Assembly (NCBI RefSeq): GCF_900094555.1
Contig: NZ_FMAC01000008.1
Location: forward strand, 213,485 to 277,484
From: Martinezella hainanensis
Lineage (GTDB): Bacteria; Pseudomonadota; Alphaproteobacteria; Rhizobiales; Rhizobiaceae
Reading direction: 5' to 3'
DNA length: 64,000 bases
Shown here: positions 1-64,000 of the stretch, piece after piece
How the letters are laid out: the number at the start of each line of letters is the position of its first letter
How positions within the stretch are numbered: position 1 is the stretch's first letter
Program-made: the position numbers and the translations under genes
The notes under the pieces: generated by a model
Told to the model about the DNA's origin: nothing
Databases searched by the model: none
Seen by the model: only the letters and a program-made list of their open reading frames with translations

Positions 1-817
1 GCGTCAGGAACATTTTCATCTGCATGGATGTCGTGTTCTGCGCCTCGTCGAGGATGACGGCAGCATTGGCGAGCGTGCGGCCACGCATGAAGGCGAGCGG
101 CGCGATCTCAATGACGCCCGCCGTGATGGCCCGTTCGACCTTGTCGCCCGGCATCATGTCGTAGAGCGCATCATAGAGCGGACGAAGGTAAGGATCGACC
201 TTTTCCTTCATGTCGCCAGGCAGGAAGCCGAGACGCTCGCCGGCCTCGACGGCCGGGCGCGACAGAATGATCTTTTCCACCGCGCCACGCTCCAGGAGCT
301 GGGCGGCGTGCGCGACGGCGAGGTAGGTCTTGCCGGTACCGGCAGGGCCGACGCCGAGGACGAGCTCTGAGCGCTCCAGCGCCCGCATATAGGCATCCTG
401 GGTCGGCGTGCGCGCAATGATCGTCTTCTTGCGCGTCGAAATCTGCGCCATCGTCAACTTGGCTTTTCTCTCCATCGTCGGCAGCGTCAATTGGTCGTCG
501 GCGGCAACCGCCATGCGGATTGCCCCTTCCACATCGGAACGCTCTACATTGCCGCCTTTTTGCAGCTTGTCATAGAGGTAATCGAGCGTGCGGCGCGCCT
601 GATTGGTGGCCAGCACGTCGCCCGTGATGACGACGGAATTGCCGCGAGCGCGAGCATCGATGCCCAAGCGCTCCTCGAGCAGCTTCAGATTCTGATCGAA
701 CTGCCCGAAAAGCTCGCTGGCGAACCGATTATTCTCGAACGTCAGGGTGAAGTGATTGGCGTCGCTCGCGGTGCGGGGCTGGCGCGATGAAGAAGAAACC
801 AATTCCTGTCCGTTCAA
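1..817 (-). CDS. phoH: PhoH-like ATPase (YbeZ family), C-terminus beyond window edge
   Basis: PhoH/YbeZ proteins are cytoplasmic P-loop ATPases linked to RNA metabolism and to the endoribonuclease YbeY. The translated minus strand shows a typical N-terminal region, then a Walker A motif (GPAGTGKTYLA) and the Walker B-like segment AVILDEAQNTT close to the window edge, so the C-terminal part lies outside. No ATG is available: the frame is closed by a TAG 33 bases upstream, and a TTG at 815-817 preceded by AAGGGAG is the best start. It begins 30 bases after the miaB stop, and miaB-phoH-ybeY is a familiar operon order. Family assignment is firm; the exact cellular role is not. Confidence 0.92.
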   Translation of the reverse strand, partial: MNGQELVSSSSRQPRTASDANHFTLTFENNRFASELFGQFDQNLKLLEERLGIDARARGNSVVITGDVLATNQARRTLDYLYDKLQKGGNVERSDVEGAIRMAVAADDQLTLPTMERKAKLTMAQISTRKKTIIARTPTQDAYMRALERSELVLGVGPAGTGKTYLAVAHAAQLLERGAVEKIILSRPAVEAGERLGFLPGDMKEKVDPYLRPLYDALYDMMPGDKVERAITAGVIEIAPLAFMRGRTLANAAVILDEAQNTTSMQMKMFLT

Positions 818-847
818 GCGGTGCGGCTCCCTTGGGTCGGCCGGAAC

Positions 848-2260
848 CTAGAGCAATTCAGCGAAAAGGCTGTTGGTGCTGGTTCCGGTGATTCGTACGT
901 TAATAATGTCACCGATTTGCGATGCTTTTGCATCAACATTCACAGATTGCAGCCAGGGAGAGCGTCCAATCAACTGGCCCGGCATCCGGCCCGGCTTTTC
1001 CAGAAGGATATCCACTGTTTTGCCCACGCAAGCCTCGGCAAAAGCATGCTGCTGCCTCAGCAGCAATGCCTGCAATCGCTCCAGCCGCTCGGTCTTGACC
1101 TCTTCGGGCACCTGATCCTTCAATTCCGCGCCGGGCGTACCCGGCCGCGTGGAATATTTGAACGAGAAGGCCTGTGCATAATTCACCTCCTCGATCAATC
1201 TGAGTGTATCCTCAAAATCCTGGTCTGTCTCCCCCGGGAAGCCGACGATGAAGTCACCCGAAAGGGCAATATCCGGGCGGGCCGTGCGGATTCTCTCGAT
1301 GAGAGTGAGGTATTCCGCCGCCGTGTGCCGGCGGTTCATCGCCTTCAGGATGCGGTCCGAGCCGGCCTGTACGGGCAGATGCAGATAGGGCATCAGCGTG
1401 CGCAGATCGCGATGCGCGCCGATGAGACGATCGTCCATGTCACGCGGATGGCTGGTGGTGTAGCGCAGGCGCGCCAGACCGCGGATCTCAGCCAGGCGAT
1501 AAAGGAGATCGCCAAGGCTCCAGGTCTCGCCCGTCGGGCCGATGCCGTGCCAGGCGTTGACGTTCTGGCCGAGCAGCGTGATTTCGCGCACGCCGCCATC
1601 CACAAGTTTCTCGGCTTCCTCGACGATCTGGGAGACCGGACGGGAGACTTCGGAACCGCGCGTATAGGGCACGACGCAGAAGGTGCAGAACTTGTCGCAG
1701 CCTTCCTGCACCGTCAGAAAGGCGGTGACGCCGCGGGCGCGGATCTTCGTCTTTTCAGCGATCGGCAGATGCTCGAACTTGTCCTCGATCGCATATTCGG
1801 TGTCGACGACGCGCTGGCCTTCCTTGGCGCGGCGAAGCGCATCCGGCAGACGATGATAGGTCTGCGGGCCGATGACGACATCGACGGCCGGCGCGCGGCG
1901 CAGGATTTCCTCACCTTCGGCCTGCGCAACGCAGCCGGTGACGCCGATCATCATCTCGCGACCGTCGGCTGCCTTGCGCTTCTTCATCTCACGCAGGCGG
2001 CCAAGTGCCGAATAGACCTTCTCGGCCGCCTTCTCGCGGATATGACAGGTATTCAGAAGGACGAGATCGGCCTCTTCCATATCCTCGGTCGGCTCATAGC
2101 CGTCGCGGGAGAGCGCATCGCTCATCCGCGTGGAATCATACACGTTCATCTGACAGCCGTAGGTCTTGATGAAGACCTTGCGGCTGTTGGAGCCGTCGCG
2201 GGTGCCGAGCTGCGAAGCGTCGGCCGCCGGGGCGTCGAGGGTCAGGCTGTCCTTGGTCAT
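848..2260 (-). CDS. miaB: tRNA-2-methylthio-N6-dimethylallyladenosine synthase MiaB
   Basis: MiaB is a radical-SAM enzyme that adds the methylthio group to N6-isopentenyl-adenosine 37 of tRNAs reading UNN codons. The 470-residue protein has the UPF0004 domain with its three cluster cysteines (C36, C72, C110), the radical SAM motif CxxxCxxC at C188, C192 and C195, and a C-terminal TRAM region after about residue 405. Length and domain order are normal. It lies upstream of phoH in the same direction. The last codons (gaattgctctag) resemble the terminus of a repeat found elsewhere in the window, probably by chance. Confidence 0.97.
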
Positions 2261-2321
2261 GGGCCGCTATGTAGTGGCTTTTGCCTTCGGAGAAAATGGA
2301 AAAGTTGGAATCACCTGGAAA

Positions 2322-3116
2322 TCAGGCGATCTCGCGTCCGAGCAGGCGGCCGGCAAGCATATTGCGGATGCGCCGCGCGATGGTGGCGCTCACTTCCTTG
2401 CGGTTGGTGCCGGCGCGATAATCGACCGCCTCGCCGAAGCAGACGTCGACATCGATGGCCCCGCACTGAAAAATGCCCTTCAGGTGCGGCACAAGCTCGA
2501 TATCGCCGGGCCACGCCGTCAGCGGACGATAATAGCGGCCCATCGGCGTTCCGTGGACGCGGGTATAGGCGACCGCGACCGGCTGGACATGCACCACGGC
2601 ATCCGGTGCCTTCGGCAGGGCCGCAGCGGCAGCGCCAAACAGCGAGGACTTGACTTCGAGCAGGCGATTGCCGTCCGAGGTCGTCCCCTCCGGAAACAGC
2701 ACCATAATTTCGCCGTCGGCCATGCGGTCGGCGATCTCGTTGACCTGCTCGCCGGTCTTGCGCTTCTGTTCGCGCTCGACGAAGACGCTTTTCTGCCATT
2801 GTGCGAAAAGCCCGAAGATCGGCCAGTCCCGCACTTCCGACTTGGCGATGAAGGAGACATCGGCAACGGCGGAGAGAACGAGAATATCAAGCCAGGACGA
2901 ATGGTTGGAGGCCAGCATCAGGGGCCGGCTCGTTTCCATCGTGCCGACCACGTGAATGCGCACGCCGAGGCAATAGCAGACGATGCGATGCCAGTAGCGC
3001 GGCAGATAGCGCCTGAGCTTCCAGTCGAAGCGCAGGCAAACGATCTGCATCGGCAGCATCACCATGCTGACGATGCCGATGACCACGAGGGCACAGCCGA
3101 TGCGCAGCCTCGTCAT
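2322..3116 (-). CDS. plsC: 1-acyl-sn-glycerol-3-phosphate acyltransferase (PlsC family)
   Basis: PlsC transfers a fatty acyl chain to position 2 of lysophosphatidic acid, making phosphatidic acid at the inner membrane. The protein (264 residues from the ATG) has an N-terminal hydrophobic segment at about residues 6-28, the catalytic HX4D motif (NHSSWLD, H72 and D77) and the substrate-binding FPEGTTSDG block at 141-149. A TTG directly upstream of the ATG is nearer the ideal distance from AGGAG, so the start could be one codon earlier. It sits between mur and miaB in the same direction. Rhizobia carry several PlsC-like paralogues, so whether this is the main enzyme or a specialised one such as an ornithine-lipid type is not settled by sequence alone. 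Confidence 0.88.
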   Translation of the reverse strand: MTRLRIGCALVVIGIVSMVMLPMQIVCLRFDWKLRRYLPRYWHRIVCYCLGVRIHVVGTMETSRPLMLASNHSSWLDILVLSAVADVSFIAKSEVRDWPIFGLFAQWQKSVFVEREQKRKTGEQVNEIADRMADGEIMVLFPEGTTSDGNRLLEVKSSLFGAAAAALPKAPDAVVHVQPVAVAYTRVHGTPMGRYYRPLTAWPGDIELVPHLKGIFQCGAIDVDVCFGEAVDYRAGTNRKEVSATIARRIRNMLAGRLLGREIA

Positions 3117-3149
3117 CAAATCATTCGCTCCTGCATGAAAGCTTTCACC

Positions 3150-3578
3150 TCAACCTTCGTCCTTCTTCAGCGGAATGCCGTAAAGCTCCAGCCGGTGGTC
3201 GACGAGTTTGAAGCCGTGTTCGCGGGCAATGCGCTCCTGCAGCGCCTCGATTTCCGGTGAGTGGAATTCGATCACCTGGCCACTCTTGAGGTCGATCAGA
3301 TGATCGTGGTGCTCTTCCGGCACGGTCTCGTAGCGGGAACGGCCATCGCGGAAATCGTGGCGGGCAAGTAGGCCGGCATCCTCGAATAGCTTGACGGTGC
3401 GATAGACGGTGGAGATCGAGATCTTCGCATCCACCTGCACTGAGCGGCGATAGAGCTCCTCGACATCCGGATGGTCTCCGGAATTCTCGATGATGCGCGC
3501 AATGACCCGACGCTGCTCCGTCATGCGCATTCCGCGCTCGGCGCAAAGCTCCTCCAGGGATTTTACGGCGTCTTCCAT
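3150..3578 (-). CDS. mur: Fur-family metalloregulator, probably Mur (manganese-responsive)
   Basis: A cytoplasmic dimeric DNA-binding repressor of the Fur family. A winged helix-turn-helix occupies about residues 1-80 (SISTVYRTVKLFEDAGLL is the recognition-helix region) and a metal-binding dimer domain follows, with the H90-H91-D92-H93 cluster. The only cysteine is C12; the paired CxxC zinc motifs of enterobacterial Fur are absent, as is usual for alphaproteobacterial Fur/Mur. In Rhizobium and Sinorhizobium the Fur-like protein of this type responds to Mn(II) and represses manganese uptake genes, while iron control rests on RirA and Irr. It lacks the features of Irr. The Mur label is inferred from family and taxon. 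A TTG lies one codon upstream of the chosen ATG. Confidence 0.85.
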   Translation of the reverse strand: MEDAVKSLEELCAERGMRMTEQRRVIARIIENSGDHPDVEELYRRSVQVDAKISISTVYRTVKLFEDAGLLARHDFRDGRSRYETVPEEHHDHLIDLKSGQVIEFHSPEIEALQERIAREHGFKLVDHRLELYGIPLKKDEG

Positions 3579-3699
3579 CAATCGCTGTCTTCGATCTGTT
3601 TGGACTGTGACAACAGTTAGACCGCCGAATTGCCGCTCTAACTATTTGTTTTGCCGCATTTCTGCGACGCCAAATGATGCCACTTGGCTGCAAAATGCT

Positions 3700-4194
3700 C
3701 TAGCGAAGAACGCGACGCATGACAAGCGCCGTCGACTTCTGGCCGTTTTCGCCGACATAGTAGGCCTTGCGCTCGCCGACGGTCTCGAAGCCGAGCTTGC
3801 TATAGAGGCCGAGCGCCGGCTGGTTGCTGCCGTCGACCTCCAGAAACATGATTTCGCCACCGCGATTGCGGGCCTCGCGCAGGGCCGCGTGCATCAGTCG
3901 CCAGCCGAGACCGGAGCGCCCGAGCTTGGCGTTGACGGCAATGGTCAGAATTTCCCCCTCGCCTGCCACATGTCGCGCCAGCACGAAGCCGGGAAGCGCC
4001 TTTTTCAGGATGGCGTTGGTCTGGCGGGCGACGAAGCCGAAGGTAGTTTCCTGCGAGAGGAGGCCCTGAAACTCACTCTCGTCCCAGACCCGCGGGAACC
4101 GTTCGCCGTGCAGGATCGCCACCTCGGCGCAATCCTTCAGCTCCATCGGGACGATTTCGTATTCTGCTTTCAAGGTAAGATAGGATTCGAGCAT
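3700..4194 (-). CDS. rimI: ribosomal-protein-alanine N-acetyltransferase RimI
   Basis: GNAT-fold acetyltransferase expected to acetylate the N-terminal alanine of ribosomal protein S18 using acetyl-CoA. The 164-residue protein shows the acetyl-CoA pyrophosphate loop (GRSGLGW, R93-G97) and the typical C-terminal LYSKLGFETVGERKAYY segment. It begins 2 bases after the tsaB stop, and the tsaB-rimI pairing is conserved widely in bacteria, which supports RimI over other GNATs. The stop codon TAG runs straight into TAGAGCATTTTGC, a sequence resembling the terminus of a repeat family described below. Confidence 0.93.
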   Translation of the reverse strand: MLESYLTLKAEYEIVPMELKDCAEVAILHGERFPRVWDESEFQGLLSQETTFGFVARQTNAILKKALPGFVLARHVAGEGEILTIAVNAKLGRSGLGWRLMHAALREARNRGGEIMFLEVDGSNQPALGLYSKLGFETVGERKAYYVGENGQKSTALVMRRVLR

Positions 4195-4196
4195 GT

Positions 4197-4853
4197 CTAC
4201 TGCCTGGCAACTGCGTATCCGGCCTGCGGTCTGGCATCGGGTCCGCGAAGATAAAGCGGCTTCGGCTTTTCGCCGGCAGGTTTGCCAGCGCCCAGCCGGG
4301 CGACGATGGCAATCGGAAATGCGTCTGGCCGCTCCGCCGGCGGCGCGTCGCTCAACCGGGCGACAGCCGTTCCGGTGACGATGCCGTCGAAGGCGGCGGC
4401 AATTGTCCGCGCTTCGTCGATCGTCACGGCCCGAGCCTCGTCCAGCGGGCTACCATCGGCATCGAAGGTCTGGAGATAGATCTCCTCGCGCTTCGCATCG
4501 ATGGCAGCCAGAACCGACTTGCCCGGATTCTGCGCTCTCGCGGTCGCAGCCATGACCTCGAGGGTCGTGACACCGACTGCGTAGATATTAAGGGAAAGTG
4601 CAAACCCGCGTGCGGCAGCGACGCCGATGCGGATACCGGTAAAGGAACCGGGGCCGACGGTCACGACGACACGCTCTATGGCCGAAAGCGCCACACCAGC
4701 TTTCGCCAGCGCTTCGTCGACAACGTGCATCAAATACTCGGCATGCCCCCGTCCGATCGTTTCCGTGACCTCCCCCATCACAGAATCACTGCCGCTATCA
4801 TACACAGCAGCAGCGCAATCCACACCTGCCGTGTCGAGCGCCAGTACGATCAT
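4197..4853 (-). CDS. tsaB: tRNA threonylcarbamoyladenosine biosynthesis protein TsaB
   Basis: TsaB (YeaZ) is the ASKHA-fold partner of TsaD in making t6A37 on ANN-decoding tRNAs. The 218-residue protein starts with the characteristic ALDTAGVDCAAAV nucleotide-binding fold segment and carries TVGPGSFTGIRIGVAAARG in the middle, a hallmark of the family. It has no metal-binding histidines of the TsaD type, as expected. It is followed by rimI with only 2 bases between, so the two are translated from one message. The upstream 120 bases contain a short GC hairpin but no obvious promoter that I can defend. Confidence 0.95.
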   Translation of the reverse strand: MIVLALDTAGVDCAAAVYDSGSDSVMGEVTETIGRGHAEYLMHVVDEALAKAGVALSAIERVVVTVGPGSFTGIRIGVAAARGFALSLNIYAVGVTTLEVMAATARAQNPGKSVLAAIDAKREEIYLQTFDADGSPLDEARAVTIDEARTIAAAFDGIVTGTAVARLSDAPPAERPDAFPIAIVARLGAGKPAGEKPKPLYLRGPDARPQAGYAVARQ

Positions 4854-4975
4854 GTCAATTTTTCCGAAAAGCCGCGCTTGCGGCGCGGTTGATTTGCCTT
4901 CGAATGTTTCCCTGCGCGAGCTTTTGGTTCTTGCATAATCCTATCCAAAAACCGCTCGGCGCCTTGGAACCACGC

Positions 4976-5542
4976 TTAGACGGCTTCGACTTCCTGAACT
5001 TCGGGCACGAAATGGCGCAACAGGTTCTGCACGCCATGCTTCAGCGTTGCCGTCGAGGACGGGCACCCGGCGCAGGAACCCTTCATGTTGAGGTAGACCT
5101 TGCCGTCGCGGAAGCCGCGGAAGGTGATGTCGCCGCCGTCCTGGGCAACGGCCGGACGCACACGGGTATCCAGCAGTTCCTTGATGGTCAGCACGATCGA
5201 CTCATCGCCCTCGTCGAAGAATTCGCCGCCGGCGTCCTGCACTTCGGACAGCACGGACGTCGAGCCCATGACCGGCTTGCCGGACATGAAGTGCTCCATG
5301 ATCGAACCGAGGATGGCGGGCTTCAGATGCTGCCATTCCTGATTTTCCTTGGAGACGGAGATGAAGTCGTAGCCGAAATAGACGCCGATAACGCCCGGGA
5401 TCTCGAACAGGCGGGCGGCAAGCGGCGAGGCTTCGGCTTCCTCGGCACTGCGGAATTCGGCCGTGCCGTTTTCCATCACCACCTTGCCCGGCAGGAACTT
5501 GAGGGTCGCGGGATTCGGCGTCGCTTCGGTCTGAATGAACAT
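4976..5542 (-). CDS. nfuA: NfuA-like Fe-S cluster scaffold/carrier
   Basis: Nfu proteins bind a [4Fe-4S] cluster at a dimer interface and pass it to target enzymes. The 188-residue protein has an N-terminal Nfu_N domain (starting MFIQTEATPNPATLKFLPG) and a C-terminal NifU-like domain with the cluster motif CxxC (C157 and C160 in KGSCAGCPSS). The start was chosen at the ATG preceded by GGAG six bases upstream; upstream ATGs in frame lack such a site. It stands alone, with about 120 bases on the tsaB side. It is a housekeeping Nfu rather than a nitrogenase-specific NifU, which has extra N-terminal domains. Confidence 0.93.
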   Translation of the reverse strand: MFIQTEATPNPATLKFLPGKVVMENGTAEFRSAEEAEASPLAARLFEIPGVIGVYFGYDFISVSKENQEWQHLKPAILGSIMEHFMSGKPVMGSTSVLSEVQDAGGEFFDEGDESIVLTIKELLDTRVRPAVAQDGGDITFRGFRDGKVYLNMKGSCAGCPSSTATLKHGVQNLLRHFVPEVQEVEAV

Positions 5543-5658
5543 CTTGATCTCCATGCGGCGGGCAGACACCCGGTCCCGACTTTAGAATATTTCAAAAGAA
5601 GATAGGCCTTTTGGCCATTCTATTCAAGAGAGTGTTTCTCAAGAAATAGCACACGCGA

Positions 5659-6150
5659 TCAACTCAGCGCGTCGATTTCCTCGTTGCTCAGCGTATCCGG
5701 AAGCACCGTCACCGGGATCGGGAAGGCGGCGGCTCGACCGGCGATCGACGAGACGAGCGGGCCTGGGCCTTCCTTGGCAGAACCGGCAGCAAGCACGAGA
5801 AGCGCGATATCCCGGTCATCCTCGATGACGGCATTGATCTGCTCAGCCGCGGCGCCCTCGCGGATGACGATTTCCGCATCGATGCCGATGTTTTCACGCA
5901 CGGCCTGCGCCGCCTTTGCGGTTGCCGCCTCGGCCTCTTCGCGCGCCTCCGCCCGCATGATCTCCTCGACCCCGAGCCATTGCTGGAAGTCGCCCTCGGG
6001 AATCACGTAGAGCAGCACGAGGCCACCATTGGAATTCTTGGCGCGTCGTCCGGCATAATGGACGGCGCGCTGGCACTCGGGCGTGCCGTCAATGACCGCC
6101 ATGAACTTGCGGCGATGGCCTTCGAGCCGAGAGAGACGTTTTGAAACCAT
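5659..6150 (-). CDS. universal stress protein (UspA) family
   Basis: Small soluble alpha/beta protein of the UspA family, about 163 residues. The start MVSKRLSRLEGHRRKFMAVIDG leads into the first Usp beta strand (FMAVIDGTPE), and the C-terminal half carries LLVLAAGSAKEGPGPLVSS-like sequence followed by PIPVTVLP. The nucleotide-binding G-2x-G-9x-G(S/T) motif of ATP-binding Usps is only loosely recognisable, so ATP binding is uncertain. No strong Shine-Dalgarno sequence precedes the chosen ATG; an upstream in-frame ATG at 6199-6201 would add 17 residues. It lies directly downstream of trpS on the same strand. Confidence 0.85.
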   Translation of the reverse strand: MVSKRLSRLEGHRRKFMAVIDGTPECQRAVHYAGRRAKNSNGGLVLLYVIPEGDFQQWLGVEEIMRAEAREEAEAATAKAAQAVRENIGIDAEIVIREGAAAEQINAVIEDDRDIALLVLAAGSAKEGPGPLVSSIAGRAAAFPIPVTVLPDTLSNEEIDALS

Positions 6151-6225
6151 GCGACAACTCTGACACCCGAAGGCGGCGTTTTGCAAGCCCCCGTTTGGCA
6201 ACGGGAGCTCTCCATTACGACATCA

Positions 6226-7290
6226 TCAATAGAGAAAGCCGATAATGTCGCGAACCTGCTTCATGGTCACGTCAGCACGAGCGCGGGCGCGGGCACTGCC
6301 ATCGCGCAGAACGGCGTCGATGTGGCCAGGATCGGCCATCAGGCGGCGCATTTCCATCGTGATCGGCGAAAGCACATGCACGGCGAGATCGACCAGTGCC
6401 GGCTTGAAGACCGAGAACTGCTGGCCGCCGAATTCGGAGAGAACATCGGCCTTCGACTTGTCGGCAAGGGCCGCATAGATGCCGACCAGATTGTCGGCTT
6501 CAGGGCGGCCGGCGAGACCGGCGAGTTCGCTCGGCAAGCCATCCGGATCGGTCTTGGCCTTGCGGATCTTCTTCGAGATGTTTTCCTCGTCGTCGAGCAG
6601 GTTGATGCGCGACAGGTCCGAGGCATCGGATTTCGACATCTTCTTCGTGCCGTCACGCAGGGACATGACGCGCGGCGCCGGGCCATCGATCAGCGGCTCG
6701 ACCATCGGGAAATAGGCATGGACCGGCTCGTCGCCGACGGTGATGTCGATGCCGTAGCCCGTGCGGCGGATATGCTCCATGTAGTCCAGATTGAACTTCA
6801 TGGCGATGTCGCGGGTCAGTTCCAGATGCTGCTTCTGGTCGTCGCCAACCGGAACATGCGTGGCGCGATAGAGTAGAATGTCGGCGGCCATCAGGCTCGG
6901 ATAGGCGTAAAGACCGAGCGAGGCCTGCTCGCGATCCTTGCCGGCCTTGTCCTTGAACTGCGTCATGCGGTTCATCCAGCCGATGCGGGCGACGCAGTTG
7001 AAGATCCAGGCGAGTTCCGCATGGCCGGGCACGGCCGACTGATTGAAGACTATATGCTTTTCCGGATCGATGCCGGCGGCAAGGAAGGCTGCAGTGATCG
7101 AGCGCGTCTGGTTCGGCATGTCCTCATGCACGAGCTGAGCGGTCAGCGCATGCATGTCGACGACGCAATAGATGCAGTCGTTGTTGGCCTGCAGGGCCAC
7201 GAACTTGCGGATCGCGCCGAGATAATTACCGAGATGGAGATTGCCGGTGGGCTGAACGCCGGAGAATACGAGCGGCTTGAATTCGGTCAT
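6226..7290 (-). CDS. trpS: tryptophanyl-tRNA synthetase
   Basis: Class I aminoacyl-tRNA synthetase that charges tRNA-Trp. The 354-residue protein has the HIGH-equivalent TGNLHLGN at residues 15-22 and the KMSKS loop at 217-221. Length is normal for bacterial TrpRS. The ATG at 7288-7290 has GAGG at good spacing; a longer reading to 7362 adds an uncharacteristic leader and is rejected. In many rhizobia trpS lies next to murJ and a Usp gene, as here, although a VOC gene and repeats separate trpS from murJ in this window. Confidence 0.97.
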
Positions 7291-7401
7291 GTCGTCCTCA
7301 AAAGGCTTGTGGAGGGCCTGGGCGAGCGGGGCTCGACCCTTGGTTTCGAGCGGCTTATGCACGCGGGATCGGCGGGGATCAAGAGGCTATGTGACAGAGT
7401 C

Positions 7402-7794
7402 TCAGGAAGAATGCTGGATCAGGTCCCAGGTGTTGCCATAGGGATCGGCAAAGACAGCCACCGTGCCGTAAACCTCATGGCGCGGCTCCTCCCGGAACGT
7501 TACACCCTTGGCCAGCATCGCGGCATGATCACGGGCGAAATCGTCGGTCTTGAGGAAGAAGCCGACCCGGCCACCTGTCTGGTTGCCTATCGCCGCGCGC
7601 TGGCTGTCGCCCGCCGCCTGGGCGAGCAACAACGCTGCCCCTTCCCCACCTTTCGGCCTGACGACAACCCAGCGTTTGCCCTCCGGCTGCACCTCGTCAG
7701 CCAAGCAATCGAAGCCAAGGGCATCGCAGTAGAAGGCTTTGGCGCGATCATAGTCATCGACGACGAGGGCGACGAGGAAGAGGGATTGGGTCAT
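7402..7794 (-). CDS. VOC-family (glyoxalase/bleomycin-resistance fold) protein
   Basis: A 130-residue single-domain VOC protein made of two beta-alpha-beta-beta-beta units (VALVVDDYDRAKAFYCDALGF at the first, VFADPYGNTWDLIQ at the second). Proteins of this type are metal-dependent lyases, isomerases or dioxygenases, or bind small hydrophobic ligands; the substrate cannot be read from the sequence. GGAG precedes the chosen ATG. It is inserted between murJ and trpS, flanked upstream by a 40-base dispersed repeat, so it looks like an accessory gene in an otherwise conserved neighbourhood. Confidence 0.85.
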   Translation of the reverse strand: MTQSLFLVALVVDDYDRAKAFYCDALGFDCLADEVQPEGKRWVVVRPKGGEGAALLLAQAAGDSQRAAIGNQTGGRVGFFLKTDDFARDHAAMLAKGVTFREEPRHEVYGTVAVFADPYGNTWDLIQHSS

Positions 7795-7821
7795 GCGGGG
7801 CTCCACTTCTGGCAAAGTCGT

Positions 7822-7861
7822 CCCCTCGCCCCGCTTGCGGGGAGAGGGCTAGGGTGAGGGG
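7822..7861. repeat. 40-base GC-rich intergenic repeat, copy 1
   Basis: A palindromic element reading CCCCTCGCCCCGCTTGCGGG then a GAGAGGG-CTAGGGTGAGGGG tail. It matches the element at 37800-37839 at 38 of 40 positions. The central CCCCGC-TT-GCGGGG arms form a stable hairpin. It resembles mosaic intergenic repeats known in rhizobia and other proteobacteria. Confidence 0.85.
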
Positions 7862-7956
7862 CCATGCACAAACGTTCGGCGTGGGCAGACTGTCTTGGCC
7901 AGCCGCTAAAGTAGCGATGCCTACATACTTTAACTCTGCGGGAGCCTCGATTGACG

Positions 7957-8033
7957 CCCCTCATCCGACTTGTCGCGATCTCACTTTGTTCGATCGCGCC
8001 AAGCCACCTTCTCCCCGCATTGCGGGGCGAAGG
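7957..8033. repeat. mosaic intergenic palindromic repeat (RIME-like), copy 1
   Basis: Starts CCCCTCATCCG and ends CCACCTTCTCCCCGC then a GCGGGGCGAAGG arm, the same start and end modules as the element at 37680-37732. An inner GCGATC…GATCGC inverted pair gives a second hairpin. It lies just downstream of murJ. The RIME name is by resemblance to published rhizobial mosaic elements and is not verified. Confidence 0.75.
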
Positions 8034-8040
8034 CGCTTTG

Positions 8041-9642
8041 TTACTCCCCATTCACCGCCTTCGCATCCGGCGCTGGCTTCGCCCGCTTGCGCTTCAAATT
8101 GCGGCGTACCATGCCCAAATCCACGCCGCCGATCAGGAAGGCCACAATGAAATAAACCGCCATCGCAATCAATATGAGCAGGCCCAGGACGCCGGTCTTG
8201 GTTAGCAGCGTCGAGCCAGACCCCAGGAGCGGCTCCCACCGATGAGACAAATATACAATGACGCCACCCATGACGGCGGAGGAGACGAGCAGCATGGCGG
8301 TGCGGCGCACCAGCGACCATTCCCAGACGAGATGCCCGCGGCGATAGAGCGTGACGAAGAGCTGTACAGCGTTCAGCCATCCGGCAACCGCCTCGGCGAC
8401 CGCGATGCCGCGTTCGGCCAGCACCGGGAAAAGCAGGATGGACAGCGCCGAATTGACGAAGACGGCGACCGCCGTGTAGCGCATCGGCGATTTCGTATCC
8501 TCGCGGGCATAAAAGCCGGGCTGCAAGGCCTTGATCAGCACGAAAGCCGGCAGGCCCAGGCCGAAGATGGCGAGGATGGAGCCGACCAGCTTTGTATTTT
8601 CCGAGTTAAAGGCGCCGCGCTCGTAAAGCACGCGGATGATATCGTCGGAGAGAAGCCACAGGGCGACAGCGGCCGGCAGCGTCAGGAACAGCACGAATTC
8701 GATCGAGCGGTTCTGGATATTGGCGGCTTCCTTGATATGGCCCGACTTCAGCGAACGCGCCAGTTCGGGCAGAAGCACGATTCCGACCGCGACGCCGACG
8801 ACGCCGAGCGGCAACTGGTAGATGCGGTCTGCATATTGCAGGGCGGCGATCGCGCCCTCCTTGCCCGAGGCAATCGCCTGGCCGATCACCAGATTGATCT
8901 GAGTGACGCCGCCGGTGATAGCCGCTGGAATCGCGAGAAGCAGGAGCCGCTTGACATTGGGCGTGAAGCGCGGAAAGCGCAGGCCGATACTGATGCCCGC
9001 ATGACGCACGCCGATATAGACGACGGCCAGCTGCAGCACGCCCGCCACCAGTACCGACCAGGACAGATACCAGGCGGTGCTCAGTGGATCGGCGCCGTAG
9101 TAGATCGCGTAGAACAGCGCGCTGATCATCACCAGGTTCAGGAAGATCGGAGCCACGGCGGCGGCGAAGAAATGATGCAGCGAATTCAGCATGCCGCTCA
9201 TCATCGCCGTCAGCGACATCGACATGAGATAGGGGAACATCACGGCCGCCAGCCGGACCGTCAGGTCGAATTTCTCGGCATCGTCGGCAAAGCCGGGCGC
9301 GATGACCCAACGCACCAGCAGCGGCATTGCCAGTTCCATGACGATGGTGATCAGCAGCAGGACCGAGAAGAGAACGCCGAACACTTCCTCGGAAAACCGC
9401 TTGGCGCCCTCGATGCCGTGTGCCTCGATCTCTTTTGCAAAAAGCGGCACGAAGGCGGCGTTGAAGGCACCCTCGGCAAACAGGCGACGGAACAGGTTCG
9501 GAAAGCGGAACGCGGCGTAGAAAACATCGGCCATCGGCCCGGTGCCGAGGGCTGCGGCCATCAGCGTTTCGCGGGCAAAGCCGAAAATGCGGCTGCCAAG
9601 CGTCGCGCCACCGACGGTGATGAATTTCTTGACTAGGCTCAT
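8041..9642 (-). CDS. murJ: lipid II flippase MurJ
   Basis: MurJ (MviN) moves lipid II across the inner membrane for peptidoglycan synthesis. The 533-residue protein is strongly hydrophobic throughout, with about 14 predicted membrane segments, and begins with the family's [22 protein letters not shown] sequence split over the first helix. The N-terminal region [24 protein letters not shown]-type motif is intact, including the charged residues lining the cavity. Its ATG overlaps the glnD stop by four bases, so glnD and murJ are translationally coupled. Confidence 0.97.
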
Positions 9643-12554
9643 GCGGCGGAACCGGCTTTCTTCTCAGTGTCTGACTTTTCGACGGCGACGCCGCGCGTGG
9701 CGGCAGGCGCGATGATGCCCGACGGCATGCGCTCGCGCATTTCATCCTCCTCGCCGGCCATGACAGCCTTCAGGCGCGCGGTGATATAGGCTCGCCTGTT
9801 CTCGTTGGAAATCTTCTGGCCCACCAGGTCGGCGACATAGAAGGTATCGATGACCTTTTCGCCGAAGGTGGTGATGCGGGCCGACTGGATATCGAGCGAC
9901 AGGTCCGAAAGAACGGCCGTGATTTCCGACAGGAGGCCGGGGCGGTCGAGGCATTCGACCTCGATGACCGTGAACTTGTTGGAGAGGCTGTTGGTGATGA
10001 TGACAGACGGCGGAATGACGAAGGCCTTGTTCTTGCGGCGGTTCTTCGTGCGTGTCGCGATGACCTCCGGCAGCCGTTTGCGGCCGGCCAGCACGTCCTC
10101 GATCATCTTGCCGATGGTGCCGGCACGGCGCAGCTCGTCGGCATCGTCAGGGAATTCGCGACTGACATGGATGGTGTCGAGCGCTCGGCCGTCCGACGTC
10201 GTGAAGATTTGCGCATCCGCGATATTGGCGCCGGCAGCGGCGCAGGCGCCGGCGATCACGGTCAAAAGACGCGGATGGTCGGGCGATAGAACGGTAATCT
10301 CGGTGATGGCATGGAAGCTGTCGGTGCGCACCATGGTGGCAAGCACCTTGCCGGCCTTGTCAGATTCACGCATGAACTGCGTATGGCGAATCTGATCCTC
10401 CAGCGGTACGGACAGCAGATAGGGCTGATAGTGCAGCTTGACGTAGGCCTTGCGTTCCTTCGGGTTCCAGTCTGCCAGCGCCCGTTCCAACGCTTCGGCC
10501 GCGGCTTCCGCCCGCTCCTTGCGGGACACTTCGGAGAAACCGCCTGACAGCAGCAGCTCGGTTTCATAATAGAGCGTGCGCAGCAGCTGGCCTTTCCAGC
10601 CGTTCCACACACCGGGGCCGACGGCGCGGATGTCGCAAACCGTCAGGATCAGCAGCATCTTCAGCCGGTCGAGCGACTGCACCCGATCGGCGAAATCGAT
10701 GATGGTCTTGCGGTCCGTGAGGTCGCGCGTCTGGGCGACCATCGACATGGTCAGGTGTTCGGCGATCAGCCAGACGACGAGCTCCGTCTGCTTCGGCGAC
10801 AAGCCGAAGCGCGGGCAAAGCTTGCGCGCTACCTTGGCGCCGGCTTCCGAGTGATCCTCCTCGCGGCCCTTGGCAATATCGTGCAGGAGCACGGCGACAT
10901 AGAGCGCGTCGCGATCCTCGATATTGGGCATCAGCTTGTTGGTCAGCGGATGGATATCCTCTGCCTTGCCCTTGTCGATCTCCGACAGCACCTCGACGGC
11001 GCGGATCAGATGCTCGTCCACCGTATAGTGGTGATACATGTTGAACTGCATCATCGAGACGATCTTGCCGAATTCCGGAATGAAGCGACCGAGCACGCCG
11101 GCCTCATTCATGCGGCGCAGGATCAACGCGGGATCGCGTTTGGAAGTAAGGATCGCCAGGAACAGGCGGTTCGCTTCTTCATTCTCGCGCAGATCGTTAT
11201 CGATGAGGTTCAGGGAGCGAGTGACGCGCTTCAGGGCATCCGGATGGAATTCCAGGCCGTTAATGTCAGCGACAAAGAACAGCCGGATGAGGCTGACCGG
11301 ATCGCGCTTGAACACATCCGGATTGGCAAGCGCGATGCGGCCGCGATCCTCGACGAATTCGACGGTGCCGGCGATCTTGCGCGAGCGATTGGCAAAGCGG
11401 CTGATGACACCGGTCAAGCCCGGCGTCGCCTTTGCCTGCTGGTCTTCCAGTGCGGCGCAGAGAATGCGGGTGAGATCGCCGACATCCTTGGCGACGAGGA
11501 AATAGTGCTTCATGAAGCGCTCGACCGCCGAAAGGCCAGGGCGGGCGTGATAATCGAGAGCTGCAGCGATATCACGCTGGATATCGAAGGAGAGCCGCTC
11601 TTCCGCCTTGCCGGTCAGGAAATGCATGTGGCAGCGCACGGCCCAGAGGAAATCCTCCGCCTTCTCGAAGAGGCGGTATTCCTGTTTCGAGAGTACGCCG
11701 AGCTTCACCAGCTCGGCCGGATCGCGGACGTGATAGTAATATTTCGAAATCCAGAAGAGCGTGTGCAGGTCGCGCAGGCCGCCCTTGCCCTCCTTGACGT
11801 TCGGCTCGACCAAATAGCGGGTATCGCCTGCCTTGCGGTGGCGCTCATCGCGCTCGGCGAGCTTGGCGGCGATGAATTCCGGGCCAGTATTGGTGACGAT
11901 TTCCTTGTCGAATCGCGCCTGCAACTCGCGCTCCAGCGGAGCGTTGCCGCAGATATAGCGGGTTTCGAGAACCGCGGTGCGCACCGTCATGTCGGACTTG
12001 GCCTGACGGATGCATTCCTCGACCGTGCGCGTAGCGTGGCCGACTTTGAAGCCCATGTCCCAGAGCATATAGAGAATGAACTCGACAGCCTTGTGGGTCT
12101 CGCTCTCAGGCTTCGGCTGGAAGAGGAAGAGAAGGTCGATATCGGAGCCCGGCGCCAGTGTATCGCGGCCGTAACCGCCGACGGCCGTGACGGAGAAGGC
12201 GTCCGCCTGTTTCGGATAAACGTGATGAACGGTGAAATCGTAGAGGACAGTGATGATCTGATCCTGCAGCCAGGAAATCCGGTGCGCACAATCGAGCCCG
12301 CTGCCATCGACGGCCAGAGACTTCCGTGCCTCTTCGCGCCCTTCCTGGCTCACCCTTTTGAGCACCGCCAGCAGAGCGGAACGCTCCTCATTCTTGTCCA
12401 GGCCGCGTTTGGCGAGCGCCTCGCACTCCGCCCTCAGCGCGGGCACATCGAGAATGGTCGAAAAATCGATATGATGCGTTTCCATGCTCTGCCGATCGGC
12501 TTTCTCTTCGCTGACCACGACCCGTTGCCGGCGCGCCCGTCTTTTCGTCTGCAT
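9639..12554 (-). CDS. glnD: bifunctional PII uridylyltransferase / uridylyl-removing enzyme GlnD
   Basis: GlnD senses glutamine and modifies or demodifies PII proteins, linking nitrogen status to GlnA and NtrBC. The 971-residue protein shows the nucleotidyltransferase motif [18 protein letters not shown] near residue 125, an HD hydrolase domain ([15 protein letters not shown]) in the middle, and two C-terminal ACT domains. The start used has an arginine-rich leader; a second ATG at 12483-12485 (METHHIDFS) lacks a convincing ribosome-binding site but could be correct. The order mutS, small ORF, glnD, murJ is typical of Rhizobiaceae. With ptsN and rpoN also present in the window, several nitrogen-control genes cluster here. 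Confidence 0.96.
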
Positions 12555-12704
12555 GCGCTATAGCCTCTTTGGCCGGCGATTGACACAGGCATTCTACGCC
12601 CCGGGTTTCTTGAGAGTAACCTGTATGGAATCGACGATCCCTATGGTTTCTACCGGGCCAAAGTTGACGAAGCGTGACGGCAATCGACGCAGAAACCGGC
12701 AGTT

Positions 12705-13001
12705 TTAGGGCCTGGCCGGCTCGAGCGACCGTCTGAGCTCGTTCAGACTATATAATATGTTTCGCGACTGGGCGCCGATCTGCGTCACCATTTCGCGCTC
12801 GCATTCCCAATAGCCGGCCTTGGCGATCTTCGAACAGATGTCGGAAATGCGGCTACAGGACAAGGTGATATCGAGCAGGCCACGATCGGATTCACAATCC
12901 GGGGGCTCGCCCTCGCCACAGATCTTGCCGCGCGCGGCGATCGGAGAGAAGCGCTCACCCAGAAAGCGGACTTCGGCGAGAAGAACTTCGAGATACATCA
13001 T
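12705..13001 (-). CDS. conserved-looking small protein of unknown function
   Basis: A 98-residue protein between mutS and glnD, preceded by AAGGA six bases before the ATG pair. I do not recognise a family. It contains five cysteines (C28, C36, C49, C56, C67), an N-terminal helix-like segment (EVLLAEVRFLGERF) and a C-terminal helix rich in leucine and arginine. It has no signal peptide or membrane segment, so it is probably cytoplasmic. Its ribosome-binding site, strand, and fit between two genes on the same strand argue that it is real. The cysteines could bind a metal or form disulfides, but no CxxC pair is present. Confidence 0.62.
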   Translation of the reverse strand: MMYLEVLLAEVRFLGERFSPIAARGKICGEGEPPDCESDRGLLDITLSCSRISDICSKIAKAGYWECEREMVTQIGAQSRNILYSLNELRRSLEPARP

Positions 13002-13026
13002 GTTGTCCTTGGAATATCGCCTATGG

Positions 13027-15768
13027 TCAGCCGGTCTTGGTAAGCGTTTTCTTCAGTTCATAGAGCACGTCAAGAGCGGCACGCGGCGTCAGGTCATCGA
13101 GGTCAAGCGTTTTCAGCCGTTCCTCGACCTTGGACGGTTCCCGCCTCCCGACCGCTTCCTCCCGACGAACAGCCACCTGGAAGAGAGGCAGATCATCGAT
13201 GAGCTGGCTTGCCGGATTCTTGCGGTCCGCATCTTCGAGCCGCGTCAAAACGTCGCGGGCGCGCGCCACCACGGAAGCCGGAAGGCCGGCGAGACGCGCG
13301 ACCTGGATACCATAGGAACGATCGGCAGCCCCCGGCCCGACCTCATGCAGGAAGATGACGTCGCCATCCCATTCCTTGACGCGCATGGTGGCATTGGAGA
13401 GCCGGCCAAGCTTTTCCGACAGGACGGTCAGCTCATGGAAATGCGTGGCAAAGAGGCCGCGGCATCGGTTGGCTTCGTGCAGATGCTCGACGGCGGCCCA
13501 GGCGATGGAAAGGCCGTCGAAGGTCGCGGTACCGCGACCGATCTCATCGAGGATGACGAGGGAACGCTCTGTCGCCTGATTGAGGATCGCCGCCGTCTCG
13601 ACCATCTCGACCATGAAGGTCGAACGTCCCCGCGCCAGATCGTCGGAAGCGCCGACGCGCGAGAAGAGCCGGTCGACGATGCCGATATGGGCTGACGCGG
13701 CAGGCACGAAGGAGCCCATCTGCGCGAGGATGGCGATCAGCGCGTTCTGGCGCAGGAAGGTGGACTTACCGCCCATGTTCGGGCCGGTCAGTAGCCAGAT
13801 GGCGCCGTCCTTGCCGTCGGACTTCGGCGAGAGATCGCAATTGTTGGCGACAAACGGGCCACCCGCCTGACGGCGCAGCGCCTGTTCGACGACCGGATGG
13901 CGGCCGCCTTCGATGGCGAACATGCGGCTGCCATCGACGACAGGCCGGCAATAGGCCTGCTCCTCGGCAAGCAGGGCAAGCCCAGCGGCGACATCGATCA
14001 CCGACAGCGCACGGGCGCCGGCCTTGATCGCTTCGGCAGCGGCGACCACAGCTGCGACCATGCGGTCGAAGGCCTCCAGCTCAATCGCCAGCGCCTTGTC
14101 GGCGGCATTGGCGATGCGGCTTTCGAGATCGGCAAGTTCGGTCGTGGTAAACCGCATGGCGTTCGCCATGGTCTGACGATGGATGAAACGCGCCTTGGCC
14201 TCGCTCGTATCGGTCATCGGGCCGGCGTTGCCGGCGGTAACCTCGATGAAATAACCGAGCACATTGTTGTGCTTGATCTTCAGCGACTTGATGCCGGTTT
14301 CCTCGGCATATTGCAGCTGCAGGCCGGCGATGACGCGGCGGGACTGGTCGCGCAATGCCCGCACTTCGTCCAGCTCGGTATTCGCCCCTTCCCTCAGGAA
14401 ACCGCCATCGCGCTTCAGCAGCGGCAACTCATCGGCAAGGGTAGCCGCAAGCACCGCTTCGAGATCGGCAGGCAAGGCGCTGAGTCCGGCGAGTGCGGCC
14501 TTCAGCTCCTCCGGCAGAAGTGCTGCGCCGAGCATGCGTGCAACATCAGTCGCAGCCGCCAGCCCTTGGCGGATCGCCCAGAGATCGCGCGGCCCGCCAC
14601 GGTCGAGCGCCAGGCGTGACAGGGCACGCGGCATGTCAGGCACATGCTTCAGCGCCGCGCGCAGGTCGCTTGAAAGCGACGGCTCGTCAGCCAGGAAGCC
14701 GATCGAATGCAGCCGCTCGTTGATGCGCTGGGGGTCGGTCAACGGCGACATCAGCCTTTCGGCAAGAAGCCGGGCTCCACCGCCGGTCACAGTGCGATCG
14801 ATCGCTTTCAGCAGCGAACCGTTGCGATCGCCGGAGAGCGTGCGCACCAGCTCGAGATTGGCGCGGGTGGCGGGGTCGATGAAGAGAGTCGAGGCGCCGC
14901 TTTCGCGCTCCGGCAGGCCGAGCGGCGGACGCTCGGCAAGCTGGGTCTTCTCGACATAGGCGATGGCGGCGGCGGCGGCGGCCAGTTCGGCGCGGCTGAA
15001 GGTGCCGAAACCATCCAGCGTCGAGACGCCGAAATAGCGGGTGATGCGTCCCTCGGCGCTGGCGCTGTCGAACAGCACGGCCGGCTGAGGAACCGCCGTG
15101 CGGCCAAGGATATCAAAGACCGGCTTCAATTCCGGATCATGGAACATCGTATCCGGCAGGATCAGCTCTCTCGGATCGATACGCAGGATATCGGCGAGCA
15201 ATCGCGAAGCTTCCGTCTCGGCAAGGCGAAAGACACCTGTTGAGATATCGATCCAGGCGAGCGCCAGCTGCGGCTCGGCACCGCCGCGAATGCGGGTGAG
15301 AGCCATCAGATAGTTGGATTCCGAAGGCGAGAGCAGCTTTTCCTCGGTGATCGTGCCCGGCGTCACCAGGCGCACGACGTCGCGGCGCACCACCGATTTG
15401 CCGCCGCGCTTCTTGGCTTCGGCCGGATCTTCCACCTGCTCGCACACGGCGACGCGGAAGCCAAGCGCGATCAGCTTCTGCAGATAGTCATCGGCGGCAT
15501 GAACGGGCACGCCGCACATGGGGATATCCTGCCCCATGTGCTGGCCGCGCTTCGTCAGCGTGATGCCGAGGGCGCGCGAAGCATCGATGGCGTCTTCGAA
15601 GAACAGTTCGTAGAAGTCGCCCATGCGGTAGAACAGCAGCGAACCCGGATTGTTCGCTTTGATCTCGATATATTGCTCCATCATCGGAGTGGCCGAGGCG
15701 CGGCTTTCCTCCGAGGCAAGCTCGGCGGCCGAGAAGGCATCGATGCTGGCGTTAATACGTTCGTTCAC
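13027..15768 (-). CDS. mutS: DNA mismatch repair ATPase MutS
   Basis: MutS recognises mismatches and starts methyl-independent or MutL-dependent repair. The 913-residue protein has the mismatch-binding N-terminal domain ([22 protein letters not shown], with the Phe-x-Glu-type wedge region FYE), core and lever domains, and the ATPase with Walker [14 protein letters not shown] near residue 660, and [12 protein letters not shown] further on. The start chosen is a GTG without a visible Shine-Dalgarno sequence (the bases before it read CACCTCC); family members usually begin some 25-30 residues before the MMEQYIEIK block, which supports it. It is divergent from tme. Confidence 0.95.
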
Positions 15769-15881
15769 GGAGGTGCAGTTTTTCCAAAAAAATGAGGTGC
15801 CACCCTACCCGCGCGCCGCTATAGAAGACAACAGCTATCGGGCAAGAGGGACCGGTCGCCCACAGGAGGTTTGGAGGAACA

Positions 15882-18170
15882 ATGGCAGACAGCAAGAGCA
15901 AGTCGCGTCCGGGAACGGGGATCACCGATCAGGAAGCACTGGACTTCCACAAAAACGGCCGCCCCGGCAAGCTTGAGATCAACCCGACCAAGCCGATGGC
16001 GACCCAGCGCGATCTTTCCCTTGCCTATTCGCCAGGCGTCGCCGTTCCCGTGAAGGCGATCGCGGCCGATCCGGCTACCGCCTATGATTATACATCGCGC
16101 GGCAACATGGTCGCCGTCATCTCCAACGGCACGGCCATTCTCGGCCTCGGCAATCTCGGGGCTCTCGCCTCCAAGCCGGTCATGGAAGGCAAATCGGTCC
16201 TCTTCAAGCGCTTCGCCGACGTCGATTCGATCGACCTTGAGATCGACACCGAGAATGTCGATGAATTCATCAATTGCGTGCGCTATCTCGGCCCCTCCTT
16301 CGGCGGCATCAATCTGGAAGACATCAAGGCTCCGGACTGCTTCATCATCGAACAGCGGCTGCGCGAGCTGATGGATATTCCCGTCTTCCATGACGACCAG
16401 CATGGCACCGCCATCATCGCCGCCGCCGGCCTCATCAATGCGCTGGAGCTGACCGGCCGCGACCTCAAGACCACCAAGCTGGTCTGCAACGGCGCAGGTG
16501 CTGCGGCCATCGCCTGCATCGAACTGATCAAGGCCATGGGCTTCAACCCGGAAAACATCGTCCTTTGCGATACCAAGGGCGTGATCTACCAGGGCCGCAG
16601 CGAAGGCATGAACCAGTGGAAGTCGGCGCATGCGGTCAAGACAGACAAGCGCACGCTGGCCGAAGCGATGAAGGGCGCCGATGTCGTATTCGGCCTGTCG
16701 CAGAAGGATGCCTTCTCGGAAGACATGATCCGCTCCTTGGCGGACAAGCCGATCATCTTCGCCATGGCCAACCCCGATCCGGAAATCACGCCGGAGGAAG
16801 TCGCCCGCATCCGCGACGACGCCATCATGGCGACCGGGCGCTCGGACTATCCGAACCAGGTCAACAACGTCCTCGGTTTCCCTTACATCTTCCGCGGCGC
16901 GCTCGACGTGCGCGCCACCACCATCAATGACGAGATGAAAATCGCTGCCGTCAACGCGCTGGCGAGCCTGGCGCGTGAGGACGTGCCCGATGATGTCGTC
17001 GCCGCCTATCAGGGCGCAAGACCGCGCTTTGGTGCGCAGTATATCATCCCCGTGCCGTTTGACCCGCGGCTCATCTCGGCCATTCCGGTGGCTGTCGCCA
17101 AGGCGGCGATCGAAAGCGGCGTCGCACGCCGCGAGATGCCCGACATGGCCGCGTATGCGCGCGAACTCTCAGCCCGGCGCGATCCGATCGCCTCGACGCT
17201 GGCACAGCTCTATGAGCGCGTGCGCCGGCATCAGAAGCGCATCGTCTTTGCCGAGGCGGAAGAAGAACAGGTCATGCGCGCAGCCCTCTCCTACGCCAAT
17301 CAGGGGCTTGGCACGGCCATCCTGCTCGGCCGCGAGGATCTGATCGAAGCCACGGCCGAGCGTGCTGGCATCGATCTCAATCGCCCGGGTCTCGAGATCG
17401 TCAACGCCCGCATCTCGAAGCGGGGCGATGCCTATATCGACTACCTCTATGCCCGCCTGCAGCGCCAGGGCTACCTGCATCGCGACGTGACGCGCCTGAT
17501 CCATAACGACCGCAATCACTTCGCCGCCTGCATGGTGGCGCTGGGCGACGCGGATGGCATGGTGACGGGCGTTACCCGCAACTACTCGACGGCGCTCGGC
17601 GACGTGCGCCGCTGCATCGACGCCAAGCCGGGGCATCGGGTCATCGGCATATCGATCGTGCTTGCACGCGGACGGACCGTCTTCGTTGCCGATACCGCCG
17701 TGCATGACATGCCGACCTCCGAAGAACTCGCCGATATCGCCGAGGAAGCCGCCGGCTTTGCCCGCCGCATGGGTTACGAGCCGCGCGTCGCCATGCTCGC
17801 CTACTCCACCTTCGGCCACCCCTCCGGCGAACGCTCGGAGCGGGTGCGCGAAGCCGTCAGCATCCTCGACAAGCGCCATTTGAACTTCGAGTTCGATGGC
17901 GAAATGGCAGCCGATGTGGCGCTCAACCGCAAGATCATGGAGAGCCTCTATCCCTTCTCGCGGCTGTCCGGACCGGCAAATGTACTCGTCATGCCCGCAT
18001 TCCACTCGGCGGCGATCTCCACCAAGATGCTGCAGGAGCTTGGCGGCTCCACGGTGATCGGGCCGCTGCTCGTCGGCCTCGACAAGCCGGTGCAGATCAC
18101 CTCGATGGGCGCCAAGGATTCCGATATCGTCAACATGGCCGCCATCGCGGCCTATGGTGCGGGGTCCTGA
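15882..18170 (+). CDS. tme: NADP-dependent malic enzyme with C-terminal phosphotransacetylase-like domain
   Basis: Converts malate to pyruvate and CO2 with NADP reduction. The 762-residue protein has a malic-enzyme N-terminal half (DLSLAYSPGVAVPVKAI; NGTAILGLGNLG; VFHDDQHGTAI; NAD(P)-fold VCNGAGAAAIACIELI) and, after about residue 440, a phosphotransacetylase-like domain that in rhizobial enzymes is not known to be catalytic but affects oligomer and allosteric state. The ATG follows GGAGG closely. In Sinorhizobium meliloti tme lies beside mutS, as here; dme, the NAD enzyme used in bacteroids, is elsewhere. The tme rather than dme label rests mainly on this neighbourhood. Confidence 0.9.
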   Translation: MADSKSKSRPGTGITDQEALDFHKNGRPGKLEINPTKPMATQRDLSLAYSPGVAVPVKAIAADPATAYDYTSRGNMVAVISNGTAILGLGNLGALASKPVMEGKSVLFKRFADVDSIDLEIDTENVDEFINCVRYLGPSFGGINLEDIKAPDCFIIEQRLRELMDIPVFHDDQHGTAIIAAAGLINALELTGRDLKTTKLVCNGAGAAAIACIELIKAMGFNPENIVLCDTKGVIYQGRSEGMNQWKSAHAVKTDKRTLAEAMKGADVVFGLSQKDAFSEDMIRSLADKPIIFAMANPDPEITPEEVARIRDDAIMATGRSDYPNQVNNVLGFPYIFRGALDVRATTINDEMKIAAVNALASLAREDVPDDVVAAYQGARPRFGAQYIIPVPFDPRLISAIPVAVAKAAIESGVARREMPDMAAYARELSARRDPIASTLAQLYERVRRHQKRIVFAEAEEEQVMRAALSYANQGLGTAILLGREDLIEATAERAGIDLNRPGLEIVNARISKRGDAYIDYLYARLQRQGYLHRDVTRLIHNDRNHFAACMVALGDADGMVTGVTRNYSTALGDVRRCIDAKPGHRVIGISIVLARGRTVFVADTAVHDMPTSEELADIAEEAAGFARRMGYEPRVAMLAYSTFGHPSGERSERVREAVSILDKRHLNFEFDGEMAADVALNRKIMESLYPFSRLSGPANVLVMPAFHSAAISTKMLQELGGSTVIGPLLVGLDKPVQITSMGAKDSDIVNMAAIAAYGAGS

Positions 18171-18247
18171 TCACTACGCCTGAAGGCGGAGCCCGCGACC
18201 GAACAAAGGTAATGGGCTGCCGCGTCAATTGGGTGTAAACTCAAGGG

Positions 18248-19657
18248 ATGAGTGAAGCCCAGGTCCTGTTTGGGGTGCTGCGCCATTCCGCGCGGCCTGA
18301 CATCGTCGATGCTATCGAGCGGCTCGTCCTTGAGGCACCCGACCGCAAGCTCAACCGTGTGAATGCGCTTGCCTTCGCGGCAAGCCATGGCTTTGAGGAA
18401 GAGCAGACAGTCAACGCTTTCCTGCACGCCGCGCGCCTTGGCCTGTTCGAGATGTCGTGGAATGTTCTTTGCCCTGGCTGCGGTGGCGTGTTGGATGCCA
18501 ATACCTCACTGAAAACGGTGCAGAGCGAGACCTATACCTGCACGCTTTGCGCAGCCGGTTACGAGCCGACACTCGACGAGATGGTCGAAGTCACCTTCAC
18601 GGTCAGCCCACGCGTGCGCCATATCGAAGCGCACAATCCGCACGACCTGCCGCCGCTCGAATATTTCCGGCAGATCTATTGGGGCTCGGGTATCGACCTT
18701 CCCGACGAAGGCTACGAAGAGAAGGTGGATCAATTCGTCCTGGAATCCCTGGAACTGCCGCCCGGCGAGAAAGCGGTCATATCGCTTCAATTGCCGGCGG
18801 AATTTACCATCATCTTCGAGCCCGTCACGCATGCGGCGCAATTCCTCGACGTGAAGGGGGAGCCATCGAAGGAGCGACAAGCTCTCTCGCTCGTTTTCGA
18901 TCGCATGCACCGACACAGCGAGGCCATCGAATTGCGGCCCGGCCCCTTGCGCGTTCAAATGGAGAACCACACGGACCTTCGTGTTCTGCCATCGATCTGC
19001 CTAGCCAACGAAGCTCTTCACACGCTACTCGGACAACGCCGACCATTCCTGACCGCCAAGCAGCTGCTCTCCAACCAGACCTTTCGCGATATCTACCGGA
19101 CGGACACGATCGACATCGACCAGCGGCTGAAAATCACCAGCCTCACATTTCTGTTCACCGATCTGCGGGGTTCGACAGAATTATACGAAAGGGTCGGCGA
19201 TCTCGCGGCCTTCGATCTGGTCAAAACCCATTTCGGCATCCTGCATGAAATCGTAGCGGCGGAGGCGGGTGCGGTCGTCAAGACCATCGGCGATGCCGTC
19301 ATGGCCACCTTCCCGACGCCGGACCGGGCGCTGATTGCGGCGATGCGGATGCGCGAGGCCATGCTCAGCCTCAACAGTGAGCGAGGCAACGACGATCTTC
19401 TTCTGAAAATCGGCATCCACGAGGGGCCGTGTATCGCCGTGAGCCTGAACGAACGGCAGGATTATTTCGGGCAAACGGTCAATATCGCGTCCCGCGTCCA
19501 GCATCTCGCCACGTCGCGCGAAATATTCGCAACCAGCTCGGTGCTCGATCACCCCCGCGCCGCCGAACTGATGACAAGACGTGGCCTCACACCGCAATCG
19601 CATCATGTCGCGCTGCGCGGTATCACCGATGCGATCGATATCTTTGCGATCCCTTAG
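18248..19657 (+). CDS. class III adenylate/guanylate cyclase with N-terminal zinc-ribbon (DUF5939-like) region
   Basis: The C-terminal third is a class III nucleotide cyclase: FLFTDLRGSTELYERVGD holds the first metal aspartate, VKTIGDAVMATF the second plus a purine-contact lysine, and DYFGQTVNIASRVQ the transition-state Asn and Arg. The set looks complete and, with Lys and Asp at the base-contact positions, favours ATP. The N-terminal 300 residues hold a zinc-ribbon-like CPGCGG…CTLCAAG (C75, C78, C98, C101) in a region resembling DUF5939. No membrane segment is present, so the enzyme is cytosolic. The TAG stop is the first part of a repeat. The signal sensed is unknown. Confidence 0.85.
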   Translation: MSEAQVLFGVLRHSARPDIVDAIERLVLEAPDRKLNRVNALAFAASHGFEEEQTVNAFLHAARLGLFEMSWNVLCPGCGGVLDANTSLKTVQSETYTCTLCAAGYEPTLDEMVEVTFTVSPRVRHIEAHNPHDLPPLEYFRQIYWGSGIDLPDEGYEEKVDQFVLESLELPPGEKAVISLQLPAEFTIIFEPVTHAAQFLDVKGEPSKERQALSLVFDRMHRHSEAIELRPGPLRVQMENHTDLRVLPSICLANEALHTLLGQRRPFLTAKQLLSNQTFRDIYRTDTIDIDQRLKITSLTFLFTDLRGSTELYERVGDLAAFDLVKTHFGILHEIVAAEAGAVVKTIGDAVMATFPTPDRALIAAMRMREAMLSLNSERGNDDLLLKIGIHEGPCIAVSLNERQDYFGQTVNIASRVQHLATSREIFATSSVLDHPRAAELMTRRGLTPQSHHVALRGITDAIDIFAIP

Positions 19658-19758
19658 AGCGGCTCAGCTTTTCACGGAAGCTCCGAACCGTTCTATCTCT
19701 TTGTTTTCACGCAATTCCGGACGGAAAACCGCCACGCACTTTTCCTGGAATTGCGCTA
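19656..19758. repeat. TAGAGC-type dispersed repeat, copy 1
   Basis: Begins at the cyclase stop codon (TAGAGC) and ends GGAATTGCGCTA. Its core, ACGCAATTCCGGACGGAAAA followed by CCGCCACGCACTTTTCC, recurs with few changes at 47955-48004, 57257-57309 and 58755-58804. The ends form an imperfect inverted repeat. It separates the cyclase from the convergent olsB gene. Confidence 0.85.
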
Positions 19759-19764
19759 TATCCG

Positions 19765-20643
19765 TCAGCTGGCGAAGCGACCGGCATCCGCACCGTAATA
19801 ATTCACGTAGCGGTTGGAAATGCTGGCGATCGGTAGAACGATCAGAACGTCCGTCGTGTTGAAGGCCTGATCGACGACGGCAGTCGAGCCGACCATGGCG
19901 CCGAGACGCAGATAGCCCTTGATCAAGGGCGGCATCGCCATCAGTGCCTTCTTCGGATTGACGGCCTCGACCGGCATCAAGTCCATGTTGCGGGCAAGTG
20001 ACGGCAAGGCACCGACAGTCCACTCGTCCTTGGCAACGACGTTGTGATAGAGGAAGGACAGAGCCAGCGCGTGCTGTTCCGGCAGGACGCCCGGGAAAGA
20101 GGCGCAACCGATCATCGCGCCCATGCCGTGCTTCAGCGCATAGGCCCAATTGCCCTGCCACAGCAGCTCGACCGTACGCTTGTTGCGGTAGTCAGGCAGC
20201 ACGCAGGAGCGGCCGAGTTCCATGAAGCGCTTGTCGGGATGGCGGGCAAGCAGCGCGTCGATGTCGAATTCCGATGAGGAATAGAAGCCACCGTTCGCCA
20301 TGGCCACTTCCTGACGCAACAGGCGATAGGTCCCGACGATCTGGTCTTCCGGATCGCCTTCGAGCGAACGGTCCAGCACCAGAAGATGGTCGCAAATGTC
20401 GTCCCAGCTGTCGACATCACGCTGACGGCGCATGGCGTCGGCCGGCAATTGCGCGTTCATCTCCTCGACGAAAACGCGGTAGCGTACAGCCTGAGCGGCA
20501 TCGATTTCGCGCGCCGTGCGAGCAAGGCGCGTTTCGAGATTTCCGATGCGTCCGAGCACATCGCTGGCAACCGGCTCAACCGTTGCCTTTGAAGACTGAA
20601 CCATTTCGCCCTGAGCTTCGCGATTCAAGATTTCGATGGACAT
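19765..20643 (-). CDS. olsB: lyso-ornithine lipid synthase OlsB (3-hydroxyacyl-ACP-dependent N-acyltransferase)
   Basis: OlsB attaches a 3-hydroxy fatty acid to the alpha-amino group of ornithine, the first step of ornithine-lipid formation, important in rhizobia under phosphate limitation. The 292-residue protein is a GNAT-like acyltransferase with ARTAREIDAAQAVRYRVFVEE near the N-terminus, then LGRSCVLPDYRNKRTVELLW and CASFPGVLPEQHALALSFLY, all typical of OlsB. The ATG at 20641-20643 has GGGAG at good spacing; a longer frame to 20709 has none. It is convergent with the cyclase. No olsA-type neighbour is present within the adjoining genes. Confidence 0.93.
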   Translation of the reverse strand: MSIEILNREAQGEMVQSSKATVEPVASDVLGRIGNLETRLARTAREIDAAQAVRYRVFVEEMNAQLPADAMRRQRDVDSWDDICDHLLVLDRSLEGDPEDQIVGTYRLLRQEVAMANGGFYSSSEFDIDALLARHPDKRFMELGRSCVLPDYRNKRTVELLWQGNWAYALKHGMGAMIGCASFPGVLPEQHALALSFLYHNVVAKDEWTVGALPSLARNMDLMPVEAVNPKKALMAMPPLIKGYLRLGAMVGSTAVVDQAFNTTDVLIVLPIASISNRYVNYYGADAGRFAS

Positions 20644-20874
20644 GGCGATTCTCCCCCTGCGGGCCGATATAGCGCCATAAACCAAATTCGTGCGACAGGA
20701 AAGTGACACGCAGCTTCGCTAAAAGCAAGAACCGTGCCCATTGCAATTTTTCGAATGGACACGCCGTCCCCAACTTAGCAACAGCAATTGCCGTAAGTTG
20801 AGCCATATCGCCGACCTCTATCGGACATTGATGAGCCGGCTTTGCAATTTTCATCCGCAGATCGGGAATAGTTT

Positions 20875-23160
20875 CTACGCGCGTTCGAAGACGGACCTCG
20901 ACAGACCACGTAGCGCAGCCGCCAGCTTTTCGGGATCGACCGGCTTGACGATGACGGCATCGGCCCCGGCCAGAAGCGCCTGACGGCGGATCGAATCGCG
21001 GCTATCTGCGGTCAGTACGATGATCGGAAGCGGCGGCAGGCCCTGCCTGCGCTCATGAGCTCGCAACTGCGCAAGCACAGCTGCGCCCGTACCACCCGGC
21101 ATGTTGAAATCCGTCACCAGCACCTCCGGCCGCACTTCGGCATCTTCGGTGCGGGCTCGAAGGCCATCGAAATCCTCGACCAGGCGAACCCTGTGACCAG
21201 CCTTGGAGAGCATGGCCCGAACCAGCATCGCGTTGACCGGGTCGTCCTCACCCAGCAGAATATCGAGCGCGCGGTCTTCCGACTCGGGCGTCGTGATGCC
21301 GATCTCGGAGACGGCCTCGATCAAGGCTTCGCGTTTTTCCATGCCGCGCATGCGGCCTCTCAGCACATCGATCAGCGATTGCTCGCGTAGCGGCCGAATG
21401 AGCCAGGCATCGAAAAGGTCGAGCGGATGGGTGTTGCGCTCCTCGGGATTGACCAGGAAGATCTTGCGCAGCCGCGGCACCGCAAGAGCATTTCCCTCGC
21501 TGAAATACCAGGGTGCCATGCGATGATCGACGATCAGATCCGTCCAGACCCCACCCTCTCCCATCGGGAACGAAGGCAGCAGGTCATCCATGTCGCCGGG
21601 GCCGATCAGCCTGCAATGGCCGCCAAGGGTCTGGATGGTTCGCTTGATGGCCGTGCTTGCCGCCCCTTCGGGAGCCAGCAGCAGGATACGGGATCCCCTG
21701 AGCATGGTATTGCGCCGATCGTATCCGTCCTCCCCGGCAATCAGGCCAACCGGGAAGGAGATGACGAACTCGCTGCCCTTGCCGCGCTCGCTGGCAACGC
21801 TGAGCCCGCCGCCGAATTCACGCAGGATGCGCGCCGAGATGGCAAGGCCAAGGCCGGTGCCGGCGCTTCTTTCCACCGTTGTACCGGCCTGCTCGAACTC
21901 GCCGAAGACGCGGGCCTGCTCTTCCTCGGTCATGCCGGGACCGCTATCCCGCACCGATATCGTCAGGTTCCGCTCCTCGAGATCGACGCGCACAAGAACG
22001 CCGCCGGTCTGGGTGAACTTCACCGCATTGCCAATCACGTTGAACAGGATCTGGCGCAAACGTGCGGGATCGAATTCCATGCTCTCGGGAACATCGGCCG
22101 CAACGCTCGCGGCGATTTCAATGCCCTTTTCATGGGCGCGATGGGCGAGCATCTCGATAACGCCTTCCAGCAGCGGCCGCAAAGCCTCCTGGCGCGGATG
22201 CAACTGGAAGCGACCAACTTCGATCGTGGAGAAATCGAGGAGATCTTCGACCAGCTGCACAAGCGCATGACCCGACTGGCGAATGCCGGTCAGGTAATTT
22301 GCCTGCTCGAGGGTCAAGGGCGTCTGAGCAAGCAGATGGTTCATGCCGAGAATGCCCGACAGCGGCGTGCGGATCTCATGGCTGACGGTGGCAAGCAGGC
22401 GCGATTTGGCGGCGCTGTTATACTCGGCCTTCAGCCTGGCATCTTCGCGCAGGCGGGCGGTCTGCCGCTCCTCCGTCACGTCGCGGGCGATACTCTGTAT
22501 GCATAATTGCCCGGTCGTCGCATCGCGGAACATGACATCGTGCCAGGCAAAGATGCGCCGGCCCTCGGGTGTCGCAATTTCCGCATCCTGATGCTTCGCA
22601 TCGGTGACGGCGCGGAATACGAGGCCGGCCTCTTCCAGCGTCAGGCCTTCCGGTTGCGATCTGCCGGTCAATCTGCTGAAAGTGGCGTTGGCGTGCAGAA
22701 TCCGGCGGTCGATACTGCGCGTGACCGCGATGTCGCCGAGCGCATCGTGGACAGTTGCAAGGAGGCTGGTGCTTTCCTTGTGCTCCCATAGGCGATCGTG
22801 ATCGCTCTCGCTGAAATCGACGGCGGCAATCTCGGGCTTGCGGGCGGCGTTTCGGGTTTTGACGATGCCGGCAGCTGCGAGCGCAAGGGCTGCGAGGCCA
22901 AGAAAGCCTACAAGCACCAATGGACCTGCAGCAAAGCCGATCACGAGAAAAGCCGCGCCCACCACCAGACCGCCACCATTCAGCCAGTGGCCTTGCAACC
23001 ACCGGCCTCGCGCGGGCGGCGCCGATTGCTGGCCTGCCTCATGCGATACGGTCGATTTGGCAAGCAACGACTCGTCTGCGGCCGGCCCTTCGATCGGTCC
23101 CGTTTGGCCGCGAACTGCCGCCGCAGCAAGCTTTTCCTGCAGATCTGCCAGAGTGCTCAT
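20875..23160 (-). CDS. membrane-bound PAS hybrid sensor histidine kinase with a degenerate and an intact receiver domain
   Basis: The 761-residue protein has two hydrophobic segments at about residues 57-90, a PAS-like region (VTRSIDRRILHANATFSRLTG), a HisKA dimerisation domain with the phospho-acceptor histidine in LLATVSHEIRTPLSG, and a HATPase with N box NVIGNAVKF and G boxes DSGPGM and GTGLGLAIS. Two receiver-like regions follow. The first (RGSRILLLAPEGAAST…) has lost the acidic pocket; the second (ILLGEDDPVNAMLV, TDFNMPGGTG with the phospho-aspartate, IIVLTAD, IVKPVD) is complete. The receiver is at the C-terminus, so output must pass to a separate Hpt or response regulator not seen here. 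Signal unknown. Confidence 0.9.
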   Translation of the reverse strand: MSTLADLQEKLAAAAVRGQTGPIEGPAADESLLAKSTVSHEAGQQSAPPARGRWLQGHWLNGGGLVVGAAFLVIGFAAGPLVLVGFLGLAALALAAAGIVKTRNAARKPEIAAVDFSESDHDRLWEHKESTSLLATVHDALGDIAVTRSIDRRILHANATFSRLTGRSQPEGLTLEEAGLVFRAVTDAKHQDAEIATPEGRRIFAWHDVMFRDATTGQLCIQSIARDVTEERQTARLREDARLKAEYNSAAKSRLLATVSHEIRTPLSGILGMNHLLAQTPLTLEQANYLTGIRQSGHALVQLVEDLLDFSTIEVGRFQLHPRQEALRPLLEGVIEMLAHRAHEKGIEIAASVAADVPESMEFDPARLRQILFNVIGNAVKFTQTGGVLVRVDLEERNLTISVRDSGPGMTEEEQARVFGEFEQAGTTVERSAGTGLGLAISARILREFGGGLSVASERGKGSEFVISFPVGLIAGEDGYDRRNTMLRGSRILLLAPEGAASTAIKRTIQTLGGHCRLIGPGDMDDLLPSFPMGEGGVWTDLIVDHRMAPWYFSEGNALAVPRLRKIFLVNPEERNTHPLDLFDAWLIRPLREQSLIDVLRGRMRGMEKREALIEAVSEIGITTPESEDRALDILLGEDDPVNAMLVRAMLSKAGHRVRLVEDFDGLRARTEDAEVRPEVLVTDFNMPGGTGAAVLAQLRAHERRQGLPPLPIIVLTADSRDSIRRQALLAGADAVIVKPVDPEKLAAALRGLSRSVFERA

Positions 23161-23215
23161 GCAGTCTGGCTAACATGAGCATTCTTCCTGATGCCTTCAG
23201 GGATTCGCTAGAATT

Positions 23216-23734
23216 TTAAGCTTTTGCCTTTTTCGGCATCAGAAGCTCGTCAAGAATGACGCAGCCCGCACCGACAGTGATGAAACTGTCGGCAAGATTG
23301 AAAACGGCGAACGACCATGTCTGCGTATGGAAGAGGATGTAATCGATCACGTGGCCATAGAGAAAACGGTCGAGCAGATTGCCGAGGGCGCCGGCAATGA
23401 TCAAAGCAAAGCCCATATGCGCGAGCCAGCGATGATCGGGCGTGCGCCGCCAGAGCCACAGCACGAAGACGACGATGACGAGCCGCATGCCGACGATGAA
23501 CCAGCCATCCATGCCCGAGAGCATCGAAAAGGCCACGCCGAGATTGTAGGTGCGATAGAGCGCCAGCATCGGAATGACCGGCACCATCTCCTGCAGCGGC
23601 AACCAGTGATCGACCATGATCTTGATAGCCTGATCGAGAACCACGGCAACCACGATGAAAATCAGGATCGGCAGGGGCCGCGAAAACAGGGCTGGCTTTG
23701 CAGTCGGCTGTTCGTGGGTCTCGCTTTCGGTCAT
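23216..23734 (-). CDS. lspA: lipoprotein signal peptidase LspA
   Basis: Signal peptidase II, an inner-membrane aspartyl protease that removes signal peptides from prolipoproteins. The 172-residue protein has four hydrophobic segments, and the two catalytic aspartates sit in the conserved contexts GNLLDR and FNLADS. Length is normal. A TrmH-type methyltransferase gene lies just upstream on the same strand, separated by 26 bases; a histidine kinase gene lies downstream. No signs of unusual composition. Confidence 0.97.
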
Positions 23735-23760
23735 CGGGTCTCGCCAGGTAAATGTCAGGA

Positions 23761-24612
23761 TCAGGTGAGTGTCAGGATATGGCGGCGGGCCTCGAACAGC
23801 ATGACTGCTGTGGCAACCGCCAGATTGAGGCTGTCGGCGCGGCCGGCCTGCGGAATGCGGGCAAGTGCATCGGCCTCTTTCGCCAGGGCATCCGGCAGGC
23901 CGGATTGCTCGTTGCCCATCAGGATGACGACCGGCTTCTTCTTGTAATCGATGGTGCGGTAATCAACAGCGCCGGCCAGATGGGTGGCGACGACAGAGAC
24001 GTCAGCCTTCTTTTTCCAGGCCAGAAACTCCTCCGGCGTCGCCTTGACGACGGGAACGGCGAAGACCGAGCCCATGGTGGCGCGCACGGTTTCCAGCGAA
24101 AAAGGATCTGTGGTCTCACCGACAAGGATGACGCCGGAAGCGCCGGCCGCATCGGCGGTGCGGATGATGGTGCCGAGATTGCCGGGATCGCGCACGCGGT
24201 CGAGCGCCACCCAGGTCTCGCCAGTCGCCGGCTTGACGTCCCGAAGCGGCCGCCAGCGCTGCTCGAAGACGCCGACCACCATCTGCGGATTGTCGCGGCG
24301 GGTGATCGAGCCGATGACCTTTTCGCTGACCTCAAGCACCAGCCCACCGGCTGCCACCGTCTTGGCGGCGACCTGCTCGACGAGCGGCTTGCCCTTGGCG
24401 GCCTTGGCATAGACCAGCGTGCGGATCGTCCAGCCGAGCTCGAGCGCGTCGATGACGAGCTTCAGGCCCTCGGCCAGGAAGGCGCCGCTTTCCTCGCGGG
24501 ACTTCTTGACCGTCAGCGCCTTGATATCCTTGACGATCGGATTGGCAAGCGAGGTGACCTCCTTGACCTGTCCGACCTTGCGCGGGCCGTCATTACGGAA
24601 ATCCTGGTTCAT
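23761..24612 (-). CDS. TrmH/SpoU-family RNA 2'-O-methyltransferase
   Basis: A 283-residue SPOUT methyltransferase. An N-terminal RNA-binding substrate domain (about residues 15-100) precedes the knotted SpoU domain with motif 1 [20 protein letters not shown], motif 2 around [10 protein letters not shown] and motif 3 [17 protein letters not shown]. These fix the family; the target nucleotide in rRNA or tRNA is not determined (RlmB-like 23S modification is possible). Its ATG overlaps the stop of the upstream methyltransferase by four bases, so two RNA methyltransferases are co-translated. Confidence 0.92.
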
Positions 24613-25739
24613 TTCGGCACCCAGCGGCTGAAGAGAGAGGTGGAAAGCGCCCTGCCCGGCGTGTGGCCATCAAGGCCGGCCTCGCGGATCACGAGCTCGC
24701 CGGATTCGACCACGCCGCCGGCGCCGCGCATCGTCTCGCGCATCAGCTCATGGATCGAATAGAAGCTGGCGCGGATCGAATAGGCCGTCAGCACTAGGCC
24801 GAGCGCCTTCGGCGACAGAATCTCGCGGCAGATATCCAGCATGAGCGGCAGGTGTTCGAACAGGTGCCAAACTTCGCCGTTCGGGCCACGGCCGAACTTT
24901 GGCGGGTCGGTGAGGATGATATCGTATTTGTTGCCGCGCCGCTCCTCGCGCAGGATGAACTTCATCGCATCCTCGCAGATCCAGCGGATCGGCAGCTTTT
25001 CCATGCGGCCCAAGGCCTGGTTTTCTCGTGCCCAGCCGATTGCCTTCTTGGAGGCATCGACATGGGTCACTTCCGCGCCGGCGGCGGCCGCCACCAGCGA
25101 CGCGACGCCGGTATAACCGAAGAGGTTCAGGACCTTCAGCGGCCTTTTCGCCGCCTCGACCTGCTCCTTCATCCAGGCCCAGTGCACGATCTGCTCCGGG
25201 AAGACGCCGACATGGCGGAACGCGGTGAAGCGGCCGAGAAAATCGACGCCGAGCAGTTGCAGCGGCCAGGTCTCGCCAAGCGCTTCACGAGGGAAGCGCC
25301 AGCGGCCCATGCCATCCTCATCCGTATCGCCGGTGAAGACGGCGTCTGCATTGTCCCAGACATGCGCGGCAAGCGACGGCGGCCACAGCGCCTGCGCTTC
25401 CGGCCGGACGATGCGATAGGGACCGTATTGCTCGAGCTTCAGCCCATTGCCGCTGTCGATAAGATGAAAATCCCCGGCGCCCAGCGATTCAAGGATCACG
25501 GGCACGCGCTCCGCCGGCCGCTCGCCGGTTCGGGCAATCAGCGGGCGTTCGGGCGCGGCAGCTGCTGGTGCGGCGGCACGCGGCTCGGCCATATGCTCGC
25601 CTTGATCGCGCGAAGGCTTGGCTGGCCTTGAGGCATGCGCGGGCTTTGCCGGCGGCTTGCCGGGCATGTCACGCCGGGGCTTTGCCCCGAGACCGCCCGC
25701 GGTTTTCTGGCCGGGCCGGTTTTCCCTATGTTTCACCAT
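24609..25739 (-). CDS. class I SAM-dependent RNA methyltransferase (RlmI/PUA-lacking type)
   Basis: About 376 residues. The N-terminal 95 residues are low complexity and rich in Lys, Pro and Ala (GQKTAGGLGAKPRR and similar), likely disordered and RNA binding. The catalytic half has the SAM motif VLNLFGYTGVASLVAAAAGA, acidic DASKKAIGWARENQAL and the catalytic loop LTDPPKFGRGPNGEVW, as in RlmI/RlmK 23S rRNA cytosine-type methyltransferases. The start was taken at the ATG (MVKHRENRPGQK); an upstream extension would run over the divergent gene and looks random. Substrate position is unknown. It overlaps the TrmH gene by four bases. Confidence 0.88.
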   Translation of the reverse strand: MVKHRENRPGQKTAGGLGAKPRRDMPGKPPAKPAHASRPAKPSRDQGEHMAEPRAAAPAAAAPERPLIARTGERPAERVPVILESLGAGDFHLIDSGNGLKLEQYGPYRIVRPEAQALWPPSLAAHVWDNADAVFTGDTDEDGMGRWRFPREALGETWPLQLLGVDFLGRFTAFRHVGVFPEQIVHWAWMKEQVEAAKRPLKVLNLFGYTGVASLVAAAAGAEVTHVDASKKAIGWARENQALGRMEKLPIRWICEDAMKFILREERRGNKYDIILTDPPKFGRGPNGEVWHLFEHLPLMLDICREILSPKALGLVLTAYSIRASFYSIHELMRETMRGAGGVVESGELVIREAGLDGHTPGRALSTSLFSRWVPK

Positions 25740-25852
25740 GCTTGTCTCAAAATTGATATGTGCGTGCAAATAGCATCTGGCCGCCACTTGGCAAAGCGCT
25801 TTCCGATCTGCGATGATCCATGCACAAAATGTCGCAATCGGGAGGATCGCGC

Positions 25853-26305
25853 ATGGACATGACCGGCGAAGAGCGCATCGCAGCACCCAGGGACGCGGTG
25901 TGGGCGGCACTTAACGATCCCGAGATCCTCAAGCAATGTATCCCCGGCTGTCAAAGCCTGGAGCGGATTTCTCCGACGGAGCTGACCGCGACCGTGAAAT
26001 TGAAGATCGGTCCGGTTTCCGCCTCCTTCAACGGCGAGGTCAAACTCTCGAACATCAACGCGCCGGAAAGCTACACGATATCGGGCGAAGGAAAGGGCGG
26101 CATTGCCGGTTTCGCCAAGGGTGGGGCGGACGTCGTGCTGAAGGAAGACGGCAACGAGACGATCCTGCAATATGAAGCGAAAGCGCAGGTCGGCGGCAAG
26201 ATCGCGCAGCTCGGCTCGCGGCTGGTGGATTCGAGCGCCAAGAAGCTGGCGCAGCAGTTTTTCGCCGATTTCACCGCGGCGATCAACGGCCAGCCGAGCG
26301 CCTGA
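25853..26305 (+). CDS. CoxG-like SRPBCC domain protein
   Basis: A 150-residue START/Bet v1-type protein of the CO-dehydrogenase subunit G (CoxG) family. It opens MDMTGEERIAAPRDAVWAAL, then NDPEILKQCIPGCQSLERIS, a segment characteristic of this family. CoxG proteins in carboxydotrophs help membrane attachment of CO dehydrogenase, but most stand-alone members such as this one, without cox genes nearby, have no established role. GGGAGG precedes the chosen ATG eight bases upstream. It is divergent from the RNA methyltransferase. Confidence 0.87.
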   Translation: MDMTGEERIAAPRDAVWAALNDPEILKQCIPGCQSLERISPTELTATVKLKIGPVSASFNGEVKLSNINAPESYTISGEGKGGIAGFAKGGADVVLKEDGNETILQYEAKAQVGGKIAQLGSRLVDSSAKKLAQQFFADFTAAINGQPSA

Positions 26306-26341
26306 TTGCCGAGCGCACATTTGGCGCCCATATAGTCGATC

Positions 26342-26800
26342 ATGACATCGAGATTTCAGACCTGGGCCATCCGGCCTGCACGCGAACAGGATATGCAGAA
26401 ACTCGCGGAGATTTATCTTCGTGTCCGTCGCGAGACATTCCTCTGGGTCGATCCCGGCCGCTTCACCCTGGAAGACTTCGCCACCCATACGAATGGCGAA
26501 CGCCTGTTCGTTTGCGAAGATGGACGTGGTGAGATTGCCGGTTTTGCGGCGATTTGGGAGCCGGACGACTTCATCCACATGCTCTATATCCTGCCGACCT
26601 TCCAGGGCCGCGGTGCCGGCAAGGCCCTGCTTGCCGGACTGCCGGAATGGCCTCAGCGCCGCTACCGGCTGAAATGCCTGGTCAAAAACATCCGCGCCAT
26701 GGCCTTTTACAGGATGCTCGGCTTCGAGATCATCGGCGATGGCGCTTCGCCCGAGGGCGACTATAAAGAGATGCGGCTCGGCGACATTGCCTCACTTTGA
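26342..26800 (+). CDS. GNAT-family N-acetyltransferase
   Basis: A 152-residue acetyltransferase-fold protein. The acetyl-CoA loop reads LPTFQGRGAGKALLAGL, and the following NIRAMAFYRMLGFEIIGDG is the usual end of the fold. The acceptor is unknown. It follows the CoxG-like gene in the same direction with 36 bases between and ends inside the 3' end of lapA on the opposite strand (9-base convergent overlap). Confidence 0.88.
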   Translation: MTSRFQTWAIRPAREQDMQKLAEIYLRVRRETFLWVDPGRFTLEDFATHTNGERLFVCEDGRGEIAGFAAIWEPDDFIHMLYILPTFQGRGAGKALLAGLPEWPQRRYRLKCLVKNIRAMAFYRMLGFEIIGDGASPEGDYKEMRLGDIASL

Positions 26801-27124
26801 CGGCAGCTGCCCGGCAATCTCTTCGGCGCGCGTGCGATGCTTGTCGGCCTCGGCCTGCCAGCGTACCGCTTCCCGCGATTGATTGCGGGCACGCTTGCGG
26901 TGCTTTCCCTGATTGAACCAAGTGACTGCGGCCCCGACGATCATGCCGAGGATCAGCGCCACAAACAACAGCACGAACAGGGGCGCATTCAGCGACAGCA
27001 CCTGATCTTCCGGCCGGAACGGATTGAGGGCCAATGTCACGGATTGCCTGTTGGCGACGCAGAATATGATGAGGATGATGCCGAGCGGCAGCAATATCAG
27101 CAGATTGACGATCTTCTTGGCCAT
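26792..27124 (-). CDS. LapA-domain (DUF1049) membrane protein
   Basis: A 110-residue inner-membrane protein with two hydrophobic segments (about residues 6-24 and 45-68, the latter VLLFVALILGMIVGAAVTW) and a basic, helical cytoplasmic tail. This is the pattern of LapA/YciS proteins, which in enterobacteria work with LapB to tune LPS synthesis through LpxC control. No lapB is beside it here. It is the first gene downstream of ihfB on the minus strand, separated by about 170 bases. Confidence 0.87.
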   Translation of the reverse strand: MAKKIVNLLILLPLGIILIIFCVANRQSVTLALNPFRPEDQVLSLNAPLFVLLFVALILGMIVGAAVTWFNQGKHRKRARNQSREAVRWQAEADKHRTRAEEIAGQLPSK

Positions 27125-27291
27125 TGCGCAGCTCCTTTATCCGCAGCCATAGATGCCCCGCACCCAAGCCACCTTCAGCCGCAGAATAGAAAAGAGGCGG
27201 CTGAATTCAAGTGCCACCGCGTCGCGGCACAATCATGTCCGACAACTATTTCCGTCGGAGCTTTTGGGGAAATTCGGCCGGAATGGCCCGA

Positions 27292-27600
27292 TCAGTTGTC
27301 GTCTTCCTCGTCGTCGCCGGCGCCCGGATTCAGGCGCTCGCGCAATTCCTTGCCCGTCTTGAAGAAGGGCACCCATTTTTCTTCGACGAAGACCGTATCG
27401 CCCGTGCGCGGGTTGCGGCCAGAGCGTGAAGGTCGGTTCTTGACGGAAAAAGCGCCGAAGCCGCGAAGCTCAACCCGGTTTCCCGCAGCGAGCGCATCGG
27501 TGATCTCATCCAAGACAGCATTGACGATATTTTCGACGTCGCGGTGATAGAGATGCGGGTTGCGGGCGGCAACAATCTGCACCAGTTCCGACTTGATCAC
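27292..27600 (-). CDS. ihfB: integration host factor subunit beta
   Basis: IHF beta forms a DNA-bending heterodimer with IhfA, used in RpoN-dependent transcription, replication and recombination. The 102-residue protein has the HU/IHF fold and the DNA-intercalating arm with [20 protein letters not shown]. The C-terminus ends in an acidic tail (GDDEEDDN) that enterobacterial IhfB lacks. The start is GTG with a strong AAGGGG site. sppA lies upstream on the same strand 26 bases away, and sppA-ihfB-lapA is a familiar alphaproteobacterial order. Confidence 0.96.
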
Positions 27601-27626
27601 AGCTATCCCCTTAAATCATTGATTTA

Positions 27627-28586
27627 TCAATTGGCTGCACCCTGCCAAACAGAAAGCAGGCCGTCAAGAAACAACTTATCGGTCATGATTTTCTGGAGAC
27701 TCTCTCCTTTAATAAAATCATCATAACCGAGACGATTTAGCAACCAGGAAGCGGCACCCGGCCAAAAGAAGGACGAAGTTTTGTCTTCCCGCTTCCAATC
27801 GACGATCGGCAGGTCCTTCTTGACCTTGCGCGTTTCGAGATAGGCAAGGATTTCGTCCTCGCCGCCGAGCGTGTCGATCAGCTTGTTCTGCAACGCCTGG
27901 CGACCGGTGAAGATGCTGCCGTCAGCAAGCTTCAGCACCTCGTCGCGCGAAAGCTTACGGCGATCCGCGACCAGATCGACGAACCAGCCGTAGCTGTCCA
28001 TGACCATGTTGCGGATCATGTTCTTGGCGTCTTCGCTGGCCGGATGGAAGGGCGATGGCTCCGCCTTCAATGGCGCCGACTTGATCTCATCGAGGGACAC
28101 GCCGACCTTGTCGAGCAGGTCCTTGACCTGCGGATACTGGAAGATGACGCCGATCGACCCGGTGATGGAAGTATCGCCCGCAACGATATCGTCGCCGGCT
28201 GTCGCGATCATGTAGCCGGCCGAGGCTGCGACGGTACGAATGTCCGAGACCACCGGCTTCTTGGCGGCAACGGCGCGGATTGCCTTGAAGATGCGCTCGC
28301 CGCCATAGGTCGTTCCGCCAGTCGACGAGATCGAGACGATCAGCGCCTTGACCTGGTCGTTATCGCGGATTTTCTTCAGCCGCTCCAGGAGTTCCGGATC
28401 GTCCTGAATGAGCCCGGAGATGGTGACGCGGGCGATTTGCGGACCGCGCGCATCCGGCAGGTCGGCGGCAAAAAAGCGGTAAAGCGCAAAACCCAGTCCC
28501 ACGAGGAGCAAAACGGCAACAATGCGCCAGAAACCAAGCTTGCGGCGCAATTGTCGCCGATCCGCGATTGCAGAACTGTCCATCAC
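27627..28586 (-). CDS. sppA: signal peptide peptidase SppA
   Basis: Inner-membrane serine protease that degrades cleaved signal peptides. The 319-residue protein has one N-terminal membrane anchor (about residues 21-41) and a single S49 peptidase domain; the catalytic serine lies in TAGDDIVAGDTSITGSIGV and the lysine in the C-terminal part of the domain (TGRQALQNKLIDTLGG region). The short, one-domain form is the usual one outside enterobacteria. The start may be the GTG used here (GGGAG nine bases upstream) or the ATG one codon later. Confidence 0.93.
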   Translation of the reverse strand: MMDSSAIADRRQLRRKLGFWRIVAVLLLVGLGFALYRFFAADLPDARGPQIARVTISGLIQDDPELLERLKKIRDNDQVKALIVSISSTGGTTYGGERIFKAIRAVAAKKPVVSDIRTVAASAGYMIATAGDDIVAGDTSITGSIGVIFQYPQVKDLLDKVGVSLDEIKSAPLKAEPSPFHPASEDAKNMIRNMVMDSYGWFVDLVADRRKLSRDEVLKLADGSIFTGRQALQNKLIDTLGGEDEILAYLETRKVKKDLPIVDWKREDKTSSFFWPGAASWLLNRLGYDDFIKGESLQKIMTDKLFLDGLLSVWQGAAN

Positions 28587-28909
28587 GCCTTATTTCTCCC
28601 TGCAACAAATTGAAAGCGCTACAAACCGGATGTATGACACCTTGAAACGGGCACAATCCTTAGAGAAAAGCGTTTCCCGTTTTCGATGTCGTCGGCGGGA
28701 CGTCGCTCTGCTGGTTCATCAGATAGGACATCGCCCGACCTGATGAAACCGGCTTATGGCATATTTTTTCTGCTAAAATTCGCCCACCGCAGAAAAAAAT
28801 CCATATTGGCAAGCCAGTGCAATAATGCGAAACGATCCGATAGGCTTTTTGGCACAGCCTCGCATAGCGTGAATGCGGTTCTCCGGATCATAAAAGACGG
28901 ACCTGTTGC
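28587..28909. other. sppA-lptC divergent intergenic region with a long U-rich inverted repeat
   Basis: This 323-base gap contains no gene I can support. It must hold the divergent promoters of sppA-ihfB and of the lptC operon. Its most distinct feature is an exact 10-base inverted repeat, TTTTTTCTGC at 28764-28773 and GCAGAAAAAA at 28789-28798, with a 15-base loop. That could be a regulator site, a terminator of an unseen small RNA on either strand, or a stem in the lptC leader. Confidence 0.5.
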
Positions 28910-29596
28910 ATGCTCAATACGATCGAGCCCCCCGGCGAGGCAATACGCTCGGCGCCGGACCGGAACGCGTATAAAGACGCGATGTTCCACTCTAACCGCG
29001 TAAAGCGGCTCAGGGTGCTGCTGCCGCTTGCCGCCATCATCATCTCGCTCCTCTTTATTGCCGTCTCCGTCATCCGCGCCTATCTGCCGGCAAACATCCA
29101 GATCGAAGGCGCCAAGATCGAGGATGGCAAGGTCGTCATGGAACGCCCGGCCATTGCCGGCCGCAACAAGGATGGCATCAACTACTCGCTGCTTGCCGAA
29201 AAGGCGCTGCAGGATATCAAAAACCCCAATATGATCACGCTCAAGACCATCAAGGCATCGATGCCGGTCAATACGGATGTGATCGCACATGTTACGGCCA
29301 GGAGCGCGGATTTCGACCGCCAGGCCGACACGCTGAAGCTGACCGAGCCCTTCACCATCATTATGGACAACGGCCTGCACGCCGAATTCAAGACCGCGTT
29401 CCTGGATGTGAAGAAGGGCGACCTTTCCAGCCAGGACGAGGTCGCGATCACCCGCGGTGGTATGTCGGTTGTTGCGCGTTCGCTCAAGATGACGGATAAG
29501 GGAAGCGTAATCGAATTCGACGGGCAGGTTCGGATGAACATCGAACCTGCCGCTCTCCATAATTCAGATAGCCAACAGAAGCCGGGCGGTTCATGA
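28910..29596 (+). CDS. lptC: LPS export ABC transporter periplasmic anchor protein LptC
   Basis: LptC bridges LptB2FG in the inner membrane to LptA in the periplasm. The 228-residue protein has a cytoplasmic leader, one membrane helix (VLLPLAAIIISLLFIAVSVI, about residues 36-55) and a periplasmic beta-jellyroll of the OstA/LptC type. Its TGA overlaps the lptA ATG by four bases, and lptB follows, so the family call is supported by context. A later ATG (28982, MFHSNRVKRL) would give a shorter leader. Sequence identity to enterobacterial LptC is expected to be low, as in other rhizobia. Confidence 0.9.
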   Translation: MLNTIEPPGEAIRSAPDRNAYKDAMFHSNRVKRLRVLLPLAAIIISLLFIAVSVIRAYLPANIQIEGAKIEDGKVVMERPAIAGRNKDGINYSLLAEKALQDIKNPNMITLKTIKASMPVNTDVIAHVTARSADFDRQADTLKLTEPFTIIMDNGLHAEFKTAFLDVKKGDLSSQDEVAITRGGMSVVARSLKMTDKGSVIEFDGQVRMNIEPAALHNSDSQQKPGGS

Positions 29597-30255
29597 TAAA
29601 GTATTGGCCTAATTCAATTTTCAATTCCGGCCTGCGCAAGGCGGGCCTTCTCTGTGCTTTTGGCGCAGTCGCCTTCTTCGCCGCAGCTGAGGCCGGCGCG
29701 CAGTCGACGACCAGCTCGATGCCGGGTCTTGCCCTCTCCAAGGATCAGCCGATCCAGATCGAAAGCGACAAGCTCGAGATCCACGACCAGGAGAGCCAGG
29801 CCGTGTTCACCGGCAACGTCAAGGTGGTCCAGGGCACCACGACCATGCAGGCTGGCAAGATGACGGTCTTCTACAAGAAGAAGCAACCGGGCGATGCCAA
29901 TGCCAAGCCGGCGGAAGAAAATCCCGTTGCCAAGGCCGCCAAGGAGCAGAACCAGTCCCTCGTTTCCGGCGATGCCAACATCGACCACATCCTGGTAACC
30001 GACAAGGTCTACCTCGTTTCGGGCACGCAGACGGCGACGGCGGAGGACGGTTCCTTCGACATGGCCAACCAGCTAGCGGTCCTCAAGGGCAAGAAGGTGG
30101 TTCTGACTGACGGACCGAACGTTTTCACCGGCTGCCAGCTCACCGTGCATATGGCAACGGGTGAAGCGCAGCTGGATTCCTGTGGCGGCCGCGTCCAGAT
30201 TCAGCTCGATCCGAAGTCGCAGCAAGTGCAGCAACAACAACAAAAGAAAAACTGA
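29593..30255 (+). CDS. lptA: LPS export periplasmic protein LptA (OstA family)
   Basis: Forms the periplasmic bridge that carries lipopolysaccharide to the outer membrane. The 220-residue precursor has a signal peptide with hydrophobic core AGLLCAFGAVAFFAAAEA and likely cleavage after AGA. The OstA domain shows QPIQIESDKLEIHDQESQAV and the repeated QAVFTGNVKVVQGTTTMQA strand pattern. The C-terminus is glutamine-rich (QQVQQQQQKKN). It overlaps lptC by four bases and is followed closely by lptB. Confidence 0.94.
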   Translation: MIKYWPNSIFNSGLRKAGLLCAFGAVAFFAAAEAGAQSTTSSMPGLALSKDQPIQIESDKLEIHDQESQAVFTGNVKVVQGTTTMQAGKMTVFYKKKQPGDANAKPAEENPVAKAAKEQNQSLVSGDANIDHILVTDKVYLVSGTQTATAEDGSFDMANQLAVLKGKKVVLTDGPNVFTGCQLTVHMATGEAQLDSCGGRVQIQLDPKSQQVQQQQQKKN

Positions 30256-30268
30256 TACTGGCCCCCTC

Positions 30269-31081
30269 GTGACGACATCGACCACTTCCACCTTGCCCGG
30301 CGTGCCCGGGCCGTCTTCCGCGGCATCCAGCGCACCGGCCGCGGACAAGGCACGCTATAAGGGCACGCTGATTGCCCGTGGCCTCACCAAGACCTATGGC
30401 AGGCGACGAGTCGTCAACGGCGTCTCGCTGGTGGTGCGCCGCGGCGAGGCAGTCGGCCTGCTCGGGCCGAATGGCGCCGGCAAGACGACCTGTTTCTACA
30501 TGATCACCGGACTGGTGCCGGTCGATGAAGGTACGATCGAGATCGACGGCAACAATGTTACCTCGATGCCGATGTATCGCCGCGCGCGGCTTGGCGTCGG
30601 CTACCTGCCGCAGGAAGCTTCGATCTTCCGCGGACTGACCGTCGAAGAAAACATCCGCGCCGTGCTCGAGGTCCATGAAAGGGACAAGACGAAACGGGAG
30701 CGCAAGATCGACGAATTGCTGGAGGAATTCCACATTCGCAATCTGCGTACCGTGCCGGCGATCGCTCTTTCGGGCGGTGAACGGCGCCGCCTCGAAATCG
30801 CCCGTGCACTGGCGACCGACCCGACCTTCATGCTGCTTGACGAGCCTTTTGCCGGCGTCGACCCGATTTCGGTCGCCGACATTCAGAACCTCGTGCATCA
30901 CCTGACGGCACGCGGCATCGGCGTGTTGATCACAGACCACAATGTGCGCGAGACGCTCGGCCTGATCGACCGCGCCTATATCATCCATGCCGGCGAAGTC
31001 CTGACCCACGGCCGGGCGAACGATATCGTCAGCAATCCTGAAGTACGCAAGCTGTATCTGGGTGACAATTTCAGCCTCTGA
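30269..31081 (+). CDS. lptB: LPS export ABC transporter ATP-binding protein LptB
   Basis: Cytoplasmic ATPase that powers LPS extraction with LptFG. The 270-residue protein has Walker A LLGPNGAGKTTCFYM, Q-loop LPQEASIFRGLT, ABC signature LSGGERRRLEIARAL, Walker B FMLLDEPFAGVDP and H-loop ITDHNVRETL. About 30 residues rich in Thr, Ser and Ala precede the domain. The start is the GTG just after lptA; its Shine-Dalgarno sequence is weak and an ATG inside lptA is the alternative. It is followed by rpoN, the usual order lptC-lptA-lptB-rpoN. Confidence 0.95.
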   Translation: MTTSTTSTLPGVPGPSSAASSAPAADKARYKGTLIARGLTKTYGRRRVVNGVSLVVRRGEAVGLLGPNGAGKTTCFYMITGLVPVDEGTIEIDGNNVTSMPMYRRARLGVGYLPQEASIFRGLTVEENIRAVLEVHERDKTKRERKIDELLEEFHIRNLRTVPAIALSGGERRRLEIARALATDPTFMLLDEPFAGVDPISVADIQNLVHHLTARGIGVLITDHNVRETLGLIDRAYIIHAGEVLTHGRANDIVSNPEVRKLYLGDNFSL

Positions 31082-31102
31082 TAGGCTGAAATTCCATCCT
31101 CT

Positions 31103-31124
31103 CATCCGCCAATATTAGCGGATG
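31103..31124 (+). terminator. possible weak hairpin after lptB
   Basis: CATCCGC and GCGGATG form a 7-base stem with an 8-base loop 22 bases after the lptB stop. No T tract follows, so if it acts at all it is more likely an RNA processing or stabilising stem than a factor-independent terminator. Confidence 0.35.
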
Positions 31125-31275
31125 CTACCGCGTGCCGGAAATTTACTTCGGCTTCACAGTTCCGCTTGACCAAATCCAATAAAAAAGCAATTTTTGGGCC
31201 AGTTGGAATTTCGCGAGAATTTTAGTGACAAAGGCGCGGATTCCCGAGGAGTTCAAGGGGAGTCCCGCGTCCGCC

Positions 31276-32835
31276 ATGGCATTATCGGCCAATCTTTTCC
31301 TGCGCCAAAGCCAGAGCCTGGTGATGACACCGCAACTGATGCAATCCATCCAGTTGCTGCAGATGACCCATTTCGAGCTTACCCAATTCATCGCCCAGGA
31401 AGTCGAGAAGAATCCGCTGCTGGAATTTGCGTCAAATGACGAGGATATAGGCAGTGGCGGCGATCGCGAAGCGAAGGACGATCGCTTTGAGATCACGGAA
31501 GAGGCCTATGGCGAGGATGGCGCCGAACGCGGTTCAGGCGAGCTCGCAAGCGATTGGTACGAGAGCGACAATACCGGCAATACCGACCGGCTGAGCGCCG
31601 AGCTCGATACCAACTTCAACGACGTCTTTCCCGATGACGGCAACCCGCAGCGTGCCGATGCGCCGGAGCTGCTCAGCCAGTGGAAGTCCATGCCCGGCGG
31701 CGAGGCCGGCGAAGGCTACGATCTGGACGATTTCGTCGCCGGTCAGGTGTCGCTGCGCGACCATCTCAACGGACAGATCCCGTTCTCGCTTCCCGCGATC
31801 GGCGACCGGCTGATTGCCCAGCACCTCGTCGATCAGCTCGACGACTGTGGCTATCTGCGCGGCGAGCTCGGTGAGACGGCCGAACGCCTCGGTGCGACGC
31901 TTGCCGACATCGAGCGCGTGCTAGAGGCCCTGCAGCAACTCGATCCGCCCGGCGTCTTTGCCCGTTCTCTCAGCGAATGCCTGGCGATCCAGCTCCGGCA
32001 GAAGGATCGCTTCGATCCCGCCATGGAGCGGCTGATCGAAAATCTCGAGCTGCTCGCTCGGCGCGATTTTGCCACGCTGAAACGGCTCTGCGGCGTCGAT
32101 GAGGAAGACCTGCTCGACATGATGGCGGAAATCCGCCAGCTCAATCCGAAGCCCGGCAGCGGCTTCGAGACCGACATATCGGAAGCGATCATGCCCGATA
32201 TCGTCGTGCGCCCCTCCGCAGACGGGAGCTGGCTGGTGGAGCTCAATCCCGATGCGCTGCCGCGGGTATTGGTGAGCCAGTCCTATTTCGCCTCCGTCTC
32301 CAAGACCAGCCAAGACCACGCCTTCCTGTCGGAATGCCTGCAGAACGCCAATTGGCTGACCCGCAGTCTGGACCAGCGCGCCAAGACGATCATGAAAGTG
32401 GCAAGCGAGATCGTGCGGCAACAGGACGCGTTCCTGCTGCATGGCGTCGACCATCTGCGGCCGCTGAACCTGAAAACTGTGGCGGACGCCATCAAGATGC
32501 ATGAGTCGACGGTCAGCCGCGTGACCTCCAACAAATACATGTTGACGCCGCGCGGGCTGTTCGAGCTCAAATATTTCTTCACGGTTTCGATCGGCGCGGT
32601 CGAGGGCGGAGACAGCCACTCCGCGGAAGCCGTGCGCCACAAGATCCGCCTGCTGATCTCGAACGAGAGTCCGGATGCGGTTCTGTCCGACGACGATATC
32701 GTCGATACGCTGAAGAAGGGCGGGATAGAGCTTGCTCGCCGCACGGTTGCAAAGTACCGCGAAGCCATGAACATTCCCTCCTCCGTGCAACGGCGCCGGG
32801 AAAAGCGGGCGTTGGCCAAAGTCTCTGGTTTCTGA
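31276..32835 (+). CDS. rpoN: RNA polymerase sigma-54 factor RpoN
   Basis: Sigma-54 directs transcription from -24/-12 promoters, in rhizobia including nitrogen assimilation, C4-dicarboxylate transport and nitrogen fixation genes. The 519-residue protein has the glutamine-rich activator-interaction region I (LFLRQSQSLVMTPQLMQSIQ), an acidic linker, the core-binding region and, at the C-terminus, the RpoN box ARRTVAKYRE. The start MALSANLFL was chosen because family members begin so; an upstream GTG at 31225 in the same frame would add 17 residues. It lies in the lptB-rpoN-hpf-ptsN cluster. Some Rhizobium species carry a second rpoN on a plasmid; only one is seen here. Confidence 0.97.
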   Translation: MALSANLFLRQSQSLVMTPQLMQSIQLLQMTHFELTQFIAQEVEKNPLLEFASNDEDIGSGGDREAKDDRFEITEEAYGEDGAERGSGELASDWYESDNTGNTDRLSAELDTNFNDVFPDDGNPQRADAPELLSQWKSMPGGEAGEGYDLDDFVAGQVSLRDHLNGQIPFSLPAIGDRLIAQHLVDQLDDCGYLRGELGETAERLGATLADIERVLEALQQLDPPGVFARSLSECLAIQLRQKDRFDPAMERLIENLELLARRDFATLKRLCGVDEEDLLDMMAEIRQLNPKPGSGFETDISEAIMPDIVVRPSADGSWLVELNPDALPRVLVSQSYFASVSKTSQDHAFLSECLQNANWLTRSLDQRAKTIMKVASEIVRQQDAFLLHGVDHLRPLNLKTVADAIKMHESTVSRVTSNKYMLTPRGLFELKYFFTVSIGAVEGGDSHSAEAVRHKIRLLISNESPDAVLSDDDIVDTLKKGGIELARRTVAKYREAMNIPSSVQRRREKRALAKVSGF

Positions 32836-32892
32836 TGGCTGACGCCCTTCAACCACAGGCTGCTGAACTCCTAACGGCCGGTTAAGACGCAG

Positions 32893-32921
32893 TTGACTTT
32901 CCCATGTGGCAAGGCTAGAAG
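32893..32921 (+). promoter_or_regulatory. candidate sigma-70 type promoter for hpf-ptsN
   Basis: TTGACT at 32893-32898 and TAGAAG at 32916-32921 with a 17-base spacer, in the 250-base gap between rpoN and hpf. No gene is seen in this gap. The -35 match is good and the -10 match is moderate, as is common in rhizobia. Confidence 0.45.
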
Positions 32922-33085
32922 CCCGCCGCAATCGCTGCAGGACAGCACGACCATGAAACTTATCCCCACCATCCAAAAGGCGGTCGATATACGCAATTTG
33001 CCTTTGACTGCGTGAAGTGCTTGGATGAGCTTGAGGCTTGGCGTAAACTGATACGCGCAATAACCACTACAAGAAGGGAAACTCC

Positions 33086-33661
33086 ATGAGTGTGCGTGTC
33101 TCCGGTAAACATATGGAAATTGGTGACTCCTTCCGCCAGCGGATAGAAGACCAGATCGGTATGGCCGTGACCAAGTACTTCGACGGGGGGTATTCAGGTC
33201 AGGTAACTGTACACAAGTCCAGTTCGCGCTTCGCGGCCGATTGCAAGCTTCACCTCGATAGCGGCGTCGTGTTGCATGCTGCCGGCGAAGCCATGGACCC
33301 GCAGCTTGCTTTCGATGCAGCATCCGAGCGCATCGAAAAGCGCCTGCGCCGCTACAAGCGCAAACTCAAGGACCATCAGGCCGGCAACCACGTCAACGGA
33401 CAGGCAGAAGTCGCCTATACCGTCATGGACGGCGTTCCGGATGACGACGAGGAGATTCCTGCCGATTTCGCGCCGGCGATCGTCGCAGAGAGCACGAAGC
33501 AATTGAAGACCATGTCGGTGGCGACTGCCGTGATGGCGCTCGACATGACCGACGAGCCGCTGCTGCTGTTCCGCAGCCCCGGCAACGAACACTTGAACAT
33601 CGTCTACCGCCGACAGGACGGTAACATTGGCTGGATCGACGCGGCCAATATCAAAGGCTGA
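33086..33661 (+). CDS. hpf: ribosome hibernation promoting factor (long form)
   Basis: Binds the 30S subunit in stationary phase and drives 100S dimer formation. The 191-residue length marks the long form: an N-terminal S30AE domain (SVRVSGKHMEIGDSFRQRIE) with a basic helix RIEKRLRRYKRKLKD, and a C-terminal dimerisation domain (EPLLLFRSPGNEHLNIVYRRQDG). A good AAGGGAAA site precedes the ATG. Placement between rpoN and ptsN is the classical proteobacterial order, where it was once called a sigma-54 modulation protein. Confidence 0.96.
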   Translation: MSVRVSGKHMEIGDSFRQRIEDQIGMAVTKYFDGGYSGQVTVHKSSSRFAADCKLHLDSGVVLHAAGEAMDPQLAFDAASERIEKRLRRYKRKLKDHQAGNHVNGQAEVAYTVMDGVPDDDEEIPADFAPAIVAESTKQLKTMSVATAVMALDMTDEPLLLFRSPGNEHLNIVYRRQDGNIGWIDAANIKG

Positions 33662-33672
33662 GAATAGAAGAT

Positions 33673-33710
33673 AAGCGGCGGCTGCGCATCATCGCAGCTG
33701 GCCGCCGCTT
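33673..33710 (+). terminator. strong hairpin between hpf and ptsN
   Basis: AAGCGGCGGC at 33673-33682 pairs exactly with GCCGCCGCTT at 33701-33710, with an inner TGCG/CGCA pair. There is no long T tract, so it may be a partial terminator or an mRNA-stabilising stem that sets different levels of hpf and ptsN. Confidence 0.55.
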
Positions 33711-33749
33711 GCCCGTCATCGGCTCTCGGCGACACGAAGGATAAAGAGA

Positions 33750-34214
33750 ATGGCATTGGCAGATTTGCTACAGCAAGATGCGATCATCCCCGCCTTGAAG
33801 GCAAATTCCAAAAAACAACTGCTTCAGGAGTTGGCCGCCAAAGCCTCCAAGCTGACCGGACTGCCCGAGCGTGAAATCTTCGACGTCGTGCTGCAGCGAG
33901 AGCGCCTGGGCTCCACCGGCGTCGGCAACGGCATCGCCATTCCGCACGGCAAGCTTGCCAGCATCAAGTCCATTGCCGGCATTTTCGCGCGCCTTGAAGC
34001 GCCTGTCGATTTCGAGGCGCTGGACGACCAGCCCGTCGACCTCGTCTTTCTGCTGCTCGCGCCGGAAGGCGCCGGCGCCGACCACTTGAAGGCACTCTCC
34101 CGCATCGCCCGCGTTTTGCGAGACCAGGATCTGGTCGCGAAGCTGCGCGCCACCGATTCCGCCTCCGCCATTTACGCATTCCTCAACGAAGAGCAGGCAT
34201 CGAACGCCGCTTAA
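33750..34214 (+). CDS. ptsN: nitrogen PTS enzyme IIA (EIIA-Ntr)
   Basis: Final phospho-acceptor of the PTS-Ntr chain (PtsP-NPr-PtsN), which controls potassium transport, nitrogen and carbon regulation through protein contacts. The 154-residue protein has the phosphorylated histidine H66 in GNGIAIPHGK and the usual VDLVFLLLAPEGAGADHLKAL segment. It is last in the rpoN-hpf-ptsN cluster, with a bidirectional terminator following. Like most alphaproteobacterial copies it stands without yhbJ or NPr next door. Confidence 0.96.
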   Translation: MALADLLQQDAIIPALKANSKKQLLQELAAKASKLTGLPEREIFDVVLQRERLGSTGVGNGIAIPHGKLASIKSIAGIFARLEAPVDFEALDDQPVDLVFLLLAPEGAGADHLKALSRIARVLRDQDLVAKLRATDSASAIYAFLNEEQASNAA

Positions 34215-34299
34215 AGTGCGTCGTTGTCGCAAGACCGCTGCCCACTTTTGCGCGACATGCTTTGACGGATTGGATTGCATCGGACCAAGGCAAAAATAA

Positions 34300-34328
34300 G
34301 AGCCGGATGATCTGAAATCATCCGGCTC
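34300..34328. terminator. bidirectional terminator between ptsN and grpE
   Basis: GAGCCGGATGAT and ATCATCCGGCTC form a perfect 12-base stem with a 5-base loop. It is followed by CATTTCTTTT on the plus strand, and preceded by CAAAAATAA, which gives a T tract on the minus strand, so it can serve both convergent genes. Confidence 0.85.
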
Positions 34329-34355
34329 ATTTCTTTTGCCATCGCCTGAAAAGGA

Positions 34356-34997
34356 TCAGGCGTCTTTTTCATCCAGCGGGCTGTTGGCACCCTGCTCGGC
34401 ATTTTCCACGATCTTCGGGCCGCCCTTGGCGACACCGACCATGGCCGGGCGCAGAACGCGATCGCCAATGGCGAAACCGGCCTGGACGACCTGGACCACC
34501 GTGTTGTTCGGCACCTCGGGATTAGGCACTTCGAACATAGCCTGATGGAAATTGGGATCGAACTTCTGTCCGACCGGTTCGAGCTGGCGTACGCCGTGAC
34601 GCTCGAGAGCCGACAGCATGGAACGCTCGGTCATCTCGACACCTTCGATCAGCGTCTTCAGGCCGGCATCGGCGCCGGCGCGCGCTTCAGCCGGGATGGC
34701 ATCCAGCGTGCGGCGCAGATTATCTGCCACCGAAAGCATGTCGCGGGCAAAGCTTGCCACGGAATAGGACTTTGCATCCTTCACATCGCGCTCGGTGCGG
34801 CGACGGAGGTTGTCCATCTCGGCAGCGAGGCGCAAGTAGCGATCGCGCAGTTCGCCGTTCTCGGCCTTCAGCAGCTCAACCGGATCTGGCTGAGACGGTT
34901 CTGCCGCATCGACGGTTTCCGCTGCGTTTTGCGCGAAATCCGCTGACGTGTCAGCCGCCGTGGCGTCAGGTCCGGTTTTTGTCGTTTCGTCGGTCAT
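34356..34997 (-). CDS. grpE: nucleotide exchange factor GrpE
   Basis: Releases ADP from DnaK in the heat-shock chaperone cycle. The 213-residue protein has an acidic low-complexity N-terminus, a long coiled-coil (about residues 40-90, [20 protein letters not shown]) and the beta domain with [24 protein letters not shown] precedes the ATG at good spacing. The repressor gene hrcA is close by on the same strand, with an intervening GFA-family gene on the other strand, an arrangement seen in rhizobia. Confidence 0.97.
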
Positions 34998-35212
34998 GAC
35001 GGTCTCCGAATTGCTTGGTCTTTGGATGTGCCCGATATCGAGGTTTGGTTGGAAAAAATCAAGGCTTTGTCGAGAAGAACAGCCAATTCGCGGCTTTGCG
35101 GCGATGGCAATACACCACCCCGCTCCTGGCTACCATTCGCGACGTCGACTGTTCAGCCCTCCTCCCCGGTGGTATGCTGAAGTGCATCTCAGCACAGCGT
35201 GGGGTGACATCA

Positions 35213-35647
35213 ATGTCTAATGGCAAATCCCTTTCAGGCAAGTGTTTCTGTGGCGCAGTGGAAATTGTAGTCGACGGCGAGCCAATGGCGATGGGTTACT
35301 GTCATTGCGATTCCTGCCGCGAATGGTCGGCGGGACCGGTCAATGCCTTCTCGCTCTGGCCGCCGGAAGCCGTTCAAGTCACCAAGGGCACGGACAAGAT
35401 CGGCAGCTACCAAAAGACCGAGAAGAGCGTGCGCAAATGGTGCACGGTCTGCGGCGGTCATCTGCTGACCGAGCATCCGCTGTGGGGCGTGACCGATGTC
35501 TATGCCGCCGTCCTGCCCGGCCTCGATTTCCAGCCGGCGCTGCACGTCAACTATGAAACGACAGTGCTGCACCTGAGCGACGGGCTGCCGAAGCAGAAGG
35601 ATCTCCCGGCGGAAATGGGCGGATCGGGGATGCTGCTTCCCGATTGA
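35213..35647 (+). CDS. GFA-family (Gfa-like, CENP-V fold) zinc protein
   Basis: A 144-residue protein of the glutathione-dependent formaldehyde-activating (GFA) domain family. The zinc ligands are visible: C11 and C13 (GKCFCGAV), C30, C32 and C35 (CHCDSC) and C77, C80 (KWCTVCGGH). Members of this family seldom have proven formaldehyde activity, so the substrate is unknown. The start was chosen at the ATG nearest the domain; upstream in-frame ATGs would add a non-conserved leader. It lies between the convergently arranged grpE and hrcA regions. Confidence 0.87.
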   Translation: MSNGKSLSGKCFCGAVEIVVDGEPMAMGYCHCDSCREWSAGPVNAFSLWPPEAVQVTKGTDKIGSYQKTEKSVRKWCTVCGGHLLTEHPLWGVTDVYAAVLPGLDFQPALHVNYETTVLHLSDGLPKQKDLPAEMGGSGMLLPD

Positions 35648-35671
35648 CCGTCGCCCGTCAGATCCGTCTCG

Positions 35672-36760
35672 TCAGATCCCCGGCCGGGTCAGCCGCGAAA
35701 TCAGCTGGGCCGTATAGTCGACCATGGGCACGATGCGGGCATAATTCAGCCGCGTCGGGCCGATGACGCCGACAGCACCGACGATGCGATCGTCCTCGTC
35801 GCGATAGGGCGCGACGATCAGCGACGAGCCGGACAGCGAGAAGAGCTTGTTTTCCGAGCCGATGAAGATGCGCACGCCCGGGCCGCTTTCGGCGAGATTG
35901 AGGATCTCGATCAGGCTGTCCTTCTTCTCCAGATCGTCGAAAAGCAGGCGCAGGCGATCCAGATCCTCCACACCGCCGATTTCGGCGAGCAAATTGGAGT
36001 GGCCGCGCACGATGAGCTGCGTCGGCTTGCCGTCATCATCGCCGCCGGACCAGACGGCAATGCCACGCTCGACCAGCTGATGGGAGAGGCTATCCAGCTC
36101 CTGACGCACGCTCTCCTTGAGACTTTGCAACTGCCGCCGCAATTCCGGCATTGTCTGGCCGGTCATGTGGGCATTGAGAAAATTGGCTGCTTCCGTCAGT
36201 TGCGACGATGTGGTGCCGGCCGGTAGTTCGATGATGCGGTTTTCCACCTGATCGTGATCGCCGACGAGCACGGCAAGCGCCTTGGTCGGTTCCAGCCGGA
36301 TGAACTCCACATGCTTGAGCACCGGATCGCTCTTCGAGGTGATGACCAAGCCGGCACCGCGTGAAATGCCCGAAAGCACCCGGCTTGCCTCCGACATCAT
36401 GGATTCCACTGGCTGGTCGCGATTGCTGCCGCGCACCTGCCGATCGATATTGGCGCGGTCTTCGGCAGAGAGATCGCCGACCTGCATGAAGGCATCGACG
36501 AAGAAGCGCAGGCCCACCTGCGTCGGCAATCGGCCGGCGCTCACATGCGGCGAGTAGATAAGCCCCAGCTCTTCCAGATCGCTCATGACATTGCGCACCG
36601 AGGCCGGCGACAAGGACATCGGCAACAGGCGTGAAAGATTGCGCGAACCCAATGGCTCGCCATTTTCCAGATAGCCTTCGACGATGCGGCGGAAGATTTC
36701 CTTGGAGCGTTCGTCCAGTGCAGCAATGACATCCGAGACCGACGATGTCGTGAATACCAT
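35672..36760 (-). CDS. hrcA: heat-inducible transcription repressor HrcA
   Basis: Represses class I heat-shock genes (groESL, sometimes dnaKJ) by binding CIRCE operators with help from GroEL. The 362-residue protein has an N-terminal winged helix ([21 protein letters not shown]-type, with [18 protein letters not shown]), a central GAF-like domain and the inserted dimerisation region. The ATG giving the usual length was preferred to a TTG 12 codons upstream. It is divergent from rph, with 170 bases between. I found no CIRCE element in that gap. Confidence 0.95.
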
Positions 36761-36932
36761 TTCGCTGTCAGATCCATTCCGTTGAGCCTTAGCCAAAATA
36801 TAATCATTCGGTTAGCAATGGCAAAAGGGAAAAATGTCGCCATGGCTGCCGAGGGGCTTTCCAGCCTGCTTTTCCTTTGCAAAAGCGGCCTGTGGGTCGT
36901 AGAAGCGGTCAACGAACTTTCAGGAGAGTGGA

Positions 36933-37649
36933 ATGCGGCCTTCAGGCAGAAAAACCGACCAGATGCGCAAGGTGTCGTTCGAGCGCAATTTTTCCAAGCA
37001 TGCGGAAGGCTCCTGCCTGGTGAAATTCGGCGATACGCATGTGCTCTGCACGGCAAGCCTGGAAGACAAGACGCCGCCATGGCTGCGCAACAGCGGCAAG
37101 GGCTGGGTCACGGCCGAATACGGCATGCTGCCGCGCGCGACGGGCGAGCGCATGAAGCGCGAGGCAGCCGCCGGCAAGCAGGGCGGTCGCACGCAGGAAA
37201 TCCAGCGCCTCATCGGCCGGTCGCTGCGCGCCGTCGTCGACCTCAAGGAACTGGGCGAGCGCCAGATCACGGTCGATTGCGACGTCATCCAGGCAGATGG
37301 CGGCACGCGCACGGCCTCGATCACCGGCGGCTGGATTGCGCTTTACGACTGCCTGAAGTGGATGGAAAGCCGCAACATGGTGAAGGTCGAGCGTGTGCTG
37401 AAGGATCACATCGCCGCCATCTCCTGCGGCATCTTCGCCAACCAGCCCGTCATCGACCTCGACTATCTCGAGGATTCCTCGGCCGAAACCGACGCCAATT
37501 TCGTCATGACGGGCAAGGGCGGCATCGTCGAGATCCAGGGAACGGCTGAAGGCGCACCCTTCAGCGAAGAGGAATTCGCCACGCTGATGCATCTGGCCAA
37601 GAACGGCATCGCCGAGCTGGTGGAGCTGCAGAAGCAGGCCATCGCCTGA
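36933..37649 (+). CDS. rph: ribonuclease PH
   Basis: Phosphorolytic 3'-5' exoribonuclease that trims tRNA 3' ends. The 238-residue protein begins [20 protein letters not shown] and carries the typical [18 protein letters not shown] and [20 protein letters not shown] segments. AGGAG precedes the ATG. Length is normal, with no truncation like that in E. coli K-12. hrcA-rph and rph-rdgB-hemW adjacency is standard for rhizobia; here a VOC gene and two repeats split rph from rdgB. Confidence 0.97.
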
Positions 37650-37679
37650 GGATATTTTGAATGTCGAGCGTGCAGCTTG

Positions 37680-37732
37680 CCCCTCATCCGGCCTATCGGC
37701 CACCTTCTCCCCGTCTCGACGGGGAGAAGGGG
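37680..37732. repeat. mosaic intergenic palindromic repeat (RIME-like), copy 2
   Basis: CCCCTCATCCGGCCTATCGG then CCACCTTCTCCCC and a matching GGGGAGAAGGGG arm after a CGTCTCGACG middle. It shares its start and end modules with the element at 7957-8033. It lies 30 bases after rph and could end transcripts as a hairpin. Confidence 0.8.
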
Positions 37733-37799
37733 CAAGACGCACCTTCCGTCATCTCTCTTCACCATGTTGAAATCGGCGGGCGATCAAGATTGAGATCGT

Positions 37800-37839
37800 C
37801 CCCTCTCCCCGCCTGCGGGGAGAGGGCTAGGGTGAGGGG
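37800..37839. repeat. 40-base GC-rich intergenic repeat, copy 2
   Basis: Nearly identical to 7822-7861 (two differences). The final GGTGAGGGG sits 8 bases before the TTG start of the following VOC gene and is the only plausible Shine-Dalgarno sequence for it. Confidence 0.85.
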
Positions 37840-37847
37840 CTAATCCG

Positions 37848-38264
37848 TTGACCAATGCGACACTCGCAGGCGTCCTTGAAACCGCACTCTATGCGGACGA
37901 TCTCGATGCGGCCGAGGCCTTCTATGGTGGCGTACTCGGACTGCGGAAGATTTCGCGGGGCGGCAATCGCCACGTCTTTTATCGTTGCGGGCCGGGCGTG
38001 CTCTTGATCTTCAACAGCGGGGAAACGGTGAAGCCGCACGAACCGGGTGCCCTGCCCGTGCCGCCGCATGGCACGAAGGGGCATGGTCACGTGTGCTTCC
38101 GCGTCGATGGCAACGAGATCGAGGCCATGGCGCAGAAGCTGAAGGCTGCCGGTGTCGATATCGAAGCCGATTTTCACTGGCCGAATGGCGGCCGATCGAT
38201 CTATTTCCGCGATCCGGCCGGCAACAGCCTGGAATGTGCCGAGCCCCGCATCTGGGGCCTTTGA
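37848..38264 (+). CDS. VOC-family dioxygenase/glyoxalase-like protein
   Basis: A 138-residue single-domain VOC protein ([40 protein letters not shown]). Metal ligands expected in such proteins are a His or Gln and Glu residues; E in LECAEP is visible. Function is unknown. The start must be a TTG (TTGACCAATGCG), because no ATG or GTG lies in frame upstream of the conserved first strand, and its ribosome-binding sequence GAGGGG belongs to a dispersed repeat. rdgB follows 11 bases downstream, so the gene is probably co-transcribed with rdgB-hemW. Confidence 0.83.
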
Positions 38265-38275
38265 CAGGACAAGAC

Positions 38276-38920
38276 ATGCGCAAGCTCGATACCAAGACCA
38301 TCGTCGTTGCCAGCCACAATGCCGGCAAGATCCAGGAAATTCGCGATCTCATCGGCCCTCTCGGCTTTGCCGCCAAGTCCGCTGCCGATCTCAACTTCAT
38401 CGAGCCGGACGAGACGGGCACGACTTTCGAGGAAAATGCGACGATCAAGGCGCTTGCCTCTGCGAATGCTTCCGGCCTGCCGGCGCTCTCGGACGATTCC
38501 GGCCTGGTGATCGATGCGCTTGGCGGCGATCCCGGCGTCTATACCGCCAACTGGGCCGAAACGGCTGATGGCACGCGCGACTTCGCCATGGCAATGCAGA
38601 AGGTTGAGACCGCGCTTGAGAAGGCTGGCGCCGCCTCACCGGAGAGCCGCACGGCCCGCTTCGTCAGCGTACTCTGCCTTGCCTGGCCGGATGGACATAC
38701 CGAGCTTTTCCGCGGCGAAGTCGAAGGCACCGTCGTCTGGCCGCCGCGCGGCACCCAGGGCTTCGGCTACGATCCGGTCTTCCAGCCGCAGGGATACGAG
38801 ACCACGTTCGGCGAAATGAGCGCCGAGCAGAAGCATGGCTGGAAGCCGGGCGATGAGCAGGCGCTCTCGCATCGTGCCCGCGCCTTCAAGATCTTTGTCG
38901 AAACCTGCCTGGAGGCGTAA
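38276..38920 (+). CDS. rdgB: non-canonical purine NTP pyrophosphatase (RdgB/HAM1)
   Basis: Hydrolyses dITP, XTP and similar deaminated nucleotides to keep them out of DNA and RNA. The 214-residue protein has [17 protein letters not shown] at the N-terminus, the [15 protein letters not shown] block, [14 protein letters not shown] with the catalytic aspartates, and GFGYDPVF plus SHRARAF near the C-terminus. All key segments are present. It is followed by hemW with about 35 bases between, a conserved pairing. Confidence 0.97.
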
Positions 38921-38956
38921 GCTTAGTTCGTGGAAATCGTGGATACCGAGGATCTG

Positions 38957-40132
38957 ATGCGCGGAGCGCAATTGCTGCCCGATACCGGCGAACCCGGTTT
39001 CGGCATCTATGTGCATTGGCCTTTTTGCGCAGCAAAGTGTCCTTACTGCGATTTCAATAGCCACGTCCGGCATCAGCCTGTCGATCAGGAACGTTTTGCC
39101 GCCGCCTTTCTGAAGGAAATGGCGACGATGCGGATGATCAGCGGCCCGAAGACGGTGACCAGCGTCTTCCTCGGCGGCGGCACGCCTTCGCTGATGAAGC
39201 CCGAGACGGTTGGCGCCGTGCTCGATGGTATTGCCAGGACCTGGCATATGCCTGACGGCATCGAAATCACCATGGAGGCCAATCCCTCCAGCGTCGAGGC
39301 GGAACGCTTTCGCGGCTATCGCGCGGCTGGGGTCAACCGCGTCTCGATGGGCGTGCAGGCGCTGAACGACCGCGACCTGAAGTTCCTCGGCCGCCTGCAC
39401 GATGTCGCCGATGCGCTGAAGGCGATCAGGCTGGCGCGCGAAATCTTTCCGCGCATGTCCTTCGATCTCATCTATGCCCGGCCGAACCAGACGGTCGAGG
39501 AATGGGAGCGCGAGCTGAAGGAGGCGATCTCCTATGCGGTCGATCATCTCTCGCTCTATCAATTGACCATCGAGGAAGGCACGCCTTTCTACGGCCTGCA
39601 CAAGGCCGGCAAGCTGATCGTGCCCGACGGCGACCAGTCGGCGCTGCTCTATGAAGCGACACAGGAGATTACCGAGCGCGAGGGCATGCCGGCCTACGAG
39701 GTTTCCAACCACGCCCGTCCCGGCGCCGAAAGCCGTCATAACCTCACCTACTGGCGTTACGGCGACTATGCCGGCATCGGCCCCGGCGCGCATGGCCGCC
39801 TGACCCGTGGCCCCCAGAAGCTTGCGACCGCCACCGAGCGCAAGCCGGAGAGCTGGCTCGAGATGGTCGAGCGCGACGGCCACGGCATGGTCGACCAGGA
39901 AATGCTTGGGTTCGATGAGCAGGCCGACGAATTGCTACTGATGGGACTGCGGCTGCGCGAAGGCGTCGATCTCGCCCGCTGGCAGCAGCTTTCCGGCCGT
40001 GACCCTGATCCGCAGCGCGAGGCATTTTTACTGGAACACGGTTTCATAGAGCGGATCGGCAATTCCCGCCTGCGCTGCACGCCGGCGGGAATGCTGGTTC
40101 TCGATTCGGTCGTCGCCGATCTCGCCTGTTAA
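38957..40132 (+). CDS. hemW: radical-SAM heme chaperone HemW
   Basis: HemW resembles oxygen-independent coproporphyrinogen III oxidase but acts as a heme-binding chaperone. The 391-residue protein has the radical SAM motif CxxxCxxC at C24, C28 and C31 (FCAAKCPYCDF), GGGTPS, and the usual C-terminal winged helix. HemW proteins lack the extra residues that HemN uses for the second SAM, and the short N-terminus here fits HemW. The ATG with GAGG five bases upstream was preferred; in-frame GTG codons at 38930 and 38939 would add up to nine residues. Confidence 0.92.
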   Translation: MRGAQLLPDTGEPGFGIYVHWPFCAAKCPYCDFNSHVRHQPVDQERFAAAFLKEMATMRMISGPKTVTSVFLGGGTPSLMKPETVGAVLDGIARTWHMPDGIEITMEANPSSVEAERFRGYRAAGVNRVSMGVQALNDRDLKFLGRLHDVADALKAIRLAREIFPRMSFDLIYARPNQTVEEWERELKEAISYAVDHLSLYQLTIEEGTPFYGLHKAGKLIVPDGDQSALLYEATQEITEREGMPAYEVSNHARPGAESRHNLTYWRYGDYAGIGPGAHGRLTRGPQKLATATERKPESWLEMVERDGHGMVDQEMLGFDEQADELLLMGLRLREGVDLARWQQLSGRDPDPQREAFLLEHGFIERIGNSRLRCTPAGMLVLDSVVADLAC

Positions 40133-40133
40133 T

Positions 40134-40221
40134 CCCCTCACCCTTGAGGGTGTCTCAGCTCTGACCGAGATCACCCCACCCTGGCACTACGTGCCGACCC
40201 TCCTTCTCAAGGGGAGGGTGA
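40134..40221. repeat. mosaic intergenic palindromic repeat (RIME-like), copy 3
   Basis: CCCCTCACCCTTGAGGGTG and CCTCCTTCTCAAGGGGAGGG modules flank a GGCACTACGTGCC hairpin. The element fills the gap between hemW and the convergent DMT transporter and runs into the 3' end of the transporter, whose stop codon lies in the GGCAC-TAC-GTGCC stem-loop. Confidence 0.75.
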
Positions 40222-41110
40222 AGAGGCGTCCGTCGATTGCCGCAAGGCCGACCGCGATCAGCGCCATGCCGATGAAATGCTTCGGCTGCAGGCTCTCGCC
40301 AAGGATGAGCGCACCCAGCAGGATCGCGCTGACGGGGATGAGGAAGGTCACCAGCATCAGGTTGGTGGCGCCGGCCGTCGCAAGGATGCGGAAAAACAGC
40401 ACATAGGCGACAGCGGTCGACAGGATTGCCAGGCCGGCGAGCGCCAGCCAGGTCTCGGTCGACGGCATTGCCAGCGTCCAGGGGCGATCCGCGAAGAGCG
40501 CGATCGGCAGCAGCAGAATGGCCGAGCCGGTGACCTGACCGGCGGCAGGAATGATCGGTGCGAGCCCCATGCGGCGGAAACGCCGACCGAATATGCCGGC
40601 CAGCGAATAGCTGAAAGCGGCGCCCAGCACGGCAAGCTGTGCCAGCACGTTCGAACCGAGGCTTGCGAGCACCGATGGGCCGATCATCAGGGCCACGCCG
40701 GCAAAGCCGACGATGACGCCGATCAGGCGATTGCCTGTCATCTTCTCATCCTCGGTCAGGAAGTGGGCCACGACGACGGCAAAGAGCGGCGTGGTGGCGT
40801 TGAGGATCGAGGCGAGCCCACTCGCGATATGCGTCTGCCCCCAGACGATCAGCAGGAACGGAATGACATTGTTGAGGAAGCCCATGCCGAAGAAGGCGAG
40901 CCAGGTCTGACGATCTTTCGGCATGGCGTGCCCCGTTGCACGCACGATGACATGCAGCGCAATGGCGGCGATCGCGACACGCGCGGTGACGATGGTGAAG
41001 GGCGGAAGCTCGCGCACCAGAATGCCGTTGAACAAGAAGGAGCCGCCCCAAAGAATGGACAGAGCGACCAGCATGCCCCACTCGACTGCGCCCATGGATT
41101 TCTGTGACAT
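40187..41110 (-). CDS. DMT-superfamily (EamA) transporter
   Basis: A 307-residue inner-membrane exporter-type protein with ten hydrophobic segments in two EamA repeats (first about residues 10-140, second 155-290), each ending with the usual small-residue helix. Substrate is unknown; related proteins export amino acids or metabolites. It is divergent from a GcvA-type LysR regulator 156 bases away, which probably controls it. The last residues (LRRRVGT) and the stop are encoded inside a repeat element. Confidence 0.9.
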   Translation of the reverse strand: MSQKSMGAVEWGMLVALSILWGGSFLFNGILVRELPPFTIVTARVAIAAIALHVIVRATGHAMPKDRQTWLAFFGMGFLNNVIPFLLIVWGQTHIASGLASILNATTPLFAVVVAHFLTEDEKMTGNRLIGVIVGFAGVALMIGPSVLASLGSNVLAQLAVLGAAFSYSLAGIFGRRFRRMGLAPIIPAAGQVTGSAILLLPIALFADRPWTLAMPSTETWLALAGLAILSTAVAYVLFFRILATAGATNLMLVTFLIPVSAILLGALILGESLQPKHFIGMALIAVGLAAIDGRLFTLPLRRRVGT

Positions 41111-41186
41111 GAGACCATCTCCAGCATCTTACTGATTGAGTTTTACTTACTTACTGCTTTGCCTGACATCATTGCCAACCATCAGA

Positions 41187-41214
41187 ATTGTTGCAATAAT
41201 CTCGCGATATCGAG
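41187..41214. promoter_or_regulatory. candidate LysR operator in the DMT/gcvA-like divergent gap
   Basis: ATTGTTGCAAT at 41187-41197 is a dyad of the ATTG-N3-CAAT type, followed by CTCGCGATATCGAG at 41201-41214. Both lie between the two divergent start codons where an autoregulating LysR protein would bind. Confidence 0.4.
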
Positions 41215-41266
41215 GCTCTGACAAACGAGTCTTTTTCGAACAATGATTTAGTCGAACTCAATCATC

Positions 41267-42163
41267 ATGGATCAACTGCCATCCCTTTCGGCGCTGCGCG
41301 CCTTCGAAGCCTCCGCCCGGCACCTGAGCATGACGCTTGCCGCAAACGAGCTGCATGTGACGCCGGGTGCCATCAGCCTGCAGATCCGCGACCTCGAAAG
41401 CGCGCTCGGCGTGCGGCTTTTCGAGCGCCGGGCACGCAGCCTCGCCTTAACGACTAATGGAGCCGAATATTTCGCAACGATGCGGACGGCTTTCCGGCTC
41501 ATCCGAGAGGCAACGGCAGCTCTCGCAATGCGCTCCAAGGATACAGTGCTGACCCTTACCTGCACCGCCGGCTTTGCCACACATTGGCTGGTGCCGCGGC
41601 TGCGACGCTTCGAGGAGGCGCATCCCGATATCGATCTGCGCATCAGCGCTTCCTACCGCATCATGGACTTCCACCGAGATGGGATCGACATCGCCATTCG
41701 TCACGGCCTCGGCGGCTACGAGGGATTGGCAAGCGAGAGATTCCTCGATGACGAATATGTTCCGGTCTGTACGCCGGAGATGGCGGCGGCACTCGGCCCC
41801 TCCCCTGCGGTCGACGATCTCGCCACACTGACGTTGATCCACGATGTCTATCGGCGCGACTGGGAGCTCTGGCTGCAGGCCGTCGGGGCAACGCGGGTGG
41901 ATGCCATGCATGGGCCGGTCTTCACGGACGGCATGGGCGCCTACCACGCCATGAAAGCAGGGCTCGGCATCGCCTTGATGCGCCGGTCCTTCGTGGAGCA
42001 GGAACTGGCGGAAGGCACGCTCGTTGCGCCCTTCCCGACCGGATTTGCGAGCGCACTCGCCTATCATCTCGTCTATCAGCCGGGTGCGCTGGAAAGGCCG
42101 GCAATCGCGGCGCTGCGGGCCTGGCTGTTTTCCGAGGTCTCGCGCACGACGCCGCCGGCGTAG
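41267..42163 (+). CDS. LysR-family transcriptional regulator (GcvA-like)
   Basis: A 298-residue LysR protein. The N-terminal helix-turn-helix (LSALRAFEASARHLSMTLAA, then VTPGAISLQIRDLE) is of the GcvA subgroup; the effector domain follows from about residue 90. The divergent DMT transporter is the obvious target. GcvA in E. coli controls glycine cleavage, but members of this subgroup regulate many different genes (AmpR, TrpI and others), so no ligand is proposed. Confidence 0.9.
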   Translation: MDQLPSLSALRAFEASARHLSMTLAANELHVTPGAISLQIRDLESALGVRLFERRARSLALTTNGAEYFATMRTAFRLIREATAALAMRSKDTVLTLTCTAGFATHWLVPRLRRFEEAHPDIDLRISASYRIMDFHRDGIDIAIRHGLGGYEGLASERFLDDEYVPVCTPEMAAALGPSPAVDDLATLTLIHDVYRRDWELWLQAVGATRVDAMHGPVFTDGMGAYHAMKAGLGIALMRRSFVEQELAEGTLVAPFPTGFASALAYHLVYQPGALERPAIAALRAWLFSEVSRTTPPA

Positions 42164-42190
42164 CCGTGCTTTCGTTCCGGCTATCATCCC

Positions 42191-42221
42191 AAAAGAAACG
42201 GCCGGCGATCAAGCCGGCCGT
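42191..42221 (-). terminator. factor-independent terminator of dnaA
   Basis: ACGGCCGGC at 42198-42206 and GCCGGCCGT at 42213-42221 form a perfect 9-base stem with a 6-base loop. On the minus strand it is followed by TTTCTTTTGG, a T-rich tract, about 30 bases after the dnaA stop. Confidence 0.85.
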
Positions 42222-42250
42222 AGACTGTATAGTGAAGCCGATCGCTCGGC

Positions 42251-43801
42251 TTATTCGTTGATGAGGCGCTTCAGCAGCTCGATCTCATGCGACAGCTTGC
42301 TATCGCCGGAAATCAGTTCCTCGATCTTGCGCACCGCATGCAGCACGGTCGTGTGATCGCGACCACCGAAGCGACGGCCGATCTCCGGGAAGGAGCGCGG
42401 CGTGAGCGTCTTCGACAGATACATGGCGATCTGGCGCGGCTTGACGATGACGCGCGTGCGGCGGTTCGAGACCAGCTCCTGGCGCGAGACATTGTAGTGA
42501 CGTGCGACGATGCGCTGGATGTCCTCGATGCGGACACGGCGCGGTTCGCCGGAACCAACCAGATGCGCAAGCAGCTCGTCGACACGCTCAACCGTCAGGT
42601 TCGGCTCGAAGGAGCGACGGAAGATGAGCTGGTTGAAGGCTCCCTCCAGCTCGCGGCCGCTGGCGGTCACATTGCGGGCGACATGCGAGAGGATCTCCGC
42701 CGGGATTTCCAGCGACGGATCGTCCTGACGGGCAGCATCGAGGCGGCGCTTGAGGATCTCAAGGCGCATTTCATAGTCCGGTGCCTCGACTTCGATCGCC
42801 ACGCCGCCCTGCAGGCGCGAACGCACGCGCGGGTCGAGCGATTCCAGCTCCCAGGGAGCGCGATCAGCAGCAACGACGACCTGCTTGGCGCTGTCGAGCA
42901 GCATGTTCAGGAGATGGCAGAACTCGTGCTGGATCATCTTGCCCTGCAGGAACTGCATGTCGTCGATGATGAGCAGGTCGATGTTGCGTAGCGAGTCCTT
43001 CAGCGTCAGCGCGTCATTGTCGCGGATCGCGGTTGCGAAGCGCCACATGAAGTATTCCGCCGTCAGATAGACGACCCGCAGGCCGCGCGGGTTCTGCACG
43101 GCTGCATTGGCGATCGCCTGCAGCAGATGGGTCTTGCCGAGACCGACCGTTGCATGGACGAAGAGCGGGTTGAAGCGCACCGCGCCGGAGCCGGCTTCAG
43201 CGATAGTCTTAGCCGCTGCCAGGCTAACACGGTTCGAGCCGCCTTCGACGAAAGTATCGAAAGTGAAGCGGGAATCGAGCGGAGAGCCGAAAAGCGGCGC
43301 ACCTGCCGTTGCGGGCCGCGCAGCCGCAGCTGCACCCACGGCCTGGGCAACGACCTGACCGGCTGGCTGAGCGACGGCGCGACGGATCGGAGCGACAGCC
43401 GCTTGATCCGGCACGGCCGGCTGCTCGTCGGCGCATGGCTTCGCGCCCTGCCGGGTCGCAGTGCGCACCAGAATTTCGACTTTGAGTATCTCGGCATCCT
43501 CAGCCTGGAACAGGCTGGTAATCAGGTCGAGATAGCGATTGTTGATCCATGACTTCAGAAAAGTCGTCGGGACCGTGAGACGAACGACGCTCTTCGATAC
43601 CGAATGAAGCTTGAGCCGCGCAAACCAGCTGGCATAGACATCGGGTCCGACCTGAGCTTTCAAGCGCGCGCTGACGCGCTCGAACAAATTACTTTGCGCC
43701 ACGTCACCCTTTTCCCCCGCCGCTTCTAAGCAAACCGCACCGAACGCCTGCGCATTGTCCCCATTTTCCAACGCACCCGTCGTCCTCGTATGTATCTGCA
43801 T
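42251..43801 (-). CDS. dnaA: chromosomal replication initiator protein DnaA
   Basis: Binds DnaA boxes and melts the origin. The 516-residue protein has domain I ([20 protein letters not shown]), a long proline and alanine-rich linker, the AAA+ domain with Walker [12 protein letters not shown] and Walker [11 protein letters not shown], and the C-terminal DnaA-box helix [15 protein letters not shown]. In rhizobia oriC lies near hemE rather than at dnaA, and dnaA is near rpsT, as seen here. The gene has an unusually long upstream gap of more than 800 bases. Confidence 0.97.
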
Positions 43802-44613
43802 ATAGTGCCGCCTTCCACAGTCTCTTTATAGGGCGAGAGCACTTCACTGCCGCCCTTGGTTCTTCGCCATGGCATGACGGTCACGCTCGTTGTCTCAAGC
43901 TGCGCCGCATACCGGTTCATCAGCCACGCCCGGCCAGCGGGCTTTACAGAAGCACTGTGGCGAAAACCGCTCTTCAAAGCTGTTCTCGTCCCGGCGTCTG
44001 TAACCGGAGCATCAATCGGCCCTCGTATTCCGACTGAATGCCCCGACGGCTGTCAATTTTTCTCCCCTCCCTGCAGCCACGCCAATAAATTGGGCCGCAA
44101 AGGACAGACAAGCTTCCTCGTTCCGCAAGCGCTGCCGCTTCCGGTTTTTACTCGTCAACTGTTTGAAAAAACGAAACTGAACTGCTCCGTTACAAGAGAC
44201 AAAACCACCCACACCGTCCTAAGCGACGATGTTTGCCGAAGCTGTTTAAGGTGAGATCCGCGCCCCTTGTTGAAAAGCATTTAGGCAGGATCGAAGGCAG
44301 ATATCAACGATGAATTTTACACAAAATTAAGAGGCAGCCATTGACTCGGGAGGTCATTTTTGACTGTCACAAGCCCTTCAAAAAAGAATCGCTGTTGAAT
44401 CAAAGAGATTCCTGCCGAGCGCGATTCCCACAGCTTTCAAAAGAAAAAAAATAAAAAATCCCTTGACTCAGTTGTGAGCCGGCAATGCGTCATGCAGATC
44501 ACCCAGCGCTGGGATATCCTGCCGCAAGCCCTTGTTTCCAAAGGTATATTTCTGTCACGTCAATGACATGATCGGCCGGCCATTTTTGGCAATGCGGCAT
44601 TTTTTTGGCCGAA
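43802..44613. other. long dnaA leader/intergenic region without a supported gene
   Basis: About 810 bases between the rpsT terminator and dnaA. The half nearer rpsT (44260-44460) is markedly AT-rich for this genome, with A and T tracts on the dnaA side. I see no convincing ORF; a 132-codon plus-strand frame here has no ribosome-binding site or family features. The region must hold the dnaA promoter and any control sites. One loose DnaA-box-like 9-mer, TTTTACACA, lies at 44315-44323. Confidence 0.6.
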
Positions 44614-44643
44614 TCCAAAAAGCCCGGCGCGAGGGCCGGGCTT
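44614..44643 (-). terminator. factor-independent terminator of rpsT
   Basis: AAGCCCGGC at 44620-44628 and GCCGGGCTT at 44635-44643 form a perfect stem. On the minus strand it is followed by TTTTTGG. It lies about 30 bases after the rpsT stop. Confidence 0.88.
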
Positions 44644-44673
44644 AACTCTAACGATTAAATCGTTAACGAAAGA

Positions 44674-44949
44674 TTATGCAGTCGGGGCCGAAAGAGCCTT
44701 CACACGCTTGGCAAGACGCGAAACCTTGCGGGAAGCGGTGTTGGCGTGAAGCACGCCCTTGGTGGCTGCGCGAGCCAGCTCCGGCTGAGCAGCAACGAAA
44801 GCTGCCTTTGCGCGATCTGCATCACCCGATGCGATGGCTTCTTCGACCTGGCGAACGAACGTGCGAACGCGCGAGCGACGAGCCTTGTTGACATCGGTGC
44901 GGCGGGCGATCTTGCGGGTCGCTTTTTTCGCCGAGGTAGTATTGGCCAT
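44674..44949 (-). CDS. rpsT: 30S ribosomal protein S20
   Basis: Primary 16S rRNA-binding protein of the small subunit. The 91-residue protein starts [17 protein letters not shown] and is lysine and arginine rich with the usual three-helix pattern ([39 protein letters not shown]). The ATG has AGAGG upstream; a longer in-frame reading to 45099 is not plausible. A terminator follows. In rhizobia rpsT lies upstream of dnaA, as here. Confidence 0.97.
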
Positions 44950-45142
44950 GTATGCCTCTCTTAGAATTCGAACAAAACTCCATCGTTGCAGCGCGGGCCC
45001 TGCGGCCACTTCATCCAGCAATGCGGGAGCAATTGCGGAAAACCAGAGCGGCTTTCCAAACTGTGGCGGGCATATAACCGGAATGAGCCGCGGCGTCAAC
45101 GCGGATTCTCGCCAAACCCGCGTAATTCCTCAATCCCGGCCC

Positions 45143-45916
45143 CTAGCGGTTCTTGAAGGACGGCTTGCGCTTCTCGACGAAGGCCGCCATGCCCTCCTTC
45201 TGATCCTCCGTGGCAAACAGGCTATGGAACAGGCGGCGCTCGAACCGCAGTCCCTCCTCGAGCGTGGTTTCGAAAGCACGGTTGACCGCTTCCTTGGCCA
45301 TCAGCACCGAAGGCCGCGACAGCGATGCGATCTTGGCGGCGGCGGCCAGCGCCTCGTCCAAGAGCTTGTCTGCCGGCACGACGCGCGCCACGAGACCTGC
45401 ACGCTCCGCCTCTGCCGCATCCATCATCCGGCCGGTCAACACCAGATCCATCGCCTTCGCCTTGCCGACGGCACGTGTGAGTCGCTGGGAGCCGCCCATG
45501 CCGGGAATGACGCCGAGCGTAATTTCCGGCTGGCCGAATTTGGCGGTTTCCGAAGCGATGATGAAATCGCACATCATCGCCACTTCGCAGCCGCCGCCGA
45601 GCGCAAAGCCGCTGACCGCCGCGATGACGGGCTTGCGGGCATTGGCGATCTCGGCCCAGCCGCTGAAGAGGTCATTCTTATAGGCGTCGACGAAATCGAG
45701 CGACTGCATTTCCTTGATATCGGCGCCGGCGGCAAAGGCTTTTTCCGAACCGGTGAGCACGATCGCTCCGATGGCATCATCGAGATGAAAAGCGGCATAG
45801 GCCTGCTTCAGCTCCGAGAGGACGGTTGAGTTCAGCGCATTCAGCGCCTGCGGCCGATTGATCCTGACGAGACCGACGGCACCATGTGTTTCGACGATGA
45901 GGGTTTCGTAAGCCAC
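45143..45916 (-). CDS. enoyl-CoA hydratase
   Basis: Crotonase-fold enzyme that hydrates trans-2-enoyl-CoA, as in fatty-acid beta-oxidation. The 257-residue protein has the oxyanion-hole segment [12 protein letters not shown] and the second one in [18 protein letters not shown]. The two catalytic glutamates expected in true hydratases are present, in GGGCEVAMM and GQPEITLG. The start is a GTG (GTGGCTTAC) after GGGAGAGAA. It lies between mutM and rpsT on the same strand, the usual rhizobial order. Confidence 0.93.
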
Positions 45917-45969
45917 TTCTCTCTCCCGTTAAATCAGCTTTGGCCCTTTAAAACAGCTTGGCCCTTCAA

Positions 45970-46857
45970 TCAGCCCTGGCAGGAGGCGCAGTAGAAAGAA
46001 GAGCGCCCCGCCTGGACGATGCGGCTGACCGTACCGCCGCAACCGGGCGTACTGCAAGGCTGCGCCTCACGATCATAGACGGAAAAGGAATGCTGGAAAT
46101 AGCCGAGCGAACCGTCCGTCTGGATATGATCGCGCAAGGACGAGCCACCTGCGGCGATCGCATCGGCAATGACCTCCCGGATCGCCTCGACCAGCGTCAG
46201 CAGCGCTTCGGTCGGCTTGCCGGTATCCGTCACCAGCGTGCCAGCGGCGCGCAGCGGCGACAGGTGGGAGCGCCACAGTGCCTCGCACACATATATATTG
46301 CCAAGGCCGGCGATATTCTTCTGGTCGAGCAATGCGCTTTTCAGTGGCTGCGCCTTGCCAAGAAAACGCTTAGCCAGGTAATCAGCGCCGAGTTCATTAC
46401 CCGTGGGTTCCGGACCGAGATCGCGGAAGAAGGGATGCGTGGCCATATCGGCCCGCCTGACGATGTCCATGAAGCCGAAGCGGCGCGGGTCATTATAGAT
46501 GACGCGCGCATTGCCGCTGCCGGCTGTCAGATGGAAGACGACATGATCGTGTTTCTCGTCCTTGGAGCGTGGATGATGGAAGGTTCCGGGTGTCTCCGCC
46601 GCCCCTGCCTCCACCCGGAACGAGCCGGACATGCCGAGATGCGCGATGATGGTCTTGCCATCTTCCAGATCGATCAGCAGGTACTTGGCGCGGCGCGACA
46701 GCGACGTGATGCCGCGGCCCGAAACATGCCGGGCGAAATCGGCGGGGAAAGGAAAGCGCAGATCGTTGCGGCGCAGTTCCAGTTCCCTGAGAACAGCACC
46801 TTCCATGGAGGGCGCCAGCCCGCGTCTGACCGTTTCGACCTCTGGTAATTCCGGCAT
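45970..46857 (-). CDS. mutM: formamidopyrimidine-DNA glycosylase MutM (Fpg)
   Basis: Removes 8-oxoguanine and formamidopyrimidines from DNA and cuts the abasic site. The 295-residue protein starts [14 protein letters not shown], with the catalytic Pro2 and Glu3, holds the DNA-contacting ISSLSRR-type segment ([15 protein letters not shown]), and ends in a zinc finger with four cysteines (CSTPGCGG…FYCASCQG). All catalytic parts are intact. It is divergent from ubiE, with 245 bases between; no gene is seen in that gap. Confidence 0.96.
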
Positions 46858-47102
46858 GGCTATCCATCTTTATGTTTCAACCGCTTATGATCTGGGCTAT
46901 AGCCCAAAGCATCGCGGCTGGTGATCTGGCTGATGAGATAGCGTGGCAATCGCGATTTCGCTATGGTCCGCCGCGGAATACTGCATAATTCCTTGGATCG
47001 GAATCGATCTAAAATTGAAATTATGTAGACGATTTAATGTGTTACGGCGACCTTGCGCATCACATATGACGCGCGGCGCTGTAGCGTAACGGAGTTGAGC
47101 CG

Positions 47103-47879
47103 ATGGCAGAAAGCCGCACCTCCGCCGATGGCGGCATGGAAACATCCTATGGCTTCCGCGAAGTGGCCGATGGCGAAAAGCAGGGCCTCGTCAACGAGGT
47201 GTTCCATAAGGTCGCCAAGCGCTACGACGTCATGAACGACGTCATGTCCATGGGCATGCATCGCGCCTGGAAGGATGCGATGGTTGCGGCGCTCAACCCC
47301 CGCAAGGATCCGTCCTACAAGCTGCTCGACGTGGCGGGCGGCACGGGCGATATCGCTTTTCGCATCGTGGAAGCCTCGAACCGGCTCGCGCATGCGACCG
47401 TGCTCGACATCAACGGCTCGATGCTTGCCGTCGGCGCCGAGCGCGCGGAAAAGAAGAAGCTTTCGGACAACCTCACCTTCGTCGAGGCGAATGCCGAGGA
47501 ACTGCCCTTCGAGCCGAATTCCTTCGACGCCTATACGATCGCTTTCGGCATCCGCAACGTGCCGCGTATTGATGTCGCGCTGAAGGAAGCCTATCGCGTG
47601 CTGAAGCGCGGCGGCCGGCTGCTCGTGCTCGAATTCTCCGAAGTCGATCTGCCGCTGCTCGACCGCGTTTACGACGCCTGGTCCTTCAACGCCATTCCGA
47701 AATTCGGCAAGGCGATCACAGGCGATGCCGAGCCCTATCAGTATCTGGTGGAATCGATCCGCAAGTTCCCGAACCAGCAGGACTTCGCGACGATGATCCG
47801 CGAGGCCGGCTTCTCGCGCGTGAGCTTCACCAATTATACCGGCGGCATCGCCGCGCTGCACTCCGGCTGGAAGCTCTGA
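47103..47879 (+). CDS. ubiE: demethylmenaquinone/2-methoxy-6-polyprenyl-1,4-benzoquinol C-methyltransferase UbiE
   Basis: SAM-dependent C-methyltransferase of ubiquinone synthesis. The 258-residue protein has [20 protein letters not shown] at the N-terminus, the SAM motif [15 protein letters not shown] and the UbiE signature [18 protein letters not shown]. Length is normal. It is followed by ubiB, from which it is separated by a dispersed repeat of about 125 bases. The pairing with ubiB is conserved in rhizobia. Confidence 0.97.
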
Positions 47880-48005
47880 AGCATGATGTCGAGCCATGCG
47901 ATGCGGCTTATGGCCTCCGCTTTCCGAGACCTTGAGGCTCTATCTTTTTGTTTTGACGCAATTCCTGACGAAAAACCGCTACGCACTTTTCCTGGAACTG
48001 CTCTA
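47880..48005. repeat. TAGAGC-type dispersed repeat, copy 2
   Basis: Core GACGCAATTCCTGACG then AAAAACCGCTACGCACTTTTCC and GGAACTGCTCTA at the end, matching the copies at 19709, 57257 and 58755. It fills the ubiE-ubiB gap, and the last A of CTCTA is the first base of the ubiB ATG. Confidence 0.82.
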
Positions 48006-49579
48006 TGAGTGCTTTCAGCGCATATTTCGGCCTGATCCGGGTCGGCTGGGTGCTCGTGCGCGAAGGCGTGGTCATGGCGCTGCCGTCGGAAGGGTTGCCA
48101 CCCTCCGTCAGCCTCGCCAAATCCTTCGTCAGCATCTTTGCGCGCAGGAAGGCGAAGAGCCAGGCGCGTAGCGACCGGCTGGCGCAGGCGGTGGAACGGC
48201 TCGGCCCCTCCTATGTGAAGATCGGCCAATTTCTGGCGACCCGGCCCGACGTCGTCGGTGTCGACATGGCAAACGACCTGTCGAAGCTTCAGGACCGGAT
48301 GGCCTTCTTCCCGCATGAGACTGCAACCGCAGCCATCGAGTCTTCGCTTGGCCGGCGGATCGACGATCTCTATGCCAGCTTCGGCGAGCCGATTGCAGCA
48401 GCTTCGATAGCACAGGTACATCCGGCGGAGGTCGACACGGCCGAAGGCCGCAAGCGCGTTGCCGTCAAGGTGATACGGCCGGGCGTGCGCCAACGTTTTT
48501 CCAACGATATCAGAGCGATGTATCTCGTCTCGCGGCTGCAGGAGCGTTTCATGCCTTCCAGCCGTCGTCTTCGGCCGGTGGAAGTGACGAAGACGCTCGA
48601 GCAGACCACGAAGGTCGAGATGGATCTGCGGCTGGAAGCGGCCGCGCTCTCGGAAATTGCCGAAAATACCGAGAAGGATCCGGGCTTCCGCGTTCCGAAG
48701 GTGGATTGGGAACGCACGGGGCGCGACGTCATCACCATGGAGTGGATCGACGGCGTGAAGATGTCCGACGTCGAGGGGCTGAAGGCCGCCGGCCACGACC
48801 TCAACATGCTCGCCGACGCGCTGATCCAGTCCTTCCTCCGCCATACGCTGCGCGACGGCTTCTTCCATGCCGACATGCATCCCGGCAACCTCTTTGTCGA
48901 TGCGGCCGGCATGATCGTCGCCGTCGACATGGGCATTGTCGGCCGTCTGGGCAAGAAGGAGCGCCGCTTCCTCGCCGAAATCCTCTACGGCTTCATTACC
49001 CGCGACTATGTCCGCGTCGCAGAGGTGCATTTCGAGGCCGGCTATGTGCCCGCGCATCACAATACAGAGAGCTTCGCTCAGGCCATCCGCGCGATCGGCG
49101 AGCCGATCCATGGACAGCCGGCCGAGACGATCTCCATGGGCAAGCTTCTGACCCTGCTGTTTGAAGTGACCGAACTCTTCGACATGGAAACACGGCCCGA
49201 ACTGGTGATGCTGCAGAAGACCATGGTGGTGGTCGAGGGCGTGTCGCGCATGCTCAATCCGCGCTTCAACATGTGGAAAGCATCAGAACCGGTGGTCGGC
49301 GACTGGATCCGCACCAATCTCGGCCCCAAGCGGATCATGACCGACCTGAAGGACGGCTTGAAGGCCGCGGTGAAGCTTGCCGAAGCGGCACCTGAAATCG
49401 CCGCCAAGACCGAGAAGTTCCATCACGAACTCCTGCACATGAGCGAAAACGGCCTGCGCTTCGATCCGCAGACGGCAGAAGCGATCGGCAAGGCTGAAGC
49501 CAAGCACAGCCGCTCCGGTCGTTTCGCGCTATGGGTGATTGCGCTGACGCTGCTCTATATCGCCTGGCATGTGAGCTAA
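48005..49579 (+). CDS. ubiB: ubiquinone biosynthesis atypical kinase UbiB
   Basis: Atypical protein-kinase-like (ABC1/ADCK) ATPase needed for ubiquinone synthesis. The 524-residue protein has the KxGQ motif (SYVKIGQFLATRPD), the VAVKVIRPG lysine strand, the catalytic FFHADMHPGNLF and metal-binding AVDMGIVGRL, and a C-terminal membrane helix (ALWVIALTLLYIAWHV). The ATG overlaps the end of a repeat and has only GGAA as a weak ribosome-binding sequence. The next gene downstream would normally be coaBC in rhizobia; here an unrelated catabolic operon follows. Confidence 0.94.
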   Translation: MSAFSAYFGLIRVGWVLVREGVVMALPSEGLPPSVSLAKSFVSIFARRKAKSQARSDRLAQAVERLGPSYVKIGQFLATRPDVVGVDMANDLSKLQDRMAFFPHETATAAIESSLGRRIDDLYASFGEPIAAASIAQVHPAEVDTAEGRKRVAVKVIRPGVRQRFSNDIRAMYLVSRLQERFMPSSRRLRPVEVTKTLEQTTKVEMDLRLEAAALSEIAENTEKDPGFRVPKVDWERTGRDVITMEWIDGVKMSDVEGLKAAGHDLNMLADALIQSFLRHTLRDGFFHADMHPGNLFVDAAGMIVAVDMGIVGRLGKKERRFLAEILYGFITRDYVRVAEVHFEAGYVPAHHNTESFAQAIRAIGEPIHGQPAETISMGKLLTLLFEVTELFDMETRPELVMLQKTMVVVEGVSRMLNPRFNMWKASEPVVGDWIRTNLGPKRIMTDLKDGLKAAVKLAEAAPEIAAKTEKFHHELLHMSENGLRFDPQTAEAIGKAEAKHSRSGRFALWVIALTLLYIAWHVS

Positions 49580-49689
49580 CCCGCAAAGCCCACCGTGTTT
49601 CGTCGAAGTACTGGACCCGCGCAAACACAGAGTTGCGCGGCGGCTGAACTCGCTCCAAAATTCAATCCTATGCCGCCTATCGAGGTGTT

Positions 49690-49714
49690 CGCCATTTGGG
49701 ATATCCCATTGGCG
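49690..49714 (+). promoter_or_regulatory. operator-like inverted repeat upstream of the putative ergothioneine operon
   Basis: An imperfect dyad: arms CGCCA and TGGCG flank a self-complementary centre GGGATATCCC. It lies about 40 bases before the first start codon of the operon, where a repressor or activator would bind. No regulator gene is adjacent, so the binding protein is unknown. Confidence 0.4.
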
Positions 49715-49755
49715 ATAAGGCTCGCATAGCCTTGCGAAAAAGGAGAACAAAAGAC

Positions 49756-51339
49756 ATGGAGCGTCAGAGAGCCGGCATCGAACTCACCGGGCAACCCCTT
49801 GGGTTCAGCGACCTGGTGCGGATCGGGGCGGGTGTCGCCCTGCCCTCGGCATCGGAAACCGGCATGGCGCGGGTGCGGCTGGCGCGCAGCGTTCTTGAAA
49901 GCACGATCCAATCCGGCATGCCCGTCTATGGCTCCACCACCGGCGTCGGCGCCATGAAGGATGTCGAGTGGTCTCCCGAAGATCTCGATGCCTTCAATCT
50001 CGGCCTCGTGCGCGCCCATCACTTCGGCACCGGCGCACCCTTTTCCATGTCGGTCGTCCGCAATGCCATGGCGATCCGGGTCAACACTGCTCTCACCGGC
50101 CAGGTCGGATGCTCGCAGGAACTGATCCAGGCCTATCTGCAGCTTCTCAGCGCCGACGTCATTCCCGTCGTCCGCCGCACCGGTTCGATCGGCTGCGCCG
50201 ATATCGGCCTGATGGGGCAGATCGGCGCAGTTCTGACGGGCGTTGGTGAAGCAGTCTATCGCGGCCGTCGCATGCAGGCGGCCGATGCCTTCGATGCTGC
50301 CGGCATCGCTCCCGTAAGGATGATGCCGCGCGACAGCCTCGCTTCGCTCAGCGTCAATGCCGTCAGCTTTGCCGCCGCTGCCGAGACAACCCGCAATGCC
50401 GCCGCGTCGATCCGCGTCCTGCTTGCGACCGGTATGATGGCGGCCGGCGCGCTCGGCGCTTCGCGCGATCCCTGGATTTCGGTGCGCCATGTCGGCACTG
50501 CCCGCGAAGCTCTGATCGGCGCTTGGCTCTGCAATGCCTCGGACGAATGGCCCTGGCCGGTCGCAACCCATGTGCAGGACCCGCTGAGCCTGCGCATGAT
50601 CGCCCAGGTCTTTGGCGCCGTCATCGAAAACCTGCTCACGGCAGGCCACAAGATCCTCGCCGCCACCGGCCGCTCGGACGACAATCCCGTCATCGTCGAC
50701 GGGCGTGTGATGACCTCGGGTGGCTCCCTTCCGCTGGATGTCACCGTGCTTCTCGAAGCAGCCGTCATCTGCATGGCCCACGCCGCGCGCAACGCCTTCA
50801 ATCGCTGCGTCCTGCTCGGCAATGGCCAGCGTCGCGGCCTGCCGGTCAATCTCGTTCCGGAAGGAAAGATCGCGACCGGCTTCGGCCCGATCATCAAGCT
50901 GGCAGGCGAAATCTTCTCGCGCGTTCTGTCCATGTCCAATCCGGTCTCGGCCCAGTCGCTGGTAGTTGCCGCCGGGATGGAAGACGAGGCTGCCTTCCTG
51001 CCGCTCGTCATCGAGCGTTTCGAGCGGCAGATGCGGGCGCTGAAACGCCTGGCGGCGCTCGAAGCCCTGCTTTCGGCCCAAGCCATGGATATTCTCGGCG
51101 ACAAGCCGGAAGGTGTCGCGCGCATGCTCTACGACGTCGTGCGCAAACATGCGGATTTCTATGTCGTCGACCGTCCCCTTTCGGCCGAAGTCGAGGCGAT
51201 CGAGGAAGAACTGGCCTCAGAGGCGTTCGTTTCGGAATTGATCGCCCATAAGCCCATCATCGCCTATGATGATTTCTTTGCGCTCGGCTCGCTGGAGCGG
51301 GTCGAAGAGCGGCTTTATCACGACACCGTTGCCATCTGA
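49756..51339 (+). CDS. HAL/PAL-fold lyase lacking the MIO triad, probable ergothionase
   Basis: A 527-residue member of the aromatic amino acid lyase superfamily, with the conserved catalytic tyrosine (YGSTTGVG, Y58) and the QDPLSLR segment. At the place where histidine ammonia-lyases have GSxGASGD, with Ala-Ser-Gly forming the MIO electrophile, this protein has GSIGCADIG (C147, A148, D149), so MIO cannot form. Ergothionase, which eliminates trimethylamine from ergothioneine to give thiourocanate, is a known MIO-independent relative. Neighbouring genes supply the later steps. AGGAG precedes the chosen ATG. It is the first gene of the operon. Assignment is by context and family knowledge, not direct proof. 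Confidence 0.78.
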   Translation: MERQRAGIELTGQPLGFSDLVRIGAGVALPSASETGMARVRLARSVLESTIQSGMPVYGSTTGVGAMKDVEWSPEDLDAFNLGLVRAHHFGTGAPFSMSVVRNAMAIRVNTALTGQVGCSQELIQAYLQLLSADVIPVVRRTGSIGCADIGLMGQIGAVLTGVGEAVYRGRRMQAADAFDAAGIAPVRMMPRDSLASLSVNAVSFAAAAETTRNAAASIRVLLATGMMAAGALGASRDPWISVRHVGTAREALIGAWLCNASDEWPWPVATHVQDPLSLRMIAQVFGAVIENLLTAGHKILAATGRSDDNPVIVDGRVMTSGGSLPLDVTVLLEAAVICMAHAARNAFNRCVLLGNGQRRGLPVNLVPEGKIATGFGPIIKLAGEIFSRVLSMSNPVSAQSLVVAAGMEDEAAFLPLVIERFERQMRALKRLAALEALLSAQAMDILGDKPEGVARMLYDVVRKHADFYVVDRPLSAEVEAIEEELASEAFVSELIAHKPIIAYDDFFALGSLERVEERLYHDTVAI

Positions 51340-51379
51340 ACCAACCGACTGAACCAACCGACCGGCGGAGAGAATGCAC

Positions 51380-52765
51380 ATGGCCGATTTCGATCTAGTT
51401 CTGCAAGGCACCGTGGTTTTGCCTGGACGCATCGTGGAAGCCGGCTATGTCGCCGTCAGCGACGGCAAGATCGCCGAGGTGGGCATCGGCGTGCCGCCGG
51501 CTGCCCGCGAGCGGCATCTACTCGGCAAGGCGCTGATCCTGCCTGGCGCGATCGACGCGCAAACCCACTCCCTGTCCCAGAAGGATCAGGAGGATTTCAT
51601 CTGGTCAACGCGTTCGGCAGCCGCTGGCGGCGTCACCACCATCGTCGATATGCCCTATGACGAAGGCAATCTCGTCTGCTCGGCAGCATCGGTGAAGAAG
51701 AAGATCGATCATGCCGCGCCGCAATCGCGCGTCGACTTCGCCCTCTATGGCACGATCGACCCGGAAGAAGGCCCGGCGCGTATCGCCGAGATGGTCGAGG
51801 CCGGTGTCGCCGCCTTCAAATTCTCCACCTTCGGCACGGATCCGAAACGCTTTCCGCGCATTCCGCCCGCCCTGCTCGATGCCTGCTTTGCCGCGATCGC
51901 GTCAACGGGCCTGACCGCCGGCGTCCACAACGAGGATGACGAAGCGGTGCGCGCCTATATGGAGCAGGTCAAGGCAAGCGGTGTTACCGACTACCGCGCC
52001 CACGGCCTTTCCCGCCCACCAATTACCGAGCTTCTCGCCATGCATACGATCTTCGAGACGGGTGCAGATACCGGCTGCCCGGCGCATGTCGTGCATTGCT
52101 CGCTCGGCCGCGGCTACGACATCGCCCGCGCCTATCGCCGCGACGGCTTCGAAGCGACAGTCGAATGCTGCATCCATTACCTGACGCTCGACGAAGAAAA
52201 CGATGTGCGGCGTCTCGGCGGCAAGGCGAAAATCAATCCGCCCATCCGCCCGCGCGCCGAAGTGGAAACCTTGTGGCGCAAAGTGGCGGAGGGCAATGTC
52301 TGGCTCGTCTCGACCGACCACGTCAGCTGGTCGGAAAACCGCAAGACCAATCCGGACATGCTGGCGAACGCTTCCGGCGTGCCGGGACTGGAGGTCATGG
52401 TGCCGCTCTTCGTCAAGGGAGCTCTGCAACGCGGCGTGCCGCTTACCTGGGCCGCGAAGCTGATGGCGGAGAACCCGGCCAGGCATTTCCGCCTCGACCA
52501 CGTCAAGGGCGCGCTGACGCCGGGCAAGGATGCCGACATCGTCGTGCTGGAGCCACGCGAAATGGTTTATGACGCAGCGGCAAGCGGCAACAACGTCGTC
52601 GGCTGGAGCCCCTATAACGGTATCCGCCTGCCCTGGACTGTGTCCGCCGCCTATCTTAGAGGCAAGCAGATTACCGAGGGACAGAAGGTGCTGGCCGAAC
52701 CCGGCTCCGGCAGCTTTGTCCGTCCCTTGCCTCGCCAAATTCTTGCCGGAGATGCAGCCCGATGA
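51380..52765 (+). CDS. hydantoinase/dihydropyrimidinase-type amidohydrolase
   Basis: A 461-residue cyclic-amidase of the amidohydrolase superfamily. Metal-site residues visible are H63, the carboxylatable lysine K147 (AAFKFSTFG), H183, H239 and D313 (STDHVSW), plus INPPIR, as in dihydroorotase, allantoinase and hydantoinase. The first histidine of the usual DxHxH pair is glutamine here (DAQTH, Q61). In this operon the expected job is opening hydantoin-5-propionate to N-carbamoyl-glutamate. Allantoinase is the main alternative. The downstream ATG was chosen for its better GGAG spacing. Its TGA overlaps the next ATG by four bases. Confidence 0.85.
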   Translation: MADFDLVLQGTVVLPGRIVEAGYVAVSDGKIAEVGIGVPPAARERHLLGKALILPGAIDAQTHSLSQKDQEDFIWSTRSAAAGGVTTIVDMPYDEGNLVCSAASVKKKIDHAAPQSRVDFALYGTIDPEEGPARIAEMVEAGVAAFKFSTFGTDPKRFPRIPPALLDACFAAIASTGLTAGVHNEDDEAVRAYMEQVKASGVTDYRAHGLSRPPITELLAMHTIFETGADTGCPAHVVHCSLGRGYDIARAYRRDGFEATVECCIHYLTLDEENDVRRLGGKAKINPPIRPRAEVETLWRKVAEGNVWLVSTDHVSWSENRKTNPDMLANASGVPGLEVMVPLFVKGALQRGVPLTWAAKLMAENPARHFRLDHVKGALTPGKDADIVVLEPREMVYDAAASGNNVVGWSPYNGIRLPWTVSAAYLRGKQITEGQKVLAEPGSGSFVRPLPRQILAGDAAR

Positions 52766-54036
52766 CCGACCCCAAGCGCCACAACCTGCCCGTCAACGCC
52801 GATCGTATCGCCGAGGATATCGATGCGCTCGCCGGCATCACCGATCCGGGCCATCCCTGGACGCGTCGCGCCTTCTCCCCGCTTTTCCTTGAAGGGCGCG
52901 CCTATATCGACGCGCGGATGAAGGCGGCGGGGCTTGAGACCCGGATCGATGCCGCCGGCAATCTGATCGGCCGGCGCGCAGGCGCCAAGCCGGGCCTCGG
53001 CACGATCCTTGTCGGCTCGCATTCCGACACCGTTCCCGATGGCGGCCGCTTCGACGGCATTGCCGGCACGATCGCGGCACTTGAAGTCGCGCGCTCCTTG
53101 AAGGATCGCGGCATCGAACTCGACCACGATCTGGAGATCGTCGATTTCCTGGCTGAGGAAGTCAGCATCTTCGGCGTCTCCTGCATCGGCAGCCGCGGCA
53201 TGACCGGACAGATTCCCGAGGCGTGGCTTTCCCGCATGAGCGGCGACCGCACGCTGTCGCAGGGCATTGCCGAAGTCGGCGGCGATCCTTCGGTGCTGCT
53301 CTCCCAGAAGCGCCCGGATCTCGCCGGTTTTCTGGAGCTGCATATCGAGCAGGGTCCGGTGCTGGAAGCCGAGAACAAGGATATCGGCATCGTCACCGCG
53401 ATCGCCGGCATCACCCGCATCGAAATCACCGTGGAAGGTCGCGCAGATCACGCCGGCACGACGCCGATGGATCGCCGCGCGGATGCGCTGGTAGCGGCCT
53501 CGCGATTGGTCCTTGACATTCGCCAACGCGCCGCCGAACAGGCAAAGACGCCGGGCCATTTCGCCGCGACCGTCGGCGAATTCCGCATCGAGCCGAATGC
53601 CGCCAATGTCGTACCCTCGAAGGTCGTTCTGCTGATCGACGGCCGTGCCGAAATCCGCGGCGACATGGAGGATTTCCTCACCTGGATCGACGGCGAGGTG
53701 AAGACCATTGCCGCCGATTACGGCGTGACGATCAATACGCCGGTGCGCGTCTCCGACAACATGCCGACGCCGGGCGCGCCGGTGCTGCTCGAAACGCTCG
53801 AGCGCGCCTGCGAGACGGTCGGCGCCAAGCATCGCCGCATGGCCTCCGGCGCCGGCCATGACACGGCCTGGATCGCCAAGGTCGCCCCTGCCGCCATGAT
53901 CTTCGTGCCCTGCAAGGAAGGCCGCAGCCACTGCGCCGAGGAGTGGGCCGAGAATGACGACATCGCCATGGGTGCCGCCGTGCTCTTCGAAGCGGTGCGC
54001 GACATGGACAAGAACCTCAAACAGAACCGGGAGTAG
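52762..54036 (+). CDS. M20-family N-carbamoyl-L-amino acid / allantoate amidohydrolase
   Basis: A 424-residue zinc hydrolase of the hydantoinase/carbamoylase (HyuC/AllC) group. The di-metal ligands are present: H87 and D89-region (GSHSDTVPDGG), D98, E132-E133 (AEEVSIFG), H194 (LHIEQGP) and H390 (EGRSHCAEEW). The dimerisation domain carries GRADHAGTTPMDRR. It would remove the carbamoyl group from N-carbamoyl-glutamate, giving glutamate, CO2 and ammonia. Allantoate amidohydrolase and ureidopropionase belong to the same family and cannot be excluded from sequence alone. It is coupled by a four-base overlap to the amidohydrolase. Confidence 0.87.
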   Translation: MTDPKRHNLPVNADRIAEDIDALAGITDPGHPWTRRAFSPLFLEGRAYIDARMKAAGLETRIDAAGNLIGRRAGAKPGLGTILVGSHSDTVPDGGRFDGIAGTIAALEVARSLKDRGIELDHDLEIVDFLAEEVSIFGVSCIGSRGMTGQIPEAWLSRMSGDRTLSQGIAEVGGDPSVLLSQKRPDLAGFLELHIEQGPVLEAENKDIGIVTAIAGITRIEITVEGRADHAGTTPMDRRADALVAASRLVLDIRQRAAEQAKTPGHFAATVGEFRIEPNAANVVPSKVVLLIDGRAEIRGDMEDFLTWIDGEVKTIAADYGVTINTPVRVSDNMPTPGAPVLLETLERACETVGAKHRRMASGAGHDTAWIAKVAPAAMIFVPCKEGRSHCAEEWAENDDIAMGAAVLFEAVRDMDKNLKQNRE

Positions 54037-54039
54037 CCA

Positions 54040-55140
54040 ATGGGACGCGTACTCGTTGCCAAGGATGTGGAAGCGGCCGTCAAGGGTGGCTCCGTTTATG
54101 CCGCCGGCGGCGGCGGCTGGGCCGATCACGGCCGCATGCTCGGCTATGCGGCCGTCAATGTCGGCAAGCCGGAGCTGGTGTCGATCGACGAATTGAACGA
54201 CAACGACTGGATCGCGACGGCCGCCGCCATCGGCGCACCGGCCTCCACGACCCCCTGGGAAATGCAGGGCATCGATTACGTGAAGGCCGCCCAGCTGCTG
54301 CAGGACGAGCTTGGCGAGAAGCTTTCCGGCCTGATCATCGGCCAGAACGGCAAGTCCTCGACGCTGAACGGCTGGCTGCCATCGGCCATTCTCGGAACCA
54401 AGGTGGTGGACGCGGTGGGTGACATCCGCGCCCATCCCACCGGCGACATGGGCTCGATCGGCATGGCGGGTTCGCCCGAGCAGATGATCCAGACCGCCGT
54501 GGGCGGCAACCGCGCCGAGAATCGCTATATCGAGCTGGTCGTGAAGGGTGCGACGGCGAAGATTTCGCCGATCCTGCGCGCGGCCTCCGACCAGTCGGGC
54601 GGCTTCATCGCCTCCTGCCGCAACCCCTTGCGCGCTTCTTACGTCCGCACGCACGCGGCGCTCGGCGGCATTTCCATGGCGCTTTCGCTCGGCGAAGCGA
54701 TCATCGAGGCGGAAAAGAAGGGCGGCAGTGCCGTCATCGACGCCATCTGCAAGACCACCGGCGGCCATATCCTGGCTGAAGGCATGATCACCAAGAAGGA
54801 CGTCGTCTACACGAAGGAAGCCTTCGATATCGGCACAGTCACTGTAGGCTCAGGCGACAAGGCCGTCGTCATGCACGTGATGAACGAGTACATGGCCGTC
54901 GAGGATACCGGCGGCAAGCGGCTCGCGACCTTCCCCTCCGTCATCACAACGCTGTCGCCGGAAGGCGAGCCCTTGAGCGTCGGCCAACTGCACGAAGGCA
55001 TGAAGGTTTTCATCCTGCATGTGCCGATGGATATCATTCCGCTCTCTGCCAGCGTGCTCGACCCCACGGTCTACCCCTCCGTCGAAAAGGCGATGGGCAT
55101 CGAGATCGCCAAATACGCGCTGGCCGGCAAGAAAGGCTGA
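54040..55140 (+). CDS. DUF917 / S-methyl-thiohydantoin desulfurase-family protein
   Basis: A 366-residue protein with the glycine-rich N-terminal SVYAAGGGGWADHGRML and TGDMGSIGMAG segments that mark DUF917, now split in databases into S-Me-THD N- and C-terminal domains after an enzyme that removes methanethiol from S-methyl-thiohydantoins. A related activity, desulfhydration of thioxo-imidazolidine propionate, is required in ergothioneine breakdown. It begins three bases after the preceding stop, so it belongs to the same transcript. No signal peptide. The role in sulfur removal is inferred from family naming and context; older annotations call such proteins hydantoinase-like. Confidence 0.8.
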   Translation: MGRVLVAKDVEAAVKGGSVYAAGGGGWADHGRMLGYAAVNVGKPELVSIDELNDNDWIATAAAIGAPASTTPWEMQGIDYVKAAQLLQDELGEKLSGLIIGQNGKSSTLNGWLPSAILGTKVVDAVGDIRAHPTGDMGSIGMAGSPEQMIQTAVGGNRAENRYIELVVKGATAKISPILRAASDQSGGFIASCRNPLRASYVRTHAALGGISMALSLGEAIIEAEKKGGSAVIDAICKTTGGHILAEGMITKKDVVYTKEAFDIGTVTVGSGDKAVVMHVMNEYMAVEDTGGKRLATFPSVITTLSPEGEPLSVGQLHEGMKVFILHVPMDIIPLSASVLDPTVYPSVEKAMGIEIAKYALAGKKG

Positions 55141-55158
55141 AAAACGCAGGAGGCTTGA

Positions 55159-55488
55159 ATGGCCCGTGATGCTGGTCTCGAGGAATTGCTGAGAGAGGAA
55201 CTCGGGGAACGACCCGGGCTCAGCGGGAAAGCGATGTTCGGCGGCTGGGCCTTTCTGCTCAACGGTCATCTCCTATGCGGCGCCCGTGACGACGGGATGC
55301 TGATCCGCCTTGGCAAGGGCAACGATGCCTGGGCGCTGGAGCAGCATGACGTCAAAACCATGTTGATGGGCGGCCGCGAGATGAAGGGGTGGCTGCGCGC
55401 CGGGCCGGAAGCCTATGGCAACGACATGCTGCGCAAGCGGCTGCTTCTGGCCGCGCTGGACTTCGTCGAAGGCCTGCCGCCGAAATAG
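55159..55488 (+). CDS. TfoX/Sxy N-terminal-domain protein
   Basis: A 109-residue protein with the TfoX N-domain pattern (GLSGKAMFGGWAFLLNGHLLCGARDDGMLIRLG). Full-length TfoX/Sxy is a competence regulator, but short single-domain members are common in alphaproteobacteria and have no known function. AGGAGG-like sequence (GCAGGAGGCTTG) precedes the ATG. It lies 18 bases after the DUF917 gene and 42 bases before the urocanate-hydratase homologue, all on one strand, so it seems part of the operon, though no catalytic role is evident. Confidence 0.85.
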   Translation: MARDAGLEELLREELGERPGLSGKAMFGGWAFLLNGHLLCGARDDGMLIRLGKGNDAWALEQHDVKTMLMGGREMKGWLRAGPEAYGNDMLRKRLLLAALDFVEGLPPK

Positions 55489-55530
55489 CCGGGCCACCGA
55501 AACAACAAAGAAAATAGGGAAGGGAAATCC

Positions 55531-57192
55531 ATGCCGAAAGCCAATCCACGTCACCCGAAATTCCCCATTCCGGGCGGCCCGGAGCTGCGTGCCAAGGGTT
55601 GGCGGCAGGAGGCCCTGCTGCGCCTGCTCGAAAACGTGCTCTCGGTCGGCGAAGATCCCGACAACCTTGTCGTCTACGCAGCCCTCGGCAAGGCTGCCCG
55701 CAATTGGGCGGCGCATAAGGGCATCGTCAAGGCGCTGACCGAGATGGATGAGAACCAGACCCTGCTCATCCAATCCGGCAAGCCGATCGGCCTCATCCGC
55801 ACGCATGACAAGGCACCGCTCGTCATCATGGCGAACTGCAACATCGTCGGGCAATGGGCAAAGGCCGAGGTGTTCTACGAACTACAGCGCAAGGGCTTGA
55901 TCTGCTGGGGCGGCCTGACGGCCGGCGCCTGGCAATATATCGGCAGCCAGGGCGTGATCCAGGGCACCTACGAAATCTTCATGCGCATCGCCGAGCGCCG
56001 CTTCGGCGGTGATCTCTTCGGCCGTTTCGTGCTGACCGCCGGGCTCGGCGGCATGGGCGGCGCGCAGCCGCTCGCCGGCCGTATGGCGGGTGCCGCGATC
56101 CTCTGCGTCGACATCGACGCGGAGCGCGCGAGGAAGCGCCAGGAAATCGGCTATCTACAGGAAATCGCCCCGGACCTCGATTCCGCTCTGGCGATGATCG
56201 ATGCTGCCGTCAAGGAAAAGCGGGCGCTTTCCGTCGGCCTCGTCGGCAATGCGGCCGAGATCTATCCCGAGATTGCGCGGCGCGGCATCGTGCCCGATAT
56301 CGTCACCGACCAGACCTCGGCCCACGATCTCGTCTATGGCTACGTGCCGAAGGGCATGAGCCTCAGCCAAGTCAAGGATCTCCGCGACGACGGTCAGGGC
56401 CAGCTGATGGCCGCAAGCCGCGCCTCGATCGTCGAGCACGTGAAGGCCATGCTGGATTTCCAGAAAAAGGGTTCCGAAGTCTTCGACAACGGCAACCTGA
56501 TCCGCACCCAGGCGAAGGAAGGCGGTGTTGCCAACGCCTTCGATATCCCGATCTTCACCGAAGCCTATCTGCGGCCGCTCTTCTGCCGCGCCATCGGCCC
56601 GTTCCGCTGGATGGCGCTTTCCGGCGAGGAGAGCGACATCGCCCGCATCGACGATCTGCTTCTGGAAATGTTCCCGGACAACAAGATCATCACCAACTGG
56701 ATCAAGCTTGCCCGTGAGCACGTGCCCTTCGAAGGTCTGCCGGCCCGTATTGCCTGGCTCGGCCATGGCGAGCGCACCGCACTTGCCCGCCGTGTCAACG
56801 AACTTGTCGCAAGCGGCGAGCTCAAAGGTCCGATCGCGTTTTCACGCGACCACCTCGATGCCGGCGCCATGGCACATCCGAACATCATGACAGAGGGCAT
56901 GAAGGATGGCTCCGACGCTATCGCCGACTGGCCGCTGATCGACGCCATGATGCTCTGCTCGTCCATGGCTGATCTCGTCGTCGTCCATTCCGGTGGCGGC
57001 GGCTATGCCGGCTATATGACGAGCTGCGGCGTCACCGTGGTCGCCGACGGCACGACCGCCGCCGACGAACGGCTCGATCACGCGCTGACCAACGACACAG
57101 CGCTCGGCGTGATGCGCTACGCCGATGCCGGCTATGAGGAAGCGCTGGACGAAGTTGCGAAAAAGGATGTGCCCTATATCCGTTTGGGATAA
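55531..57192 (+). CDS. urocanate hydratase homologue, probable thiourocanate hydratase
   Basis: A 553-residue member of the urocanase family, which uses tightly bound NAD+ as an electrophile. The nucleotide-binding GLGGMGGAQPLAGRM lies at 171-185, preceded by TAGAWQYIGSQGVIQGTYE, and DQTSAHDLVYGYVPKGMSL follows. Canonical HutU, as I recall it, has MYGQMTAGSW where this protein has CWGGLTAGAW. No hutH, hutI or hutG is present, and the operon lacks a MIO-type HutH, so hydration of thiourocanate rather than urocanate is the better inference. GGAAGGGAA precedes the ATG. Confidence 0.85.
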   Translation: MPKANPRHPKFPIPGGPELRAKGWRQEALLRLLENVLSVGEDPDNLVVYAALGKAARNWAAHKGIVKALTEMDENQTLLIQSGKPIGLIRTHDKAPLVIMANCNIVGQWAKAEVFYELQRKGLICWGGLTAGAWQYIGSQGVIQGTYEIFMRIAERRFGGDLFGRFVLTAGLGGMGGAQPLAGRMAGAAILCVDIDAERARKRQEIGYLQEIAPDLDSALAMIDAAVKEKRALSVGLVGNAAEIYPEIARRGIVPDIVTDQTSAHDLVYGYVPKGMSLSQVKDLRDDGQGQLMAASRASIVEHVKAMLDFQKKGSEVFDNGNLIRTQAKEGGVANAFDIPIFTEAYLRPLFCRAIGPFRWMALSGEESDIARIDDLLLEMFPDNKIITNWIKLAREHVPFEGLPARIAWLGHGERTALARRVNELVASGELKGPIAFSRDHLDAGAMAHPNIMTEGMKDGSDAIADWPLIDAMMLCSSMADLVVVHSGGGGYAGYMTSCGVTVVADGTTAADERLDHALTNDTALGVMRYADAGYEEALDEVAKKDVPYIRLG

Positions 57193-57225
57193 GCGCGTCT
57201 GTTCTTACCCATTCTGAAAGACTAT

Positions 57226-57309
57226 GGTCCCGGGCAATTCGTAACGACCTGTTGTACACGCAATTCTGGACGTAAAGCCGCTATAAGCTTTTCCCGGAAT
57301 TGCTTTGGA
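57226..57309. repeat. TAGAGC-type dispersed repeat, copy 3 (diverged)
   Basis: Core ACGCAATTCTGGACGTAAAG then CCGCTATAAGCTTTTCC and CGGAATTGCTTTGG. It is the most diverged of the four copies. It separates the ergothioneine-type operon from the methyltransferase gene and its last bases (TTTGGAG) give that gene its ribosome-binding site. Confidence 0.75.
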
Positions 57310-57318
57310 GAGTTGCCC

Positions 57319-57993
57319 GTGATCCCCTGGACTTTGCTCGATACTGCGAAAATCCCTGGCGGCGGCGAGCTGCGCCTGAAGCAGCGCGGCCAGGAATTTT
57401 CCATCATGCTCGGCACCAACGAGCTGATGAATAGCCGTCTGAGCGGCTCGGAGCGGGCGCTTGCCACGCTTTCCTGCGAGAAGATCAAGGGCCGGAAGGC
57501 CCCGCACATACTGATCGGCGGCCTCGGCATGGGCTTCACCTTGCGCGCGGCCCTCGGCGAACTCGATGCGGACGCGAAGGTCACGGTCGCGGAGCTGGTT
57601 CCGGCTGTTGTGACCTGGGCACGCGGGCCGATGGCGACGGTTTTCGACGGCTGCCTTGATGACCCGCGAGTCGCCATTCACGAGGGCGACGTGCGCCCGC
57701 TCATCCGCGCCCGCAAGGCGGCCTACGACGCCATTCTGCTCGATGTCGACAACGGCCCGGATGGCATTACGTCAGAGGCCAATGACGGGCTCTACGACTA
57801 TCAGGGCCTCAAGGCAGCGCGCGATGCGCTGCGGCCCGGTGGAGTGCTCGCGGTCTGGTCTTCAGGACCTGACGAGCGTTTCACGAAACGCCTGCGCGAC
57901 AGCGGCTTTGCAGCCGAGGTGGTCAATACGCGCGCCAACGGCAAGACAGGCGCGCGTCATGTCATCTGGCTGGCGGTGAAGGCCAGATCGTAA
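57319..57993 (+). CDS. spermidine-synthase-like SAM-dependent protein
   Basis: A 224-residue Rossmann-fold protein with the motif ILIGGLGMGFTLRAAL, acidic VAELVPAVVTWARG, and DAILLDVDNGPDGITSEAND, the arrangement of spermidine synthase-like proteins. The usual polyamine-binding residues are not all recognisable, so the reaction is open (methylation or aminopropylation). The GTG at 57319 has GGAG eight bases upstream; a TTG six bases earlier is too close to it. It stands apart from the preceding operon because of the repeat between them. Confidence 0.8.
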   Translation: MIPWTLLDTAKIPGGGELRLKQRGQEFSIMLGTNELMNSRLSGSERALATLSCEKIKGRKAPHILIGGLGMGFTLRAALGELDADAKVTVAELVPAVVTWARGPMATVFDGCLDDPRVAIHEGDVRPLIRARKAAYDAILLDVDNGPDGITSEANDGLYDYQGLKAARDALRPGGVLAVWSSGPDERFTKRLRDSGFAAEVVNTRANGKTGARHVIWLAVKARS

Positions 57994-58058
57994 CGCCTGG
58001 AATTGAAATCGCCGCGCCGTTGCTATATATCAATGTCATATCTCAAAGGAGTTATGGC

Positions 58059-58301
58059 ATGGACACCGCAAAAATCTTCTGGTCCGGCCGCTCGCAGGCC
58101 GTACGCTTGCCGAAGGAATTCCGTATCGACGGCGAAGAAGTGCGCATCCGCCGGCAGGGGAAATCAATCATTCTGGAGCCGATCGCGGAAGATTGGGATT
58201 GGCTGGAAGCGATCACTGGGCCGGTCGATCAAGACTTCGTGGAAGCGACCGAGGAAGAGCCGGCTGAGCAGCAGCGCCCCGAGTTGGATATTTTCAAGTG
58301 A
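58059..58301 (+). CDS. vapB: VapB-type antitoxin
   Basis: An 80-residue AbrB/SpoVT-fold antitoxin (TAKIFWSGRSQAVRLPKEF then VRIRRQGKSIILEP) with a C-terminal acidic tail that would wrap the toxin (EATEEEPAEQQRPELDIFK). GGAG lies seven bases before the ATG. Its TGA overlaps the toxin GTG start (GTGA), typical of type II toxin-antitoxin pairs. It would repress its own promoter. Confidence 0.9.
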   Translation: MDTAKIFWSGRSQAVRLPKEFRIDGEEVRIRRQGKSIILEPIAEDWDWLEAITGPVDQDFVEATEEEPAEQQRPELDIFK

Positions 58302-58702
58302 AGTATCTGCTCGACAGCAATGCCGTCATCGCCTTGATGAAGGGACACTCCGGCTTCATGAGTGAACTTCGCAGACACAAGCCACAGGACTTTGCCATTC
58401 CGGCCATCGTTGCGCACGAACTGTTCTATGGCGCTTACAAAGGCCAGCGTGTTGCCGAGAACCTTGCGCGTGTGGAAGCTCTTCAGTTCGAGACGCTGGA
58501 TTTCGACAAGGAAGATGCCCGTGTGGCCGGTGAAATTCGCGCTGCCCTTGCTTTCCTTGGCACACCGATCGGCGCCTATGACGTTCTGATCGCAGGCCAG
58601 GCAATCGCCCGCGATCTGATCCTCGTGACGCACAATGTCAGGGAATTTCAGCGCATTCGACAGCTGCGTTTCGAGGACTGGGAGTCCTTGCCGAGCGGCT
58701 AG
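58298..58702 (+). CDS. vapC: VapC-family PIN-domain ribonuclease toxin
   Basis: A 134-residue PIN endoribonuclease with the acidic active site D6, E41, D95 and the conserved N113. VapC enzymes cut specific RNAs, often initiator tRNA, unless bound by VapB. The start is a GTG overlapping the vapB stop. All active-site residues are intact, so the toxin should be functional. The TAG stop is the first part of a dispersed repeat (TAGAGCATTTCC), suggesting the repeat arrived at, or trimmed, the 3' end. Confidence 0.92.
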   Translation: MKYLLDSNAVIALMKGHSGFMSELRRHKPQDFAIPAIVAHELFYGAYKGQRVAENLARVEALQFETLDFDKEDARVAGEIRAALAFLGTPIGAYDVLIAGQAIARDLILVTHNVREFQRIRQLRFEDWESLPSG

Positions 58703-58804
58703 AGCATTTCCGCTTTTCTTCGAATCGCTGAAATGCTCCAGCTTATTATTCCTTTACGCATTCCGGACGGAAAACCGCTACGCACTTTTCCTGGAAATAC
58801 TCTA
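58700..58804. repeat. TAGAGC-type dispersed repeat, copy 4 (most complete)
   Basis: TAGAGCATTTCC at one end and GGAAATACTCTA at the other form an imperfect terminal inverted repeat. GAGCATTTC (58702-58710) and GAAATGCTC (58730-58738) form an internal hairpin. The core ACGCATTCCGGACGGAAAAC matches the other copies. The left end includes the vapC stop codon. Confidence 0.88.
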
Positions 58805-59206
58805 GAGATAGCGCGTTTCCTCCGGGGCATGATCGAAGCGATCGTCGCGGCCGTCGAAATATCCCACAGGAAGCGAGGCGAGTTCCTCGTCGGTCGTATC
58901 GTCCAGGCAGCTGACGCTGATCGCATAAAACTTGCCGCCGAGTGCAGGGTTTTCACCCCAGTTGAAGGAGCTGATGCCGCAACTCTTGCAGAAGAGGTGA
59001 TGCAGGATGCGCGGACCGAACTGGTATTCGCCGATGCTGCCCTCGCCCGATGTCAGCCGGAAGTCGGCGGGTGTGGCGACGGCCAGCCAATTGCGCTTCT
59101 TCTTGCAGATCGAGCAGTTGCATTTGAAGGTCCCGCCCTGCAGATCGAGATCGGCTTCGTAAGCGACGGCACCGCAATGGCAACTTCCATGATAGGTTTT
59201 CTTCAT
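58802..59206 (-). CDS. GFA-family zinc protein
   Basis: A 134-residue GFA/CENP-V-fold protein with zinc cysteines C9, C11 (GSCHCGAV), C29, C31, C34 (KCNCSIC) and C73, C76 (LFCKSCG). It is distinct from the GFA protein at 35213. AAGGA lies eight bases before the chosen ATG; an alternative ATG at 59213-59215 overlaps the upstream stop codon by four bases. It is the third gene of an ArsR-AHSA1-GFA operon, where its job is unknown. Confidence 0.86.
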   Translation of the reverse strand: MKKTYHGSCHCGAVAYEADLDLQGGTFKCNCSICKKKRNWLAVATPADFRLTSGEGSIGEYQFGPRILHHLFCKSCGISSFNWGENPALGGKFYAISVSCLDDTTDEELASLPVGYFDGRDDRFDHAPEETRYL

Positions 59207-59211
59207 CACTC

Positions 59212-59694
59212 TCATCCTTCCCTTGAGGTGGCTTCTGCGTAGGCGACGTATTTGTCGAGGGCCTGTTCCCAGCCGCCGGTCTGCAATCTCAGTTCGATAT
59301 CGTCTGGTAGTTCGACCTTGCGGAAGACGAGGCGCGTCTTCTCGCCAAGCTCTTGAAATTCCACGGTCACCTGCATGGGATGCTCGGCCTTGTCCTCCTG
59401 GTTTTCCCAGGCGAAGGTGAAGACGAGGCGCTCGGGCGGGGCGATCTCCAGATAGCGACCGTGGCTCCAATACTCCTTGCCCTCAGGCGTCAGAATGCAA
59501 TGCCGCCAGGCGCCGCCCTCCCGCAGGTCGACGGAGACCGATGAGGCAGTCGTGGTCTGCGGTCCCCACCAGCGCATCAGATGTTCCGGCTCCGTCCAGA
59601 GGCGAAACAAGAGGGCGCGCGGCGCGGCAATATCGCGGGTCAGCACAATCTCGCGCGGTGGGCGCAAGCTGCCGCCCTCAGTTGCTGGGTTCAT
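59212..59694 (-). CDS. AHSA1/SRPBCC-family protein
   Basis: A 160-residue START-fold protein of the AHSA1 (activator of Hsp90 ATPase homologue 1-like) family, with VLTRDIAAPRALLFRLWTEP, MRWWGPQTTTASSVSVDLRE and the C-terminal GGWEQALDKYVAYAE. Such proteins nearly always sit next to an ArsR regulator, as here, and probably bind a small hydrophobic ligand. GGGAGG precedes the ATG, which lies inside the 3' end of arsR (17-base overlap). Confidence 0.9.
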   Translation of the reverse strand: MNPATEGGSLRPPREIVLTRDIAAPRALLFRLWTEPEHLMRWWGPQTTTASSVSVDLREGGAWRHCILTPEGKEYWSHGRYLEIAPPERLVFTFAWENQEDKAEHPMQVTVEFQELGEKTRLVFRKVELPDDIELRLQTGGWEQALDKYVAYAEATSREG

Positions 59695-60019
59695 TCTTTC
59701 CTCCCTTTTGCAATAGTGCCGCGTAGGCTTCCAGGCGATCGAGATTGTCGTTCCAGAACTGGCGGTAACTCTCCAGCCAGTCATCCACCTGCCGGAGCGG
59801 CTTCGGCTCCAGCCGGCAGGGCCGCCATTGGGCCTCCCTCCCCTTCGAAATCAGGCCGGCCTTTTCCAGCACCTTCAGATGCTTGGAGACAGCGACCAGC
59901 GACATGTCGAAAGGTTCGGCCAGTTCGGAAACGGATGCCTCGCCATTCGCCAGCCGCGCCAGGATTGCCCGGCGGGTCGGGTCGGCAAGGGCCGAGAGGG
60001 TGATGCTCAAAGTGTCCAT
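59678..60019 (-). CDS. ArsR-family transcriptional regulator
   Basis: A 113-residue winged-helix repressor (LSALADPTRRAILARLANGE, then FDMSLVAVSKHLKVLEKAGL as the recognition region). The metal-binding ELCVCDL motif of arsenic sensors is absent, as in the AHSA1-linked subgroup. It is the first gene of the operon with AHSA1 and GFA genes and should be autoregulated through the palindrome directly upstream. Confidence 0.92.
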   Translation of the reverse strand: MDTLSITLSALADPTRRAILARLANGEASVSELAEPFDMSLVAVSKHLKVLEKAGLISKGREAQWRPCRLEPKPLRQVDDWLESYRQFWNDNLDRLEAYAALLQKGGKNEPSN

Positions 60020-60028
60020 GCGACTTTC

Positions 60029-60060
60029 TAAACCAATCAGTTAATTAACTTATAGGTTTA
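60029..60060 (-). promoter_or_regulatory. palindromic ArsR operator candidate
   Basis: TAAACC at 60029-60034 and GGTTTA at 60055-60060 are exact inverted arms, and TTAATTAA at 60041-60048 is centred on the same point. It ends ten bases before the arsR start codon, the expected site of autorepression. Confidence 0.65.
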
Positions 60061-60109
60061 ATATAGGCCGCAAGCGAGTGATGTCAAGAAGCGCCTGCAG
60101 CGTGCGATT

Positions 60110-61794
<1,685 letters not shown>

Positions 61795-61846
61795 GGGGGC
61801 ACCCAACCTTTCTTGCCCCGGAATCTAGTCAGGTCCGCTTCATTAG

Positions 61847-61859
61847 TCCAATATATGGA
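61847..61859. promoter_or_regulatory. LysR-type operator candidate (TCCA-N5-TGGA)
   Basis: TCCAATATATGGA is a dyad of the T-N11-A form used by LysR regulators. It lies between the divergent MFS and LysR genes. Confidence 0.5.
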
Positions 61860-61891
61860 ACAGGCGATCTCAATAGCTTTTGGAGATAGCG

Positions 61892-62767
61892 ATGGAGCTA
61901 CGTCATATCCGCTATTTTCTGGCGCTTGCGGAAGTGGGGAATTTCACCCGCGCCGCGGCCAATCTCGGCATCGGCCAGCCGCCGCTCAGCCAACAGATCC
62001 GGGACCTGGAAAACGAGGTGGGCGCGCAACTGTTCCACCGCGTCCCGCATGGCGCGGAGCTGACGGCTGCCGGCGAGGCTTTTCTGGCCGAAGCGCGAAC
62101 GGCAATCGACGCGGCGGAAAAGGCAAAGCTTGCCGCCCAGCGCGCCAATCGCGGCGAGATCGGACGCCTCTCCCTCGGCTTCACCGCATCCTCCGCCTTC
62201 AACACCATCGTCACATCAACCATCCGCGAGTTTCGGGGTCACTGGCCGGAGGTGCGGCTATCGCTGACCGAGATGAACACCAATGCGCTGATGGAGCGGC
62301 TGATGCGCGGCGAGATCGACGCGGCCTTCATTCGCCCAGGCCTCGAAGATCCCAGAGATGTGCGGCTGAAGCGCTTTGCCGACGAGCCGATGCTGATTGC
62401 GCTGCCGGCCCATCATCCGCTAGCAAGTCAGGAGCGCGTGCCGATCGCAGCGCTCGCGGGCGAGCCCTTCATTCTCTTCCCGCGCATGGTGGGGCTCAGC
62501 CTCTATGACGATATTGTCGCGGCCTGCCGCGAGGCAGGCTTCGACCTCGTGGTGACGCAGGAAGCGCCGCAGATCCCCTCCGTCGTCAATCTCGTCGCCG
62601 CCAATCTCGGTGTTTCCATCGTTCCTGCTTCGATTGCGCAGATCAAGCTCGACGGCGTCGCATATCGTCAGATCGATGGGCCGCCGGTCGTGGCGCGTCT
62701 CGGCCTTGCCAGTCTTAAGGCGCAGAAATCGCCCGTCATCGCCAATCTTATGAGCCTGATTGCTTAG
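61892..62767 (+). CDS. LysR-family transcriptional regulator (YnfL/BenM-like)
   Basis: A 291-residue LysR protein (MELRHIRYFLALAEVGNFTR, then LGIGQPPLSQQIRDLENEVG). The effector domain resembles the CatM/BenM subgroup. GGAG lies six bases before the ATG; four upstream residues are possible from an earlier ATG. It is divergent from the MFS transporter, its likely target. It converges on the next LysR gene with no gap. Confidence 0.9.
   Translation: MELRHIRYFLALAEVGNFTRAAANLGIGQPPLSQQIRDLENEVGAQLFHRVPHGAELTAAGEAFLAEARTAIDAAEKAKLAAQRANRGEIGRLSLGFTASSAFNTIVTSTIREFRGHWPEVRLSLTEMNTNALMERLMRGEIDAAFIRPGLEDPRDVRLKRFADEPMLIALPAHHPLASQERVPIAALAGEPFILFPRMVGLSLYDDIVAACREAGFDLVVTQEAPQIPSVVNLVAANLGVSIVPASIAQIKLDGVAYRQIDGPPVVARLGLASLKAQKSPVIANLMSLIA

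Positions 62768-64000
<1,233 letters not shown>

Follow-up and report, generated by a model that had tools for sequence, protein, structure and literature searches.

The six-gene operon analysed here very probably encodes the known five-step route of ergothioneine degradation, with predicted control in trans by a LysR-type regulator and a betaine-type ABC transporter as the candidate importer. It lies in a stretch of 64,000 nucleotides (the window). The catabolic pathway itself is already known; its five steps in bacteria were reportedly described by Beliaeva, Leisinger and Seebeck in 2021. What this analysis adds is the distribution of the operon marker in Rhizobium, the operator with its predicted link to a LysR gene in trans, and the candidate importer.

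Gene content of the operon

The ORF check of the window showed six ORFs, all on the plus strand, separated by 34, -4, 3, 18 and 42 bp, each matching a Pfam family above its gathering score. This agrees with the first-pass annotation, which had described a six-gene run of these families with gaps of -4 to 42 bases. That annotation let the first gene begin at 49690; the most likely start of the lyase is now the ATG at 49756, which has AAGGAG in front, and the conserved block around 49690 is probably non-coding.

The first gene (49756..51339) encodes a HAL-fold lyase without the MIO group, a predicted ergothionase (Lyase_aromatic, 275.8 bits). It is followed by ErtD, a predicted hydantoin-5-propionate amidohydrolase (51374..52765; NF058538, 781.5 bits, cut-off 600), ErtE, a predicted N-carbamoyl-L-glutamate amidohydrolase of the M20 type (52762..54036; NF058540, 631.5 bits, cut-off 520), a putative thiohydantoin desulfurase of the DUF917 / S-Me-THD fold (54040..55140; NF058529, 603.3 bits, cut-off 440), an accessory TfoX_N-domain protein (55159..55488; PF04993, 32.2 bits versus 30.1) and a urocanase homologue predicted to be thiourocanate hydratase (55531..57192; NF058530, 1063.9 bits, cut-off 930). 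The best PDB match of the hydratase is 7ned, which we take to be the Paenibacillus thiourocanate hydratase. The M20 protein also matches NF009531, an unnamed Zn-dependent hydrolase, at 806.6 versus 486, higher than its score for NF058540.

In the predicted pathway, the lyase would convert ergothioneine to thiourocanate and trimethylamine, and the hydratase would turn thiourocanate into thiohydantoin propionate. The desulfurase would then yield hydantoin propionate and H2S, ErtD would produce N-carbamoyl-glutamate, and ErtE would release glutamate, NH3 and CO2. One candidate gene for each step had been claimed before, and four NCBIfam equivalog matches together with ergothionase-type residues in the lyase bear this out. 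The arrangement resembles the described bacterial pathway in having a single operon with one gene for each step, and four enzymes above the equivalog cut-offs. It differs in its lyase, which falls in a separate deep clade, in the additional TfoX-like gene, and in a regulator and candidate importer that are encoded elsewhere in the host genome.

The gene set is not due to chance, since 78 of the 80 named loci listed have all five enzyme genes together; in the two exceptions (L150 and L162) the contig ends at the locus. The TfoX_N gene was present in 70 of the 80 named loci and in 15 of 42 ert loci of another locus set, and is thus optional in ert operons. Within Rhizobium, the desulfurase marker was found in 131 of 148 genomes.

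The lyase

No NCBIfam equivalog fitted the lyase. It is 27.5% identical to the Treponema ergothionase (180 bits) and 26.0% identical to histidine ammonia-lyase (HAL; 131 bits), so that identity alone cannot separate the two. Its best PDB match is ergothionase (6s7j/6s7q, E 6.6e-46). In the alignment the Ala-Ser-Gly triad that forms MIO is absent (GSIGCA-DI versus GSVGASGDL in HAL). Residues Y58, K68, K381 and E409 align with Treponema Y53, K63, K383 and E411 (PDB chain numbering), which are presumably the published essential residues of ergothionase. Six residues, K68, D69, N201, L277, D308 and K381, are common to the lyase and the Treponema enzyme and different in the four HAL rows.

The lyase tree, which is unrooted and has a long stem, separated 17 ergothionase-like rows from 8 other rows with 99/97 support. 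Seven evidently misread rows (L173-L177, L179 and L182), with no lyase motifs and with long branches in the first tree, were left out; L172, L178 and L180 did not yield usable rows, and L181 is the only one of the loci L172-L182 in the final tree. An AlphaFold2 model built from 15 sequences was too poor to use (pLDDT 55, pTM 0.44).

Compared with the Treponema ergothionase and the Burkholderia-type lyase of L082, the lyase likewise lacks the MIO triad and has the equivalents of Y58, K68, K381, E409, N201, D308 and L277, but it shares only 25-31% identity with them. Its SIGCAD loop has Cys where Treponema, L037, L081 and L082 have Glu, its C-terminus is longer than in the Treponema and Burkholderia-type lyases, and its stem branch is long. 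We place the lyase in a distant, divergent clade of the ergothionase family. Because its relation to the characterised enzymes is remote, its activity is a prediction. For Burkholderia the comparison covered the locus L082, which carries the other lyase type. In five genomes the lower pathway is retained but an ergothionase-like lyase is absent.

Predicted operator and distant LysR gene

A predicted operator lies at 49685..49707 on the plus strand (GTGTTCGCCATTTGGGATATCCC, pattern GTGTTC-N9-GATATCCC). It overlaps a 12-bp palindrome, TGGGATATCCCA, at 49697-49708 and ends 48 bp ahead of the lyase ATG. The pattern was exact in 71 and had at most one mismatch in 75 of the 80 named loci, never more than 400 bp upstream of the lyase. 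The 7.25-Mb genome contains two exact copies, and the reversed-pattern control gave none. The second copy lies 122 kb away, between a LysR gene (contig C8:139918-141198, minus strand) with two HTH_1 stretches in tandem and a glycine-betaine-type ABC transporter (C8:141591-145478).

In most operons of the window type in other genera, a LysR gene adjoins locally. At the window operon no tandem HTH_1 LysR gene stands beside the first ert gene, though the operator site is present. Two HTH_1 stretches were also found in the LysR of L004, L006 and L046, and only one in L074; for the LysR proteins of the remaining loci the match was by similarity alone. The host LysR is only 31-37% identical to the ert-linked LysR proteins. 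We predict that the LysR gene, 122 kb away, acts on the operator at 49685-49707 and controls the operon in trans; both its binding and its inducer are putative.

At 21 bp from the start of LysR and some 350 bp from the transporter, the distant operator may have no role beyond LysR autoregulation. A related explanation is that the distant pair serves autoregulation and the transporter alone, while another regulator binds the operon site or the operon is reached by read-through from ubiB, the gap between ubiB and the lyase being short in many Rhizobium. We consider this explanation improbable. At the transporter locus, to which this count is confined, LysR and operator were both present in 25 of the 25 Rhizobium genomes sampled with the marker and in 0 of 17 marker-less ones, while the transporter stays; the marker-less genomes fall in at least two groups on the tree. 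Also against it, when a matrix trained solely on Rhizobium ert sites was applied to 37 non-Rhizobium loci, its best site fell in the interval between LysR and ert in 34 of them (in 32 of 35 once two duplicate contigs were removed). Where such a LysR was lacking, eight ert loci scored 3.0-8.0 and one 14.9. We lean, with some reservation, towards a two-piece ergothioneine regulon in Rhizobium, in which the divergent-ergothionase operon at ubiE-ubiB and the LysR gene beside an OsmF-type importer are tied by the operator and gained or lost together.

Candidate importer

It had been noted before that the window holds no transporter gene. Indeed none adjoins the operon, but at 60511-61806 the window encodes an MFS protein (Pfam MFS_1), for which we saw no link to the operon. 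The ABC transporter beside the LysR gene is the best candidate importer, and ergothioneine uptake may proceed through it. Its binding protein was found in 147 of the 148 Rhizobium genomes: all 17 that lack the operon marker have it, and the one genome without it bears the marker. This protein is therefore not dedicated to ergothioneine, and the presence of the transporter failed as a test of an import role. In the wider family the binding protein was found in 20 of 40 marker-bearing versus 67 of 257 other genomes.

The nearest solved relatives of the binding protein are annotated as glycine-betaine/osmoprotectant binders (5teu, 1e-131; 4wep, 1e-101), and EgtUC structures match it at E 1e-28 to 1e-26. 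The distant-locus transporter belongs to the same protein families as the OpuAC-type importers OsmF and EgtUV. Its binding protein is closest to the glycine-betaine/OsmF-type binders, not to EgtU, and is separate from the permease. An OpuAC transporter adjoins or sits inside the ert clusters of L006, L154, L163, L042 and L075. No operator was found at four transporter loci of marker-bearing genomes in other genera (L197-L200) or at a second transporter copy in one Rhizobium (L222).

Probable substrate of the operon

The first-pass reading of ergothioneine catabolism is supported by the NCBIfam equivalogs, the lyase residues, a separate hut-like locus and a model search that did not find EgtD in the host genome; within the order, 80 of 297 genomes score above the EgtD cut-off. 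Rhizobium would accordingly be a scavenger of ergothioneine through this operon, its own synthesis being probably absent.

It is unlikely that the physiological substrate is ergothioneine sulfonate, the oxidised form, instead of ergothioneine itself. The Treponema ergothionase is reported to act on both compounds. An ergothioneine-sulfonate pathway was reportedly found in Agrobacterium radiobacter by Yan in 2022 (cited in PMC13405746). On the other side, as an indirect argument, the hydratase and desulfurase pass the thiourocanate and thiohydantoin cut-offs.

Degradation of S-methyl-ergothioneine is very improbable, although the enzyme families are identical and a related genus has an operon of that type (NF058531/NF058532; Agrobacterium pAt, L084). 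The desulfurase scored 283.6 bits with the S-methyl model NF058532 (cut-off 450) and the hydratase 743.6 bits with its S-methyl model (cut-off 880), whereas both pass in L084, where they are of different subfamilies. The S-methyl lyase lacks both lysines: L243, beside L084, has Cys and Leu at the K68 and K381 positions. The S-methyl operon has an additional S/N-oxide reductase and GST; its betaine-type ABC transporter adjoins the lyase, a likeness to our distant-locus transporter. Its ErtD and ErtE likewise pass the NF058538 and NF058540 cut-offs, so the ErtD step does not discriminate; the hydratase and desulfurase matches are the two that do.

A second operon for histidine utilisation (hut), or one for hydantoins and carbamoyl amino acids in general, would fit the HAL-fold, urocanase-fold, hydantoinase and carbamoylase families, but is the least probable reading, given the missing MIO triad, the presence of a desulfurase, the lack of a HutI-type gene among the six and a separate locus on contig C15, where a urocanase paralogue accompanies a 55% HAL homologue (the lyase scores 201.9 with the hutH model, below 539, and the hydratase 701.5 with the hutU model, above 375 and below its thiourocanate hydratase score).

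Discussion

The antioxidant ergothioneine is described as a product of fungi and certain bacteria that plants and animals obtain via soil and food (PMC7653990). A 2026 paper judged ergothionase to be limited to few genera, with a Burkholderia sequence as its only query, and itself cautions about divergent homologues (PMC13405746). The lyase clade found here appears to be such a divergent group. Common bean is a host of the genus Rhizobium, and therefore root-nodule bacteria could compete for ergothioneine. In black beans, ergothioneine uptake is described as raised by mycorrhizal treatments (PMC10840373). If our reading is true, ergothioneine degradation would be a near-core trait of legume symbionts, which would act as sinks for ergothioneine from mycorrhizal fungi on the same roots, and the operator and regulator render this idea easily testable.

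Operon layout and enzyme assignment

The first-pass annotation had described six adjacent genes with gaps of -4 to 42 bases, and this layout was confirmed. All six are on the plus strand with gaps of 34, -4, 3, 18 and 42 bp, and their products were assigned in order, all above the gathering score, to Lyase_aromatic, Amidohydro_1, Peptidase_M20, S-Me-THD (DUF917), TfoX_N and Urocanase. The lyase start placed at 49690 is less likely. The better start is the ATG at 49756, which has AAGGAG in front and an ATG at the equivalent position in most sampled relatives; the TTG at 49696 in the ORF list is less well placed. Genes of ubiE and ubiB type (Ubie_methyltran, ABC1) lie upstream. The TfoX-like gene (55159-55488) sits between the desulfurase and hydratase genes; it was seen in 70/80 named loci (a set made up of the best 80 among 450 confirmed) versus 15 of 42 loci in a second set of ergothioneine catabolism (ert) loci, composed of 39 from the family sample and 3 from plasmids. 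Downstream, a MazE-type antitoxin and a PIN-domain gene form a pair (58020-58702), matched in 19/80 and 17/80 named loci, and an AbrB/VapC pair directly precedes the lyase in locus L003.

Four NCBIfam equivalog models passed: hydantoin-5-propionate amidohydrolase ErtD (781.5, cut-off 600), N-carbamoyl-glutamate amidohydrolase ErtE (631.5, cut-off 520), thiohydantoin desulfurase (603.3, cut-off 440) and thiourocanate hydratase (1063.9, cut-off 930). Together with a MIO-less lyase carrying ergothionase-type residues, these results support the earlier reading of an ergothioneine catabolic operon. The S-methyl models of desulfurase and hydratase stayed below their NCBIfam cut-offs for the window's proteins. 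In contrast, for operon L084 of Agrobacterium pAt, the S-methyl models passed and the non-S-methyl ones failed. Because of this reversal, the desulfurase and hydratase models discriminate the two operon types; the ErtD and ErtE models pass in both alike. ErtE gave a higher score (806.6, cut-off 486) with a model for an unnamed Zn-dependent hydrolase, and the hydratase also passed the urocanase model hutU (701.5, cut-off 375); the enzymes are therefore named after the models of greater specificity. The lyase passed no NCBIfam cut-off. Its closest solved relative is the Treponema ergothionase 6s7j/6s7q (E 6.6e-46).

The lyase belongs to a divergent MIO-less clade

The window's lyase is 52-69% identical to the five lyases of its own clade (window-type) compared from other genera, and 25-31% identical to the Burkholderia-type (type B) lyases of L037, L082 and L005. 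In BLAST the Treponema ergothionase matched at 27.5% identity and 180 bits, L037 at 27% and 139 bits, and a Pseudomonas histidine ammonia-lyase (HAL) at 26% and 131 bits, identities so close that percent identity alone decides nothing. The lyase had been called MIO-less, and the alignment agrees, with GSIGCA-DI in place of GSVGASGDL in HAL. It retains K68 and D69 (GVGxxKD), N201, L277, D308 and K381, which the four HAL rows of the alignments do not; Tyr58 and Glu409 are common to HALs as well. K68 is found in 11/11 window-type rows, 5/5 type-B rows and Treponema, and K381 in the same rows with the sole exception of the Sinorhizobium lyase L085. In contrast, lyase L243 beside the S-methyl operon has Cys and Leu at these two positions. 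The residue picture is blurred by L246 and L247, with K381 present and K68 absent, and by a Haloarcula lyase with K68 present and K381 absent. An unrooted tree split 17 ergothionase-like rows from 8 others (support 99/97), with a long stem on the window-type clade.

Several related lyases were recorded. The MIO-less lyase L085 (Sinorhizobium meliloti plasmid, 8923-10563) is annotated hutH, is 44% identical to L037, lies outside any ert operon and lacks the second lysine. The MIO loop is one residue short in L246 (Streptomyces, GSIGAS-D) and in L247 (Rhizobium sp., GSIGAG-D), whose gene adjoins an ornithine cyclodeaminase. L243 (Agrobacterium tumefaciens pAt), with a shortened MIO loop and the Cys at the K68 position, accompanies an operon of S-methyl type that also encodes a molybdopterin S/N-oxide reductase, a GST and a betaine-type ABC transporter.

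Distribution of the operon

Desulfurase scores exceeded the cut-off in 131/148 Rhizobium genomes, in 40/297 sampled from the family (accepted hits scored at least 577 bits, the next one 112) and in 6/398 sampled from the phylum, four of these six being from this genus. Most of the best 80 of 450 loci come from Rhizobium, and the top entries include R. miluonense, R. lusitanum and R. tropici. All 80 carry ErtD, ErtE, desulfurase and hydratase, 78 have the lyase (the contig ends there in the other two, L150 and L162) and 74 have ubiE-ubiB upstream. The 42-locus set contains 32 window-type and 4 type-B lyases; the other 6 loci, one of them at a contig edge, have no lyase close by. In one genome a window-type lyase (G237:C28:46006-47529, 774 bits) lies about 180 kb from the ert operon on the same contig.

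Among ert loci without a nearby lyase, a TRAP transporter is within about 5 kb in L041, L043, L045, L077 and L078, and an amino-acid-type ABC transporter in L079, L080, L083 and L183; the hydratase was not seen in L083 either. No ergothionase-like lyase was found genome-wide in G156, G068, G152, G049 and G576, where the matches scored only 251-271 bits, as HutH-like second hits do. Such bacteria may take up and use thiourocanate that other microbes release. A model search did not find EgtD, of ergothioneine biosynthesis, in the source genome. The search works, since in a sample of 297 genomes of the order 80 exceed the model's cut-off, all of them from outside this family. G576 (locus L183) combines EgtD with the lyase-less pathway and may therefore make ergothioneine without the enzyme to destroy it.

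A distant LysR gene shares a predicted operator with the operon

In most window-type loci outside Rhizobium, a LysR gene is divergent from the first ert gene, and several of the loci that have ubiB upstream carry it in the ubiB-lyase gap. Two HTH_1 stretches were detected in the LysR of L004, L006 and L046 and only one above the cut-off in L074; the LysR of the remaining loci was assigned by similarity. No LysR lies beside the window's operon. In the source genome (7.25 Mb, 31 contigs) a single homologue stands out, at 145 bits against 43 for the next; it again has two HTH_1 stretches and lies 122 kb from the operon (C8:139918-141198, minus strand; C8 is the window's contig). It is divergent from an OpuAC-type ABC transporter, comprising a binding protein (C8:141591-142499), a permease, an ATPase and a second permease-like ORF to 145478.

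Aligned Rhizobium ubiB-lyase gaps contain the conserved block GTGTTCGnCATTTGGGATATCCC, and the distant LysR-transporter gap contains GTGTTCTCGAAAAAAGATATCCC. The operator pattern, GTGTTC-N9-GATATCCC, was written after both sites had been seen, so the two matches in the source genome are by construction. The informative result is the lack of a third exact copy in the 7.25 Mb; five more sites have one mismatch, and the reversed control gave 0. The operator was exact in 71/80 and within one mismatch in 75/80 named loci, always upstream of the lyase and no more than 400 bp away; it is missing from L101, L151, L165 and the two contig-edge loci.

A matrix built from 11 distinct Rhizobium ert sites was tested out of sample on non-Rhizobium loci. 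Scanned over each whole locus (16.5-21.5 kb, one 10.6 kb), it placed the top-scoring site inside the LysR-ert interval in 34/37 loci, or 32/35 after removal of L151 and L165, which duplicate L048 and L064. The scores cover a broad range with some as low as 8-15 bits, and many tested loci are related to one another. Of the three misses, L003 has its site immediately before the lyase and L046 within the called LysR start; the third is L073. In ert loci without such a LysR (L037, L041, L043, L045, L051, L082, L083) the best scores were 3.0-8.0, and L080 gave 14.9.

At the transporter locus, LysR with an exact operator was present in 25/25 marker-bearing Rhizobium genomes (with the ert desulfurase; the source genome and 24 of 130 others, chosen prior to scanning as an out-of-sample test) versus 0/17 marker-less ones (all 17 of the 148; L219 offers only 340 bp upstream). 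On the binding-protein gene tree, the marker-less genomes require three changes (gain or loss), at least two of them forced by well-supported branches. The binding protein itself occurs in 147/148 Rhizobium genomes. A second transporter copy in one Rhizobium (L222) has no operator site, nor do the transporters of other genera in four marker-bearing (L197-L200) or three marker-less genomes (L202-L204); in the genomes behind L197-L200, LysR is located at the ert operon instead. It is therefore LysR and not the transporter that is tied to the operon.

The location and family of the transporter fit a betaine such as ergothioneine, which makes it a candidate importer. The binding protein is 63-66% identical to its counterpart beside the Ochrobactrum ert operon; such transporters are inside the ert cluster in L042 and L075 and adjoin it in two Brucella loci, L154 and L163, that are closely related to the Ochrobactrum one; there is none near most ert loci. 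Counting against this role, the transporter is also present without the operon and is closer to OsmF-type binders than to EgtU.

Interpretation

The genes are best read as one operon encoding the whole five-step ergothioneine catabolic pathway, with the tandem-HTH LysR as its regulator in trans; enzyme activity, inducer and transport are inferred. Among the literature titles and abstract openings listed, from a set with few subscription journals, none described the operon, regulator or transporter in Rhizobium. The five-step pathway itself is already known. This analysis adds the divergent lyase clade, the operon's near-core presence across Rhizobium and the predicted regulatory link between two sites.
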